From Pigmentiphaga aceris (GTDB taxonomy: Bacteria > Pseudomonadota > Gammaproteobacteria > Burkholderiales > Burkholderiaceae_B): DNA of 64,000 nt. The notes under the pieces were generated by a model. The model made no database searches and had not been told where the DNA came from. It worked only from the letters and a program-made list of their open reading frames with translations. Within the stretch, counting starts at the first letter, position 1, and every line of letters starts with the position of its first letter. Both the position numbers and the translations under genes were made by a program. This document shows, in pieces, positions 1 through 64,000 of this stretch. The stretch lies in NCBI RefSeq assembly GCF_008119665.1, contig NZ_CP043046.1, positions 1-64,000 on the forward strand. Reading direction: 5' to 3'.

Positions 1-1518
1 ATGGAAGACTTTTGGCAAGCCTGCGCGCAGACGCTCGAAAGTGAGTTGACGCCGCAACAGTACAGCGCCTGGATTCGTCCGCTGGTTCCGCTCGCCTTTG
101 ACGAAGCCGAATCCGTGTTGCGCGTCGCGGCGCCGAACCGCTTCAAGCTCGACTGGGTCCGCAACAATTTCTCTGGACGTATCGAGTCGATCGCCGCCGA
201 TTTCTACGAGCGGCCGGTCCAGGTACGTTTCGAACTGGCTGCCGTCCGGCAAAGCCCCGGTGGTGTGGGTGCCCCGCCGCCGCGCGCGCCGTCCGCGTCT
301 GCTGGTCAGGCCGCACCGCAGCACTCGCCTGCCCGTGCAACCGGTCCGTTCGACGGCAACTATGCAGGCAGCGGCCAAAGCCGCAATACCCCGGCCTTCA
401 ATCCGGGCATGCAGGAAGTGCTGGCACCGCCGCGCCAGGCCGCTGGCCAGCCGCCTGCCCGCGTGTCCGATCTGAACGAGGCCACCGGCATCTACGAGCG
501 CTCGCGCCTGAATGCCGAACTGACCTTCGACAACTTCGTGACCGGTAAAGCCAATCAGCTGGCGCGTGCTGCCGCGCTGCAGGTCGCTGAAAACCCCGGC
601 ATCTCGTACAACCCGTTCTTCCTGTACGGCGGTGTGGGCTTGGGCAAGACCCACTTGATCCACGCCATCGGCAACGCCATGGTCGCCAGGAAGGAAGGCG
701 CGCGGGTGCGCTACATCCACGCCGAACAATTCGTGTCCGACGTGGTGAAGGCCTACCAGCGCAAGGCATTCGACGAGTTCAAGCGCTACTACCACTCGCT
801 CGATCTGCTGCTGATCGATGATATTCAGTTCTTCTCGGGCAAGAACCGCACGCAGGAAGAGTTCTTCTACGCGTTCGAGGCGCTGGTGGCGCTGCGCAAG
901 CAGATCATCATCACCAGCGATACCTACCCGAAGGAATTGTCGGGCATCGAAGATCGGCTGCTGTCGCGCTTCGACTCCGGCCTGACGGTGGCCATCGAGC
1001 CGCCCGAACTGGAAATGCGCGTGGCCATTCTGATCAAGAAGGCCGAGAGCGAGGGCGTACCCCTGCCCGAAGAAGTCGCGTTCTTCATCGCCAAACATTT
1101 GCGCAGCAACGTGCGTGAACTGGAAGGCGCGCTGCGCAAGGTGCTGGCCTATGCCAAGTTCCACGGCAAGGACATCGCCGTGGACGTGTGCAAGGACGCG
1201 CTGAAAGATTTGCTGTCGGTGTCGAACGGCCAGATCACGGTCGAGAACATCCAGAAGACCGTGGCCGATTTCTACAAGATCAAGGTCGCGGACATGTACT
1301 CGAAACGCCGCCCGGCCAATATTGCATTGCCGCGCCAGATTGCGATGTACCTGGCGAAGGAACTGACGCAGAAAAGCCTGCCGGAAATCGGCGAGCTGTT
1401 CGGCGGTCGGGACCACACCACCGTGCTGCATGCGGTGCGAAAGATTTCGGAAGCGCGTACCAAGCAGGCAGAGTTGAATCACTCTCTGCACGTGCTGGAA
1501 CAGACGCTCAAGGGCTGA
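1..1518 (+). CDS. dnaA: Chromosomal replication initiator DnaA
   Basis: AAA+ ATPase that binds DnaA boxes at oriC, melts the origin and loads DnaB helicase. The 505 residues follow the family order: an N-terminal helicase-interaction domain (about 1-75), a Pro/Ala/Gly-rich linker (about 85-160), an AAA+ core with Walker [10 protein letters not shown] near 210-218 and Walker B LLLIDDIQ near 269-276, and the DNA-binding domain IV with the DHTTV signature near 471-475. The window begins on its ATG, so its promoter and ribosome site are not visible. It heads the usual dnaA-dnaN-gyrB cluster. Confidence 0.98.
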
Positions 1519-1594
1519 CGGCTGGCCCTTGTCGCCGATGTTGCGACGGAAGTTTCCGGTTTTCCATTAACACCAACCCAGAGAAGGATTGGAT

Positions 1595-5396
<3,802 letters not shown>

Positions 5397-5425
5397 GTAT
5401 TTCTGAGCTTTCGGAAAAATAAAAT

Positions 5426-5457
5426 ATATGCCAATTAGAGAAGTCTAATTGGCATAT
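5426..5457. terminator. Perfect 14-bp hairpin after gyrB
   Basis: ATATGCCAATTAGA (5426-5439) and TCTAATTGGCATAT (5444-5457) form a perfect 14-bp stem with a GAAG loop. An A-rich run precedes it and TTTATT follows, so it could terminate gyrB transcription and possibly act in both directions. It marks the left edge of the AT-rich region. Confidence 0.6.
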
Positions 5458-5533
5458 TTATTGAGCATGAAGTTATAAAATTATTTATTTTGATCGTTAT
5501 GCGCGGATGCGTTGGTAGAATTATATTGCCAAT

Positions 5534-5562
5534 GTGAAATTTAAAAAGCGGAAACGTTTCAC
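5534..5562. promoter_or_regulatory. Inverted repeat upstream of the GHKL gene
   Basis: GTGAAA (5534-5539) is mirrored by TTTCAC (5557-5562), and the right part contains the 10-bp perfect palindrome GAAACGTTTC (5551-5560). The site lies 40-70 bp before the GGAGG ribosome site of the island's first gene. It is a plausible operator, but no binding protein can be named. Confidence 0.35.
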
Positions 5563-5630
5563 GTTGAACTACCATTAATCCTATAAATAACAGAACGACG
5601 GAGGCTGACATCTCAAGCGCCCACGCTTCA

Positions 5631-7985
5631 TTGGTTCCTACTACTCTCCATTTCGATGTCAGCAGCGGCTTAAAAAGCGTTCTCGGTAGTGAACTCATAA
5701 CCAACGACGAGGTTGCAATCTTTGAGTTGGTCAAGAATTCGTTCGATGCAGGAGCGAGTCGAGTAGACATACACTTTGATGAAATATCAATTGTTGTTGC
5801 CGACAACGGTATCGGTATGTCGCAGGAGGATATAGAAAAAAAGTGGCTGTTTGTCGCCTATTCTTCCAAGCGTCAACGTGCAACAGATTTTCGCGATGAA
5901 ATCGCTGATAGGCGCAGATACGCAGGTAGTAAAGGAATTGGTCGATTTTCCTCTGATCGACTAGGCGAAATTGTTATTTTGCAATCTCGCCAAAAGTCCG
6001 CTGTGAATGGCCCGGTGCATGCACTTCGAGTTGATTGGAGCCGTTTTGACAAGAACCACTTTGATCGATTCGAAACTATTCCGGTAGAGTATGTGGAGAA
6101 GGTGTCGGGTTTCGGCATCCCCGAAAATCTTCCACTTATTTCGCATGGAACAGCGATTACTATAGAAAAATTGCGTCGAAAATGGAATAGAGATGATATT
6201 CTCGGGCTAAAATCTGCACTTTCTAAACTGATTAACCCCTTCGGTGCCGAATCCGATGGATTTAAGATAGTTGTGCATGCTCCCGCAGAAGAAAACGTTG
6301 ATAAGTTAGAAGCGGCTCAGTTTAATAGTAAGCGTCAGGAAGTATCTCCAAATTCGTTAGTAAATGGCCAGGTTGGGAATTTCATTTTTTCTACATTACA
6401 GGAGAAGACGACTTTCATCGAGGCTCACATTGCTGAAGATGGACGAATTGAAAGTTCTTTAACTGATCGTGGTACATTGATCTACAGGGTCCGAGAACCA
6501 AATCCCTATCCCTTGTTAATTAAAGCTGGGTTTTCAGCAAAAGTTTTCTTCCTTAATCAGTCTGCCAAATTGACTTTTGCCAAGCGGATGGGGGTCCCAT
6601 CCGTTCAATTCGGTTCTATATTTCTGTTTAGAAATGGATTTCGAGTCGTTCCAGTGGGTGAGGAGGGCGACGACTGGTTTGGACTCGACCGTAGAAAGCA
6701 ACAAGGTTTCTCGAGATTTCTTGGGACTCGCGACTTAATTGGTCGAGTGGATGTTTCCGGGACCGACGAGAACTTTCAAGAAGCTTCGAGCCGGGATTCT
6801 GGGCTTATAGCAACCCGAGCTGCACTCCAGTTACGCACGTGTGTAAGAGAGCATTGCGTTAAACGATTGGAGCGGTACGTGGTCCCTGTGACATTTGTCG
6901 ATAAGGAAGACAAGAATACAAGTGACGTTTCACGTCTGCTTACCGATCCCGGCCGGGCCCGGGTTACTGCTGCAGTAGCCAAGCTTGTAGACCATCGAGA
7001 AGTAGAGCTTCTTGACTATAGTCGTAGACTCGTTGGTATTCTTGATGAAAGGTCTTCGCAATTTGAAGCTTCCTTGGGCAGCCTCCGCGCAATCGCAGAA
7101 AAGACTCGCGATAAACTCTTGTTTGACAACATCGAGGAAGCTGAGAACCGTTTTGCAGAGCTGCGTAGGGCGGAAGAATTAGCGCGTGTTCAGGCGGATG
7201 AAGAGCGGCGGGCGAAGGAAAAGGCAGAGCAGCGGGCACAAGCTGCCGAAGTTCAGGCAACTCGCACTAGCGTACAGTTGGAAGAAGAGAAAAAGAGAAA
7301 CCTCTTCTTAACTTCGATAGCATCCTTGGACACGCAGACGATTCTCAATCTTCACCACCAAGTGACAATGTATGCGGTGGATATTAATCAGCAGATCGAG
7401 AATTTCTTAGTCCGTATATCAGGGCAAGATTCTGTTCAGCGGTCTGATCTCCTAAGCGCGCTTGAGAGAATATCTTTGCTCAACAAGAAAGTTATGGGGG
7501 TATCAAAGTTTGCGACAAAGGCAAATTTCCGACTTGAATCGGAACACATTAAGGCTGATTTAGGTGAGTATATTGAGCAGTATATTAATGGTGTAGCAAA
7601 GGATTTTTTATTTGGTCCGTTAAGAGTTAATGTAAAAACAGATGGCAAAGGTATAGAGAGGAAATTCAAACCTATCGATATTTCGGTGGTTGTGGATAAC
7701 CTGATTGCCAATGCGAAGAAGGCTAGAGCAAACAGTATAACCTTTGAAATTTTGCATCCGACGCGGGATTCGGTGCATATATCCGTTACGGATAATGGGA
7801 GAGGTTTTGATAGTCTAATTGACGACTTGGAGAGAGTTTTTGAGAAAGGTTTTACTACAACTGATGGTTCCGGTTTAGGGCTTTACCATGTGCGCATGGT
7901 TCTGGGAGAAATGAACGGAACTATACAAGCGACTAAAGGGCTGGACGGAAAGGGTACAAAGTTCCTAATAAGGATTTCCCGATGA
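5631..7985 (+). CDS. Double-GHKL ATPase / histidine-kinase-like protein
   Basis: A 784-residue protein with two ATP-binding GHKL modules. The N-terminal one resembles the Hsp90/MutL/MORC type: N-box ELVKNSFDA (32-40), DNGIGM (58-63), GSKGIGR (99-105). A charged helical, coiled-coil-like stretch (about 480-560) follows. A DHp-like helix contains LHHQV, with His575 or His576 as possible phosphoacceptor. The C-terminal HATPase_c has NLIANA (690-694), DNGRG (721-725) and GSGLGL (746-751). No membrane segment or signal peptide is seen, so it should be cytoplasmic. Start choice: TTG at 5631 is the first standard start, but GGAGG at 5600-5604 is far from it and better spaced for an in-frame ATC at 5610. 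It overlaps the next gene by ATGA. GC content is low and suggests transfer. Bacterial MORC-like GHKL proteins are known near restriction-modification genes; a signalling role here is inference. Confidence 0.75.
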   Translation: MVPTTLHFDVSSGLKSVLGSELITNDEVAIFELVKNSFDAGASRVDIHFDEISIVVADNGIGMSQEDIEKKWLFVAYSSKRQRATDFRDEIADRRRYAGSKGIGRFSSDRLGEIVILQSRQKSAVNGPVHALRVDWSRFDKNHFDRFETIPVEYVEKVSGFGIPENLPLISHGTAITIEKLRRKWNRDDILGLKSALSKLINPFGAESDGFKIVVHAPAEENVDKLEAAQFNSKRQEVSPNSLVNGQVGNFIFSTLQEKTTFIEAHIAEDGRIESSLTDRGTLIYRVREPNPYPLLIKAGFSAKVFFLNQSAKLTFAKRMGVPSVQFGSIFLFRNGFRVVPVGEEGDDWFGLDRRKQQGFSRFLGTRDLIGRVDVSGTDENFQEASSRDSGLIATRAALQLRTCVREHCVKRLERYVVPVTFVDKEDKNTSDVSRLLTDPGRARVTAAVAKLVDHREVELLDYSRRLVGILDERSSQFEASLGSLRAIAEKTRDKLLFDNIEEAENRFAELRRAEELARVQADEERRAKEKAEQRAQAAEVQATRTSVQLEEEKKRNLFLTSIASLDTQTILNLHHQVTMYAVDINQQIENFLVRISGQDSVQRSDLLSALERISLLNKKVMGVSKFATKANFRLESEHIKADLGEYIEQYINGVAKDFLFGPLRVNVKTDGKGIERKFKPIDISVVVDNLIANAKKARANSITFEILHPTRDSVHISVTDNGRGFDSLIDDLERVFEKGFTTTDGSGLGLYHVRMVLGEMNGTIQATKGLDGKGTKFLIRISR

Positions 7986-8902
7986 GACTGGACTTCAACT
8001 TGCTATGGGTCGAAAATCAACAAGACTTAGTGCAATCTCAGCGAGAGAAGCTAGAGCGAGATGTACGTGCGCAAGGCTTCCGGCTTCAAGTCAAGTTTAT
8101 GGAGACAGTTGAAGCGGCAATTGAGTGCTTGGCGGATGACGTCTATAGCGACCATGTCGACCTGATTTTAATGGATTACGACTTGGGCCCTGGGAAAAAA
8201 GGGGATGAAGGGTTGATAGAAGTTCGGGCGCTAATCCCCTACCGAGATGTCGTTTTCTACTCATCGCAGGCCGGAGACCTTAATGCCATGGTGCTCAAAC
8301 ATGGTGTGCAAGGAGTTTTTTGTTCCACGCGAAATGAGCTCCCAGACACAGCTTTCGGTGTTTTTGAATCATTGGTAAAAAAGGTCGTCGATATTGATCA
8401 CTCACGCGGCATAGTAATGGGTACTACGAGTGATATAGATCATTACGTAATGGACGCGCTAGCGGATGCATTTGACGGATGTGCGGAAGAGAAACAACAG
8501 GAAACTCTCGATCAGATAAAAAAAGATGTAGAAAAAATCCGTGGAAAATTTGAAGCGGCAGTAACCGCGATATTAGCGGCGAAACATCCGTCGGAGCTTT
8601 TTGAACAGCATGCCATATATACGAGTATTGATCGTCTACAGCTATTAAGGAAAGTGCTTAGATCAAAAGCGCAGACCGGAGATTGGGACAAAAAATTGTT
8701 AGCTTATATAGAAGGCGCAATCCCAAAGAGAAATATGCTCGCTCATGTCCGCGTTGAGGTAAACGGATTTATCAGAAAGCTGGTAAACCGAAAAGGTGAA
8801 GAACACACCAGCGCGCACATGAAGAGACTTAGACTAGATCTACTGCAACATCACGAAGAGTTCGAGAAGCTTTCTCAACTTCTAAAGACCCGCCGGGAGT
8901 AA
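7982..8902 (+). CDS. Receiver-like protein with C-terminal HEPN-type motif
   Basis: 306 residues, translationally coupled to the kinase-like gene by an ATGA overlap. The N-terminal half (1-135) is receiver-like: hydrophobic strand LLWVEN, then LILMDYDLG with Asp65 at the phosphoacceptor position, and VVFYSS. The second acidic residue of the usual pair is Asn12, and the conserved C-terminal Lys is missing (FCSTRNEL), so phosphorylation chemistry may be altered. The C-terminal half (about 160-306) is helical and contains RNMLAH (Arg250-His255), the R-x4-H arrangement typical of HEPN ribonuclease domains, with a strand and further helices after it. The 3' end overlaps the methyltransferase gene on the other strand by 74 bp. 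Ribonuclease activity is inferred from the motif only. Confidence 0.7.
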   Translation: MRLDFNLLWVENQQDLVQSQREKLERDVRAQGFRLQVKFMETVEAAIECLADDVYSDHVDLILMDYDLGPGKKGDEGLIEVRALIPYRDVVFYSSQAGDLNAMVLKHGVQGVFCSTRNELPDTAFGVFESLVKKVVDIDHSRGIVMGTTSDIDHYVMDALADAFDGCAEEKQQETLDQIKKDVEKIRGKFEAAVTAILAAKHPSELFEQHAIYTSIDRLQLLRKVLRSKAQTGDWDKKLLAYIEGAIPKRNMLAHVRVEVNGFIRKLVNRKGEEHTSAHMKRLRLDLLQHHEEFEKLSQLLKTRRE

Positions 8903-10142
8903 TGGCCGTTCTTAAGTAGGCTATAAGAGCATTTCCAATTGCCTCGGCAACAAGGGGAGGCACAGCATTCGCAACCTGTGTAAATCGAGGTACTTCTCGC
9001 CGTCTACGCTCACCGCCAGTAGTATATTTTCCTTTAAATACAAAATTATCTGGAAAACTTTGAAGACGTGCATTTTCTCTCACTGTTAATGTTCGAGGTT
9101 CTCCATAATGGATAAGATCGTCTGGCATGCTTGTGATGGTAGGTGACGGACTTTCTGGATCTAAAACTCTTATAGCGCATTTCTTAAGCCCAAAGCTTGC
9201 GCGTAGTTCGGGAGAGATTGAAGTATTTAGTCTACCGTCTGCATGACAAACTTCTATAAGTTTCTTAAACCTGGCTTGGATCTCAGGCTTGTGTCGTGCG
9301 AGTCGGGTGTCAGTTATTGCATTCGCAATGCCAGTATTCATCAGTCGTTGGTATGACGTAAGTGGTCCTTCATAAGCAATTTCCTCGAAATTTTCAGAAT
9401 CGCTACTCGGTCGAACGCCGTTTCGCGTAATCTCGAGGTCAGAAATTGCAGTCATCGAAGATACTGGGACTGATAGCCCTTTCGCTGCAAGAAATGAATC
9501 TCGCATTTGCTCAAGAAATTGAAATGGATTTTCACCATAGCCTGCTTCGATATCCCGGCGAACTGCAATAATGAAAAATCTTTTTCTTTTTTGCGGCACG
9601 CCAAATAACGATGTATCAAGAATCTGAGAGCAAACTTCATAATCCGGAGATAGGCTTTGAATGATCTGTTTCGCGTAATTGATTTTTCCGCTTTCTTGGC
9701 TAATTTCGTCAAAATCTATCGCGATACCTTTCACGTTCTCAATAAGAACGACCTTAGGTCTAACGAGCGACACAAACTCTAAGTATGATGTAGTTAAATG
9801 ATTTCTTGGGTCATTTGCAATGCGTCGTCCAGCGGCGGAAAAGCCTTGGCATGGTGGGCCTCCTGCGAGCAAGTCAACTTTGCCTCTAAGAGCAATTAGC
9901 GAATCACGGTGACTGGCAAGCACGTCATCGATCCCGTGGGTGCTTTTGGGCAACCATTTTGGCCATGAAAACTGTCTTTTGCTGCCCGGACTTATTAAAT
10001 TTGCATAGAGGCTGGCAAATGCATTTTCATCTTTTTCAACGGCGAATAAGCCTTTCCATCCGGCCGCCATTAGTCCATAACTAAGCCCCCCGCAGCCTGC
10101 GAAGATATCAATAAATGTAAATTTCTTTTTTATCTTGAACAT
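8829..10142 (-). CDS. DNA (cytosine-5-)-methyltransferase
   Basis: 437-residue C5-cytosine methyltransferase of the Dcm type that transfers a methyl group from SAM to C5 of cytosine in a target sequence. Motif I FIDIFAGCGGLSYGL is at the N-terminus. Motif IV GGPPCQGFS carries the catalytic Cys. Motif VI ENVKG, motif VIII QKRKRFFI and motif X QVANAVPPLVAEAIG follow in order. The target recognition region lies between motifs VIII and IX. The recognition site cannot be read. It is convergent with the receiver-HEPN gene and overlaps it by 74 bp. No adjacent restriction endonuclease of a recognised family is seen. Base composition is AT-rich like the rest of the island. Confidence 0.93.
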   Translation of the reverse strand: MFKIKKKFTFIDIFAGCGGLSYGLMAAGWKGLFAVEKDENAFASLYANLISPGSKRQFSWPKWLPKSTHGIDDVLASHRDSLIALRGKVDLLAGGPPCQGFSAAGRRIANDPRNHLTTSYLEFVSLVRPKVVLIENVKGIAIDFDEISQESGKINYAKQIIQSLSPDYEVCSQILDTSLFGVPQKRKRFFIIAVRRDIEAGYGENPFQFLEQMRDSFLAAKGLSVPVSSMTAISDLEITRNGVRPSSDSENFEEIAYEGPLTSYQRLMNTGIANAITDTRLARHKPEIQARFKKLIEVCHADGRLNTSISPELRASFGLKKCAIRVLDPESPSPTITSMPDDLIHYGEPRTLTVRENARLQSFPDNFVFKGKYTTGGERRRREVPRFTQVANAVPPLVAEAIGNALIAYLRTAITPGGSLEVEKASRTLRDVAVDLV

Positions 10143-10157
10143 CTTTCACCAGCCTAC

Positions 10158-10186
10158 GTCGCACAGGAAAATTTTAGCAGTGCGAC
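10158..10186. promoter_or_regulatory. Inverted repeat over the methyltransferase promoter
   Basis: GTCGCAC (10158-10164) and GTGCGAC (10180-10186) form a perfect 7-bp inverted repeat with a 15-bp AT-rich spacer. On the minus strand the spacer contains TAAAAT, a likely -10 for the methyltransferase gene that starts at 10142. The placement suggests an operator controlling methyltransferase expression. Confidence 0.45.
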
Positions 10187-10373
10187 TAACATGCAAGGTT
10201 ATCGGAAAAATTGACTGCGCGCCACTCTAAACAGAGATTGATCAAAGACTGCTCTATTCAAAAGGGTAAAATGCCACAGACTTATATTTTGGCTAGTTTG
10301 CCAATAGGGTGTTCCAACTGCGTTGACGTTGATCCAATTTAAGCCAGAAGATGTTTGATTAAACTTGCCAATC

Positions 10374-11483
10374 TTAGAAATTCAGCATGCGGGTGACGCC
10401 GACCTTTCCAATGTGATGAGATCCGTGCGCTGCTGCTGCAGTAGCTGTTGGCTTAAATCCAGCTGGATGCGCGAGGTTGTGAACCCAATCTTTACCTATG
10501 TCTGTTAAGGCGTCGTACCACTCGGGAGAAAAATGACAGTTTTCAGACGTTAGCAACAAAAGTGCTGCTATCACACTTGGCACATCGCTTTGCGGCAGGT
10601 TGCTAATCGAGTTAGCTAGCTTTGCCGACACTTGTGCACTGTACTCAAGCCACGCTAGTAAGAAATAGCTTTTGCCGTCTGCTGCAAATGAAACGAGAGC
10701 AGTGCTTTGCGGAAGACGGGGTGTATCGTCCATTTCTTGCAAAGTAATTCCATTTATATCTTCAATAGGAGACCAGGCCGCCGAGCACTGAATAGGGAAT
10801 ATTTGATCGAACTCCACGAGTAAGCCGTGGCAATCGTTCCAACGTTCGTTGGTTAGTGTTTCGTCATAACTTTTCTTGTGTGACCTTATATCACGAAAAC
10901 CAAGCTCATTAATGTAATTAAATTGACCTATAAATTCTCGTAGTTGTTTATTTTGAGATTTTGTAAGCGCAGCTCGTAATTGCGAATTTTGGTCAGAGCG
11001 TTGTTTTGCATAAAGCTCCCACACTATTGACCGATAGCTCAGCAGGAAACACTGCTGTTGACTACCCGAGAAAGCTTCGTCTTCCAGGGCAGCGAACAAC
11101 TGTTTATCGTGAAGAGAGCAAAAGCCTGGAAACGTTGACGCATCTTTCCACCCTGTCAATTTTGGAACTAATCGTCCGCCCATTTCGTCCAGGCGCTTAA
11201 TGCTAAATGCGTTTGAATAGACGTGGCCATTTTTTGCTATCTCTCCGAGACTTCCACTTCTAGATACAGTGTGAGAGGCTATAGGATTACCACTGCATTG
11301 GTGCAGCAGGCCTTCCGGAGCCAAGAATTTTGGTTTTTTAGCTGATTTTTTTATTTGAGCATCTATCTGTCCCGGCTTTAGTGTTGGAGTGGCATTAATA
11401 CCTCCGTGGCATCGCTTGTACTTCTTTTTTGACCCACAGGGACATAACTGGTTTCTACCTATCTTAGTTGTTCGTGCGGTCAT
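10374..11483 (-). CDS. SEC-C motif protein with a second Cys/His site
   Basis: 369-residue protein of unknown function. Near the N-terminus is a SEC-C zinc motif, CPCGSKKKYKRCH, with ligands Cys14, Cys16, Cys25 and His26. Further on, C-x7-H (Cys63, His71, in CSGNPIASH) and C-x2-H-D (Cys122, His125, Asp126, in FCSLHD) could form a second metal site; an HNH-like nuclease fold is possible but not shown. The rest is helical with no recognised domain. I start at ATG 11483 because GGAG lies just upstream and it puts SEC-C at the N-terminus as usual; the frame is open to 11708, with another ATG at 11588. It points the same way as the methyltransferase gene, 231 bp upstream of it, and shares its low GC. 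Confidence 0.7.
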   Translation of the reverse strand: MTARTTKIGRNQLCPCGSKKKYKRCHGGINATPTLKPGQIDAQIKKSAKKPKFLAPEGLLHQCSGNPIASHTVSRSGSLGEIAKNGHVYSNAFSIKRLDEMGGRLVPKLTGWKDASTFPGFCSLHDKQLFAALEDEAFSGSQQQCFLLSYRSIVWELYAKQRSDQNSQLRAALTKSQNKQLREFIGQFNYINELGFRDIRSHKKSYDETLTNERWNDCHGLLVEFDQIFPIQCSAAWSPIEDINGITLQEMDDTPRLPQSTALVSFAADGKSYFLLAWLEYSAQVSAKLANSISNLPQSDVPSVIAALLLLTSENCHFSPEWYDALTDIGKDWVHNLAHPAGFKPTATAAAAHGSHHIGKVGVTRMLNF

Positions 11484-11807
11484 GATCTCCGACTTTATAA
11501 ATTCATTGCAGGTTAATGGTGTGGTGGAAATTATAGCTGAGGCTGTGGCAGCCACTTTATCTGTTGCACTTAATTTTTGCCTCCCCATCTTTGGGATCCA
11601 ATTTATGTAAATAATATTGAGGGCGACAAGGTTTTCTACGGCCGCGAACGCTAGCACGCCGTTGAAATACCTCCATGGAATGTAAGCATCTCCACGGCGG
11701 TTAGGCACGTTGAGGTTTTACGGCCCGTTGGTTTCGAACAGATGGCCAACAGACCCTTTTTCAGCCTCAAGCGCAGCCCGATGACGCTTTATTCGCCCGC
11801 TGCTCCC
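11484..11807. other. Right edge of AT-rich island, no confident gene
   Basis: This 324-bp stretch holds the upstream region of the SEC-C gene, whose frame stays open on the minus strand to 11708. Composition turns from AT-rich to GC-rich at about 11640-11700. From about 11750 the sequence belongs to the end of the IS5-type remnant (note TTTTTCAGCC at 11757). I see no other gene. Confidence 0.4.
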
Positions 11808-12588
11808 TCATTGGACGCACGTCGGGCGTGTTTGCGACAAGGTGCGCAGCCGGGTTAGGTGGTAAGCCGCCATCGTCAGCGTCACAAACTGGTCGACCTT
11901 GGCGAGTTCTTGCCCATCCCCTGGCGCATCGGGCCGATCACCTTGCCCCAGCCGAAGCACTGCTCGATACGCTCTCGCTTGCGCTGGCTGACCTCGTAGC
12001 CAGGATGCCGCGTGGTGCGTCCGTCGATGGCGCTGCCGCCGTTGCGCGCTGTGTTCTGCGCCACGTGCGGGGTGACCTTGATCTGTCGGCACGCCTTGAC
12101 GAAGTCCTTTGTGTCGTAGGCGTTGTCGGCACCCACTGTCACGCGTTTGCCCTGGTCGGCGACATCGGCAGGCATCCGCGACGCCGCCTCGCGTTCGGCC
12201 GTGCCATCAGAGGTGCTGGCTTGCACGTTGACGACCAGCCCGTGACGGTTGTCCGTCATCACATGGCCCAAGTAACTCGGCAGCGCAGGCGCTGCATTTC
12301 TCTTGCGATACAGCCCCGACTGCGAGTCGCTCGTGGACTCGTGAGTATCGTTGCTGCGCGGCTCGCCGCGCCTGTTCTCAGGCGGATGCCCGTCGTCCGA
12401 TCCGTCCTCGCGCCGCATGCTCTTATGGCTGGCCCAGGCCTGGATCAGCGTCCCGTCCACACTGAAGTGTTCGCCCAACAGCAGCCTGCGTTTGTCGGCC
12501 ATCTCCACCGTCGCGTTGAACAGCTCACTGACCGTATCGTGCTCGATGAGTTGGTCGCGGTTCTTGCTGAAGACCGAGTGATTCAACA
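11808..12588 (-). pseudogene. IS5-family transposase remnant, truncated and frameshifted
   Basis: The minus strand encodes the middle and end of an IS5-type DDE transposase: FSKNRDQL, EHFSVDGTLIQAWASHKS, then GADNAYDTKDFV, and the C-terminal KVDQFVTLTMAAYHLTRLRTLS. About the first 100 residues are missing; homology begins abruptly near 12588, a few bases before the ribosome site of the VOC gene. A single-base frameshift near 11915 puts the C-terminus in another frame. It cannot make an active transposase. It sits exactly between the AT-rich island and the GC-rich backbone and may record how the island arrived or how this border was rearranged. Confidence 0.88.
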
Positions 12589-12602
12589 CCGGAGAATTCT
12601 TC

Positions 12603-12965
12603 ATGCAAAACACCCGCTTCGGGCAGGCCATCTCTGTACTCACATCGCTCGACATGGCGCGCACGCTTGCGTACTACAATCAGGTGTTGGGCTTTAAAAC
12701 GACCCATTTCAAAGACCATGCTTACGGCATCGCCGTACGTGCTGATGTCGAGTTGCATTTCTGGGCATGCTCAGACAAACACATCGCCGAAAACACCTCG
12801 TGCTACATCCACGTGCACGACATCCAGGCCGTGCATCGCGACCTCAGCCTGCGCTTCCCCAATCTCTCACCAATCGTTCATGCGCCCTGGGGTATGGACG
12901 AGTTCCATTTGATCGATCCGGATGGCAATCTGATCAAGTTTGGACAGGATTCCGCCGCGTTGTAA
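12603..12965 (+). CDS. VOC (glyoxalase/bleomycin-resistance) family protein
   Basis: 120-residue single-domain protein of the vicinal oxygen chelate superfamily. The paired beta-alpha-beta-beta-beta units are recognisable: SLDMARTLAYYNQVLGF at the start of the first, and DEFHLIDPDGNLIKFGQ, the typical closing strand with a metal-ligand Glu/His pattern, at the end. The substrate cannot be told; members include glyoxalases, dioxygenases and antibiotic-binding proteins. GGAG at 12590-12593 supports ATG 12603. The gene starts immediately beside the truncated IS5 remnant, so its original upstream region has probably been replaced. Confidence 0.8.
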   Translation: MQNTRFGQAISVLTSLDMARTLAYYNQVLGFKTTHFKDHAYGIAVRADVELHFWACSDKHIAENTSCYIHVHDIQAVHRDLSLRFPNLSPIVHAPWGMDEFHLIDPDGNLIKFGQDSAAL

Positions 12966-12988
12966 GGTCACGCTTGTCGCATACGGTG

Positions 12989-13747
12989 ATGCCCTGCTCA
13001 ATGTCCAAGACGTCGATGCCATATCTGATCACCCCGAAACTGCGCGTTGCCACCGACGCAGATGTACAGGCGCTAAGCGCGTGGCTTGGCCATCCCCTGC
13101 CTCCAGGTTATGCAGACCACGTGAAGCGCCTGGGCTATGGCACTTACGACAATCGGGTGATCGTGCACATGCCCGCCGATATCCCGGCACAGACGCAAGA
13201 CGAACAGGACTTCATCCTCGAATACTTCGATGAGTTCTGGGGCGAAGACACCAGCATCACCCGCGATGAGGCTGCGCGGGCTGTCCCCTTTGGCGACTCC
13301 ATCGATGGCGACAAGATTTTGTACAGCTGCGAACGCCAACAATTGTTCGTCCTGCCGCGTCACGACGATCGCGTGTACTGGATGCCGCGTGGCTTCGAAG
13401 ACCCGCTCGACTGGGGTGATGGCCCGGACCTGCATTCGGACTTCATCACCTTCGATTCGGGTATCGATCGGGCTGTGGTGGAACTGTTCACCGCACAAAG
13501 TCTGAGCGTCGATCAGGTTGCCGCAGCGGTCACACAGCAGCTGGAAGCCGCACACCGCGTGGATGCCAGTTGGGGGGCGCTGCTGTATCTGCCCGCTTTG
13601 CATGGTCGGGTGCAGCTTACGCAAGCCCCTGGCGATTCCCGCGCGGTAGCACGCATCGATTACGACAAGATGTTGGAGGCAACCCTGACGCCTGTGTTGG
13701 ATGCGCTAGAAGACTTGGGGATGTTCATCACCAACCGGATGGACTGA
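12989..13747 (+). CDS. SMI1/KNR4 (SUKH)-like protein
   Basis: 252-residue protein of unconfirmed function. The N-terminal part (ADVQALSAWLGHPLPPGYADHVKRLGYGTYDNRVIV) has the layout of SUKH-superfamily proteins: an amphipathic helix, the LG-x-x-LPxxY turn, then strands. Many SUKH proteins are immunity factors against contact-dependent or polymorphic toxins, but no toxin gene is adjacent, so that role is not supported here. ATGs at 12989, 13001 and 13016 are all possible starts and none has a strong ribosome site; the first is used. It follows the VOC gene by 23 bp. Confidence 0.6.
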   Translation: MPCSMSKTSMPYLITPKLRVATDADVQALSAWLGHPLPPGYADHVKRLGYGTYDNRVIVHMPADIPAQTQDEQDFILEYFDEFWGEDTSITRDEAARAVPFGDSIDGDKILYSCERQQLFVLPRHDDRVYWMPRGFEDPLDWGDGPDLHSDFITFDSGIDRAVVELFTAQSLSVDQVAAAVTQQLEAAHRVDASWGALLYLPALHGRVQLTQAPGDSRAVARIDYDKMLEATLTPVLDALEDLGMFITNRMD

Positions 13748-13783
13748 TCGAAAACGCGTGCGCTGGCGTGCGTACATCCACGC

Positions 13784-14293
13784 TCATTCCACTTGCGCTT
13801 CCAGCTGCTTGGCGACATCGCGGTAGTAATTGGCTGACGCGGTGTTCTTTTGCCCGGCGTAATGCTGGCTCACCATCGTGGCGGCGCGCACCGCCAGGTT
13901 AAAGCTGTCGAGTCTGTCCTGCCATTGCAGATCACCCTCTCCGATCTCGCGGCCGGAGAACAGGCCCACGCGATAGCCGCCGTCCAGGTCTACGACGCCC
14001 TTGACCGGGACTCCTTCACGCATCTCGCCGTAGAACGCGGGGCCGGCCTGGTCACCCATGCGCGCGCGGAGCATGCCTATGCCGTTTGCCTTGCCGCCTT
14101 GGCATGAGCCGATCCACTGTTTGGGGGCGTCGGTCAGCGATGCGGGCGCGACGAAGCTGCATTTGCCTGCTGCGTCCTTGGACCAGATCAGGTCGGCGGC
14201 GTAGGCGGTGGCGGATGCCAGCAGCAGTACGGACGCGGCAAGCGTGACGCGTATGCGGCGCACGCGGGGCGGGGTGGTGTCGAAGGTGTGCAT
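13784..14293 (-). CDS. Secreted MORN-like hypothetical protein
   Basis: 169 residues with a clear N-terminal signal peptide (RRIRVTLAASVLLLASATAYAA). The mature part contains GGKANGIGMLRA and a similar glycine-rich strand further on, reminiscent of MORN repeats, then a helical tail. CAGGAG eight bases before ATG 14293 decides the start over an in-frame ATG further upstream. It is followed by no other gene on its strand and is convergent with the SUKH-like gene. The function is unknown; it is probably periplasmic. Confidence 0.65.
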   Translation of the reverse strand: MHTFDTTPPRVRRIRVTLAASVLLLASATAYAADLIWSKDAAGKCSFVAPASLTDAPKQWIGSCQGGKANGIGMLRARMGDQAGPAFYGEMREGVPVKGVVDLDGGYRVGLFSGREIGEGDLQWQDRLDSFNLAVRAATMVSQHYAGQKNTASANYYRDVAKQLEAQVE

Positions 14294-14321
14294 AGGCTGT
14301 GCTCCTGCGAGGGTCAAACCG

Positions 14322-14627
14322 TCAGGGATCTACGTCGTCCAGCGCTTTCAATACTGCAGGATTCTTTCGATACCGCTGTTGCAGCGTCTGCTTTTCAGCC
14401 TCGATGCTGTCGCAACGCAACTCGTCCAAGGCCGCTTCGATTTCCTTGCGGCGGTCTTTGTCGTAGGGTTCTTCACCGGCCCAGTGTTCGCACTCTTCCG
14501 CGCGGTTCAGGAATTTTTCTACCTCGGGCGGGAAGCGCTTGGCAGGTACAGCATTTGCGCTCAGGCCGGCGGCAAGCATCGACGTGGCGATGGCTGAAAG
14601 AATGGTGATGCGGGCACTGCGCTTCAT
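14322..14627 (-). CDS. Small periplasmic hypothetical protein
   Basis: 101 residues beginning with a typical signal peptide (MKRSARITILSAIATSMLAA, cleavage probably after SANA). The mature part is a charged helical stretch with two Cys (in EECEHW and LRCDS) that may form a disulfide. It lies 28 bp upstream of the MORN-like gene on the same strand, so the two may be cotranscribed. I recognise no family with confidence. Confidence 0.6.
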   Translation of the reverse strand: MKRSARITILSAIATSMLAAGLSANAVPAKRFPPEVEKFLNRAEECEHWAGEEPYDKDRRKEIEAALDELRCDSIEAEKQTLQQRYRKNPAVLKALDDVDP

Positions 14628-14758
14628 AGGATGGGCTCGTGACGACGGCGATTCGTTATAGCATCGCCGCCTTCGTCATTACGGTGACAAAGGCTGTCAC
14701 TCGTAAGCACCGTAATTGCCGCCCTGGCGGAGACATCCTGCCTGATCAGCAGTGACCT

Positions 14759-15265
14759 TCAATAGGCACCTGCAGGCAATACATCATTGAGATACGCAGA
14801 CCAATCAGGACGTGCACTCAACATGTGGCGTACCCACGCATCGCGTTCATGGGCGATGACCGCCAGTTCCCACACGCAGGCCAGTGCTGGCGTGCTCACA
14901 GGCGTGAACTGTGTCGGTTGCGCCAACGGTGCAGACAACATGCGTTGGCACAGGATTCCGCCCGAGATCCACCAATCCAGCAATAGCCACACAGCTTCCT
15001 CGCCGATGTGCACGATGCAGAATCCCAGGCCATGACTGCGTTCGTCGCAGGCATTTTCGGTCAGCACGTTTTGTACGGTGGTGCGCACAGAGGCCATGAT
15101 GGCATCGGACAAAATCGGGGTGGCCCAATTGGGGTCGCGATGGATGCCGTAGGTCTTGATCGCATGGCCTGCGGTGTGCCAAGTGTCCAGGTGGACAACG
15201 CGGCGTGGTAGGTAAGGCTCTGGCGCAAGGGTCATGTCGATCAACGCGTGATGGCGATAGTGCAT
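14759..15265 (-). CDS. Conserved-looking hypothetical protein
   Basis: 168 residues with a mixed alpha/beta character and no signal peptide or membrane segment. Several Trp- and His-rich patches (HLDTWHTAGH, WLLLDWWISGG) suggest a real folded protein. ATG 15265 is preferred over an earlier in-frame ATG (15307) because the conserved-looking sequence begins after it, but the ribosome site is weak. No domain is recognised. Confidence 0.55.
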   Translation of the reverse strand: MHYRHHALIDMTLAPEPYLPRRVVHLDTWHTAGHAIKTYGIHRDPNWATPILSDAIMASVRTTVQNVLTENACDERSHGLGFCIVHIGEEAVWLLLDWWISGGILCQRMLSAPLAQPTQFTPVSTPALACVWELAVIAHERDAWVRHMLSARPDWSAYLNDVLPAGAY

Positions 15266-15292
15266 TCTAAAAGGGCCTTGTGCTGAATTCGT

Positions 15293-15328
15293 TGGCTGGG
15301 CTGGCAATGTTTATCGCCAGCCCAGCCA
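15293..15328. terminator. Strong GC hairpin between two minus-strand genes
   Basis: A 13-bp perfect stem (15293-15305 with 15316-15328, core GGCTGGGC) and a 10-base loop lie downstream of the Bug-family gene. No T-tract follows, so it is either a weak terminator or an mRNA-stabilising hairpin. Confidence 0.45.
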
Positions 15329-15424
15329 GCTGAGACAGCGGCCTATTCCTCGCCGAAGTCTGAGCTTGTCGACATTGATGTCGAAGCAACACGTGTAAAC
15401 GCTGTCAGCGGAACGCGCCTTCAC

Positions 15425-16399
15425 TTAATCCAGCTTCACACCCGTCGCCTTGATGATCGGCCCCCAGCGCTCAGCCTCGGCCCGCGCGAACTTGCGGAAA
15501 TCATCAGGCGATCCACGCAACGGTTCCATGCCGAAGTCTGCGAAGCGCTTCACTACCGCCGGTGCATCAAACGAACGATTCAATTCTTCGTTCAATCGCT
15601 TCACCACATCTGCCGGCATCTTGGCCGGACCCAGCAAGCCCTGGAACGCAAACACCTCGACATCCGGCACGCCTGCTTCAGCAAGCGTCGGCACGTCCGG
15701 CAGCATCTTGCTGCGTGTGGTGGAACCGATGGCCAGCACCTTCACCTTGCCGGTCTGCATCAACGACAGGCCGGCTGCCAGGTCCAGGAACATGCAGTGC
15801 ACTTGTCCGGCCATCACGTCGGTCATGGCGGGCGCAGCGCCCCGATAGGGCACGTGGGTGACCTTGGCACCGGTGCGGTTCTTGAACAGCTCCATCGCCA
15901 GGTGGTGCGGTGAGCCGTTGCCGGGCGATGCGTAGTTCACTTCGTCGGGATGCGCCGCGGCGTAGGCCAGGAACTCTTTCACGTCCTTGGCCGGGAAGTT
16001 GGGGGACACGACCAGCGCAAGCGGGAAGCGGGCAATACCGCCGATGTAGGTGAAGTCTTTCTGCGGGTCGTAGGGCAGCTTGGCGAACAGGTATTCGTTG
16101 AAGGCCAATGCTGCGTTGTCGGCAGACATGAGCGTGTAGCCGTCGGGGGCGCTGCGGGCCACGGCGTCGGCACCGATGTTGGTGGCGGCACCGGGGCGGT
16201 TGTCGACGACGATGGGCTGGCCCAGGGGCACACGCAGGGTTTCAGCCAGGGTGCGGGCCAGTACGTCGGTGCCGCCGCCTGCCGGGTAAGGTACTACCCA
16301 GCGAATCGACTGAGTGGGGTAGGCTTGGGCGCGCACGATGGGCGCTGCGCCAGTGGCGGCAAGCGCGGCCATGCTCGCCAGGAAGTGGCGTCGGTGCAT
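15425..16399 (-). CDS. Bug-family tripartite tricarboxylate substrate-binding protein
   Basis: 324-residue periplasmic receptor of the Bug (TctC-like) family, expanded in Alcaligenaceae; members capture carboxylates, amino acids or related small acids. The N-terminus MHRRHFLASMAALAATGAAP is a signal peptide with a twin-Arg-like RR. The family pattern follows: YPTQSIRWVVPYPAGGGTDVLAR, VVDNRPGAATNIGADAVA, and PDGYTL. AGGAGATCAAC before ATG 16399 supports the start. No TctA/TctB membrane genes are adjacent, which is common for orphan Bug receptors. The ligand cannot be read. Confidence 0.93.
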   Translation of the reverse strand: MHRRHFLASMAALAATGAAPIVRAQAYPTQSIRWVVPYPAGGGTDVLARTLAETLRVPLGQPIVVDNRPGAATNIGADAVARSAPDGYTLMSADNAALAFNEYLFAKLPYDPQKDFTYIGGIARFPLALVVSPNFPAKDVKEFLAYAAAHPDEVNYASPGNGSPHHLAMELFKNRTGAKVTHVPYRGAAPAMTDVMAGQVHCMFLDLAAGLSLMQTGKVKVLAIGSTTRSKMLPDVPTLAEAGVPDVEVFAFQGLLGPAKMPADVVKRLNEELNRSFDAPAVVKRFADFGMEPLRGSPDDFRKFARAEAERWGPIIKATGVKLD

Positions 16400-16536
16400 G
16401 TTGATCTCCTAGGGCTTTATTGTTTTGGCAGCGTGGCTGCATCGTCACGACGATACGCGACGAGGCTGGCTGGCCCACGCTGCGGCAAACCCTGATCAGT
16501 GCACTGCATCATCCCTGGTGGAATGCCTTCGACGCG

Positions 16537-16950
16537 TTATGGGTTGGGCGCGTCCGCGCAGCTCAGGTCGCCAATCTCAGTCCCCTTCACGGGGATGACG
16601 CAGGACCAATATTCTTCTTTGCTGGGCCGAAGCGCCATGAGGTTCAGCGTCAGATGCACGCCGTCTGGTTTGACCGAGATGTCCTTGAACCCGGCATAGG
16701 AAAATTCCGTGTCGAAGGACTTGCCCTGGAATGTGCAGATATTCGATGACGACAGTACTTTCCAGCGTTGATCCGGGCTGATGACCTGGATGCCAAGGCA
16801 AGCGGTGTCAAAACTCTTAACGTATCTGACAAGGCTCTTGCCAATGCGCCCACTGCCGACCTCGTAGGCGGCACCCAGGTTCATTGACGATGCAGTAGCA
16901 TTGCCGGCAAGCAAAAGGGACAGGATCAGGGCGGTTCTTGAGAAATTCAT
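16537..16950 (-). CDS. Secreted hypothetical protein
   Basis: 137 residues with an N-terminal signal peptide (MNFSRTALILSLLLAGNATA) and a beta-rich mature part with four Cys that could form two disulfides. It stands alone on the minus strand beside a divergent pair of membrane proteins. I do not recognise the family. Confidence 0.6.
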   Translation of the reverse strand: MNFSRTALILSLLLAGNATASSMNLGAAYEVGSGRIGKSLVRYVKSFDTACLGIQVISPDQRWKVLSSSNICTFQGKSFDTEFSYAGFKDISVKPDGVHLTLNLMALRPSKEEYWSCVIPVKGTEIGDLSCADAPNP

Positions 16951-17035
16951 GAATCGTTGAATAGGCGTGTCAGCGCAAGGTGTGACATTAATGGAAATGC
17001 TGATTTGTACTCGTTAACCAAGGCTGACGGATGAT

Positions 17036-17482
17036 ATGACGCATATTCGTTACTTCAAATGTGCCATCTGGCTGCCAGCCATCCTGCTGTCAATTCTGCT
17101 GATTGTGGATGCCCGCTATTTCTCTCCGCCGTTGACAGGTGGTGTCGAGCAGTATGTTCTGCTTTACGCGCTTGGCTTCGGGCTGCCTGCCTACGTGGCC
17201 TTTGCCTGGTGTGCGTCGCGCATGGTAGGTGGAAAGTCTGGCCCGGCGCTGGTGCGTCTTGCCTGGTGGGCACCGGTGATGTTTGTGCCCTTCTATGCTG
17301 CACCGTGGCTTCTGTATGGGCTGGGTGGTCTGCTGTCCGGCAGATCCTCAGGCGTTGGCATGATGTTCATGTGGTTGGCCTACCTGCCTTATGTGCTGGG
17401 GTTGGGGTATATGTTTTCTGGTTTCACCGTGCTTGGTTATAAAACAATCGCCAGTAGAAGTTATTTGGGCAATAAAGTCTGA
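17036..17482 (+). CDS. Four-helix membrane protein, function unknown
   Basis: 148 residues with four predicted transmembrane segments: about 7-26, 35-60, 69-96 and 103-135. Tyr, Trp and Gly are frequent in the helices. No catalytic motif is seen. It is followed 12 bp later by a second membrane-anchored protein, so the two probably form an operon with the Sel1-like gene beyond. Confidence 0.55.
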   Translation: MTHIRYFKCAIWLPAILLSILLIVDARYFSPPLTGGVEQYVLLYALGFGLPAYVAFAWCASRMVGGKSGPALVRLAWWAPVMFVPFYAAPWLLYGLGGLLSGRSSGVGMMFMWLAYLPYVLGLGYMFSGFTVLGYKTIASRSYLGNKV

Positions 17483-17494
17483 TTTTCAACATCC

Positions 17495-17863
17495 ATGAAG
17501 CACCGATTAACTATTCCGATTCTTATCAAAACTACGCTTGGTGCCGCGATCATTCTGGTGATCATGTTTACCAATCTTCTATCGAATAGCTGGATGCTGC
17601 TGACAGATCGGGGGAATTTCATTCCCGCAGAATCCTCCATCTTTTCCTTTGAGCCCTACGTGATAAACCCAGGTTCTTCGAATTACTGGATCTACGGTGA
17701 AGATGGCAAGCACTATTATTATTTTTCCTATGATCGCACGACACCGTACGCGTTCATCGCAAAGTCCAATAGCTGCCCCAATTTCGACCGGCTAAACTTC
17801 AAAACCTGGTGCAGTGCGCAGCCGGGGCATGCCGCGACGGTCGGCCAGCACAGCAAGCAATGA
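17495..17863 (+). CDS. Membrane-anchored hypothetical protein
   Basis: 122 residues with one N-terminal transmembrane segment (about 4-32, LTIPILIKTTLGAAIILVIM) and a soluble C-terminal part with several Tyr residues and two Cys, probably periplasmic. The codon mix is slightly less GC-rich than nearby genes. The function is unknown. Confidence 0.5.
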   Translation: MKHRLTIPILIKTTLGAAIILVIMFTNLLSNSWMLLTDRGNFIPAESSIFSFEPYVINPGSSNYWIYGEDGKHYYYFSYDRTTPYAFIAKSNSCPNFDRLNFKTWCSAQPGHAATVGQHSKQ

Positions 17864-17886
17864 CTGAAATTTTCCAGGGCTAGAAC

Positions 17887-18924
17887 GTGATCGGCATGAT
17901 TTTTTCTCTGAAGAACAAAACGGGTGCTGCTGCGCTGGTAGCCACGGCCATGCTGGCCTTGTCTCATGGCACCGCCTATGCCGACGAATGCGCGTCTCAG
18001 GACTTCAACAAATTTCTGGGCGCATTTTCTGCCAGCGCTGACAGCCAGCAGCGCCACACTATCGCTACCCCCAAGGTGCTGGTGCTGAAGCATGTGGCAG
18101 ATGCGGGTGGGTTCGAACCGCACACGACAGATGTGGCGAAGTCGGCGCTGGCGTTCCCGTTGATGTCACCGATCGCTGTGGGCGGACACAAAGATGTCGA
18201 GATCGAAGAGATCGACGATAAAAGCATCGACGTGGTGGACAAGCGGGCCGGCTACAGCAATATCAAAATCTTCAATTTCGCTCGCCAGTCTCGTCAATCG
18301 TGTTGGACGCTGGAAGGCGTCGAAGACTGGTCAGTCAGCGACAAGGATCTGTCCGTCGTAGCAAGCAAGCCGGGCTTGAGCGCAGCAGAAAACCGTTGCT
18401 TCCAACGCGCAAGAATCTACGGCGGTCTGGGTGGCCTGGACCTGTACCGGCTGACCGGCGAGTTCTTTGACGCTGCCTTGGAAAACTACGTGTGCGCGGC
18501 GGCATCAGGCGATCCCGAGGCCAGCTTGCGCGCAGCAAGCCTGAGCCTGTCGGGCATGGCCCCGCAGCTGGAAACGCCGGTTGTCGAAAAGCTGTTCAAG
18601 GCTGCGGCCACCACGCTTGCCGACGGTGCCTCAAGCCTCTCCACCTTCTACTGCTACGGGAATACGACCGATCCGCAAGGTGCCTGTCGTCAGCCTGAAC
18701 TGGCGGAACAATCGCTGGTCCGTGCGGCGTCCATGGGCTCGATCGATGCGGTCAATTACCTGGGCTATTCCTTCGAGCAGGGCACCATGGCCACCAAAGA
18801 CGCCTACCGCGCGCTGGCGTGTTATCGCCTGGCGGCCGACAAGGGAAACACCACCGCTGCGGCCAACCTGACTCGCCTTCAGGCATTGGTGATTGAGTCC
18901 GCCGAGCCCAGCCGCTGCTTTTGA
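17887..18924 (+). CDS. Secreted protein with Sel1-like repeats
   Basis: 345 residues with a signal peptide (about 10-33, ending ALSHGTAYA) and a C-terminal set of Sel1-like helical repeats, best seen in AVNYLGYSFEQGTMATKDAYRALACYRLAADKGN, the typical alanine- and glycine-spaced pattern. Sel1 repeats serve as protein-interaction scaffolds. Several Cys in the mature region may form disulfides. AGGG upstream fits a GTG start at 17887; ATG 17896 is an alternative. Probably the third gene of a small envelope cluster. Confidence 0.65.
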   Translation: MIGMIFSLKNKTGAAALVATAMLALSHGTAYADECASQDFNKFLGAFSASADSQQRHTIATPKVLVLKHVADAGGFEPHTTDVAKSALAFPLMSPIAVGGHKDVEIEEIDDKSIDVVDKRAGYSNIKIFNFARQSRQSCWTLEGVEDWSVSDKDLSVVASKPGLSAAENRCFQRARIYGGLGGLDLYRLTGEFFDAALENYVCAAASGDPEASLRAASLSLSGMAPQLETPVVEKLFKAAATTLADGASSLSTFYCYGNTTDPQGACRQPELAEQSLVRAASMGSIDAVNYLGYSFEQGTMATKDAYRALACYRLAADKGNTTAAANLTRLQALVIESAEPSRCF

Positions 18925-19023
18925 CATGCAGGGTGTCAAAACACCGCTGCAAGTCCTTGCATGATGTGACAATCACCTTTGTCGGCGCTGCCTGCGCCGT
19001 CATGACGTATTGAGGGAGTCAGC

Positions 19024-20376
19024 ATGTCGCCGCTAGAAATCTGGCTGGTCATCCTGATGTTGATCCTGCTGAACGCGTTTTTCTCTACCGCTGAGTTCTC
19101 CGTAGCCACCTCGCGCAAGAGCAAGCTGGAACAGCTGGCGCTGGCCGGCAACAAGAACGCGCAGCGGGTCATCGACCTGGGGCAGACGCCGACCAAGTTC
19201 ATTGCCGTGATCCAGGTCAGCGTGAACATCATCGCGATCGTGTCCGGCATTTTTGGCGACAAAAGCTTCAGCCCGGCGTTTCAGCGTTTCTTCGAATGGG
19301 TGGGGCTGAACCCGCCGCTGTCGGAAACACTGTCGCTGGCGGCATCGGTGCTGTTCATCACGTCCCTGTTCATTCTGTTCTCGGAACTGATTCCGAAGAA
19401 GATGGCGTTCTCGCACCCGGAACGCGTGGCCTGCGCGATCATCACACCGCTGCTGTTCACGCTGAAGGTGTTCGGCCCGCTGGTGTGGTTGCTGTCCTTC
19501 TTTGCCGACCTGATTCTGCGTGGTCTGAAGGTGTCCACGCAGCGTGATGAAAACATCTCGTTCGAAGAGGTCTCGGCGATCATCACGCAGGGGGCGAAGT
19601 CCGGGCTGCTGGAGCGCAATGAACACCATCTGATCGAGAACGTGTTCTCACTGACTGACCGTACGGTGCTGTCGGCCATGACGGTCAAGAGCGAGATCAT
19701 TTTCATTGACGTGAACGATGGTCAGCAGGACATCAACGACAAGATCCTGTCGCACCCGCATTCGCGTTTTCTGGTGGCCGATAGCGAGCTGGACAACCTG
19801 TTGGGCTATATCGATTCGGTCACGCTGCTGAAGAACATCATCGCGCGTCAGGATGCGACCTTGAGCCGTGAAAAGCTGAAGGAGCAAGGCCTGAAAAGCG
19901 TGCTGACGATTCCCGATTCACTGACGCTGCTGGACGTGCTGGATCGCTTCCGCGAAACCCGTCAGGACATTGCCGCCATCGTCAACGAGTTCGGCATGGT
20001 GGTGGGCTTGATCACCTTGAACGATGTGCTGGGCACGTTGATGGGCAGCGTCAGCCACCCGATGAACGAGAACGAATTGATCGTGAAGCGCGCCGACAAT
20101 TCATGGCTGATCGATGGCCGTGCACCGGTCGAGGACATGAAGCGCCTGTTCGCCTGGGACGAGTTGCCGAACCAGAATTACGAGACCGTCAGCGGCTTCC
20201 TGATGTACCTGATGAAGTGCATTCCGAAGAAGGCGCAGAGCATCGAATTCCGAGGCATCCGCTTTGAAGTGGTGGACGTGGACGGCTACCGCATCGACGA
20301 GGTGATGGCGACGATTTCGACTGACAAGGACAAGGGCGTTGATGCGGCCACGCGCCCGCCAGACGCGCAAGTCTGA
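19024..20376 (+). CDS. CNNM/CBS-domain CorC-HlyC family membrane protein
   Basis: 450-residue inner-membrane protein often labelled hemolysin family; the better view is a CNNM-type transporter-associated protein linked to Mg/Co efflux. An N-terminal DUF21 membrane domain with several helices (about 1-190, ISPLEIW... helix, then FILFSELIPKKMAFSHP) precedes two CBS domains (about 210-340) and the CorC_HlyC C-terminal domain (about 355-435). GAGGGAG before ATG 19024 supports the start. It is a housekeeping gene, not a toxin. Confidence 0.9.
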   Translation: MSPLEIWLVILMLILLNAFFSTAEFSVATSRKSKLEQLALAGNKNAQRVIDLGQTPTKFIAVIQVSVNIIAIVSGIFGDKSFSPAFQRFFEWVGLNPPLSETLSLAASVLFITSLFILFSELIPKKMAFSHPERVACAIITPLLFTLKVFGPLVWLLSFFADLILRGLKVSTQRDENISFEEVSAIITQGAKSGLLERNEHHLIENVFSLTDRTVLSAMTVKSEIIFIDVNDGQQDINDKILSHPHSRFLVADSELDNLLGYIDSVTLLKNIIARQDATLSREKLKEQGLKSVLTIPDSLTLLDVLDRFRETRQDIAAIVNEFGMVVGLITLNDVLGTLMGSVSHPMNENELIVKRADNSWLIDGRAPVEDMKRLFAWDELPNQNYETVSGFLMYLMKCIPKKAQSIEFRGIRFEVVDVDGYRIDEVMATISTDKDKGVDAATRPPDAQV

Positions 20377-20408
20377 CCGCCGCCCTTCGTGCTTGCTGGC
20401 GTCAGCGC

Positions 20409-20780
20409 TTACCAGTCGCGCGTGGCGGTGAGTTCCTCGATGTCCGCATCGGCAAACCCGTAGGTCTGCGCGATGAACAGCACATCTACCGCAATGCAGT
20501 CGCGCGCCACGGTGTCGATCTCGCTGCCGGCGTCGTAGAACGCGTCGACCAGTTCGTTGAAGCGTTCGGTGGCGGCGTTGGTCAGGGCGTACAAGGCGTC
20601 CAGGTTGCGCGGCTGCGTGGCTTCGATCTGCGCGCTCAGGTCTTGCAGGATCTCTACCCCCTGTTGCACGACGGCGGTGGGGTAGTAGCTGCTGTCCAGC
20701 ATCTCTGCCAGGAAGCGGTGCTCAAGAATCGCGGGGTTGGTGATGGGCAAGGGTCGATCTCCTTGAGTTGTTGCAGGCAA
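20409..20780 (-). CDS. DUF5713 family protein
   Basis: 123 residues that fit the DUF5713 pattern from end to end: FLAEMLDSSYYPTAVVQQ, DALYALTNAATERFNEL, SEIDTVARDCIAVDVLFIA, and the closing ADIEELTATRDW. No function is established for the family. It is a soluble, mostly helical protein, convergent with the CorC/HlyC-type gene. Confidence 0.8.
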   Translation of the reverse strand: MPATTQGDRPLPITNPAILEHRFLAEMLDSSYYPTAVVQQGVEILQDLSAQIEATQPRNLDALYALTNAATERFNELVDAFYDAGSEIDTVARDCIAVDVLFIAQTYGFADADIEELTATRDW

Positions 20781-20953
20781 CTGCAGGGTGCCACAAGCAG
20801 ACAGTCACAAGCGGCGGCATTGATGAAGCATGCCATAGGGGGCGCAAGGCGCATCGTGCTTGCCCTGGGCCTGGGTGCTCTGGGACCATAGGGGCACGGA
20901 AATGTTGCCCCCACGCGTCCCCCACGCACCCATCGCATCACGACGGAGATTTC

Positions 20954-21163
20954 ATGGATCGACCGACTGCGCAAGACATCGAGAGCGCCGCACAACGCGC
21001 TGGCTGGACTTTGGCTTCTGGACGCGCCGAGCAGATCGCAGCGGCCGCCGCGCCGCGCATTGCGGCTTTTGCCAAGGCACGCGACAGCCTGGACTTCGAT
21101 GACGATGTGAATTTCGCCATCGTGCTGCAGCAGACGCGCCATGTCGACGGAGCCGGTTCATGA
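20954..21163 (+). CDS. AtzG-like small amidase partner (DUF4089 type)
   Basis: 69-residue protein, mostly helical, starting at ATG 20954 behind GGAG (20945-20948) and overlapping the amidase gene by ATGA. In characterised systems AtzG is a small subunit that stabilises the amidase AtzE, analogous to GatC with GatA. Size, position and the helical RAEQIAAAAAPRIAAFA stretch fit this. The role is assigned from family and context. Confidence 0.7.
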   Translation: MDRPTAQDIESAAQRAGWTLASGRAEQIAAAAAPRIAAFAKARDSLDFDDDVNFAIVLQQTRHVDGAGS

Positions 21164-22608
21164 GCCACACCGCCGACAATTTCCTGGACTTGAGCATGAC
21201 GGCTGCGGCCGAAGCGCTGGCCAATGGTGCTGTGTCTTCCCTGGCACTAACCGAGGCCGCAATTGCCCGCGCACACGCCTTGCAGCCCGACTTCAATGCG
21301 TTTGTGCGCATCGATGAAGCCTATGCGCTGGCACAGGCCCATGCCTGTGACGCCGAGCGTGCGCAGGGCAGCTTGCGCGGCCCGCTGCATGGTCTGCCGC
21401 TGGCCTGCAAGGACATGTTCTATCGCAAGGGAACCGTGTCCACCTGCGGGTCCGCATTGCGCAAGGACTGGGTCGCAGACACCACTGCCACCGTGGTGGA
21501 AAAACTGGACGCTGCTGGTGCGATCCAGATCGGCACCTTGAACATGACCGAGTTCGCCTACGGACCCACCGGCCAGAACGCCTTCCTGGGCGATGCGCGC
21601 AACCCCTGGAACCGGGATCACATCACGGGCGGGTCGTCGTCCGGGTCGGCGGTGTCCACGGCCACACGCACGGTATTCGGCGCGCTGGGGTCGGACACGG
21701 CGGCATCGGTGCGCATTCCGGCCGCGCTATGCGGCGTGACCGGCATGAAGACCACCTACGGGCTGGTGTCGCGCGCCGGGTGCATGCCCTTGTCGGCCTC
21801 GCTGGACACCATCGGTCCGCTGACCCGCACGGTGCAAGACAACGCACTGATGCTGTCGATCATCGCTGGGCACGATCCACGTGATCCGGCGTCGGCTTCC
21901 GAGAGCATCGCCCCGCACGCGTATCTCGACGGCGTGGCGCGTGGCAGCGAGTCGCTGACAGGCCTGCGCATCGGGGTGCCGCTGGGCTACTTCGACCGGG
22001 CGGTGGACGCGGGTGTGGCCGGGCTGCTCGACGATGCGCGCGCAGTCTTCGCAACACTGGGGGCGACGCTGGTCGAGGTGCCCATGCCCGATCTGGATGC
22101 GGTGAATGCCGCGGGCATCCTGCTCAGTTGGGGCGATGTGTATGCCATCCACGGCAAGCAGATGCGCGAGCGTGCGGGCGAATACTCCCCTCAGACGCGC
22201 GGTCGCATCGAGCTGTCGCTTGGTCTGGGCGCGCAGGACTACATCAATGCGCAGCGCTACCGTGGCCGCGCGCTGCGCGAATTCGTCGACACGATATTCA
22301 CGCGCTGCGATACCTTGCTAGCACCCACGATGTCCTTGCCCGTGCCGAAACTGAGCGATGTGGACGTTTCTGGCGGGCCGGCCATGATGCGTGTGCTGGA
22401 TGAGATCACCCGCCTGATGCGCCCGATGAACGTGCTGGGCCTGCCCGCGCTTGCGCTGCCCTGCGGCTTCACCGACAACGGCCTGCCCTGCGGCATGCAG
22501 CTGATCGGCCGGCCCTTTGCCGAGCCGCTGCTGTATCGCGTGGGGGCGGCTTATCAAGGTGCGACCGATTGGCATACGCGCTCGCCGCTGAACCACGCTG
22601 CGCAATAA
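21160..22608 (+). CDS. Amidase-signature enzyme (AtzE-like)
   Basis: 482-residue amidase with the Ser-cisSer-Lys triad: Lys84 in LACKDMF, cis-Ser near 159 in GGSSSGSA, and nucleophile Ser183 in SDTAASVRIPA. It should hydrolyse a carboxamide or carboxylated urea. The AtzG-like gene immediately before it favours the AtzE subgroup, but the substrate is not shown. A hydrolase gene follows 71 bp downstream, separated by a hairpin at 22620-22643. Confidence 0.88.
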   Translation: MSHTADNFLDLSMTAAAEALANGAVSSLALTEAAIARAHALQPDFNAFVRIDEAYALAQAHACDAERAQGSLRGPLHGLPLACKDMFYRKGTVSTCGSALRKDWVADTTATVVEKLDAAGAIQIGTLNMTEFAYGPTGQNAFLGDARNPWNRDHITGGSSSGSAVSTATRTVFGALGSDTAASVRIPAALCGVTGMKTTYGLVSRAGCMPLSASLDTIGPLTRTVQDNALMLSIIAGHDPRDPASASESIAPHAYLDGVARGSESLTGLRIGVPLGYFDRAVDAGVAGLLDDARAVFATLGATLVEVPMPDLDAVNAAGILLSWGDVYAIHGKQMRERAGEYSPQTRGRIELSLGLGAQDYINAQRYRGRALREFVDTIFTRCDTLLAPTMSLPVPKLSDVDVSGGPAMMRVLDEITRLMRPMNVLGLPALALPCGFTDNGLPCGMQLIGRPFAEPLLYRVGAAYQGATDWHTRSPLNHAAQ

Positions 22609-22619
22609 GGCTGCGCATC

Positions 22620-22643
22620 GGCTCACCGTACGCGCGGTGAGCC
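22620..22643 (+). terminator. Hairpin after the amidase gene
   Basis: GGCTCACCG (22620-22628) pairs with CGGTGAGCC (22635-22643). A weakly T-rich CTTCATTTC follows. It could reduce read-through to the hydrolase gene. Confidence 0.5.
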
Positions 22644-22679
22644 CGCTTCATTTCAGGAACTACCGATCAGGAACCACCG

Positions 22680-23708
22680 ATGAGCCTGCCCTACCCCGTC
22701 TTCGACGCCGGCAACGTGCCGCTGCAGTCCGGCCGCACCTTCCGCAACATGAAGCTGGCGTACACCACCTACGGTACCTTGAACGCCGATCGCAGCAATG
22801 TGATCGTGCTGCCCACGCCCTACAGTGCGCAGCATCCCAACGTGGACTTCATGGTCGGCTCCGGCTGTGCGCTCGATCCCGACAAGTACTTCATCGTGGT
22901 GCCCGATCTGTTCGGCAACGGCTTGTCGAGTTCACCGTCGAATACCCCCTGGCCAGACGTCGGCGATCGCTACCCGCATGTGACGATTCATGACGCGGTG
23001 AAGGTGCAGCGGCGCATGCTGTCCGAGCTATGGGGCATCGACCGCGTGAAGCTCGTCTATGGCTGGTCGATGGGTGGCATGCAGGCCTACGAATGGGCGG
23101 CGCAGTTTCCAGACATGGTCGAGCGCATTGCAGTCGTCTGCGGCGCGGCGAAATGCGCGCCACACAACCAGGTGTTCATCGAAGGTGTGTCCGCTGCGTT
23201 GATGGCAGACCCGGCGTGGCGCGATGGCGTGTTCACCGAGAAACCGGTGCGCGGCTTCCGGGCCATGGGCCGCATCTATGCAAGCTGGGGCCTGTCGCAG
23301 ACCTTCTTCCGCAACGAGACCTGGCGGCAACTGGGCGCGACGTCCTTGGAAGACTACCTGGTGGCGTTCTGGGAAACGCGTTTCTCGCACCGCGATCCGT
23401 CTGACCTGCTGGCGCAGTTCTGGAGCTGGAAGCACGGCGACATCAGCGCCAACGATCGCTATCAGGGCGACTTGCCTGCCGCGCTGTCTGCGATCCGTGC
23501 ACGCACGCTGCTGATGCCTTGCGACCACGATCTGTACTTCCAGGTGGCCGACAGCGAGATCGAGTTCAAGCACCTGCGCAATGGCGTATTGATGCCGATA
23601 CCGTCGATCTGGGGGCATCGTGCGGGCAGCCCGACGGATCAGCCGGAAGACCGGGCCTTCATCGAGCAGCATGTGAAGGCGTTGCTGGCGGCAGATAGCG
23701 GGATCTGA
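22680..23708 (+). CDS. Alpha/beta-hydrolase, homoserine O-acetyltransferase-like
   Basis: 342-residue alpha/beta-hydrolase of the MetX/homoserine-acetyltransferase-like group. The nucleophile elbow GWSMGG (128-133, Ser130), the oxyanion-side strand VIVLPTPYSAQHPN, and a C-terminal His in WGHRAGSP make up a plausible triad. Sequence is not close enough to call MetX, and no methionine genes are adjacent. It may act with the amidase in degrading a nitrogen compound; that link is inferred from position only. Confidence 0.8.
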   Translation: MSLPYPVFDAGNVPLQSGRTFRNMKLAYTTYGTLNADRSNVIVLPTPYSAQHPNVDFMVGSGCALDPDKYFIVVPDLFGNGLSSSPSNTPWPDVGDRYPHVTIHDAVKVQRRMLSELWGIDRVKLVYGWSMGGMQAYEWAAQFPDMVERIAVVCGAAKCAPHNQVFIEGVSAALMADPAWRDGVFTEKPVRGFRAMGRIYASWGLSQTFFRNETWRQLGATSLEDYLVAFWETRFSHRDPSDLLAQFWSWKHGDISANDRYQGDLPAALSAIRARTLLMPCDHDLYFQVADSEIEFKHLRNGVLMPIPSIWGHRAGSPTDQPEDRAFIEQHVKALLAADSGI

Positions 23709-23795
23709 CGCGGGTCGAACCGGCGTGTGGCGCTTGCCATGCGCTGGTTCGTTGACTGCTATTAACGGCCTCTGTGCTGATCTGCAAGACGCACG

Positions 23796-24314
23796 TTATT
23801 GCCCGAAGGACCGGATCACCACCGGCGGAATCGTGATCAGCAGCACGCCCGCCAGGCTATAGCCCACACTTACACGACCGACGCCCGTCAGCGCCCGGAT
23901 CAGCACGATCATTGGGTAAATCCAGATGGCCAATACCCATACCGGCCAATCGAATTTCTGCACCGCACCGGGCAGCAGTTCGGCCACGGCGGTAGCGGCC
24001 AGCAAGTTCAACATGGTGCCGCCCGTGCCATCCCAACGCTCGCCCCGACGCATCCACCAGTTAAGCAGGTGGGCAGCAATGCTGTAGACCACAAAGGTGG
24101 TCACGACGCTGCGCAGCACCCAGATTTCGATGCGTCCGGTGTTGGCGGTGACACCTGCGTTCACGAACAGGTCGACCAGCATCAGCACCGCCCACGACAG
24201 CCATGCGGGCCAGACGTAGGCATGCATGGATTGTGTGCGCAGCAACAGTGTCTGGCCAGTGGTGTGCAGGAAGCGGGCGAGGTAGTTGTCTTGCCCTGCT
24301 GCGTCAAACGACAT
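23796..24314 (-). CDS. Integral membrane hypothetical protein (Yip1-like layout)
   Basis: 172 residues with about five transmembrane segments (near 30-52, 62-80, 95-120, 120-140 and 148-168). CAGGAAG before ATG 24314 decides the start. The layout recalls small YIP1-type proteins, but no firm motif is seen. It lies downstream of the HerA-like gene on the same strand. Confidence 0.55.
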   Translation of the reverse strand: MSFDAAGQDNYLARFLHTTGQTLLLRTQSMHAYVWPAWLSWAVLMLVDLFVNAGVTANTGRIEIWVLRSVVTTFVVYSIAAHLLNWWMRRGERWDGTGGTMLNLLAATAVAELLPGAVQKFDWPVWVLAIWIYPMIVLIRALTGVGRVSVGYSLAGVLLITIPPVVIRSFGQ

Positions 24315-24440
24315 TGATGCTTCCTGAAGTAGCGTGGGTGAAGGTGATGAACAGCGGCGGCTCAACGACTGTGTTGAGTGTGGCTTCCGGGCGCGTTTGT
24401 CCGCTGATGCTGCCGAACATCGCTGTCCGGCAGCAACTGC

Positions 24441-25970
24441 TCAACGTCGCTTGCTGCCAAAAATACCGCCCAGCACCCCACGTAGTATTTCCTTGCTGAT
24501 GGAGCTGCCCATGCTGCGCGCGGCCGACTTGGCAATCGTCTGCACGATGCCATCATGCTTGCCGCCGCGCGGGCCGGTAGTGCCGAACAGCAAGTCGTTC
24601 AACATGCTGCCCATGCCAGAACTCGCCTCACCTTCCGCAGCAGGTTTTCCACCGGGCAAGGTCTTGCCGGTCGATGCGGGTGCATCCGGCGCACTGGCCA
24701 CCCTGCCCTTCAAGACCTCATATGCCGATTCACGATCAACCACTTTTTCGTACACGCCCGCCACCAGCGATCCTTCGATCAGCGCTTGCCGCTGCGCCGG
24801 AGTGATCGGCCCCAGCTGGCTGCCCGGCGGCAGTACGTACACCCGCTCAGTAATGCTGGGCCGCCCCTTGGCATCCAGCAGGCTGACCAAGGCTTCGCCC
24901 ACCGCCAGCTCCGTGATCGCGCGTTCAATATCCAAGGACGGGTTCTGCCGCATGGTGGTGGCAGTGGCCTTCACCGCCTTCTGATCGCGCGGCGTAAACG
25001 CCCGCAGCGCGTGCTGCACACGGTTGCTCAGCTGCGCCAGGACCGAATCGGGAATATCCAGCGGGTTCTGCGTGACGAAATACACGCCCACGCCCTTGGA
25101 CCGCACCAGCCGCACCACCAGTTCAATGCGTTCGATCAGCACCTTCGGCGCATCGTCGAACAACAGGTGCGCTTCGTCGAAGAAGAACACCAGCTTGGGT
25201 TTGTCCGGGTCGCCGATCTCGGGCAGATGTTCGAACAGTTCCGACAACATCCACAGCAAGAAAGCGGCGTACAGGCGCGGTGACTGCATCAGTTTGTCGG
25301 CGGCCAGCACGTTGACTACGCCCTGGCCGTCCACCGTCTGCATGAAGTCGGCGATGTCCAGCATGGTCTCGCCGAAGAACTTGTCGCCGCCCTGGGATTC
25401 GATCTGCAGCAAACCGCGCTGAATCGCCCCGATGCTGGCGGCGCTGATGTTGCCGTACTCGGTCGTGAACTGGCTGGCGTTGTCGCCCACGTGCTGCAGC
25501 AGCGCGCGCAGGTCTTTCAGGTCCAGCAACAGCAAACCACTGTCGTCCGCCACCTTGAAGACCAGGTTCAGCACACCCGTCTGGGTATCGTTCAAGGCCA
25601 GCATGCGCGACAGCAGCAAGGGCCCCATGTCTGAAATGGTGGCGCGTACCGGGTGGCCCTGCGTGCCGAGCACGTCCCACAAGGTCACCGGGCAGGCAGC
25701 CGACTTGGGTAGTTCAAGCCCCCGTTCCGCAAGGGTTGCGGCCAGCTTGCCACCGATGTTGCCTGCCTGACTGATGCCAGTCAGGTCGCCCTTCACGTCG
25801 GCGATGAAGACAGGCACGCCGATGCGCGAGAAATTCTCGGCCAGCGTTTGCAGCGTAACGGTCTTGCCGGTGCCGGTTGCGCCTGTGATCAGCCCGTGGC
25901 GGTTGGCCAGTTCGGGCAACAGGAAACACTCGGTGGCATCGTGTCTGGCGATGAGAAGCGGGTCGGCCAT
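24441..25970 (-). CDS. HerA-like ATPase, DUF853/YjgR family
   Basis: 509-residue RecA/FtsK-fold ATPase of the DUF853 (YjgR) group. Walker [11 protein letters not shown] is near residues 30-38 and the Walker B strand ends in [17 protein letters not shown]. The C-terminus has the family's [13 protein letters not shown] tail preceded by a disordered Ala/Gly/Ser stretch. The cellular role of the family is unsettled; relatives pump or unwind DNA. An ATG at 25970 with AGGA upstream is preferred to a longer frame starting at 26069, since the conserved sequence begins there. No NurA nuclease is adjacent. Confidence 0.87.
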
Positions 25971-26159
25971 GAACAGTCCTGCGAAGCGGGAAGGGATCAG
26001 GCGCAGAGTAATGGAAGCGGGTGATCTGTGTCCGCTTGCCAGGGCTTCAAGGCATATATTGTTCGTCAATGCCTATGTCAACAGCGCAAGAAAACCGAAG
26101 CCTAGCTGGTGATTTATTAAATTATAGTTTAATGAATCAGTCGGAATGTGAAGCCATAA

Positions 26160-26495
26160 ATGGTTCAGGTATCTCAAGCAGTGCGAGTGCTTCCTTCACC
26201 AGCAGCCAGTGCGCTGCGGCGTCTGGGTGCCGATCTGGCGCTTGCTCGCAAGCGCCGCAAGGAAGCATTGAAAACCTGGGCGATCCGCATGCAGGTGTCG
26301 GTGCCGACCCTGATGAAAATGGAAAAGGGCGATCCGACCGTATCCATGGGCGTGTACGCGACGGCCATCTGGCTGATCAATCGCCACGAAGCCCTGGGCG
26401 AGTTGGCCGATCCGGCGCATGACAAGGCTGCGCTCGAAACCGAAGTCCGTGCTGCCAAGGCGCGCTATCAACCGAAGGGAAAGCAAGATGCCTGA
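26160..26495 (+). CDS. HipB-like XRE antitoxin
   Basis: 111-residue helix-turn-helix protein. The HTH runs from about 35 to 90, including KRRKEALKTWAIRMQVSVPTLMKMEKGDPTVSMG, and the tail ALGELADPAHDKAALE is typical of antitoxins paired with HipA kinases. It would bind its own promoter and, in an intact pair, neutralise the toxin. The stop codon overlaps the start of a truncated HipA remnant. AT-rich bases just upstream (26085-26150) probably hold its promoter. Confidence 0.8.
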   Translation: MVQVSQAVRVLPSPAASALRRLGADLALARKRRKEALKTWAIRMQVSVPTLMKMEKGDPTVSMGVYATAIWLINRHEALGELADPAHDKAALETEVRAAKARYQPKGKQDA

Positions 26496-26571
26496 GGTCT
26501 CAAGCTACGAGCCCGTCGACGTGCTGGCTCAGTACATCGACGGGCGCTTGGGCGTCCAGCGGCGCTGCTGA
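26488..26571 (+). pseudogene. Truncated HipA toxin remnant
   Basis: A 27-codon frame starts at ATG 26488, eight bases inside the end of the antitoxin gene, as hipA does in hipBA pairs. It reads MPEVSSYEPVDVLAQYIDG, resembling the first strand of HipA, and then stops. A HipA kinase is normally over 400 residues. A hairpin terminator follows at once, so nearly all of the toxin has been deleted. Confidence 0.65.
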
Positions 26572-26584
26572 TCCACCCTGCGCT

Positions 26585-26619
26585 GGGTAAGCGCGAGCGC
26601 GCTTACCCGCTTCCTTTTT
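26585..26619 (+). terminator. Intrinsic terminator after the hipBA remnant
   Basis: GGGTAAGCGCG (26585-26595) and CGCGCTTACCC (26598-26608) form an 11-bp perfect stem, followed by CTTCCTTTTT. The symmetric stem can also serve the convergent TetR gene. Confidence 0.75.
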
Positions 26620-27226
26620 ACGTCCCCACCCCGTCAAAACACACGCTCAGCATGTGTTTCACGATCGCGTCGTTATCCATCTTGGCGTAGAGCTGCAGGT
26701 AATCCACCGCCGGATCACAGGTACGCGCGTAATAACTGAACAAAATCACGTCGTCGGGCAGGTCGGTGCGCAATTGCCCGGCCTTTTTTGCTGCCTGGAC
26801 GATTTTCTTCAGCCGGCTGTTCAACTTCAGCACGGCCGCTACGTAACGAAGATTGCGCGTCAGCATCTGACGGACCTGCGCGTTCGTAGATGGAAGGAAG
26901 GGCAGGCCGCCGTCCAGCCGTACACGCATCGCCCATTCAAGCAAGGCCCGCAATTTTTCAATCGGGGTCTGCGAAGCGGGCAGTGCGTCCACGAAGGTCA
27001 GCGCGCCGTCCAGCAAGCGGATCATCGCTGCGCCGGCCAGGTCTTCCTTGGACTTGAAGTGTTTGTACAGGCTTGGCTTGGAGATGCCGACATCAAGGGC
27101 CACGTCGTCCATGGTCATGAGATCGAAGCCCTTGCTTGCCAAGGTACGCGTGGTGGCGTCAAGAATCGCGCTTTCACGAAGCTTGAATGCTTGGTCCTTG
27201 AAGCTTAGTCTGCCGAGAATACTCAT
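26618..27226 (-). CDS. TetR-family regulator
   Basis: 202 residues. The N-terminal HTH (about 18-65) includes KGFDLMTMDDVALDVGISKPSLYKHFKSKEDLA, the TetR signature; the C-terminal part is an all-helical ligand domain. It diverges from the lipid-modification operon with about 100 bp between the starts, so it very probably controls that operon and itself. The ligand is unknown. Confidence 0.9.
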   Translation of the reverse strand: MSILGRLSFKDQAFKLRESAILDATTRTLASKGFDLMTMDDVALDVGISKPSLYKHFKSKEDLAGAAMIRLLDGALTFVDALPASQTPIEKLRALLEWAMRVRLDGGLPFLPSTNAQVRQMLTRNLRYVAAVLKLNSRLKKIVQAAKKAGQLRTDLPDDVILFSYYARTCDPAVDYLQLYAKMDNDAIVKHMLSVCFDGVGT

Positions 27227-27238
27227 TGGTAGTTTTCG

Positions 27239-27272
27239 TACTACGTGGTAGATTATTTTCTGTGCCTACAGA
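27239..27272. promoter_or_regulatory. Candidate TetR operators in the divergent spacer
   Basis: Two short dyads sit between the divergent starts: an imperfect TACTACGTGGTA (27239-27250) and TCTGT-N4-ACAGA (27259-27272). Either could be a TetR operator. The evidence is position and symmetry only. Confidence 0.35.
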
Positions 27273-27326
27273 CAATGTTAGCACCGGGTCGCGAATATGA
27301 CCGATCAGCGAACAACAGGAGTGCAA

Positions 27327-28628
27327 GTGACAGGACGATCGGTAACAAGCCAACAGGCTCCCGGGCAGAAGATTGCCGTGGTCGGCGCGGGTATTGCCGG
27401 GCTGGCAAGTGCCTATCTGCTCTCGCGCCAGCACGCGGTCACGCTGTTTGAAGCGGGTGACTATCTGGGTGGGCATACGCGTACCGTAGATGTAACCGTG
27501 GAAGGCAAAACGGTGCCGGTCGATACCGGTTTTCTGGTGTTCAACGACCGGACCTACCCAAATCTGATCGCCTTGTTCAAGGAATTGGGCGTGGCGTCGC
27601 TGGAAACGGATATGTCTTTTGGGGTGACGCTGGACGGCGGCCGCTTCGAGTGGGCGGGTACCAACCTGGATACGGTGTTTGCGCAGCGCCGTCGGCTGTT
27701 GTCGCCTACCTTCTACCTGATGTTGCGCGACATTCTGCGATTCAACCGCAATGCGCATGCCAACCTGCAGGCGGCGCTGGTGTCTGACATCACCTTGGGT
27801 CAGTTGCTGGACCAGGGCGGCTATTCACAAGTGTTCCGTGATGCGTATCTGCTGCCGATGGCGGCGGCGATCTGGTCCAGTCCGACGGGCGACATTCTGC
27901 GTTTTCCGGCCGCGACTTTTTTGCGCTTCTGCATCAATCACGCACTGTTGCAGGTCAACGACCGGCCCAAGTGGCGGTCGGTGGCCAATGGCGGGCGCAA
28001 TTATGTGGAACGGATTGCCGCCACTTTGCGGGATATCCGCCTGTCTACGCCGGTACAAGGGGTAATTCGGACGTCGCAGGGTGTTCGGTTGCAGACTGCC
28101 CATGGCACCGAGGACTTCGATGCTGTGGTGTTTGCCACCCATGCGCCCACTACGCGACGCATGCTGTCGGATGCCGACGCCGACGAAGCTGCGGTGCTGG
28201 ATGCCGTGCGTTATCAGGCCAATACCGCTTTGCTGCATACCGATCCGTCGTTTCTGCCGCGTCGCCGCAAGGTGTGGTCGGCCTGGAATTATGTTGGCGG
28301 CGCGGCGGTCGAGGGTGCCCGCCCGGTGTGTGTTAGCTACCTGATCAATCAGTTGCAGCCGCTGCCCTTCCAGACCCCGGTTATCGTGACCTTGAATCCG
28401 TTCCGGGAGCCGGCCGCCGACAAGCTGCTGGGCCGTTTCGATTACGAGCATCCTTTGCTTGATCACGCGGCCACCCGGGCGCAGCAGAAATTACCTGCCA
28501 TTCAGGGGCGGCGTCGCGCGTGGTTCGCAGGCGCGTGGACGGGTTACGGTTTCCATGAAGACGGCCTGAAGTCGGCCTTGCGTGTTGCTGCCGACTTCGG
28601 TGTGCGTCCGGCCTGGGCGACGACATGA
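27327..28628 (+). CDS. FAD-dependent amine-oxidase-like oxidoreductase
   Basis: 433-residue flavoprotein with the Rossmann dinucleotide motif GAGIAGLASAYLL at the N-terminus followed by EAGDYLGGHT, and the C-terminal FAD-binding segment ending AWFAGAWTGYGFHEDG. It is the first gene of an operon also seen in singlet-oxygen and fatty-acid modification clusters of other proteobacteria, where such proteins oxidise cyclopropane- or methyl-modified acyl chains. I prefer GTG 27327, five bases after AGGAG, to the upstream in-frame ATG at 27297. It overlaps the DUF1365 gene by ATGA. Confidence 0.85.
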   Translation: MTGRSVTSQQAPGQKIAVVGAGIAGLASAYLLSRQHAVTLFEAGDYLGGHTRTVDVTVEGKTVPVDTGFLVFNDRTYPNLIALFKELGVASLETDMSFGVTLDGGRFEWAGTNLDTVFAQRRRLLSPTFYLMLRDILRFNRNAHANLQAALVSDITLGQLLDQGGYSQVFRDAYLLPMAAAIWSSPTGDILRFPAATFLRFCINHALLQVNDRPKWRSVANGGRNYVERIAATLRDIRLSTPVQGVIRTSQGVRLQTAHGTEDFDAVVFATHAPTTRRMLSDADADEAAVLDAVRYQANTALLHTDPSFLPRRRKVWSAWNYVGGAAVEGARPVCVSYLINQLQPLPFQTPVIVTLNPFREPAADKLLGRFDYEHPLLDHAATRAQQKLPAIQGRRRAWFAGAWTGYGFHEDGLKSALRVAADFGVRPAWATT

Positions 28629-29410
28629 TGGATCGCGCTGAACTCATCGTTGGGCAAGTGATGCACGAGCGGTTTCGCCCCGTGCGCCATCGCTTTGCCT
28701 ATCCGGTGTTTTACGTGCGAGTCGATCTGGCGCGGCTGGGCGAGATAGGCAACCGCTGGTTCGGGGTCAATCGCCGTCGTCCGTTGAGTGTGCGCACTGC
28801 CGACTATGGCCCGCGCGATGGCAGTGACCTGCTTGTCTGGATGCGTGGCGTATTGAACGAGGCAAACCTGCCCGCCGACGGGCCGGTGTACCTGCAGACG
28901 TTCCCGCGCGTGTTCGGCCATGTCTTCAACCCAGTGAGCTTCTGGTATTGCCACGATGCACAGGGCAGGCTGCGCGCCATGATGGCCGAGGTCAACAATA
29001 CGTTCGGCGAGCATCATCGTTATCTGTTGTCCGGCCCGGCCGATGCGCCGATCGGTCCCGACACGGTGCTGTCCTGTCGCAAGGTTTTTCACGTGTCGCC
29101 CTTCTGTCAGGTTGAAGGGGGGTATCGCTTCCGGTTCCGCGATATCGGCGACCGGCGTTTTGCCGGCATTGATTATCACGATGCCGAGGGTCTGTTGATA
29201 CGCACGGCCATGGGTGGCCGTGTGCAGTCTTTCACTGCGGCGAATCTGCGCCGCGCATTGTTCGCACAGCCGCTGTTCACCCTTGGTGTGGTGGCGCGCA
29301 TTCACTGGCAGGCCTTGCGCCTGTGGATGCGCAAGGTGCCCTTTTATCGCAAACCCGCCGCGCCATCCAACAGCTTGAGTCATGGTGTGCCGCAGGAGAA
29401 AAATCAATGA
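28625..29410 (+). CDS. DUF1365 family protein
   Basis: 261 residues with the DUF1365 pattern: HERFRPVRHRFAYPVFYVRVDL at the N-terminus, NPVSFWYCHD in the middle and FRVSPFC-like HVSPFCQVEGGYRFRF later. The biochemical role is unknown, but the family is nearly always found between an FAD oxidoreductase and a cyclopropane-type methyltransferase, as here. It is coupled to both neighbours by ATGA overlaps. Confidence 0.9.
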   Translation: MMDRAELIVGQVMHERFRPVRHRFAYPVFYVRVDLARLGEIGNRWFGVNRRRPLSVRTADYGPRDGSDLLVWMRGVLNEANLPADGPVYLQTFPRVFGHVFNPVSFWYCHDAQGRLRAMMAEVNNTFGEHHRYLLSGPADAPIGPDTVLSCRKVFHVSPFCQVEGGYRFRFRDIGDRRFAGIDYHDAEGLLIRTAMGGRVQSFTAANLRRALFAQPLFTLGVVARIHWQALRLWMRKVPFYRKPAAPSNSLSHGVPQEKNQ

Positions 29411-30636
29411 GCCATGTGAACACCTTGTCGCTGACCGGCGATTCCGCGCCTGCAGCGGGTCGCTTGTTTCTGTCGCTGCTGTCGCGACTGCAATGCGGCT
29501 TTCTGAAGGTCACCACGCCGCAAGGGCACGGGCTTGCTTTTGGTGATGCGCACACCGGCCCGGCGGCACACCTGCATCTATTGGACTGGCGTGCCTGCGG
29601 TCGCATCATGGCGGCAGGCGACATCGGTTTTGCCGAGGCCTGGCGTGCTGGCTGGATCGATACCCCCGACCTGCCTGCGGTGCTGCGCCTGGCGCTGCGC
29701 AATCAGGATGTGCTGGATCGCGCGATCTTCGGTGGCCGCATCAAGGGCATGTGGTTCCGCCTGAAGCATCTGCTGCGCAGCAATACGCGCCAGGGCAGTC
29801 GTCGCAACATCCATGCGCACTACGACATCGGCAACGCGTTCTATCAGCTGTGGCTGGACCCGACCTGGACCTATTCCAGTGCGCTGTTCAATGGTGATCT
29901 GGAGCAGAGCCTGGCTGATGCGCAAGCCGCCAAGTATCAGCGCATTGTCGATGTGCTGGGCTTGAAGGCGGGCGACCGGGTGCTGGAGATCGGCTGCGGC
30001 TGGGGCGGTTTTGCGGAACATGCGGTGCGCCAGGGTATTGCGGTGCATGGGGTGACGATCTCGCCCGCGCAGCTGGAATCGGCACGCATACGCCTGGGCT
30101 TGCAAGAGCAGGGTGCGCTGGCGCAGCTTGAGCTGCGTGATTACCGTGACCTGGATGGTCAGTACGACGCCGTGGTGTCCATCGAGATGTTTGAGGCGGT
30201 GGGCGAGCGTTTCTGGGGCCAGTATTTCGACACGGTGCGGGCGCGGCTGAAGCCGGGTGGACGCGCGCTGGTGCAGTCCATCACCATCGATGAACGCCAC
30301 TTCACGCGTTATCGCAGCGGCAGCGATTTCATTCAGCAATTCATCTTCCCGGGCGGCATGCTGCCCAGCATCGATCGCTTCGAGAAGACAGCCAGTCGGC
30401 ATGGCCTGACGACCGTGGACACCTTCGCTTTCGGCCGCGATTACGCCGAGACCTTGCGTCGCTGGCGTCATGCCTTCGACGCCCAGCGCAAGGCCATCGA
30501 AGCCCAGGGTTTCGATGAAGCTTTCATGCGCATCTGGCAGATGTACCTGTGCTATTGCGAGGCTGGCTTTGACGAAGGACGCACGGACGTTGTGCAGTTC
30601 ATGCTGGCGCGCGAACCGGAAGCTGTGACGCGATGA
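29407..30636 (+). CDS. Cyclopropane-fatty-acyl-phospholipid synthase family methyltransferase
   Basis: 409-residue SAM-dependent methyltransferase of the CFA-synthase family, which adds a methylene or methyl group to unsaturated acyl chains in membrane phospholipids. The glycine-rich SAM motif VLEIGCGWGGFAEHA and upstream HYDIGNAFYQLWLDPTWTYSSALF are classical. CAGGAG before ATG 29407 and the ATGA overlaps with both neighbours support the limits; a longer frame upstream lacks conserved sequence. Membership in this operon suggests a role in modified-lipid synthesis under stress. Confidence 0.92.
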   Translation: MSHVNTLSLTGDSAPAAGRLFLSLLSRLQCGFLKVTTPQGHGLAFGDAHTGPAAHLHLLDWRACGRIMAAGDIGFAEAWRAGWIDTPDLPAVLRLALRNQDVLDRAIFGGRIKGMWFRLKHLLRSNTRQGSRRNIHAHYDIGNAFYQLWLDPTWTYSSALFNGDLEQSLADAQAAKYQRIVDVLGLKAGDRVLEIGCGWGGFAEHAVRQGIAVHGVTISPAQLESARIRLGLQEQGALAQLELRDYRDLDGQYDAVVSIEMFEAVGERFWGQYFDTVRARLKPGGRALVQSITIDERHFTRYRSGSDFIQQFIFPGGMLPSIDRFEKTASRHGLTTVDTFAFGRDYAETLRRWRHAFDAQRKAIEAQGFDEAFMRIWQMYLCYCEAGFDEGRTDVVQFMLAREPEAVTR

Positions 30637-31196
30637 CTGCGCGGGCACCTGTCTATCGACACAAGGCATGGTGGCATGTCTGTGCTGCCCTGTTGCTGGC
30701 AGCGCTTGCCTGCATCGGGCCGCGTGCAATGGCAGCGTCGTGGCACGACGAGGTGCCCAATGCGCAGATGATCGGCCAGGGTGACATGCGCTGGCTGGGC
30801 TTCAACCTGTACACCGCGCAGCTGTGGTCGGCCGAGCCGCAGGTTGATACGCGCAAGCCCTTTGCGCTGGTGCTGAACTATCACCGCCGCATCAGCCGCG
30901 AGCAGTTGGTGGACGCCAGCATCAAAGAGATGCAGCGTATTGGCGATATCTCCGTGGACGACCAACGGCTGGCGCGCTGGCGGGGTTACATGATGCAGGC
31001 GTTTCGCGATGTCGGGGATGGCGACCAGTTGATTGGTGTCTACCTGCCAGGCACCGGTGGCCGCTTCTACCAGCGCGACGCCTTGCTGGCGACTATCGAC
31101 GATGCCGAGTTTGCGCGGGCCTTCTTTGACATCTGGCTGTCGCCGCAAGCGCGCGAGCCCGATTTGCGGCGACAACTGCTGGGCGGGGCGTCGTGA
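30633..31196 (+). CDS. Chalcone-isomerase-like secreted protein
   Basis: 187 residues with a signal peptide (about 10-35, ending RAMA) and a chalcone-isomerase-like fold region (IGQGDMRWLGFNLYTAQLW, FALVLNYHRRISREQLVDAS). Bacterial members of this family are not flavonoid enzymes; fatty-acid binding is the usual proposal, which fits this lipid operon. ATGA overlap with the methyltransferase gene and GTGA overlap with the transporter gene. Confidence 0.85.
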   Translation: MTARAPVYRHKAWWHVCAALLLAALACIGPRAMAASWHDEVPNAQMIGQGDMRWLGFNLYTAQLWSAEPQVDTRKPFALVLNYHRRISREQLVDASIKEMQRIGDISVDDQRLARWRGYMMQAFRDVGDGDQLIGVYLPGTGGRFYQRDALLATIDDAEFARAFFDIWLSPQAREPDLRRQLLGGAS

Positions 31197-32467
31197 GCGG
31201 GGTGCTGACAGACAAGCCGGCAGCGCGTTCGTCTGCGGGTGGCCTGATTGCCTACGGTGCGCTGGGCCTGCCGCTGGCGATGGCGGCGCTGCCGGTCTAT
31301 GTGCAGGCACCTGCCTATTACGCGGGTGAGTTTGGTGTGTCGCTGGCCGCCATCGGTTGGGTGCTGTTCGCTGCCCGATTGGTGGATACGGTGCAAGACC
31401 CGTGGCTGGGCCGCTGGGTCGATGCGTTGGCCCAGCGTGGCCGCCTGACGGGTGTGCTGGCGGCATCAGCCGTGGTGTTGATTCTGGCATTCGCCGGCCT
31501 GTGGCTGCCGCCATTGCGCGGGCCGGTCCTGGCTGCCTGGTTGGCGGCGATGCTGATCCTGGCTTGCACGGCGCATAGCGTGCTGCAGATATCTCATCTG
31601 GCCTGGGGCGCGCGCATCGGATCACCCGAGCAGGTAACGCGTGCCGCCGCGTGGCGTGAAGGCCTGGGCCTGCTGGGGGTGGTGGTGGCCAGCATTCTGC
31701 CTGCCAAACTGGCCACGCAGCACGATGCACCGTTTGCGCTGCATGGCTATGTGGCGGGTTTTGCAGTGCTGCTGTTGTTGGGCCTGGCACTGCTGCTGCG
31801 TGCTGCGCCGTCGTGGCGCGGGGTTCGCAGTGCGGTCACACCGGCTTGGCGCGCAGCGTGGGCACGCCCTGCCATCCGCCGCTTGTTGCTGCCGTACTTC
31901 CTGAATGCCTTGTCGGTGGCGATACCGGCAACGCTGGCCATGTTCTACATCAACGACCGCATCGAGGCACCTGCCAGCGCAGGGTTGTTCCTGGGTGGCT
32001 ATTTCGCAGCGGGTGCCGTGGGTTTGCCGGCCTGGACGTGGCTTGCGCAACGTATCGGGGCGGCGCGCGCGTGGCGGGTGGGCATGGTGTTGGCCGTGCT
32101 GTCGTTTGCGTCTGCGGGCCTCCTGGGAGCCGGTGACACCACCGCCTATGCCGTGGTGTGTTTGTTCGCGGGGCTGGCCCTGGGGGCGGACCTTGCCTTG
32201 CCGCCTGTGCTGCTGGCCGAGCGCATCCCCGCAGGTGAACAGCCCGCCGGTTACTACGGTGTGTGGAACCTGATCGGCAAGCTGGCGCTGGCCTTGTCCG
32301 GCTTGGCCTTGTCTGGGCTGAGCCTGCTGGGCTACCAGCCCGGCGTGCCTGCATCCGGGGGGCTGGCACTGCCATTGCTGTATGCCGTATTGCCTTGTGC
32401 AATCAAACTCATGGCCCTCTGGGTCTTGTCGCGCGGCATCATCGCCGTGCAGGAGAACGCAGCATGA
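31193..32467 (+). CDS. MFS transporter of the lipid operon
   Basis: 424-residue membrane protein with about 12 hydrophobic segments and the major-facilitator loop pattern near the first cytoplasmic loop (ARLVDTVQDPWLGRWVDALA). It resembles GPH/MelB-like sugar-cation symporters found in the same operon in related bacteria. The substrate is not known; context suggests a lipid precursor or a small ion-coupled solute. The GTG start at 31193 overlaps the previous stop. Confidence 0.82.
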   Translation: MSGVLTDKPAARSSAGGLIAYGALGLPLAMAALPVYVQAPAYYAGEFGVSLAAIGWVLFAARLVDTVQDPWLGRWVDALAQRGRLTGVLAASAVVLILAFAGLWLPPLRGPVLAAWLAAMLILACTAHSVLQISHLAWGARIGSPEQVTRAAAWREGLGLLGVVVASILPAKLATQHDAPFALHGYVAGFAVLLLLGLALLLRAAPSWRGVRSAVTPAWRAAWARPAIRRLLLPYFLNALSVAIPATLAMFYINDRIEAPASAGLFLGGYFAAGAVGLPAWTWLAQRIGAARAWRVGMVLAVLSFASAGLLGAGDTTAYAVVCLFAGLALGADLALPPVLLAERIPAGEQPAGYYGVWNLIGKLALALSGLALSGLSLLGYQPGVPASGGLALPLLYAVLPCAIKLMALWVLSRGIIAVQENAA

Positions 32468-33000
32468 AACGCGCAGCAATCGCGGCCGGCCTGGCCGTTC
32501 TGACCGGTGTCGCCTTGTGGGGATGTGCCTCGCCCAAGGTCACTGACTACCAGAAAGAAACCCCCAAGCTCGACCTGGCCGCCTACTTCACAGGCCGTAC
32601 CGAAGCCTGGGGCATGGTGCAGAAACGTGGCGGTGAAGTCACCAAGCGCTTTCACGTGGTGGTGCAGGGCCGCATGGAAAACGGCAACCTGATCATGGAT
32701 GAGGACTTCACCTACAGCGACGGTGAAAAGCAGCAGCGCACCTGGACCATTCAGCCGTTGGGCAATGATCGCTGGCGCGGCACGGCCGGCGACGTGGTGG
32801 GCGAAGCCAACGGCCAGACCTCGGGCAATGCGCTGCACTGGCGCTACGTGTTGCAGGTGCCGGTCAACGGCAAGGTCTATGACCTGCACATGGACGACTG
32901 GATGTACCTGGTCGACGAACACACCCTGATCAACCGCACCACGATGAGCAAGTTCGGCGTCGATGTGGGCGAGGTCACGATCTTCTTCCGCAAGCCCTGA
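32464..33000 (+). CDS. DUF3833 lipoprotein
   Basis: 178 residues. The signal sequence ends in a lipobox-like LWGC, so the mature protein is a lipoprotein starting at Cys20. The rest matches DUF3833: LDLAAYFTGRTEAWGMVQKR, RFHVVVQGRMENGNLIMDEDF, and the closing DVGEVTIFFRKP. The fold is probably lipocalin-like; no activity is established. ATGA overlap with the MFS gene. Confidence 0.87.
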   Translation: MKRAAIAAGLAVLTGVALWGCASPKVTDYQKETPKLDLAAYFTGRTEAWGMVQKRGGEVTKRFHVVVQGRMENGNLIMDEDFTYSDGEKQQRTWTIQPLGNDRWRGTAGDVVGEANGQTSGNALHWRYVLQVPVNGKVYDLHMDDWMYLVDEHTLINRTTMSKFGVDVGEVTIFFRKP

Positions 33001-33009
33001 GGACACGCC

Positions 33010-33789
33010 ATGTTTGCCCCGTTCAATACCCGGATTGTCGACTGGAACGGCCAACGCGTCTGGTTGATCGGGGCATCCACCGGCATTGGTGCCGCGCTGG
33101 CGCAAGCGCTGTTGGCGCGGGGTGCGCGGGTTGCCATGTCGGCGCGCAGCCAGGCCGGACTTGAGCAGACCGCGCGGGGCAACGTGCATGCGATGGTCAT
33201 GCCTTTCGATGCCACCAATCCGCAGGAATGGTCGTCCACGCATGACAGCATCTGCAATGCGTGGGATGGTCTGGACCTGGTGATCTTCTGCGCGGCTTCG
33301 TACCAACCCATGCACGCCTGGGAGCTGAAAGCCGACGAGGTGCGCGCCAGCCTGGAAACCAATATCGGCAACGTGTGCTACGGCCTGGAAGCCGTCTTGC
33401 CGAAGATGATGGCCAAGGCACAAGGCGGGCTGGCGATCGTGGCCAGTGTGGCCGGTTATGTGGGCTTGCCCGGCGCGACGCTGTATGGGCCGACCAAGGC
33501 GGCGCTGATCAATCTGGCCGAACTGCTGTACAGCGACCTCAAGCCGAAAGGCCTGGATGTCTACCTGATCAATCCGGGCTTCGTGAAGACGCGGCTGACT
33601 GCACGCAATCACTTTTCCATGCCGGCATTGCTGACGACCGATCAGGCGGCCGAAGCAATCATCAAGGGCTTTGGCAAGGGTAAGTTCGAGATCCACTTCC
33701 CGCGTCGTTTCACCAGCGTGTTGAAGGTGTTGCGCCAGTTGCCGTACCGTTGGCGCTTTGCGCTCATCCGGCGCACCCTGGGACTGTGA
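33010..33789 (+). CDS. Short-chain dehydrogenase/reductase
   Basis: 259-residue SDR enzyme. The NAD(P) motif GASTGIGAALAQALLARG is at about 20-37 and the catalytic Ser-Tyr-Lys is seen as S (in VASVAG) and Y-x-x-x-K (GPTKAALIN region: LYGPTKAAL). It should oxidise or reduce a hydroxyl/keto group on a lipid intermediate. GAGGA precedes ATG 33010; it is separated by 9 bp from the DUF3833 gene and overlaps the next by one base. Confidence 0.9.
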   Translation: MFAPFNTRIVDWNGQRVWLIGASTGIGAALAQALLARGARVAMSARSQAGLEQTARGNVHAMVMPFDATNPQEWSSTHDSICNAWDGLDLVIFCAASYQPMHAWELKADEVRASLETNIGNVCYGLEAVLPKMMAKAQGGLAIVASVAGYVGLPGATLYGPTKAALINLAELLYSDLKPKGLDVYLINPGFVKTRLTARNHFSMPALLTTDQAAEAIIKGFGKGKFEIHFPRRFTSVLKVLRQLPYRWRFALIRRTLGL

Positions 33790-34208
33790 TGAACGTGCTT
33801 GATGATCTGCTGGCCTGGTACGAAACGCTTACGCCCGACACATTGGATGCCGTGCCTCGTTTCTACGACGATCATGCGCGTTTCAAAGACCCGTTCAACG
33901 AGGTGCACGGCCATGCGGGCATACGCCGCATCTTTGCCCATATGTTCGAGACCACCGAGTCACCGCGATTCGTGATTCACGAGCGCATCGTGCAGGGTGA
34001 TCAGGCCTTCGTGACCTGGACCTTCCACTTCGGGTTGCGCGGGCAGGCCTACACGGTGGTGGGCGGCTCACATCTGCGCTTCGGCGCAGATGGGCGGGTG
34101 ACCGAGCACCGCGATTATTGGGATGCGGCTGAGGAGCTGTTTCAGAAGCTGCCGGTGATCGGGCCGGCGGTGAGGTGGTTGCGCGGACGTTTTGCCGTGA
34201 GTCACTGA
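33789..34208 (+). CDS. SnoaL-like (NTF2-fold) protein
   Basis: 139-residue NTF2-fold protein, SnoaL-like group: DLLAWYETLTPDTLDAVPRFYDDHARFKDPFNEVHG, then FVTWTFHFGLRG and the closing HRDYWDAAEELF. These small cone-shaped proteins bind or isomerise hydrophobic substrates. It ends the lipid operon. The start overlaps the SDR stop (TGATG). Confidence 0.87.
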   Translation: MNVLDDLLAWYETLTPDTLDAVPRFYDDHARFKDPFNEVHGHAGIRRIFAHMFETTESPRFVIHERIVQGDQAFVTWTFHFGLRGQAYTVVGGSHLRFGADGRVTEHRDYWDAAEELFQKLPVIGPAVRWLRGRFAVSH

Positions 34209-34255
34209 CCCACGGCAAAGCGCCCTGCCGTCAGACATTGCCGTCAAGCATTCCT

Positions 34256-35329
34256 TTATGGCTTTTCCGTCAAGGTCGTATCGAAGTAGACGTTCATGGC
34301 ATCGCGCTCAGGCAGCGGCTTGGTGATCGCGGCAATGGCGGCGGCCCCGGCAGCGCTCGGCGGATTGGTGGTCATCGTGGGGGTGGGCGGACGCAGCGCC
34401 ACGACCAGTGACCAGGCTTCGTCCATGTACAGCTTGGTGTCCAGCAACACACGCTCGATGCCGACACCGCTGGCTGCACCGGCTACCGCCTGCGCACTGG
34501 CCAGTTCCTGAATCCAGGCGTTCTTGTCGCGTTGGTAGACGGCCGTGACCTCAAGCACTTCCTTGACCAGATCCAGCACGGCGCTGCGGTTGGCTTTCAA
34601 AAATGCCGGGTTGGCAGCCAGTCCGTTGTTGATGCCGCCATAGGCGTTGTCGGCAATGTCGGTGCGCGGGTAGTAGGCGTAGCCCTCGGCTACTGCAGTG
34701 GCACCCTGGGGTTCCGGCATGGATGCGCACTGCACCGCGCCTTCGCGCAGCGCCTGCAAGGCTGGTGTGCCCTTGGTGGGGAACTTCACTCGTTCGAAGT
34801 CGGTGAGCTGCAAGGCGTGCTGAACCAGTGCATCGTCCAGAAATACTTCCGGCAGCCCTGCCACCACACCGATGCGCTTGCCCTTGATGTCAGGCCAGGC
34901 ATCGATCAGCACCTCGTTACGACAGACCAGGCCGACTGCGCCGCGCGACAGGCCGGCCACGTAGGTGAACTTTGGTGCACCGCCGCGAGCCACTGCACCC
35001 GCCAACACTTCATAGCCCAGCGAGGCAAGCTGGATGTCACCACGACCAAGCGCAGCTTCAGCATCTGCGTAACGCGGGTAGCGGACCAGTTCGACCTTGT
35101 GGCGGTCCTTCAGCCGGTCTTGCATGGTCAGCAAGGCCACGTCCTGCAACTGAGCCAAGTAGCCCACCTTGATGGTGAGCGGCTTTGCTGCAGTTGCAGC
35201 AATCGGCGCTGCGGTCGTTGCAGCAGTCGGTTTGGCAGGGGTGGCGTGAGCGGTGGTCAGCGCACCAGCCGCGATGATCAGGGCGGCAAGCCGCGCGCGG
35301 CGGTGGTATCGGTGGGTCGTGGCTGGCAT
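34256..35329 (-). CDS. ABC-type substrate-binding protein (NrtA/SsuA/PhnD-like)
   Basis: 357 residues with a signal peptide (about 10-30, LAALIIAAGALTTAHA), an Ala/Thr-rich linker, and a periplasmic-binding fold: VGYLAQLQDVALL, GDIQLASLGYEVLAGAV, KGKRIGVVAGLPEVFLDDALV. It would capture a small anion or amine. No permease or ATPase gene is adjacent, so it is an orphan receptor. The C-terminal tail after about 310 is Pro/Ala-rich. Confidence 0.75.
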   Translation of the reverse strand: MPATTHRYHRRARLAALIIAAGALTTAHATPAKPTAATTAAPIAATAAKPLTIKVGYLAQLQDVALLTMQDRLKDRHKVELVRYPRYADAEAALGRGDIQLASLGYEVLAGAVARGGAPKFTYVAGLSRGAVGLVCRNEVLIDAWPDIKGKRIGVVAGLPEVFLDDALVQHALQLTDFERVKFPTKGTPALQALREGAVQCASMPEPQGATAVAEGYAYYPRTDIADNAYGGINNGLAANPAFLKANRSAVLDLVKEVLEVTAVYQRDKNAWIQELASAQAVAGAASGVGIERVLLDTKLYMDEAWSLVVALRPPTPTMTTNPPSAAGAAAIAAITKPLPERDAMNVYFDTTLTEKP

Positions 35330-35403
35330 CGAGAGTCAGGCCCAGGTGAGCGAATTAGGTGACACGAATCCAACGATCTTACGCGGAGTGCCCGACCCGA
35401 TGT

Positions 35404-36348
35404 CTAGCGATTTATCGGTCCACCCACGGCGTCTGTGGCCTCGGGGGCCATCCGTAGCTGCGCGCGCAACGCTTTTGCTTCATCTGCCAGGGCCCGCGTG
35501 AAGCTGGCGGCCAGCGGATTCGACGGGCGATGCTCGGGCTGTACCAGGGCGACATCGAAGGGAATTGCAATCGACAGCCGGCGCACGACGACCCGACCGA
35601 CGAAGGTCAGTGCGGTAAGCGGGTTGACGATGGACACCCCGACCCCTTGGGCGACCAAGCTGCACACAGCCGCAGACGTAGGCGCTTCCAGCTGGGTGCG
35701 ACGCGTGACGCCGGCTTCATCGAAAGCGGCATCGAGCTGACGACGGACCTGGTCGTCTGCGGGCAGGCTGACAAAACACTCATCCGCAAAATCGGCCAGC
35801 GTGATGCGGCGCTTGCGCGCCAGACGGTGGCCCGGCGGCAGCACGCACACTTCGTCGGCGCGCAACAACGAGGTCTGGCGCGTGCCTGCGGGAGCCTCGC
35901 CGCCTTCGGTCAGACCAAGGTCGTAGCGCTGGGCCGTCAGCCACGATTCCAGGAACGGCGATTCCTGCGACGCAATGCTGATAGATGCGGCGGGATGCAT
36001 GGCCATGAAACGTCGGCATGCGCCCGGCAGCAAGGTCTGCGTGAATACCGGCAGGGAAAGAATGAACAGGCTGCCACCTTGCGCTGCACCAAGCATGGCT
36101 GCGGTCGCGGCGATGCGTTCCAGTCCTACGTACGAGCGCTGCACTTCGTCGAACATGGTCAGCGCCGCCATGGTGGCGCGCAGCCGGCCACGCACACGGT
36201 CGAACAAAGCAAAACCCAGCTCGTCTTCCAACAAGGCCAGTTCACGGCTGACGGTGGGTTGCGAGCTGCGCAACAGGTCTGCCGCGCGAGTGACGCTAAG
36301 CGTGGTCATCAGCGCGCGGAAAACGTCCACCTGTCGTTGATTGATCAT
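35404..36348 (-). CDS. LysR-family regulator divergent from lysA
   Basis: 314 residues with the winged HTH (MINQRQVDVFRALMTTLSVTRAADLLRSSQPTVSRELALLE) and a periplasmic-binding-like effector domain. ATG 36348 behind AGGA is chosen; the longer frame upstream runs through the operator region. Its position divergent from a diaminopimelate decarboxylase gene matches the classical lysR-lysA arrangement, so it is probably the lysA activator responding to diaminopimelate and lysine. Confidence 0.88.
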   Translation of the reverse strand: MINQRQVDVFRALMTTLSVTRAADLLRSSQPTVSRELALLEDELGFALFDRVRGRLRATMAALTMFDEVQRSYVGLERIAATAAMLGAAQGGSLFILSLPVFTQTLLPGACRRFMAMHPAASISIASQESPFLESWLTAQRYDLGLTEGGEAPAGTRQTSLLRADEVCVLPPGHRLARKRRITLADFADECFVSLPADDQVRRQLDAAFDEAGVTRRTQLEAPTSAAVCSLVAQGVGVSIVNPLTALTFVGRVVVRRLSIAIPFDVALVQPEHRPSNPLAASFTRALADEAKALRAQLRMAPEATDAVGGPINR

Positions 36349-36369
36349 GAAAATCCTGTAGTGAAAAAC

Positions 36370-36392
36370 CATATCGAAAATGAATCGATATG
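36370..36392. promoter_or_regulatory. Inverted repeat between lysR and lysA
   Basis: CATATCG (36370-36376) and CGATATG (36386-36392) form a perfect dyad with a 9-bp spacer in the divergent region. The layout fits a LysR-type T-N11-A box and would serve both genes. Confidence 0.5.
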
Positions 36393-36484
36393 CAAAAAAT
36401 GAATATTTTACGAGATGTCGATGGCCTTGCATGATGCCTGCCACCTAGGTCTTCCAATCAGCACTTCCAACCCGGAGCCTCATC

Positions 36485-37720
36485 ATGCAAATCACCGACG
36501 ACTTGTTTACCGCCATTGCCCACGAACATGGCACACCCGTGTGGGTCTACGACGCGCAGAAGATCCGCGCCCGCATTGCCCTGCTGCAGGACTTCGACCT
36601 CATCCGCTATGCGCAGAAAGCCAATGCCAATATCCACCTGCTGCGCCTGATGCGCGAGGCGGGCGTGCGGGTCGATGCGGTGTCGCATGGCGAACTGGTG
36701 CGCAGTCTGGCGGCCGAGTTCACGCCACAGGAAGTGGTGTTCACCGCCGACCTGATCGACGACCAGACCCGCGCGCTGGTCATGCACCATGGCATCGCCG
36801 TCAACTGCGGTTCCGTCGACATGATCGATGCCTTGGGTGCCCATGCGCCTGGCCACGCCGTCTGGCTGCGCATCAATCCCGGGTTTGGCCACGGTCACAG
36901 CCCGAAGACCAATACCGGTGGTGTGCACAGCAAGCACGGGGTCTGGATCGATGATGTGCCGCAGGCCCTGGCGGCCATCCGCCGTCATGGCTTGCGCCTG
37001 GTTGGCCTGCACATGCACATCGGTTCCGGCACGGACTACGCGCACCTGGCGCAAGTGTGCGACGCGATGGTAGCTGCAATTGTCCGGTTCGGTATCGATG
37101 TGGACGCCATCTCGGCAGGCGGCGGCTTGCCCGATGACGATGATGCGGCGCAGATCGGGCGCTACTTCGCCTTGTGGGACGCAGCGCGGCAACGCATTGC
37201 CGCCCGACTTGGCCACGCGGTCACGCTGGAAGTCGAGCCGGGGCGATTTCTGGTGGCGTCGTCGGGGGTGTTGCTGACCCAGGTGCATGTGGTCAAGGAC
37301 ACGCCGGCGCACCGCTTTGTGCTGGTCGATGCCGGTTTCAACGACCTGGTGCGGCCCGCGTTCTACGGCAGCCGGCATCCGATATCGGTGGTATCGGCAG
37401 ACACCGGACAGCGTGCGCCGCGCGATGTGGTCGTCGCAGGGCCCTTGTGCGAGGCTGGCGACGTATTCACGCAATCTCGCGAAGGTGTGCTTGCGCCCTG
37501 CTCGCTGCCCGATCCGCGTGTGGGTGACCTGCTGGTGCTGCATGAAGCGGGTGCCTACGGCGCATCGATGTCCTCCACGTACAACAGTCGCCCGCTTGCC
37601 CCGGAAGTGCTGGTGGATGGCACTGGCCACCAGTGCATCCGGCATCGTCAGCGCATCGATGCCTTGATCGCACTGGAAATTCCCGTGCCCACGCTGCACT
37701 GCAACACCGCCCCGCGATGA
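36485..37720 (+). CDS. lysA: Diaminopimelate decarboxylase
   Basis: 411-residue PLP enzyme of fold type III that makes L-lysine from meso-diaminopimelate. The PLP lysine is Lys45 in RYAQKANAN. The phosphate-binding and active-site patterns LHMHIGSGTD, SAGGGLP, EPGRF and PLCEAGDVF follow, and the C-terminal YNSRPLAPEVLVDG supplies the closing helix. GGAG precedes ATG 36485. Divergent from the LysR-type gene that probably controls it. Confidence 0.92.
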   Translation: MQITDDLFTAIAHEHGTPVWVYDAQKIRARIALLQDFDLIRYAQKANANIHLLRLMREAGVRVDAVSHGELVRSLAAEFTPQEVVFTADLIDDQTRALVMHHGIAVNCGSVDMIDALGAHAPGHAVWLRINPGFGHGHSPKTNTGGVHSKHGVWIDDVPQALAAIRRHGLRLVGLHMHIGSGTDYAHLAQVCDAMVAAIVRFGIDVDAISAGGGLPDDDDAAQIGRYFALWDAARQRIAARLGHAVTLEVEPGRFLVASSGVLLTQVHVVKDTPAHRFVLVDAGFNDLVRPAFYGSRHPISVVSADTGQRAPRDVVVAGPLCEAGDVFTQSREGVLAPCSLPDPRVGDLLVLHEAGAYGASMSSTYNSRPLAPEVLVDGTGHQCIRHRQRIDALIALEIPVPTLHCNTAPR

Positions 37721-37850
37721 CCGCCGCGTCATCCGATCAAGGTGGCGTGAGCGAGCGACAGCGTATTTTTGCGGCACGAGGGAGATAACTTTCTGCGTCG
37801 CCGGGTCGTGCCCGGTAAAATGACCAGTCTTTTCCTTTGTGCGCATTCTC

Positions 37851-38222
37851 ATGGCTGAACTGAGCTCCGCCGATACCGGTGGTCGCCCGGTCGATTCGGA
37901 AGTCGCCCGACAGGCGTCGGTGTGGTTTGCAATGTTCCTGAACGGCTCGGATACCGATGCCGACCGCGCGGCGTGGCGTCAGTGGCGCGCCGCCGACCCG
38001 GAACACGAGCGTGCGTGGCAGCACGTCGAATCGGTCAATCTGAGCCTCAGCAAGGCACCGCAGCGCCGCAATTACAACCCGTGGGTGAATATGCGCCGTG
38101 CGCGGCAGCGTCGGGTACGTGCGCTTGCGCTGGTGGTGGTGCTGTGTGGCGCGGGTGTGTTCGCGGCACAGCAACCGCAGGTGCGCGGCTGGGTCGAATG
38201 GTTGGTGGCGCAAAGCCGCTGA
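37851..38222 (+). CDS. Orphan FecR-N-terminal (DUF4880) membrane protein
   Basis: 123 residues: a DUF4880 helix pair (ARQASVWFAMFLNGSDTDADRAAWRQWRAADPEHERAWQHVE) as found at the N-terminus of FecR anti-sigma proteins, then one transmembrane helix (about 88-106) and a short tail. The large periplasmic FecR domain is missing, and no FecI-type sigma gene is nearby, so it is either a remnant or an independent small protein. ATG 37851 is used; a GTG at 37839 is in frame. Confidence 0.65.
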   Translation: MAELSSADTGGRPVDSEVARQASVWFAMFLNGSDTDADRAAWRQWRAADPEHERAWQHVESVNLSLSKAPQRRNYNPWVNMRRARQRRVRALALVVVLCGAGVFAAQQPQVRGWVEWLVAQSR

Positions 38223-38316
38223 TCGCGACGAGTCCGCACACACACGAACTGGCACACACGAACTGCCAAACACGAGATACGCAACAACAGACGGTTCGGC
38301 TTTCGGAGAAGCGGTA

Positions 38317-39606
38317 ATGATCGCAGGTGGTACGCGCGACAGGCACGGCAACGGCAGCATCAACGGAAATCTGGGTCGGGTAGGCGTGGTGGGGGCTGGC
38401 ATCGTCGGCTTGTGCACGGCCTACTATCTTCGTCGCGCAGGATGCGAGGTCGTGGTGATCGACCGCGAAGCGCCAGGGTCGCAATGTTCGTCCGGCAATG
38501 CCGGTGCCTTGTCATCACGGTCCGTGGCGCCGCTGGCCATGCCGGGCATCGTCGGCACCGCCATCAAGATGATGCTCGACCCGACCGGCCCCTTGTACCT
38601 GCCGCCCACCTACGCCTTGAAGGCATTGCCTTGGCTGCTGCGCTTCATTGCCGCGTCAAAAGCCCCGCGTGTGGCCACCATTGCGCAAGCCCTGAGCGGC
38701 TTGCTGGCCGACTCGATTCCGCTGCACCGTGAACTTGCCCGTGATATCGGTTGCCCCCAGCGCATCGGCAACACGGGCCAATTGCACCTGTACCCCAATG
38801 AGGCCGCACTGGCGAAGGACGCAGGCAGCTGGGCGCTGAAGCTGCAGTATGGCGAGACCGTCGAGCGTCTCGACCGGGCAGGCATCCAGGCGATGGAACC
38901 GGCGATCGACGATCGATATGGCGTGGGGCTGTTCCTGCCGGACTCTGCATGGGTATCGCAGCCTTTGCGCTACGCAACGGCACTGGCCGACAAGCTGCGC
39001 GAAATGGGCGTGGAAATCATCCAGGACGACGTGCGTGGCCTGACCCCGGGCAGCGATGGCTGGACCATTGCCACCGGGCGTGAATCGCATCATGTCGATG
39101 AAGTGGTGGTGGCAGCCGGTGCGTGGTCGGCGCAGTTGCTGGGCACGCTGGGTGTGAAGGTGCCGCTGGAGACGCAGCGGGGATATCACCTGAGCATTCC
39201 GAACCCCGGCATGTCGGTGTCGCGCACCGTGGTGCTGGCTGATCGCAAGGTGTTCATCACGCCGATGGAAGATGGCTTGCGCGTGGCGGGCACGGTGGAA
39301 TATGGCGGTTTCAAGCGTGCGCCGAGTGCTCCGCGTGCTGCCCTGCTGGGCGACCATGCAAAAGCCGGTCTGAAAGGCCTGGACTTGTCGCAGGGCGCAA
39401 GTACCTGGATGGGCCACCGCCCTTGCCTGCCGGATTCCATGCCGGTGATCGGCGAGGTGCCGACCCATCCCGGTTTGTGGACGGCTTTCGGACATGGTCA
39501 CCTGGGTCTGACCGGGTCTGCACCCACTGGCAAGCTGCTGGCGGATGTGATGACGGGTGCCGCATCGGCCGATCGGCTGGCCCCGTTTTCTGTGACGCGT
39601 TTCTAG
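38317..39606 (+). CDS. DadA-type FAD-dependent oxidoreductase
   Basis: 429-residue flavoprotein of the D-amino-acid dehydrogenase/glycine-oxidase type. FAD motif GVVGAGIVGLCTAYYLRRAG is near 22-41; the substrate-side GAWSAQLLGTLGVKVPLETQRGYH and the C-terminal MGHRPCLPDSMPVIG are typical. GGAGAAG before ATG 38317 decides the start. It probably oxidises D-amino acids or related amines and feeds electrons to the respiratory chain; the substrate is not determined. A second DadA-type gene lies at 41225-42541. Confidence 0.85.
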   Translation: MIAGGTRDRHGNGSINGNLGRVGVVGAGIVGLCTAYYLRRAGCEVVVIDREAPGSQCSSGNAGALSSRSVAPLAMPGIVGTAIKMMLDPTGPLYLPPTYALKALPWLLRFIAASKAPRVATIAQALSGLLADSIPLHRELARDIGCPQRIGNTGQLHLYPNEAALAKDAGSWALKLQYGETVERLDRAGIQAMEPAIDDRYGVGLFLPDSAWVSQPLRYATALADKLREMGVEIIQDDVRGLTPGSDGWTIATGRESHHVDEVVVAAGAWSAQLLGTLGVKVPLETQRGYHLSIPNPGMSVSRTVVLADRKVFITPMEDGLRVAGTVEYGGFKRAPSAPRAALLGDHAKAGLKGLDLSQGASTWMGHRPCLPDSMPVIGEVPTHPGLWTAFGHGHLGLTGSAPTGKLLADVMTGAASADRLAPFSVTRF

Positions 39607-39642
39607 TCCATTTTCTAGTCAATTCAAGCCGTCTTGAATGCA

Positions 39643-39669
39643 AAACGGGGCGTTGATGACGCCCCGTTT
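39643..39669. terminator. Bidirectional terminator between convergent genes
   Basis: AAACGGGGCGT (39643-39653) and ACGCCCCGTTT (39659-39669) make an 11-bp perfect stem with a TGATG loop, lying between the convergent oxidoreductase and MHS transporter genes. The A/T-rich stem ends act as the U-tract in both directions. Confidence 0.75.
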
Positions 39670-39726
39670 CGCATGGTCACAGCAGGTAGCTGCAACCGTG
39701 TTCATCTCACTTATTCGTGCGCACGT

Positions 39727-41040
39727 TTATTCATGCACATGCATCTTCGACTGGTGCTTGGTGTCGCGCATGGTCGAATACACCAGCAGCGACAGGAAGA
39801 TCACGCCGGCCAGGTAGTAGAAGAACCACTGCTCGTGACCTGCCTGCTTGAACCACAGCGCAATCGCCGGTGCGGTGCCCCCGAAGATCGATACCGTCAC
39901 TGCATAAGGCACGGCGATGCCGGTGGCGCGGATCGAGGTCGGGAAGAGTTCAGCCTTCACCACCGCGTTGATCGAGGTGTAGCAGGCCGTGAAGATCCAC
40001 GCTGCCGAGATCAGCAGGAAGGCGACCCACGGTGACTTGGTGTTGGTCATGGCCGTCAGGATTGGCACTGTGAAAATGCTGCCCGCCACGCCAAAGAAGA
40101 TCAGCAAGGGCTTGCGGCCAATGCGGTCCGACAGCGCGCCATACACCGGCTGCAGGATCGACGCGAAGATCAGTGAGCCGGCAATCACGAAGGTCGTGGT
40201 AGTGGCCGACAAGCCCACGGTCTGCCGCACGAAGGTCTGCATGTAGGTCGTGAAGGTGTAGAAGGCGGCGGTACCGCCCGCAGTCAGGCCGACGACCAGC
40301 GCGATTTCACGCGGATAGTTCATCAGCAGGCGGATCGAGCTGGTCTTGGGCTTGGTCTTCTTCAATTCCAGGAAGGACTCGGTCTCGTGCATGTCGCGAC
40401 GCATCAACGCGGCGGTAATCGCCAGCATCGCACCGATCACGAAGGGAATGCGCCAGCCCCAGTCCAGAATCTGTTCATGGGTCAGGAACACGTTCTGCAA
40501 CAGCAGCAGCACCAGAATCGCAGACAGCTGGCCGCCGATCAGCGTGACGTACTGGAAGCTGGAATAGAAGCCACGATGCTTGGGGTCGGCCACTTCGGTC
40601 AGATAGGTAGCGCTGGCTCCGTATTCACCACCCAGACTCAGACCTTCGATGATGCGGGCCAGTGCCAGCAGCGCGGGAGCGGCAAAGCCGATGGTGTCAT
40701 AGGTGGGCGTGAGCGCGATGATCAGCGAGCCCACGCACATCATGACCACCGACACCGTCAGCGATAAACGCCTGCCGTATCGGTCGGCCAAATGGCCGAA
40801 CAGCCAGCCGCCCAGCGGGCGCACCAGGAAACCGGCGGCGAACAAAGTGGCGGCATTGAGCTGCTGTACGACAGGGTCGTGGGACGGGAAAAATGCGGGC
40901 GCGAAATACAGCGCAAAAGCCGTGTAGGCGTAAAAGTCGTACCACTCGACCAGATTGCCGATGGAACCGATGAAGATCGCCTTGATCCGACGTTTTGCGT
41001 CGGCCGGGTCGATGTGAGAGTCACTTGTCGCTGCACTCAT
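39727..41040 (-). CDS. MHS-family MFS transporter
   Basis: 437-residue proton symporter of the metabolite:H+ symporter group, with 12 hydrophobic segments. The signature loops are clear: NLVEWYDFYAYTAFALYFAPAFFP at helix 1, LVRPLGGWLFGHLADRYGRR after helix 2, and LSDRIGRKPLL between helices 8 and 9. Substrates in the family are dicarboxylates, betaines or amino-acid-like compounds. It lies 184 bp downstream of dadA on the same strand, with dadA's terminator between them. Confidence 0.93.
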   Translation of the reverse strand: MSAATSDSHIDPADAKRRIKAIFIGSIGNLVEWYDFYAYTAFALYFAPAFFPSHDPVVQQLNAATLFAAGFLVRPLGGWLFGHLADRYGRRLSLTVSVVMMCVGSLIIALTPTYDTIGFAAPALLALARIIEGLSLGGEYGASATYLTEVADPKHRGFYSSFQYVTLIGGQLSAILVLLLLQNVFLTHEQILDWGWRIPFVIGAMLAITAALMRRDMHETESFLELKKTKPKTSSIRLLMNYPREIALVVGLTAGGTAAFYTFTTYMQTFVRQTVGLSATTTTFVIAGSLIFASILQPVYGALSDRIGRKPLLIFFGVAGSIFTVPILTAMTNTKSPWVAFLLISAAWIFTACYTSINAVVKAELFPTSIRATGIAVPYAVTVSIFGGTAPAIALWFKQAGHEQWFFYYLAGVIFLSLLVYSTMRDTKHQSKMHVHE

Positions 41041-41113
41041 GATCGCTTCACTCGTGGATGGGGTAATCCCGATTTTCCGCGCCCTCTCCTTTCACTAAGC
41101 TGTACGGCCGCGC

Positions 41114-41145
41114 AAAAAAATGGCACGCCTCTCAGGAGACGTGCC
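41114..41145 (-). terminator. Intrinsic terminator of dadA
   Basis: On the minus strand a GGCACG/CGTGCC stem (41122-41127 with 41140-41145) is followed by seven T residues (the A run at 41114-41120 on the plus strand). It ends transcription of dadA before the transporter gene. Confidence 0.75.
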
Positions 41146-41224
41146 TTTTCTTTTTGGCCGATCAGCGTGCCTTCAGGGTGGCATCAGCGCTGTTTCCGTC
41201 CACCCCTTGCGTCCCCGACTGCGA

Positions 41225-42541
41225 TCAGACCGCGACCGGCCTGCGACCGCTTGTCTGGCTGGTGGCGGACGGCCTGGGGGCAGATGCGCGTGCGTAGCGG
41301 CCGATATCCAGGCCCTCGGTTGAAATCTCGGGCTTTGCACCCGTGATCAAGTCCGACAGCAACTTGCCCGAGCCTGCCGCCATGGTCCAGCCCAGCGTGC
41401 CGTGGCCGGTGTTCAGGAACAGGTTGTCGTAACGCGTGCCGCCCACAATCGGCGTGCTGTCGGGGGTCATCGGGCGCAGGCCGGTCCAGAAGCTGGCTTG
41501 TGGCACGTCGCCCGCTCCGGGGAACAGGCTGTTGACGACCAGCTCCAGCGTTTCGCGGCGGCGCGGGTTCAGGCTCAGGTCGAAACCGCTGAGTTCAGCC
41601 ATGCCGCCCACGCGAATGCGGTTCTCGAAGCGCGTGACCGCCACCTTGTAGGTCTCGTCCAGAATGGTCGATACGGGGCCTTTGGCGGCGTCCACCAGCG
41701 GTACCGTCAGCGAGTAACCCTTCACCGGGTAGACCGGCAGATCCAGGCCCAGGGGTTCAAGCATCTGGCGCGAATAGCTGCCGAATGCCAGCACGTAGCG
41801 GTCGGCCTTCAACACCTCGTTGCCCACACGCACGCCGACGATCTTGCCGCCTTCGGTCAACAGCTGCTGCACGTTCTGGCCGAAGCGGAAATCCACGCCC
41901 ATGCTTTTCGCCAGTTCGACCAGGCGCGTGGTGAACATATTGCAGTCACCGGTTTCGTCATTGGGCAGACGCAGGCCACCAGCCAGGGTGTGCTTCACGT
42001 TTTCCAGCGCGGGTTCGGCCGTGCGCAGCTGGTCACGGCCCAGCAGTTCGTAGGGCACGCCGCACTCTTTCAGCACGTCGATGTCTTTCTGCACGGCCTG
42101 CATCTGTGCGTCGCTGCGGAACAGTTGCAGCGTGCCGCCGCTGCGTTCTTCATAGGCAATACCGGTGTCGCTGCGCAGCAGGCGCAGGCAGTCGCGGCTG
42201 TACTCGGCGATGCGGGTCATGCGTTCTTTGTTGACTGCGTAACGCTCAGACGAGCAGTTGCGCAGCATGGCCGCCATCCATCGCAACTGGAACGTCGTGC
42301 CGTCCGGGCGGATGGTCAGCGGCGCATGGCGCTGGAACATCCACTTCAATGCCTTCAAGGGAATGCCGGGTGCGGCCCAGGGCGTGGAATAGCCGGGCGA
42401 GACCTGGCCAGCATTGGCGAAGCTGGTCTCCAGCGCAGGGCCGGGCTGGCGCTCCAGCACCGTCACCTGAGCGCCAGACTTGGCGAGGTAATACGCGGTC
42501 GTACTGCCGATAACGCCGCTACCCAGAACGATGACGTGCAT
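41225..42541 (-). CDS. dadA: D-amino acid dehydrogenase small subunit
   Basis: 438-residue FAD enzyme that oxidatively deaminates D-amino acids, chiefly D-alanine, at the inner membrane. It starts with [22 protein letters not shown] and has the DadA-specific segments [41 protein letters not shown] and [22 protein letters not shown] before ATG 42541. It diverges from an Lrp-type gene 141 bp away, the arrangement seen for dad operons under Lrp/DadR control. No alanine racemase gene is adjacent. Confidence 0.93.
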
Positions 42542-42682
42542 GGAGGTTTCCTCTGTCTCGATATTGATTTATGTGCTTTGAAGTAGTCTATTGAGGATGT
42601 GGGAGTGGATTCCGCTAAACAATGGCCCGGTCGCAGGGAAAATCGCTGAAACCTGTGGCGTATCCGCAGCAAGGAAAGTGAA

Positions 42683-43153
42683 ATGCGCGAGCTCGATCGA
42701 ATCGACCGAAAAATCCTCGATATTCTTCAGCGCGAAGGCCGAATTTCGATCACTGATTTAGCCGATCGGATCAGCTTGTCCGCCACGCCCTGCGCCGAGC
42801 GCGTGCGGCGCCTGGAGCGCGAAGGCGTGATCACCGGCTACCACGCGCGGGTCGATCCGGCTGCGCTGGGCATGAACCTGCTGGTGTTCCTGGAGATCAA
42901 ACTGTCGGCCAAGTCTGGCGACGTGTTCGAGAAGGTCAAAAGTGAACTTCAGCACGTGCCGCAGGTGATGGAATGCCACCTGGTGTCGGGGGACTTCGAC
43001 TATCTGGTGAAGGCCAGATTGCCCGCCATGAGCGAGTACCGGCAGTTGCTGGGGCAGATTCTGAAGAAACTGCCAGCGTCTGCCGAGTCGCGCAGTTATG
43101 TGGTGATGGAAGAGATCAAGGAAACGCTGTTTTTGCCGACGGGGGCGTTCTAG
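42683..43153 (+). CDS. Lrp/AsnC-family regulator
   Basis: 156 residues with the N-terminal HTH (MRELDRIDRKILDILQREGRISITDLADRISLSATPCAERVRRLEREGVI) and C-terminal RAM ligand domain, in the family's usual length. Divergent from dadA, so it is the likely regulator of that gene. AAGGAAAG precedes ATG 42683. Confidence 0.93.
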   Translation: MRELDRIDRKILDILQREGRISITDLADRISLSATPCAERVRRLEREGVITGYHARVDPAALGMNLLVFLEIKLSAKSGDVFEKVKSELQHVPQVMECHLVSGDFDYLVKARLPAMSEYRQLLGQILKKLPASAESRSYVVMEEIKETLFLPTGAF

Positions 43154-43178
43154 CAGACTGGGGGGAACGCGTGCCCCA

Positions 43179-43898
43179 TCAGTCTTCCGCGCTCGCATTC
43201 CAGAACGCCTGCAAGACCCCAGTCTCGGCTTCCAGCAGCGTCATTACGTGGTCAAGCTCCTCGGCCTCCACCGCGCTTGCGTACAAGGTGGCGGCAATCT
43301 CGGCATCGGTCGGGCCGAAGGCATGTTGTGCCATGTCGCGCACCGGGTAGGTGGCGGCTTCCAGCAGTTCCGTCATCTTTTCGCGTACTTCTGCCTGCAC
43401 CACACGCCGGCAGATCACATACACGGTGTACACGGCTTCCGCCGATTGCTCGTTGACGGGTTGACGGTTGATCCGGTTGACCACCGGCCGCAGTAGTGTG
43501 TTGGCGGCCAGCACAAAGCCGGTGGCAATCGTGGCTTCACCGATCATCGATGCCCCGGCGCAGGCACCCACGGCGGCCGATCCCCACAGGGTGGCGGCGG
43601 TGTTCAGGCCGCTGATATTGGCCCCCTCTTTCATGATCGCCCCGGCACCCAGAAAGCCGATGCCCGACACGACATAGGCCATCACGTGCACCGCACCTTC
43701 GTGGCCGGTCAGCCGTCCGGCAATGTGCACGAACACTGCTGCGCCGACCGCCACCAGGGTGTTGGTGCGCAGGCCGGCAGTACGCTGCCGCACCTGGCGC
43801 TCGAAGCCAATCACGCTGCCCAGGATGAAGGCTGCGCCCAGGCTGGTCAGGGTGTCCAGCAGGGGGCGCAGCGCATTGGTGTCGATTGCGTCGAACAT
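43179..43898 (-). CDS. MgtC/SapB-family membrane protein
   Basis: 239 residues. The N-terminal MgtC domain has four hydrophobic helices with the family's conserved GFERQVRQRTAGLRTNTLVAVGAA and YVVSGIGFLGAGAIMKEG, followed by a soluble ACT-like domain. The family is linked to survival at low Mg2+ and to control of the F-type ATP synthase. ATG 43898 is preferred to one four codons upstream. It follows mgtA by 72 bp on the same strand, so the two probably form an operon. Confidence 0.9.
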   Translation of the reverse strand: MFDAIDTNALRPLLDTLTSLGAAFILGSVIGFERQVRQRTAGLRTNTLVAVGAAVFVHIAGRLTGHEGAVHVMAYVVSGIGFLGAGAIMKEGANISGLNTAATLWGSAAVGACAGASMIGEATIATGFVLAANTLLRPVVNRINRQPVNEQSAEAVYTVYVICRRVVQAEVREKMTELLEAATYPVRDMAQHAFGPTDAEIAATLYASAVEAEELDHVMTLLEAETGVLQAFWNASAED

Positions 43899-43970
43899 GA
43901 TTCCGTCCACGTTTGTCGTGGCCGGTTGAACGGGTCAAGCCGGCCTGTCATGTCAGCTGGCTGATGTTCC

Positions 43971-46700
43971 TCACTGCCAGCCGTATTTCCGAATGTAGAT
44001 GCGCTTCATGACCGTCGTAAGTGTGGCGTAGCCCAGCAGAATGCCCAGCAGCCAGGGGAAGTACGACAGTGGCAGTGCCTGCAGCTTGAAGTAGTCGGCC
44101 AGCGGTCCCATCGGCAGGAAGATCCCGATCGCCATGATGATCACCGTCATCAGCAGCATCGGCGTGGCGGCGATGCTTTGCAGGAACGGAATCTTCGGCG
44201 TGCGGATCATGTGCACGATCAGCGTCTGGGTCAGCAAGCCCACCACGAACCAGCCAGACTGGAACAAGGTCTGATCGGCTTCAGTGCGGGCGTCGAACAC
44301 GTACCACATCAGCACAAAGGTGGTGATGTCGAACACCGAACTCAGCGGGCCGAAGAACACCATGAAACGGCCGATGTCAGCGGGGTTCCACTTCAGCGGT
44401 TCGCGCACCAGTTCCGGGTCGACGTTGTCGAAGGGAATGCCGATCTGCGACACGTCATACAGCAGGTTCTGCACCAGCAATTGCAGTGGCAGCATCGGCA
44501 GGAAGGGCAGGAAGGCACTGGCCACCAGCACCGAGAACACGTTGCCGAAGTTGGAACTTGCCGTCATGCGGATGTACTTCAGCATGTTGCTGAAAGTTTT
44601 GCGTCCTTCCAGCACGCCCTCTTCCAGCACCATCAGGCTCTTTTCCAGCAAGATGATGTCGGCCGCTTCCTTGGCGATGTCCACCGCCGTGTCGACAGAG
44701 ATACCGATGTCTGCCGCACGCAGTGCCGGGGCGTCGTTGATGCCATCACCCATGAAGCCAACCACGTGTCCGTTGGCACGCAGCGCACGCACAATGCGCT
44801 CTTTGTCCAGCGGCGTGAGCTTGGCAAACACCGTGCTGCGTTCCACCACGATGGCCAGTTCCGCATCGTTCATGCGTTCCACTTGCGGACCCAGCACCAC
44901 ACCGTTCACCGTCAGGCCCACTTCGCGGCAGATCTTGGCGGTCACCAGCTCGTTGTCGCCGGTCAGCACCTTCACGGTTACACCGTGTTCGGCCAGTGCT
45001 TTCAAAGCCGGTGCGGTCGATTCCTTTGGGGGATCCAGGAAGGCTATATAGCCCACCAGCGTCAGCTCGGTTTCGTCGGCAATCGCGTAGACCATCTTGC
45101 GCGGCGGCACTTCTTTCATCGCCACCGCCACCACACGCAAGCCTTCTTCGTTCAGGTCACGTGTGACCCGATATACGCGGGCCAGCATGTCGGCATCCAG
45201 CGGCACAGCAACACCTTTGTCCAGCACGTGGGTGCAGGCAGCCAGGATTTCCTCGACAGCACCTTTGCAGATCAGTTCGTGGTGGTCATCGCGTTCCGAC
45301 ACCACCACCGACATGCGACGGCGGTCGAAGTCAAAGGGGATTTCATCGACCTTCTTGTAGTGCTCGGCCAGACGCAGTTCGGTCTGCAGTTCGACGTGGT
45401 CAAGCACCGCGCGATCCAGCAGGTTCTTCAGGCCGGTCTGGTAGTGGCTGTTCAGGTAGGCAAACTTCAACACCTCGTTCGAATCGTTGCCGAATACGTC
45501 GGTATGGCGTTCCAGGAAGATGCGATCCTGCGTCAGCGTGCCGGTCTTGTCGGTGCACAACACGTCCATCGCACCGAAGTTCTGAATAGCGTCCAGACGT
45601 TTGACCACCACCTTCTTGCGCGACAGCAGTACAGCCCCTTTGGCCAAGGTAGAGGTCACGATCATCGGCAGCATTTCGGGCGTCAGACCCACGGCCACCG
45701 ACAGCGCGAACAGGAAGGCATCGGTCCAGTCGCCCTTGGTGATGCCGTTGATCAGGAAGACCAGTGGTGCCATCACCAGTGCAAAGCGAATCAGCAGCCA
45801 GCTGACGCTGTTCACGCCTGCCTGGAAGGCGGTGGGCGTGCGGTCTTGCGCCGTTGCCCGGGTGGCGATGGTGCCGAAGTAAGTGCGGTTGCCGGTGTTC
45901 AACACCACGGCCGTGGCCGAGCCGGACACCACGTTGGTGCCCATGAACAGCAGGTTGCTGGCGTCCAGCACACTGCTGAAACTGCGATGGCCATCGGCGT
46001 CCTTTTCCACCGGCAGCGATTCACCGGTCATGGCGGCCTGGCTGACAAACAAGTCCTTGGCGCTCATCACGCGGCAGTCGGCGGGAATCATGTCACCGGC
46101 CGACAGCACCAGCACTTCGCCCGGCACCAGGCGTTGGATCGGCACTTCGATGCGCGTGGCCGGCACACAGCCCAGCTGAGCGGCTTCATCGGCCTCGGGG
46201 CAACGAATGACGGTGGCGGTGTTGCTCACCATGGCCTTCAGGCGTTCGGCGGCGCGGTTCGAGCGCCCTTCCTGTACAAAGCGGATCAGCGTCGACAAGC
46301 CCACCATGGTGCCGATCACCAGCGTGGCCTTCACGTCTTCGGTCAGGTAAGACACGATGGCGAGCACGGTCAGCAGCAGGTTGAACGGGTTCTTGTAGCA
46401 ATGCCACAGGTGCAGCCACTGTGGCAGTGGCTTTTCGTGTTCGACCTCGTTCGGGCCCATGCGTGCCAGGGCGTCTGCGGCTTCCGATTCGCTCAGACCA
46501 CCGGGATGGCCGCGCAGCTTGGCGAGCGTGTCGCCCAGGTCCTCGCGGGCGCTGCGCAGCAAAGCGTGGGCAAGCTCGTCGGGCACCGCACGCAGGGTGA
46601 CCTGTCCGTTGACCGCAGCAGGAACCACCGTGCGACGGAAATGGCGGGATGCGCGCCGGGTGCGCAGGAATGTGCCGAACAGGGTTTTGAAGAGATTCAT
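43971..46700 (-). CDS. mgtA: Magnesium-translocating P-type ATPase
   Basis: 909-residue P3B-type Mg2+ import ATPase. The phosphorylation motif CTDKTGTLTQD, the nucleotide domain, the hinge GDGINDAPAL, and the MgtA-type sequence VQNLLYDVSQIGIPFDNVD near the C-terminal helices are present. I start at ATG 46700 behind GAGGA; a longer frame to 46865 runs through the promoter. It is divergent from a two-component system with a 176-bp spacer and probably regulated by it and by Mg2+. Confidence 0.94.
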   Translation of the reverse strand: MNLFKTLFGTFLRTRRASRHFRRTVVPAAVNGQVTLRAVPDELAHALLRSAREDLGDTLAKLRGHPGGLSESEAADALARMGPNEVEHEKPLPQWLHLWHCYKNPFNLLLTVLAIVSYLTEDVKATLVIGTMVGLSTLIRFVQEGRSNRAAERLKAMVSNTATVIRCPEADEAAQLGCVPATRIEVPIQRLVPGEVLVLSAGDMIPADCRVMSAKDLFVSQAAMTGESLPVEKDADGHRSFSSVLDASNLLFMGTNVVSGSATAVVLNTGNRTYFGTIATRATAQDRTPTAFQAGVNSVSWLLIRFALVMAPLVFLINGITKGDWTDAFLFALSVAVGLTPEMLPMIVTSTLAKGAVLLSRKKVVVKRLDAIQNFGAMDVLCTDKTGTLTQDRIFLERHTDVFGNDSNEVLKFAYLNSHYQTGLKNLLDRAVLDHVELQTELRLAEHYKKVDEIPFDFDRRRMSVVVSERDDHHELICKGAVEEILAACTHVLDKGVAVPLDADMLARVYRVTRDLNEEGLRVVAVAMKEVPPRKMVYAIADETELTLVGYIAFLDPPKESTAPALKALAEHGVTVKVLTGDNELVTAKICREVGLTVNGVVLGPQVERMNDAELAIVVERSTVFAKLTPLDKERIVRALRANGHVVGFMGDGINDAPALRAADIGISVDTAVDIAKEAADIILLEKSLMVLEEGVLEGRKTFSNMLKYIRMTASSNFGNVFSVLVASAFLPFLPMLPLQLLVQNLLYDVSQIGIPFDNVDPELVREPLKWNPADIGRFMVFFGPLSSVFDITTFVLMWYVFDARTEADQTLFQSGWFVVGLLTQTLIVHMIRTPKIPFLQSIAATPMLLMTVIIMAIGIFLPMGPLADYFKLQALPLSYFPWLLGILLGYATLTTVMKRIYIRKYGWQ

Positions 46701-46876
46701 GATGGCGTCCTCGGTGTCCGGGCAACGCTCCCCATCGGCGTGATCCAGACTTGCATCGAAGCTTATCGAGGGGTGTCTTAAGATCGTCCCAAGGCCGCCT
46801 GAATCTTTCTTCAGAAACCGCGCAGGCGCACGGTCGCCGGATAAGATGATCCTGGTCACCCCCAAGGAGCTGGGCC

Positions 46877-47563
46877 ATGAGAATCCTCATCGTCGAGGAC
46901 GACCGCAAGGCGGCGCGCCTGTTGTCGAGAGGCTTGCAGGAAGAAGGGTTTGTCGTTGATATGGCGCACACCGTCGAGGAAGGCGATGAACTCGCCAGGG
47001 TGACGGACTACGACCTGATCGTGCTCGATCGCATGTTGCATGACCGCGACGGCATGGAGCTGTGTCGCGACCTGCGTGCCAGTGGCATTCAAACACCGGT
47101 GTTGATGCTGACCGCCCGCGATGCGCTGGCCGATCGGGTGGCGGGCCTGAACCACGGTGCCGACGACTACCTGACCAAGCCGTATGCGTTCGAGGAGTTG
47201 CTGGCGCGTGCGCGCGCCTTGTTGCGACGCTCGGAAATCACCCGGCCCGTGGTGATGGCGGTGGCAGATCTGAGCCTGGACCCGGTCACCCACCGCGTGA
47301 CGCGCGCGGGTCGGACGCTTGATCTGACCCCCAAGGAATACGCAATTCTTGAAATATTGCTGCGCCAGGCAGGCGAGGTGGTCAGCCGTGCGCGGCTGGG
47401 CGAACGGGTGTGGGATGTCGATCAGATCGGCCTGGACAACCTGATCGACGTGCACATCAGCAACCTGCGCCGCAAGGTCGACGTCACGGGCCTGCAGCCG
47501 CTGATTCATACCGTGCGCGGACGCGGCTTCCAACTGAAAGAGGCCGGGCATGAACGCGCTTAG
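46877..47563 (+). CDS. OmpR-family response regulator
   Basis: 228 residues: receiver domain with the acidic pair Glu7-Asp8-Asp9 region (VEDD), phosphoacceptor Asp51 in LIVLDRM and Lys101 in YLTKPYAF, then a winged-helix DNA-binding domain ending RGRGFQLKE. AAGGAG precedes ATG 46877. It overlaps the sensor-kinase gene by 14 bp and diverges from mgtA, whose promoter it probably controls in PhoP-like fashion. Confidence 0.94.
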   Translation: MRILIVEDDRKAARLLSRGLQEEGFVVDMAHTVEEGDELARVTDYDLIVLDRMLHDRDGMELCRDLRASGIQTPVLMLTARDALADRVAGLNHGADDYLTKPYAFEELLARARALLRRSEITRPVVMAVADLSLDPVTHRVTRAGRTLDLTPKEYAILEILLRQAGEVVSRARLGERVWDVDQIGLDNLIDVHISNLRRKVDVTGLQPLIHTVRGRGFQLKEAGHERA

Positions 47564-48950
47564 TTTCCGTGCGCGCCTGACCTTCATTCACCTGATGCTG
47601 ATCACGGTGATTCTGGTGCTGACCGCATTGGCGGGGCACTGGGGACTGTCACGCGCCATTCACCAGCAGCTCGATTCGGCGCTGGTGGCATTGGCCGAAA
47701 CCGAGATCGGCTCGTTGCCCACCGACCCGGATGCACCGGTGATCGTGCACGACCCCGCCAATGGCCCGATCGCCGAACCGGCGCTGGACCGGCTCGACAG
47801 GCTGGTGCAAGTCATCGACATGCGGGGGGCGGTGCTGGCGCGCAGTGCCAACCTGGGTCCGTCGAGTCTGCCGGTGTCGCCATCCATGTTGGCCGAACTT
47901 GCGACAGGCGAAACGGCTTTCGAGACCTTGCTGGACTTCGGCGGCGAGCCTGCGCGCATGGTTGCCGTGCCAGCACCAGGCGGCAAGCGCGCGGTGCTGG
48001 TGGCGGGGTCGCTGGACGATGTGAAGGCGGTGATGCAGGCAGCCGGGCTGTTGTTCGCCGCCATGGCCGTGGCGTTGTTGACGGCAGTGGGTATCGCCGG
48101 ACATTGGCTGACACGGGGTGCCTTCCGCACCATCGATCAGGTGGTCTTGCAGGTGCGCGACATCGGTGACACCAACCTGGGCGAACGCCTGCCGCACCCG
48201 GGGACCCGAGACGAAATCGGCCGACTGGTCGACACCTTGAACGACATGCTGGCGCGCCTGGAAACCGGGTTCGATGCACAGCGTCGATTCACCGCCGACG
48301 CCTCGCACGAACTGCGCTCGCCGCTGTCCCGGCTGCGTGCCGAGATCGACATCACGCTGCGTTATCCACGCGAACGCGAGGAATATCTGGAGGTCTTGCG
48401 ATCCTGCCTGGAAGAAGCCGAGCGGCTGACGCAGCTGACCGATGAATTGTTGTTGCTGGCGCGTGCAGATGCTGCCCAGGAACGGGTGCCGACAGCACCG
48501 GTGGCGATTGCTTCCGTGGTGGACGAGGCCGTGCGCTTGCTGACGCCAGTGGCCGACGAACGCCAGATTGCCTTCGCGGTCGAGGCTTCGCCGTATGCGG
48601 TCGTGCGCATGGCACCGGGGCAGGCGTCGCTGGTGTTGAACAACTTGCTGGGCAATGCGTTGAAGTTCTCGCCACCCCAAAGCGTGGTGACCATCCGGGC
48701 GGTGGTCGATAGCGGTGAAGTTTTGCTGAGCGTATCGGACATGGGGCCTGGCATTGCGCCGGAAGACCTGACCCGCATCTTCGACCGCTTTTATCGCGGG
48801 GCGTCGACGCGCGGTGCCGATGTGACTGGCGTGGGTCTTGGCCTGGCGCTGGCACAATCGATCGTGCATGCGCACGGCGGTCGCATCGTGGCCAGCAACC
48901 TGGCGGATGGTGGGGCGCTGTTCTCGGTCAGGTTGCCGCTGGCGGTATAA
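47550..48950 (+). CDS. Membrane sensor histidine kinase
   Basis: 466 residues: transmembrane helix about 12-32, a periplasmic domain of about 130 residues, a second helix near 160-183, HAMP, HisKA with His253 in SHELRSPLSRLR, and HATPase_c with NNLLGNALKFSP, DMGPGIAPEDL and GVGLGLALAQSIVHAHGG. It partners with the response regulator directly upstream. The signal is unknown; the divergent mgtA gene makes a divalent cation plausible. Confidence 0.93.
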   Translation: MNALSFRARLTFIHLMLITVILVLTALAGHWGLSRAIHQQLDSALVALAETEIGSLPTDPDAPVIVHDPANGPIAEPALDRLDRLVQVIDMRGAVLARSANLGPSSLPVSPSMLAELATGETAFETLLDFGGEPARMVAVPAPGGKRAVLVAGSLDDVKAVMQAAGLLFAAMAVALLTAVGIAGHWLTRGAFRTIDQVVLQVRDIGDTNLGERLPHPGTRDEIGRLVDTLNDMLARLETGFDAQRRFTADASHELRSPLSRLRAEIDITLRYPREREEYLEVLRSCLEEAERLTQLTDELLLLARADAAQERVPTAPVAIASVVDEAVRLLTPVADERQIAFAVEASPYAVVRMAPGQASLVLNNLLGNALKFSPPQSVVTIRAVVDSGEVLLSVSDMGPGIAPEDLTRIFDRFYRGASTRGADVTGVGLGLALAQSIVHAHGGRIVASNLADGGALFSVRLPLAV

Positions 48951-48977
48951 GGCCGCCGAAAGACGGCCGTGGGTCGA

Positions 48978-49274
48978 TCAGCGTTGCTCGAACCGGTCGA
49001 AGCGCCGATCCACATACTGGACTTCGCTGGTCAGGTCCGTCACGCGTGCGCCGGGCGGTCCCTGACGCAACCATTCGAGCATGGCATCGACCTGATCGGG
49101 CGTGCCCTGTACGGTGGCTTCGACCGAGCCATCGTCGTTGTTGCGCACCCAGCCGCGCGCGCCAATCAAATGCGCACGGCGCACGGTGGACAGGCGATAA
49201 CCCACGCCCTGCACCTTGCCGGTGACCCTGACAAACACGGTTTCCAGGGAAGTCGAGGGGGAGGAATGGCGCAT
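48978..49274 (-). CDS. acyP: Acylphosphatase
   Basis: 98-residue small enzyme that hydrolyses acyl phosphates. The substrate-binding loop GKVQGVGYR ends in Arg27 and the catalytic Asn45 is in GWVRNNDDGSVEATVQG. ATG 49274 gives the family's usual length; the frame extends upstream to 49370 without conserved sequence. Convergent with the sensor-kinase gene. Confidence 0.92.
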   Translation of the reverse strand: MRHSSPSTSLETVFVRVTGKVQGVGYRLSTVRRAHLIGARGWVRNNDDGSVEATVQGTPDQVDAMLEWLRQGPPGARVTDLTSEVQYVDRRFDRFEQR

Positions 49275-49391
49275 GCTGCTGTCCGGAATGTAAAGCGGGA
49301 GACGAACGATTCTATCGTCCGGTCCGCTGTGACAAAAACCGCGCCCGGAATGCATCGCGTTTCGTCGCAACTAAAGGAGGTGCCAATAGCC

Positions 49392-49419
49392 TTGCTGGTT
49401 ATACAAAATTTTGTATAAT
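49392..49419 (+). promoter_or_regulatory. Toxin-antitoxin promoter with palindromic operator
   Basis: A -35 TTGCTG (49392-49397) and -10 TATAAT (49414-49419) are 16 bp apart. The perfect 20-bp palindrome TTATACAAAATTTTGTATAA spans 49399-49418, covering the spacer and -10. This is the classical layout for repression by a dimeric HTH antitoxin. Confidence 0.75.
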
Positions 49420-49429
49420 TTCAATTTTC

Positions 49430-49759
49430 ATGAAACTTATCACTTTCCACGGCACGTCCAAAGCAGATCTACGCAGCTTTCCCTCAGCTGCCATGCGTGA
49501 AGCCGGGTTTCAGCTCGAATCGATTCAGCGAGGTGAAGAGCCTGCAGACTGGAAGCCAATGCCATCTATTGGTATGGGCGTCAGGGAGATTCGTATCAAG
49601 GACGATACGGGCGCGTACCGCGTGATCTACGTGGCCAAATTTTCTGATGCGGTCCACGTTCTTCACTGTTTTAAGAAGAAGACGCAGAAGACGTCCAAAG
49701 CAGATATCGATCTGGCCAAAGATCGGCTATCGCACCTTGTCAAAGGACTAAGAAAATGA
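49430..49759 (+). CDS. HigB/RelE-type toxin (phage Gp49-like)
   Basis: 109-residue RelE/ParE-superfamily protein of the Gp49-like (HigB) type, probably a ribosome-dependent mRNA endonuclease. MGVREIRIKDDTGAYRVIYVAKFSDAVHVLHCFKKKTQKT is the characteristic core, with basic residues of the active site. The toxin comes first and the antitoxin second, as in hig loci; the two genes overlap by ATGA. Confidence 0.9.
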   Translation: MKLITFHGTSKADLRSFPSAAMREAGFQLESIQRGEEPADWKPMPSIGMGVREIRIKDDTGAYRVIYVAKFSDAVHVLHCFKKKTQKTSKADIDLAKDRLSHLVKGLRK

Positions 49760-50043
49760 GCAGCCAGACCTTCGCCAGTGTGTGGGATGCCCTTGAGGAA
49801 ACGCCACAAGCTGCTGAAAACATGAGGGTTCGCGCTTCCATGATGCGGGCGTTGACTGCTCACATCAACCGCACTGGCATGAGCCAGGCGGTAGCCGCCA
49901 AGTTGTTCGACGTAACCCAGCCGCGTATCTCCGATCTGAAACGCGGCAAGATCGATCTGTTCAGCATCGATGCATTGGTGAACATGGCGGCGGCCGCCGG
50001 TCTCCATATTCAAGTCACCATTCCTGAACTCGAAACTGCCTGA
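49756..50043 (+). CDS. HigA-type XRE antitoxin
   Basis: 95-residue HTH protein (TGMSQAVAAKLFDVTQPRISDLKRGKIDLFSIDALVNMA) of the family that pairs with Gp49-like toxins. It should bind the toxin and repress the shared promoter through the palindrome at 49399-49418. Overlaps the toxin gene by four bases. Confidence 0.92.
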   Translation: MSSQTFASVWDALEETPQAAENMRVRASMMRALTAHINRTGMSQAVAAKLFDVTQPRISDLKRGKIDLFSIDALVNMAAAAGLHIQVTIPELETA

Positions 50044-50057
50044 TGTGACACCTGCGC

Positions 50058-50091
50058 TTATCCACAGCGCAGGAACATCGAGTTATCAACA
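50058..50091. other. Two DnaA-box-like sequences after the toxin-antitoxin pair
   Basis: TTATCCACA at 50058-50066 is a perfect consensus DnaA box and TTATCAACA at 50083-50091 differs at one base. Both point the same way, 25 bp apart, in the 102-bp spacer between higA and the convergent peptidase gene. Chance occurrence is possible. Confidence 0.4.
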
Positions 50092-50145
50092 AGTGACTTA
50101 GGCGGCCTGCCGCTCTTCCACCGTGTGCAATTGCGGTGGTACCGC

Positions 50146-50964
50146 TTAGCGCAGCATCGACGACATGGCCGACAGGCAGTTGATCATGCGAATCGCCACT
50201 TCCATCGATTCCGCATCGAACTCCACCTCGTCACCGCCCGTGCGCACCAGCGTGGGCCACTGACAGAACAGATCGGCCAGGCCGGTGGTCTGCGTCTGGA
50301 TGCCCACACGCAAGGGGCCGGCAACCGTATACGGCTTCGCTTCAGACAGACGTCCCAGCGCGGCCTTCACGCCTGCACGGATGGCGTCGCAGCTTTGCGT
50401 GGGCGACAGCGAAATGCCGCTGCACAGACCGGTGGCAATCTTGGTCTGCACGAATTCTGCATGCGGGAACAAGGGGCGCGTCTCGTCGATGAACACGTCG
50501 TCGCCGCTCATCATCACGACCGGTGCGCCGTACTCGCCTGCCACGGCCCCGTACAAGCCAGCTTCGCTGGTTTCCACGCCATTGATGCGAATGCGTGCGA
50601 ACGCAAAGCTGTTGGTGGTGTGGGCCAGAATGCCGCGCGTCTGCGCCTTGGCGTGGTAACCCACAAAGCACACCGCATCCACACCCAGCTCCACGCCGGA
50701 CGCCATGCCCAGGTAACGCGGCTTGCCCTGCACCACTTGTGCACGCGGGTCGAGCAGATCGGGCGGCATGTTGCGGAAACCGCCGTGCGAATCGTTCACC
50801 AGCACGCCGGTCGCACCCGCATCGAAGGCACCTGCGACGGCTGCACTGGCTTCACGCGCCATCATCACGCGGGCACGCTCGTACTCGCCGTTGCCATTGC
50901 GAACCTGTTCGTGGTGGTAGACGCCAGCCACGCCTTCGATATCAGTGGAGATCAGAACTTTCAT
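50146..50964 (-). CDS. M55 D-aminopeptidase (DppA type)
   Basis: 272-residue zinc aminopeptidase. Asp8 and Glu10 (STDIEGV), His60 (NDSHGG), His104 (GYHAKA) and Glu134 (TSEAGL) match the metal ligands of the Bacillus DppA family, and His115 (LAHTT) the proposed nucleophile. It removes N-terminal D-amino acids from small peptides. It is the last gene of a transport-hydrolysis operon. Confidence 0.92.
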   Translation of the reverse strand: MKVLISTDIEGVAGVYHHEQVRNGNGEYERARVMMAREASAAVAGAFDAGATGVLVNDSHGGFRNMPPDLLDPRAQVVQGKPRYLGMASGVELGVDAVCFVGYHAKAQTRGILAHTTNSFAFARIRINGVETSEAGLYGAVAGEYGAPVVMMSGDDVFIDETRPLFPHAEFVQTKIATGLCSGISLSPTQSCDAIRAGVKAALGRLSEAKPYTVAGPLRVGIQTQTTGLADLFCQWPTLVRTGGDEVEFDAESMEVAIRMINCLSAMSSMLR

Positions 50965-52127
50965 GGAGTTTGCATCCTGAATTGACGGGCGAATGCCGCC
51001 CAGTCGGGAATGAGGTCGGTCAGCGCAGTGCGTGCGTGGCCGTCACGGCCCTGCACATTTTCCGCAGACCACAAGGCGTTCAGAATTGCCTGCTCGGTGC
51101 TGTCGGCGGCGGCCTGGAACAGCACATCGAGCTGGCTTTCGTGCAGCAGCGCAATCGCAGGCATCGGGCGGGCGGGCAGATGCGGGATCGTATAGGCCGT
51201 GGAAAACGCCAGCGCAATGTCGCCGCTGCCGTGGCCGTACACCGATCCGGTTCGTGCCAGACCAGCACCTGCGCGCAATGCCAGGCGACGCAGTTGCCGG
51301 CTGTCCAGCGGCGCATCGGTGGCCAGCAGCATGATGATCGAGCCCTTCTCCGGCCCGGCCTCGTGCGCCTTCAACTGCGCAGCAATCGTCGGCCCGATAT
51401 GCAGACCGGCGACAGTCAGGTTCTCCAGCTTGCCGAAGTTGGCCAGCACCAGCGCGCCCACGGTATAGGTCGTGGTCGAGGCCAGCTCGTCCGCCGATCC
51501 CAGCCGTGTGCCGTCTTCCTTGTCGACTGCGCTGCGCACCGTCGCCAGCCGGGACGCCGTGCCGATACCGCCCTTCAACTGGAAGCTCGACATGCCGCGC
51601 CCTGCCCCGACCGCACCTTGTGCGACGTCAATGCCAGCTGCGTCATGCGCAATCAGATAGTCGGACTCGGTCACGGCCAGGCGCTGGATGTCATTCAGAA
51701 AACCGTCATTGCACTCGAACACCAACGGATTGACCGTGGGCAGGCCACGACCGGTGTCGGGTTCCTGAGCGATGCAATGGCGGATCTGTGCGGTGGCGAG
51801 GGTGCCGACCGAGAAGGTATTGGTGAGCGCGATCGGAGTGTCCAGCACCCCGAGTTCCTCGACCTGGATCAGGCCGATGCTCTTGCCGAATCCGTTGATC
51901 ACGGCGGCGGCCGCCGGCACCTTGTCGGTGAAGGGATTGCCGCCGTGCGGACGAACCACGGTCACGCCGGTCTGCACCGGCCCGCTCGCCCGCGTCATGT
52001 GGCCGACGGTGACGCCGGCCACATCCGAGATTGCATCGCGAGGACCGCTGGGCAGTGCCCCGATCTGCGGCACCACCTGTTGCAAGGACACGCCACCCAT
52101 GGTCGTATCCCCTGTCTTGCTCGCCAT
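50961..52127 (-). CDS. P1-family (DmpA/BapA) aminopeptidase
   Basis: 388-residue N-terminal-nucleophile peptidase of the DmpA family. Self-cleavage should occur before the Ser of EKGSIIMLLATDAPLDSRQL (near residue 263), which then becomes the N-terminal nucleophile of the beta chain. Members act on D-Ala-, beta- or ordinary peptides. ATG 52127 follows AGGTGAG; a GTG three codons upstream is possible. It overlaps the M55 gene by four bases. Confidence 0.92.
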   Translation of the reverse strand: MASKTGDTTMGGVSLQQVVPQIGALPSGPRDAISDVAGVTVGHMTRASGPVQTGVTVVRPHGGNPFTDKVPAAAAVINGFGKSIGLIQVEELGVLDTPIALTNTFSVGTLATAQIRHCIAQEPDTGRGLPTVNPLVFECNDGFLNDIQRLAVTESDYLIAHDAAGIDVAQGAVGAGRGMSSFQLKGGIGTASRLATVRSAVDKEDGTRLGSADELASTTTYTVGALVLANFGKLENLTVAGLHIGPTIAAQLKAHEAGPEKGSIIMLLATDAPLDSRQLRRLALRAGAGLARTGSVYGHGSGDIALAFSTAYTIPHLPARPMPAIALLHESQLDVLFQAAADSTEQAILNALWSAENVQGRDGHARTALTDLIPDWAAFARQFRMQTP

Positions 52128-52198
52128 GCTGCTCACCTGCCTGCGGACGATTACTGCGGTTGTGGCTACTTGCTTTGTTGCGACTTTGCAGTCGCTAC

Positions 52199-53113
52199 TT
52201 ACTTGCGGTCGATCTTCGGGTCCAGCGCATCGCGCAGACCATCACCCAGCAGGTTGAACGCCAGCACGGTGAAGAAGATCGCCAGGCTCGGGAACAAGGC
52301 CACGTGCGGTGCGTTCAGCATGTCGGCACGGGCTTCGTTCAGCATCGCACCCCACTCCGGAGTGGGCGGCTGTGCACCCATGCCCAGGAAGGACAGCGAC
52401 GCAGCGGTGATGATCGAGGTGCCCACGCGCATCGAGAAGTACACGATGATCGACGAAATCGTGCCCGGCAGAATGTGGCGCACGATGATCGTCCAGTCGG
52501 ACGCGCCAATGCTGCGGGTCGCCTCGATGTAGGTCAGGTTCTTCAGCACCAGCGTGTTGCCACGAACCAGGCGCGCAAACGCCGGCACGCTGAACACCGA
52601 CACGGCCACCACGACGTTGGTCATGCTGCTGCCCAGCACGGCCACCACGCCCAGCGCCAGCAAGATGCCGGGGAACGCGAACAGCACGTCCGAGATACGC
52701 ATCACGATGCGATCCCACCAGCCTTCGTAGTAACCCGCCAGCAGGCCCAGGGCCGTGCCGATCAGGCCACCGATCAGCACCGACAGGAAGCCCGCCGTCA
52801 GCGAGATCCGTGCGCCCATCAGAATGCGGCTGAAGATGTCGCGGCCAAGCGGGTCAACGCCAAACCAGTGTTGCACCGACGGGCCCGTGTTGAGCATGTC
52901 GTAGTCGAAGAAGTTCTCGGCGTCGTAGGGGGTGATCCACGGCGCAAGAATCGCGGCAACGATCAGCAAGACAACGAAGAAGCCAGCGGCAAGCCCCACG
53001 TGTTGCTTGCGGAAGCGGCGCCAGAACTCCGAGAACGGAGTGCGTACCTTGCCTTGCACGGTGGCAGTGGGCACGGCGGGAGCGGGAGTAGCCGGGACGG
53101 CAGGACGATTCAT
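52199..53113 (-). CDS. gsiD: Peptide/glutathione ABC permease GsiD-like
   Basis: 304-residue inner-membrane permease of the DppC/OppC type, with an N-terminal OppC_N segment, six helices and the EAA loop ([18 protein letters not shown]). With GsiC it forms the channel of the importer. It follows gsiC by 7 bp and precedes the two peptidases in the operon. Confidence 0.87.
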
Positions 53114-53120
53114 GGCCGCC

Positions 53121-54041
53121 TCACTTATAACGAATGGTGGGGTTGATGTAGCCGTACAGCAGATCCACGATCAGATTGATCAGGATGAACTCCAGCGAGA
53201 ACAGCAACACCAGGGTCTGGATCACGGGGTAGTCACGCATGGTGACCGCGTCAACCAGCAGACGGCCAAGGCCGGGCCAGTTGAACACTGCTTCCACCAC
53301 GATCGAGCCGCCCAGCAGAAAACCGAACTGCAGACCCATCATGGTCACGACCGGAATCAATGCATTGCGCAGGCAATGCTTGATGATCACGGTCTTTTCC
53401 TTCAGGCCCTTCGCACGCGCAGTGCGCACGAAGTCTTCCTGGATCACTTCGACGAAAGATGCGCGGGTGAAACGCGCCATCACGGCGGCGACCCCTGCAC
53501 CCAGCGTCAGCGACGGCAGGATGTAGTGCTTCCAGGTGTCAGCGCCCACGGTCGGCAGCCAGCCCAGTTGCACCGAGAAGATCTGCATCAGCAGCATGCC
53601 GAGTGCGAAAGCCGGGAATGAAATCCCCGACACCGCGATGGTCATGCCCAGCCGATCAGGCCACTTGTTGCGGAACACGGCAGACGTAATGCCAATGGCC
53701 ATGCCAAAAATCACTGCCCAGACCATACTGGTCAGGGTCAGGTACAAGGTGGGTTTGAAGCGTTCCGCGATCTCGGTGGCGACAGGACGCCGCGAGCGGA
53801 TCGAGGTGCCAAACTCACCTTGGATAACGTTGGTGAAGAAGGTCACGAACTGTTCGGGCAACGGCCGATCCAGTCCAAGCTCCTTGCGCATGATCTCTAC
53901 CGTCGCCTGGTCGGCGTCCTGGCCGGCGGCCAGTCGGGCCGGATCGCCCGGCAGCATGTGGACGAACAGGAACACCAGCACTGCGACGATGAGCAGTGTC
54001 GGGATCAGTCCCACAAGCCGTTTCAGAAAATAATTCAACAT
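53121..54041 (-). CDS. gsiC: Peptide/glutathione ABC permease GsiC-like
   Basis: 306-residue permease of the DppB/OppB type, starting [20 protein letters not shown] and carrying the EAA loop [24 protein letters not shown]. Partner of GsiD. An intercistronic hairpin at 54064-54089 separates it from the receptor gene. Confidence 0.88.
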
Positions 54042-54063
54042 GTTGATGCGGTGCCGACAAAAG

Positions 54064-54089
54064 CGCGCGCCAGCGGATGCTGGCGCGCG
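54064..54089 (-). terminator. Intercistronic hairpin between gsiB and gsiC
   Basis: CGCGCGCCAGC (54064-54074) and GCTGGCGCGCG (54079-54089) form an 11-bp stem with a GGAT loop; on the minus strand CTTTTG follows. It is likely to stabilise the receptor mRNA and lower permease expression, as is common after binding-protein genes. Confidence 0.6.
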
Positions 54090-54109
54090 GATCTACTACT
54101 AGTACGCGC

Positions 54110-55672
54110 TTACTCGGACAGAGAGATCTCGGTCGAGTTGATGTTGCCGTCGGGCTGCATGAAGATGCCCGTCAGGTTCTTGCTTTGCGCGTACACGTTC
54201 TGTTGCACGACCAGCGGTGCCCAAGGAGCATCCTTCCAGATCTGTTCCTGGGCGGTCTTGTACAGCGAGGCCAGTTCCTTGTCGTCGGTCGACTTCAGCG
54301 CCTTCGAGATCGAGCTGTCCACCACGTCGTTCTTGTAGTACGCAGTGTTGTTCAGCTTCGGCGGGAAGGACTCGGAAGCCAGCAGCGGACGCAGTGCCCA
54401 GTCAGCATCGCCAGTCGACGACGACCAGCCGGCGTAGTACATGCGAACGCGGGCGGTTGCGGGGTCCGGTGCCGATTGCACCCACTCCACGCGCTGGCCG
54501 ATTTCCAGTGCTTGCACGGTCAGCTTGATGCCGACTTGTTGCAGCTGCTGCTGAATGAACTGCAGTGCCTTCTGGGTGGTCGAGTCGTTATACGCGCCCC
54601 ACATCGTGGCTTCGAAGCCGTTCGGGTAACCGGCTTCCTTCAGCAGCTCACGCGCCTTCTTCACGTCGTAAGCCCACGGGCCAGTCTTGTGCGAGAACTT
54701 GATGCCGTGCGGCACGATGGCGTCGGTCGGGGTGGCGAAACCACCGAATGCAACCTTGACCAGCGCGTCGCGGTTGATCGCGTAGTTGACGGCCTGACGG
54801 ACACGGATGTCGTCGAACGGCTTTTGCATCGTGTTCATGCTGATGTAGCGCACGATGATCGAGTCAGCGGCGGTCAGGTTCAGCTTCGGGTTGTTCTTCA
54901 GCGCGGTCGCGGTTTCAGCCGGCACCGAGCTGACGAAGTGAGCTTCGCCGGTTTGCAGCATGGCCATGCGGGTGCCGTTCTCGGGCACGGGCTTCCAGGT
55001 GATCGAGTCAACCTTCGGGTAGCCCTTCTTCCAGTAGCCGTCGAACTTCTTGACCTTCACGAAGTCGGTCTGCTTCCACTCGACGAATTCGAACGGGCCG
55101 GTACCGACCGGGTGGAAGGCGATGTCCTTGTTGCCCCACTTCTTCAGTGCGGTCGGCGAGATCATCGCGGCCGAGCCGTGTGCCAGGGCGTTCAGGAAGG
55201 GCGAGAAGGGCTCCTTCAGGGTGATACGCACGGTGTGTGCATCTACCACGTCGACCTTCGAGATCGGACGGAACTGATTGGCGCGCGGCAGCTTGTTTTC
55301 AGGGTTGGTCACGCGATCGAGCACGAACTTCACCGCTTCGGCGTTGAAGTCGGTGCCGTCGTGGAACTTCACGCCTTGACGCAGCTTGAAGGTGTAGACA
55401 ATGCCGTCGGGCGAGACTTCATAGCTCTCAGCCAGGGCCGGGCGGATCTTCAGATCCTTGTCGAATTCGAACAGGCCTTCGTAGAAGGACTTGGTCACCG
55501 CGGTGGTCAGCGTGGTGTTGGTGCTGTACGGATCGAGCGTTTCCGCCGGAATGTGCAGGGCAATGACCACGTCTTTCGCCGCGAAGGCATTGCCACCAGT
55601 CAGTGCGGCCAAGGCCAGCAGGCCCGCTGCCAGCGGTTTACGTCGAAACATCGAAGCGACACGCTTGTTCAT
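54110..55672 (-). CDS. gsiB: Peptide/glutathione ABC substrate-binding protein GsiB-like
   Basis: 520-residue SBP of family 5 with a signal peptide (about 10-32, LAAGLLALAALTGGNAFA). The mature protein has the family segments KDVVIALHIPAETLDPYSTN, ESYEVSPDGIVYTFKLRQGVKFHDG and RVRQAVNYAINRD. It should capture glutathione or short peptides in the periplasm. It is in the iaaA-gsiABCD order found in enterics. Confidence 0.88.
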   Translation of the reverse strand: MNKRVASMFRRKPLAAGLLALAALTGGNAFAAKDVVIALHIPAETLDPYSTNTTLTTAVTKSFYEGLFEFDKDLKIRPALAESYEVSPDGIVYTFKLRQGVKFHDGTDFNAEAVKFVLDRVTNPENKLPRANQFRPISKVDVVDAHTVRITLKEPFSPFLNALAHGSAAMISPTALKKWGNKDIAFHPVGTGPFEFVEWKQTDFVKVKKFDGYWKKGYPKVDSITWKPVPENGTRMAMLQTGEAHFVSSVPAETATALKNNPKLNLTAADSIIVRYISMNTMQKPFDDIRVRQAVNYAINRDALVKVAFGGFATPTDAIVPHGIKFSHKTGPWAYDVKKARELLKEAGYPNGFEATMWGAYNDSTTQKALQFIQQQLQQVGIKLTVQALEIGQRVEWVQSAPDPATARVRMYYAGWSSSTGDADWALRPLLASESFPPKLNNTAYYKNDVVDSSISKALKSTDDKELASLYKTAQEQIWKDAPWAPLVVQQNVYAQSKNLTGIFMQPDGNINSTEISLSE

Positions 55673-55779
55673 GAATTAAGTCTCCTAGGGTGGATCGAAC
55701 CCGCCTGGTCAGGCGGCGGGGTATTGCAATCAGTAGGGCTTGCTCAGTGCGGTAAGGCGTTTTCTGCTTGGTCTTCTGT

Positions 55780-57669
<1,890 letters not shown>

Positions 57670-57683
57670 AGCGTCGAAATTCC

Positions 57684-58658
57684 TCAGCGAAAGATCGCCG
57701 TCTGGGGCGTGTCGCCAACATAGGCGACGCCCCGATACATGCCTTCGGTGTTGAAGGGCAGGCTTACATTGCCTTCACGGTCCACGGCGATCAGGCCGCC
57801 GCGTCCGTCGATCTCCATCAGCGATTCCATCACCACGTGTTCGGCAGCCTGTGCCAGCGTCTGGCCGGCGTAGGCCATGCGTGCGCACACGTCGTAGGCC
57901 GCAGCCACACGGATGAACATCTCGCCGCTGCCCGTGCAGGACACTGCCGCCGTGCGGTCGTCGGCATAGGTGCCGGCACCGATCAGCGGCGAGTCACCGA
58001 CCCGGCCAGCTTGTTTGTTGGTCATGCCGCCCGTGGATGTTGCCGCAGCAATATGACCGTGGGCATCCAGCGCAACTGCACCGACGGTGCCGAACTTGCG
58101 GTCTTCGGCCAGCGGCGCGTTGCCCGCAGCGACGGCAGCAGCGCCATCGTGATCCAGCATCGGTGCGGCATTGGTAGCCAGCGCACGGTGCAATTGTTCG
58201 CGACGTGCATCGGTCGAGAAGTACGACGGATCGACAAACTCCAGACCCTGCGCACGACCGAAGGCTTCCGCACCCTCGCCCACGAACAGCACGTGCTCGC
58301 TGTGCTCCATGACGGCGCGCGCGGCACGAACCGGGCTGCGCAACGTGGTCACGCAGGCAACCGCACCTGCCTGGCGGGTTGCACCGTCCATCACGGCGGC
58401 GTCCAGTTCATGCGTCTCTGCATGGGTGAACACGGCACCATGACCGGCATTGAACAGCGGGCAATCTTCAAGCATGCCAACCGCCAGCGTCACGGCCTCG
58501 ACCGCAGTCGCGCCCGATGCCAATGCAGCCTGACCGGCTTCCAGCACTGCACGCAAGGCAGCGTGATAAGTGACTTCAGTCTCGGCCGACATGGCGGCGC
58601 GGTTCAAGGTACCGGCGCCGCCGTGAATGGCAATCACAGGTCTGATCGGATTGCTCAT
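57684..58658 (-). CDS. iaaA: Isoaspartyl peptidase / plant-type L-asparaginase
   Basis: 324-residue Ntn hydrolase that splits isoaspartyl dipeptides and L-asparagine. Autocleavage should take place between Gly190 and Thr191 ([11 protein letters not shown]), and the glycine-rich [26 protein letters not shown] closes the active site. First gene of the iaaA-gsiABCD operon; downstream of the MurR/RpiR gene on the same strand. Confidence 0.93.
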
Positions 58659-58715
58659 GCGGCCACCTGTGCCGGCATGCCGGAAAGACCCGTCAACTGG
58701 CCTGTCGACAGACCG

Positions 58716-58727
58716 CTATATATATAG
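58716..58727. promoter_or_regulatory. AT palindrome in the iaaA promoter region
   Basis: CTATATATATAG, a 12-bp perfect palindrome, lies 58-69 bp before the iaaA start. It resembles the CTCTATATATAGAG core found three times upstream of the MurR/RpiR gene, so it may be the same kind of operator. Confidence 0.45.
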
Positions 58728-58748
58728 AGAGCGTGCAAGCGTTTCATC

Positions 58749-59717
58749 TCAGGAGTTCTGCGTATCTAAAGCGTCGCGCCGGCTGCGAGCCGACGTCGAA
58801 AAGGATTGGGTGCGCTCGGCGGGCGTGCCGCTGCCGTGCAGCCACGGCATCACGAACTCGGCAACATTGGCCGCCGCCTTCAGCGACCCTTGCGCCCGCA
58901 GCGCAACCGCCACACACAAGGCCTCGATCAGCGACAACACAGTGGCTTCCGAATTGGCGTTGTAATTGCTCTCGGTACAGGCGTAGAGCGCGACATTGGC
59001 TGTCGGCGCCAACGGTGAGGTCGGCCGGTCGGTCAGGGCGAGCACTGGCACACCGTGTTCACGGGCGCGCTCGGCGATATAAAGCGTGTCGGACAGATAG
59101 CGCGGGAAGGCAATCGCGATCATCAAGTCATCGCTGCGCAGCTTGAACAGCTTGCGCGCGGCAAATGACGCGCCGGCGACACCAGCCAGCAGATCGACGT
59201 TCTCGCAGTACGGGTCCAGCCCGCGCTGCAACAAGCCACCCAGCCAGGCACTGGCACCAAAGCCCACGATATAGATGCGGCGGGCACCCAGAATGGCATC
59301 GACCGCACGCTCACAGGCTTCGGGCTGCAGACCGCGACGGGTTGCTTCGATATTGCGCTGGTTCTCTTCGAACACCGCAGCAAACACCTCGGCCACTTCG
59401 CTGCCGCGTTCCAGTTCCTGGCGCAGATTCTCAACCGGAGCCAGCGTCGCTTCAAAGCCGCGCACCAACTCGGCCCGGAATTGTGGATAGCCATCCATGC
59501 CCAGCGCGCGCGCAAAACGGTTGGCGGTCGCGGTCGACGCACCCACCGCTTCGGCGAATTCATCGATGCGCATGGTGGCCGCCCGGAACGGGTTGGCCAG
59601 CACGTAGTCAGCCATGTGCCGATGCGAAGGCGTCAGCGTCGGCATTGCACGCGCAATGCGATCGGCGATCGTCAGGTTCACAAGCGGCAGGGGTGGAGAC
59701 ACGGCGGTCGGATCCAT
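58749..59717 (-). CDS. MurR/RpiR-family regulator
   Basis: 322 residues: N-terminal HTH_6 domain (about 15-95, FAEAVGASTATANRFARALGMDGYPQFR) and a C-terminal SIS sugar-phosphate-binding domain (IYIVGFGASAWLGGLLQRGL onward). Members sense phosphosugars or related ligands. It stands 90 bp upstream of iaaA on the same strand and is the probable regulator of the iaaA-gsi-peptidase operon. Confidence 0.92.
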   Translation of the reverse strand: MDPTAVSPPLPLVNLTIADRIARAMPTLTPSHRHMADYVLANPFRAATMRIDEFAEAVGASTATANRFARALGMDGYPQFRAELVRGFEATLAPVENLRQELERGSEVAEVFAAVFEENQRNIEATRRGLQPEACERAVDAILGARRIYIVGFGASAWLGGLLQRGLDPYCENVDLLAGVAGASFAARKLFKLRSDDLMIAIAFPRYLSDTLYIAERAREHGVPVLALTDRPTSPLAPTANVALYACTESNYNANSEATVLSLIEALCVAVALRAQGSLKAAANVAEFVMPWLHGSGTPAERTQSFSTSARSRRDALDTQNS

Positions 59718-59733
59718 CGAAGGGCTTAGAAGG

Positions 59734-59777
59734 TGTAAATCTATTTACATTGCTGCGCATAGTAAAGAAAATTTACT
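59734..59777. promoter_or_regulatory. Two inverted repeats upstream of the MurR/RpiR gene
   Basis: TGTAAAT-N2-ATTTACA (59734-59749) and AGTAAA-N5-TTTACT (59761-59777) lie 17-60 bp before the regulator's start. Their spacing and near-identical half sites fit an autoregulatory operator. Confidence 0.55.
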
Positions 59778-59897
59778 TTCATTGCTCGCACGAGCTTCAT
59801 GTACTGAAACATGTGGCAGGTACGAGACGAGCCCGATCTGCCGCTCGTCGGCCGAAAGCCACCGGCCTGCCGGCTCGTGTTGCACAGCATGTAGATC

Positions 59898-59943
59898 AGG
59901 TGTCTCGTCACCCCTCTATATATAGAGGGGTGACGAGACACCT
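59898..59943. repeat. 46-bp perfect palindrome, left copy
   Basis: A 46-bp perfect palindrome centred between 59920 and 59921, with half site AGGTGTCTCGTCACCCCTCT followed by ATA. It directly abuts the left end of the IS1182-type element. An identical copy at 61541-61586 abuts the right end, so the pair looks like a long target-site duplication. Confidence 0.9.
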
Positions 59944-59955
59944 CAGACTGCTGAC

Positions 59956-59981
59956 AAAGCCTCCCGTAAAACGGAGGCTTT
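59956..59981 (+). terminator. Read-in terminator at the IS left end
   Basis: AAAGCCTCC (59956-59964) pairs with GGAGGCTTT (59973-59981), just inside the left inverted repeat. Such hairpins keep outside promoters from driving the transposase. Confidence 0.6.
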
Positions 59982-59996
59982 GTTCATAATTGGGTG

Positions 59997-61487
59997 ATGT
60001 TAAGAGCACCGATCCCCCACCAGCACGAGCTGGAGATGGTGACGCTGGAGTCGTTGGTTCCGGCCGATCACCTGTTGCGCAAGATCGCGGCAGCGGTCGA
60101 TTTTGAGTTCATCCGAGAGAAGGTTGCGCACCTGTACAGCATGAACAACGGCCGTCCGGCGCTGGATCCGGTGGTGATGTTCAAGCTGCTGTTCATTGGC
60201 TACCTGTTTGGGGTGCGCAGTGAACGGCAGTTGATGCGCGAGGTGCAGGTGAACGTGGCGTATCGGTGGTTCATCGGTTTCCGGCTGACCGACAAGGTGC
60301 CCGATGCATCGACGTTCTCGCAGAACCGCAGGCGACGCTATACGGACACCTCGGTGTACCAGGAGATTTTTGACGAGATCGTGCGTCAGGCGATCGGGCG
60401 GGGGATGGTGGATGGCCGGGTGCTGTACACGGACAGCACTCACTTGAAGGCCAACGCCAGCAAGAAGAAATTCGACGTGGTGACGGTCGCACAAACACCC
60501 TCGGCATACTTGGCTGAGCTGGATGCGGCGGTCGATGCGGATCGGGCGCTACATGGCAAGCGGCCGCTCAAGCGTGACAGCGGCGACGATGATGCGGGCG
60601 GCAGCGCTGCCCAGACCAAGGACGTCAAGATCAGTCGTACAGATCCGGACAGCGGGTTCATGGTGCGTGACGACAAGCCGGTGGGGTTCTTCTACCTGGA
60701 CCATCGCACGGTCGATGCGAAGTTCGCGATCATCACCGACACACACGTGACGTCAGGCTCGGTGCACGACAGCCAACCTTACTTGGCGAGGCTGGATCGG
60801 CAGCGCGAGCGCTTCGGCTTCGGTGTGCGCAAGGTAGGCCTGGACGCGGGGTACTACACGCCGATGATCTGCCACGGGCTGCATGCGCGCGATATCCAAG
60901 GAGTAATGGGCTACCGCACGCCGAACCACAAGCCTGGGCTGTTCTACAAACGACAGTACACGTTCAACCGCTACCGCAACGAATATGTCTGCCCGGCTGG
61001 GCAGCGGCTGCCGTACAGCACCACCAATCGGGCGGGCTACCGCGAATACAAGTCAGACCCGACGCAATGCCAGCAGTGCGAGGTACGCAGCCAGTGCACC
61101 AACAGCCAGAGCGCGATCAAGGTGGTCGTGCGCCACGTGTGGGAACGCGACAAGGAACTGGTTGACGCACGCCGCCACACGGACTGGGGTAAGAAGATAT
61201 ACGCCCGTCGCAAGGAAACTGTGGAGCGCAGCTTCGCCGATGCCAAGCAACTGCATGGGCACCGCTACGCGCGCATGCGCGGGCTGCGCAAGGTCGCCGA
61301 GCAATGCTTGCTGGCGGCGGCGGCGCAGAACATCAAGAAGATCGCCCTGGTGCTTGCGCGCCTTTTATTGCGCCTGCAGTGGTCGATATCGGCCCCTGTT
61401 GCGCCCTGGTGGCGCGCCCTGACCGCCCGTGCCGACGGATGGCTCGATAGCTGGCTGTCTGCACAACCCGCCGCGCTCGCTGCTTGA
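59997..61487 (+). CDS. IS1182-family transposase
   Basis: 496-residue DDE transposase. The N-terminal HQHELEMVTLESLVPADHLLRKI is the IS1182/DUF772 start; YTDSTHLKANASKKKF holds the first catalytic Asp, GLDAGYYT the second, and ERSFADAKQLHGHRYARMRG the Glu. A CQQCEVRSQC zinc-like motif precedes the last part. It appears intact. ATG 59997 is used; a GTG is directly before it. Confidence 0.93.
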   Translation: MLRAPIPHQHELEMVTLESLVPADHLLRKIAAAVDFEFIREKVAHLYSMNNGRPALDPVVMFKLLFIGYLFGVRSERQLMREVQVNVAYRWFIGFRLTDKVPDASTFSQNRRRRYTDTSVYQEIFDEIVRQAIGRGMVDGRVLYTDSTHLKANASKKKFDVVTVAQTPSAYLAELDAAVDADRALHGKRPLKRDSGDDDAGGSAAQTKDVKISRTDPDSGFMVRDDKPVGFFYLDHRTVDAKFAIITDTHVTSGSVHDSQPYLARLDRQRERFGFGVRKVGLDAGYYTPMICHGLHARDIQGVMGYRTPNHKPGLFYKRQYTFNRYRNEYVCPAGQRLPYSTTNRAGYREYKSDPTQCQQCEVRSQCTNSQSAIKVVVRHVWERDKELVDARRHTDWGKKIYARRKETVERSFADAKQLHGHRYARMRGLRKVAEQCLLAAAAQNIKKIALVLARLLLRLQWSISAPVAPWWRALTARADGWLDSWLSAQPAALAA

Positions 61488-61540
61488 TCCCCAAAAAACA
61501 AAACCCCACGTCCGAAAACGGGGGGTTGGTCAGCAGTCTG

Positions 61541-61586
61541 AGGTGTCTCGTCACCCCTCTATATATAGAGGGGTGACGAGACACCT
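61541..61586. repeat. 46-bp perfect palindrome, right copy
   Basis: Identical in sequence to the left copy at 59898-59943, starting directly after the right inverted repeat. Its centre carries CTCTATATATAGAG (61557-61570). Confidence 0.9.
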
Positions 61587-61608
61587 ATAGAGAGACACCT
61601 ATAGAGAG
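61581..61608. repeat. 14-bp tandem duplication
   Basis: ACACCTATAGAGAG occurs twice in direct succession (61581-61594 and 61595-61608), beginning inside the end of the right palindrome copy. Confidence 0.8.
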
Positions 61609-61629
61609 ATGCTGGTGCTGGTAGATCGA

Positions 61630-61643
61630 CTCTATATATAGAG
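61630..61643. promoter_or_regulatory. Further CTCTATATATAGAG palindrome
   Basis: A 14-bp perfect palindrome identical to the core of the 46-bp repeats, preceded by GTAGATC as is the left copy. It would have been close to the MurR/RpiR promoter before the IS inserted. Confidence 0.5.
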
Positions 61644-61700
61644 GGCGCGACCGAACAAAGGCCCGATCAGTCGCAAAAGACGTATTTTCCGGTCATGCGT

Positions 61701-61729
61701 TTGACACATCCGAAATACGTGTGCATAAT
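61701..61729 (+). promoter_or_regulatory. rRNA operon promoter P1
   Basis: TTGACA (61701-61706) and CATAAT (61724-61729) are 17 bp apart: a near-consensus sigma-70 promoter about 840 bp before 16S rRNA. Confidence 0.75.
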
Positions 61730-61904
61730 TCGCCTCCCTGTTGAACACGACGCGCAAGCGGCGGGGTCAGCAAGGCAGAAACAGCGAGTTGGGATGAGGC
61801 GAAAGCCGCAGTTCTGATGAGCAAGCAGCGTGAAGTTTTTTTAGTTCGAAAGTTTGAGCAAAGAAAATTTCACGTAGGCGAAACAAGCCTGGATTTATCG
61901 TGCT

Positions 61905-61910
61905 ATAGTT
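61905..61910 (+). promoter_or_regulatory. Possible rRNA operon promoter P2
   Basis: TATAGT -10 in a unit that repeats at 62059 (TATAGTTT, GGCTTGGCG and TGCAAAAAC in the same order). No good -35 is seen, so activity is uncertain. Confidence 0.4.
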
Positions 61911-62036
61911 TCTGGCTTGGCGCTGCAAAAACAGCGGTGAGCAAACAGCGAAGCGGTTAGGAACGAAAGTTCTGATCTGCCGAGCGACACCCGATCTGCT
62001 GGAAGTTCAGTGGATCAGCTGAAAAGACATTTCAGC

Positions 62037-62064
62037 TTGCGGTGTGAAGTTTTCGTGTTATAGT
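62037..62064 (+). promoter_or_regulatory. rRNA operon promoter P3
   Basis: TTGCGG (62037-62042) and TATAGT (62059-62064) with a 16-bp spacer, in the second copy of the repeated leader unit. Confidence 0.6.
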
Positions 62065-62172
62065 TTTGGGCTTGGCGGTGCAAAAACAAGTCGGCGGTTA
62101 GCGAGCAAGGTTGGCGAAAGTTGATCTAGTTGGCGAAACAAGTTGATGAGTTAGAAACTTTGCAACGACGAG

Positions 62173-62202
62173 TTGAAAGCGGTAACGAAAACAGTGTAGA
62201 AT
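62173..62202 (+). promoter_or_regulatory. rRNA operon promoter P4
   Basis: TTGAAA (62173-62178) and TAGAAT (62197-62202) with an 18-bp spacer. AGCGAAGCGGTTAG follows at 62233-62246 as it does after the first unit at 61947-61960. Confidence 0.6.
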
Positions 62203-62319
62203 GCACGACTCGCTGATCGCGACGCAGTAAATAGCGAAGCGGTTAGCAAGTAAGTAAGAATTAGCAAGAAACGGCAGCGATGCCGGGTGCGATCGAGTCG
62301 ATGGCTTGATTGGCCGAAC

Positions 62320-62330
62320 GCTCTTTAACA
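62320..62330 (+). promoter_or_regulatory. rrn BoxA antitermination site
   Basis: GCTCTTTAACA matches the bacterial rRNA BoxA consensus bound by NusB/NusE. It lies about 240 bp before mature 16S rRNA. The rest of 61644-62567 holds no protein gene. Confidence 0.85.
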
Positions 62331-62567
62331 ACTAAACAGCCGATAAGTGTGGGCGCTTGAATGATGGCGCTGCCGGCAGATCGATCTTCGGATTGGTTTG
62401 CTGGCTAGCGAACAGAAATTAAGTGCTCACTTGAGAAATAAAGAGTAAGACCAGAGACGCAAGTCTCGATCCCAATCTTCATTTCCTTTGAGCAAGCGAC
62501 CTACTGGGAAGCTGTCGTAATCTTCGGATTGCTGCAGTCCCCTTAAGTAGGAAAAAAACTAGAGATT

Positions 62568-64000
<1,433 letters not shown>

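Follow-up and report, generated by a model that had tools for sequence, protein, structure and literature searches.

Detocs reportedly consists of three genes and, in its best-described case, relies on a PNP effector that cleaves ATP. It is presented as an accepted defensive two-component system in the available sections of PMC11249213. Another kind of signalling pair, HEF_HK with Response_reg_2, was described by Bellieny-Rabelo et al. in 2021 as two-component-like systems accompanied by a C5 methylase, and these authors proposed that the signalling perhaps controls restriction-modification (R-M) systems (PMC8011034); the available sections of their paper name no effector domain. In R-M neighbourhoods, paraMORCs occur with a fused Ymh-HEPN, for which the authors propose a PrrC/RloC-like action in the portions at hand of PMC3710099 and PMC2292703. 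Finally, the accessible part of the DefensePredictor report (PMC13092281) names HATPase and REC in a figure legend on predicted systems, and the figure may depict a relative. The locus analyzed here lies in a 64,000-nucleotide stretch of the Pigmentiphaga aceris contig NZ_CP043046.1, hereafter the window, and encodes a kinase, a receiver protein with a probable HEPN domain and a C5 methyltransferase.

An AT-rich block downstream of gyrB

The block extends from 5397 to ~11750 directly after gyrB, with a GC content of 41-49% versus 59-67% upstream. The first-pass annotation had described four genes in an AT-rich block after gyrB with a dead IS5 copy at its end, a description confirmed by GC content, open reading frames and domain scans (Table 1). 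gyrB marks the end of DNA homology in 10/10 other genomes of the genus; each of these ten relatives carries other sequence after gyrB, and no empty site was found among them.

Table 1. Features of the block and its borders (window coordinates)
Feature	Position	Strand	Details
Strong inverted repeat, terminator-like	5421..5462	.	Arms of 19 nt with 89% complementarity, loop of 4 nt; separates gyrB from kinase gene
Double-GHKL kinase	5631..7985	+	784 aa from TTG, start uncertain
Receiver protein with HEPN-like C-terminus	7982..8902	+	Receiver (aa 1-137); helical HEPN-like C-terminal domain (aa 140-306) with R250-N-x-L-A-H255
C5 cytosine DNA methyltransferase	8829..10142	-	437 aa; Pfam, PADLOC
SEC-C protein	10374..11489	-	ORF opens 11708; likely start 11489; Pfam
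IS5-type transposase	11808..12664	-	Broken, closes block

A histidine kinase with a MutL/MORC-like ATPase

The first gene had been read as a double-GHKL protein, and domain scans and conserved residues bear this out: a MutL/MORC-type GHKL module is fused to a histidine-kinase ATPase. The protein consists of an N-terminal MutL/MORC-like ATPase (HATPase_c_3 at aa 27-155 in Pfam), a coiled coil, a DHp-like helix bearing His576 and a C-terminal HATPase_c (aa 681-782). In profile searches against NCBIfam and PDB, the first ATPase is related to MutL, HtpG and BbrUII/HgiDII, whereas the relatives of the second are sensor kinases. Over the 26 positions examined, the residues of both ATP sites are kept in 131-133 of 133 family members, apart from two more variable positions, Val687 among them. 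The phosphoacceptor His576 is present in 133/133 members as well as in 17/17 sequences of a wider set. Searching 101 relatives with the kinase returned 80 with E ≤ 0.001, which except for its own were partial GHKL-domain matches of at most 42.5 bits. The start of the gene and its expression are uncertain because the window has no ATG at 5595-5631; the in-frame codons of this segment, 5′ of the TTG, resemble by eye the N-termini of relatives that start with ATG there.

The kinase could conversely be the restriction enzyme of an unusual type II system, as in the BbrUII/HgiDII family, with the receiver protein in a regulatory role. The NCBIfam BbrUII/HgiDII model matches aa 17-216 with an E-value of 2.9e-24, the PADLOC model REase_II matches aa 29-110 (E 9.9e-9), and Vsr nucleases are encoded in 3/14 related loci (L011, L014, L015), being the sole candidates for a cognate restriction endonuclease found among the neighbouring genes scanned, which were a part of all. 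However, the BbrUII/HgiDII match covers the ATPase module only and reaches 85.6 bits where the cut-off is 550, the remainder of the protein is a kinase with its conserved His and ATP site, and no nuclease domain was found in Pfam and NCBIfam scans of the protein, so that we judge a restriction enzyme at this position distinctly improbable.

Kinase, receiver and methyltransferase are linked across phyla

Scanning genomes with a profile of the receiver protein identified 14 loci, which belong to alpha-, beta-, gamma- and deltaproteobacteria, Acidobacteria, Ignavibacteria and Verrucomicrobia. The kinase and receiver genes are adjacent in all 14, a count that includes one kinase in two ORFs (L010) and one cut by a contig end (L016), and they overlap by 4 bp in 13/14. 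A C5 methyltransferase gene is linked in 13/14 loci, 12 within the stretch examined and one (L014) ~10 kb off behind four genes that encode Vsr, a DndH-like protein and two proteins of no assigned family; in the sole remaining locus (L010) the contig ends 24 bases past the receiver gene. In 10/14 loci the methyltransferase and receiver genes overlap tail-to-tail by 28-113 bp, and by 74 bp in the window, an arrangement in which, as a speculation, methyltransferase transcription may dampen the effector gene.

Over 12 loci, the pairwise distances of the kinase correlate with those of the receiver (Mantel r 0.79, 1/5000 permutations), and the methyltransferase distances show no such correlation (r 0.19 and 0.21; 1309 and 1087 of 5000 permutations). 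Within the nine tail-to-tail loci, the kinase-methyltransferase correlation reaches r 0.71 (18/5000), the receiver-methyltransferase one r 0.04, and the kinase-receiver one is weaker (r 0.50, 149/5000). Over the 12 loci, kinase and receiver thus diverge in a correlated manner and the methyltransferase does not, and the pair therefore appears to be the core, with a methyltransferase that can be swapped. Judged from these sequence comparisons, the three genes are a real conserved unit built around the kinase-receiver pair, in which the methyltransferase is exchangeable.

The module occurs in mobile contexts, with an integrase upstream in L015 and L018 and a resolvase in L019. In L012 (13150-16792), TniQ and a Mu-type transposase adjoin the methyltransferase, and the module seems to be carried by a transposon. 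The module-bearing contig of Pararobbsia silviterrae (L017 / L061) is also classed as viral in IMG/VR, and contains in addition a piece of a D12-class adenine methyltransferase; a scan of viral contigs gave one locus, the same match as L017.

The first-pass annotation had proposed a four-gene island. Co-occurrence of its first three genes was found in other phyla (14 loci), but the fourth, encoding the SEC-C protein, is in none of these loci. This protein has 82 relatives at E ≤ 0.001, itself included, and in the three plasmid regions examined (of 20 listed among 28 records) its relatives are flanked by his genes, by conjugation genes, or by IS6 and mixed genes. Among 300 genomes of the order, a search returned mostly the short SEC-C motif of SecA-sized ORFs, and one partial relative besides its own. 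With 0/14 loci and plasmid relatives in unrelated contexts, the SEC-C gene was rejected as a component and is a probable passenger outside the module.

The receiver protein probably ends in a HEPN domain

The receiver protein has 306 aa, and its gene overlaps the kinase gene by 4 bp. It had been annotated as a receiver fused to a HEPN domain; the receiver is borne out, and the HEPN part is probable by motif, by position in a structural model and by profile alignment, while structure searches gave no significant match. Asp65, Arg250, Leu253 and His255 are present in 135/135 receiver-protein entries (120 listed homologues, the 14 loci and one distant relative, some proteins being entered twice), and R250-x4-H255 corresponds to the Rx4-6H motif of HEPN. 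The residue after Arg250 is Asn in 134/135 entries and Ser in one, which fits the HEPN criterion of a polar residue (N, D, H); according to the available sections of PMC3710099, this residue directly follows the R, and the motif closes a helix that is followed by a beta-hairpin. In a model of the C-terminal domain (pLDDT 90), R-N-x-L-A-H takes the same position, with R (local residue 111) in helix 96-115, H at 116, a beta-hairpin at 118-129 and a last helix at 138-166. Asp217, in a helix before the motif, is found in 126/135 entries, and its spacing to the next basic residues differs from the Ex3[KR] of HEPN helix 2.

We also aligned the C-terminus by hhalign to a HEPN profile made from eight proteins of a HEPN_MAE_28990 search. 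The weak HEPN_MAE_28990 loci L126 and L127 were left out, as was HEPN_LA2681, present in 2 genomes only; the ORF chosen for L121 is probably the wrong one. RN-x-L-AH pairs in register with RN-x-I-AH, with a score of 25.6 (60 column shuffles gave at most 16.6), but with a probability of 10% over 40 columns. Because R and H are invariant, the motif is placed as in HEPN and the profile alignment is in register, the C-terminus is probably a HEPN domain, with a predicted RNase role.

Structure searches with the C-terminus against PDB and viral models gave no significant match to any fold, HEPN or nuclease included, and those with the full model matched receivers alone. When PDB sequences were searched with the receiver profile, the matches were a receiver domain (E 0.009-0.013) and two attributable to chance. 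The receiver protein had no match in PADLOC 2023, none in plasmids and phages and none in E. coli at the DNA level. Ten of 369 genomes of the class matched, namely its own, one with a full-length distant relative (G427) and eight with the receiver only.

These observations bear on whether the pair is a two-component regulator of the methyltransferase or of another restriction system, with a C-terminus that serves as a non-catalytic dimerisation or RNA-binding domain. The 2021 authors suggest R-M control for the sister class (PMC8011034), the structure searches of the C-terminus returned no nuclease, and the accessible text of PMC3710099 regards some HEPN domains as probably lacking catalysis. 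Against this, Pfam scans of the receiver protein revealed neither a DNA-binding output domain nor a PNP domain, an exactly invariant R-N-x-L-A-H is hard to account for without catalysis, and related plasmid kinase pairs adjoin HNH, MBL and similar proteins that are candidate effector enzymes. A purely regulatory pair is, in our judgement, unlikely.

A proposed alarm coupled to DNA modification

C5 methyltransferases methylate DNA, and MutL/MORC GHKL modules act as ATP-driven clamps; two-component systems operate by His-Asp phosphotransfer, and HEPN domains cut RNA metal-independently. Our preferred reading, with a probability of about 0.58, is a DNA-modification-coupled two-component defence module in which the kinase senses, the receiver relays and a HEPN-like RNase arrests growth. 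The methyltransferase would, going by its family, mark host DNA, and the N-terminal GHKL module of the kinase may engage foreign or unmethylated DNA, or respond to loss of methylation. The C-terminal ATPase would then phosphorylate the conserved His576, from which the phosphate is predicted to pass to the equally conserved Asp65 of the receiver. The receiver would in turn release or dimerise the HEPN-like domain, which bears the motif and, if it has the predicted fold and activity, would cut RNA and stop growth. In this chain, DNA state would be the signal, phosphate the activator of the RNase and growth arrest the outcome. The first-pass annotation had likewise predicted that the GHKL protein senses invasion or loss of methylation and that the receiver-HEPN protein stops translation. 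The kinase probably switches on an RNA-cutting enzyme, and the usual company of a DNA-marking enzyme suggests an alarm with which the bacterium would arrest itself on meeting unmarked foreign DNA.

Pairings of a methyltransferase with a toxin resemble selfish R-M behaviour, and the same genes could form a post-segregational killing unit in which the RNase responds to lost methylation rather than to phage, so that the island is retained. Such a unit would agree with the mobile contexts of the module and with the resemblance to selfish R-M discussed in PMC8011034, yet it is not separable from defence by sequence alone, and kinase pairs beside phosphorothioation-type and N6-methylase genes are compatible with both; we consider it very improbable.

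If the defence module is real, a HEPN-like effector on the receiver would make pairs of the kind described in 2021 as perhaps regulating R-M self-contained immune systems, and DNA mark, kinase, phosphate and RNase would form a concrete, testable chain. A MORC-type ATPase would then both read DNA state and signal it; eukaryotic MORC relatives act on methylated chromatin. The combination of kinase, receiver and modifier would also serve as a marker for finding further effectors.

Distant relatives and plasmid-borne pairs

In the G427 relative, the receiver protein is 27% and the kinase 42% identical to those of the window, and the pair stands behind a DndH-like protein, two uncharacterised genes and a cytosine methylase, in the same gene order as in L014. 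This backbone comprises the C5 methylase, two uncharacterised proteins of ~710 and 515-524 aa and a DndH-like protein of 1833-1843 aa. Backbone and kinase-receiver pair are found together at L014:11032-18613 and L085:10773-19500, and at L073:9035-19001 and L079:350-5766. A Sinorhizobium plasmid (L105/L107) has the same backbone with Vsr and lacks the kinase-receiver pair.

A kinase match was present in 97 plasmid records, of which 20 were listed and 12 examined. Their kinases keep the ATP-site residues in at least 16 of 17 alignment rows and His576 in 17/17, followed by Glu in 11/12. The following gene starts receiver-like by eye in 12/12, a call backed in four (L104, L106, L110, L116) by a profile or Pfam match or by annotation; none of the 12 showed a HEPN-like C-terminus. 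A methyltransferase is annotated in nine of the 12 stretches, in one simply as class I SAM-dependent, and neither a methyltransferase nor a PAPS reductase is annotated in L113 and L115. Some of the kinase pairs lie beside phosphorothioation-type and N6-methylase genes. MBL-fold proteins adjoin the pair in three plasmids (L109 and L110 by Pfam, L113 by annotation) and an HNH protein in a fourth (L106). In the Polaromonas plasmid L111, the pair stands between an FtsK/SpoIIIE protein and a PAPS reductase, which is suggestive of phosphorothioation. The 226-aa protein after the pair at L104:8791-9471 resembles CHAT/caspase proteins by eye in its ISHG and SCGTA segments, and has no Pfam match.

The window may hold one representative of a broad unnamed class of two-component immune systems coupled to DNA modification, which would span bacteria and an archaeon. 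Such systems would combine an exchangeable alarm, made of a MutL/MORC-like kinase and a receiver, with varied modifiers (C5 methylase, N6 methylase, DndH-like translocase with C5 methylase, phosphorothioation-type genes) and varied killers (receiver-fused HEPN; neighbouring HNH, MBL-fold or CHAT-like proteins). We put forward this wider grouping tentatively, at slightly less than even odds.

Comparison with known systems

Among the papers listed in literature searches for a named system, none links this kinase class to HEPN. The view that no named system has this exact set holds for PADLOC 2023, but a class of kinase, receiver and C5 methylase was published in 2021 (PMC8011034).

The module shares with Detocs the logic of a kinase acting on a receiver-linked toxic effector, for which Detocs provides a functional precedent, and differs from it in a HEPN-like effector in place of PNP, a MutL/MORC-like sensor and a linked methyltransferase. 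Like the paraMORC/Ymh-HEPN proteins, it places a GHKL ATPase and a putative HEPN RNase beside DNA methylases, whereas in the window ATPase and HEPN-like domain are on two proteins with a predicted phosphorelay between them. L014 and L073, which add the DndH-like protein and a cytosine methylase to the pair, recall the DndFGH and HerA/FtsK capture systems (PMC10853773), but receiver, histidine kinase, MORC and GHKL are absent from the available main text of that paper.

The closest likeness in architecture is to HEF_HK / Response_reg_2. Both have a soluble kinase of HATPase_c_3, DHp and HATPase_c, an adjoining receiver protein, a C5 methylase nearby and a patchy, mobile distribution. In contrast, at E 0.1 the window kinase lacks PF19191 and the receiver protein lacks PF19192, of which there is none in its own genome. 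Response_reg_2 was found in 7/200 genomes, with five loci in the published arrangement of C5 methylase, ~1000-aa kinase and receiver ORF; its ORFs in these seven genomes have 567-721 aa, compared with 306 aa for the window receiver protein. Comparing the latter with the Response_reg_2 profile aligned a receiver stretch of 43 columns alone, and the C-termini of the seven aligned Response_reg_2 ORFs conserve no HEPN motif. HEF_HK / Response_reg_2 is a sister class of the window module, and what is new here is the HEPN-like effector, together with plasmid kinase pairs whose neighbours are different putative effectors (MBL, HNH) and different DNA modifiers.
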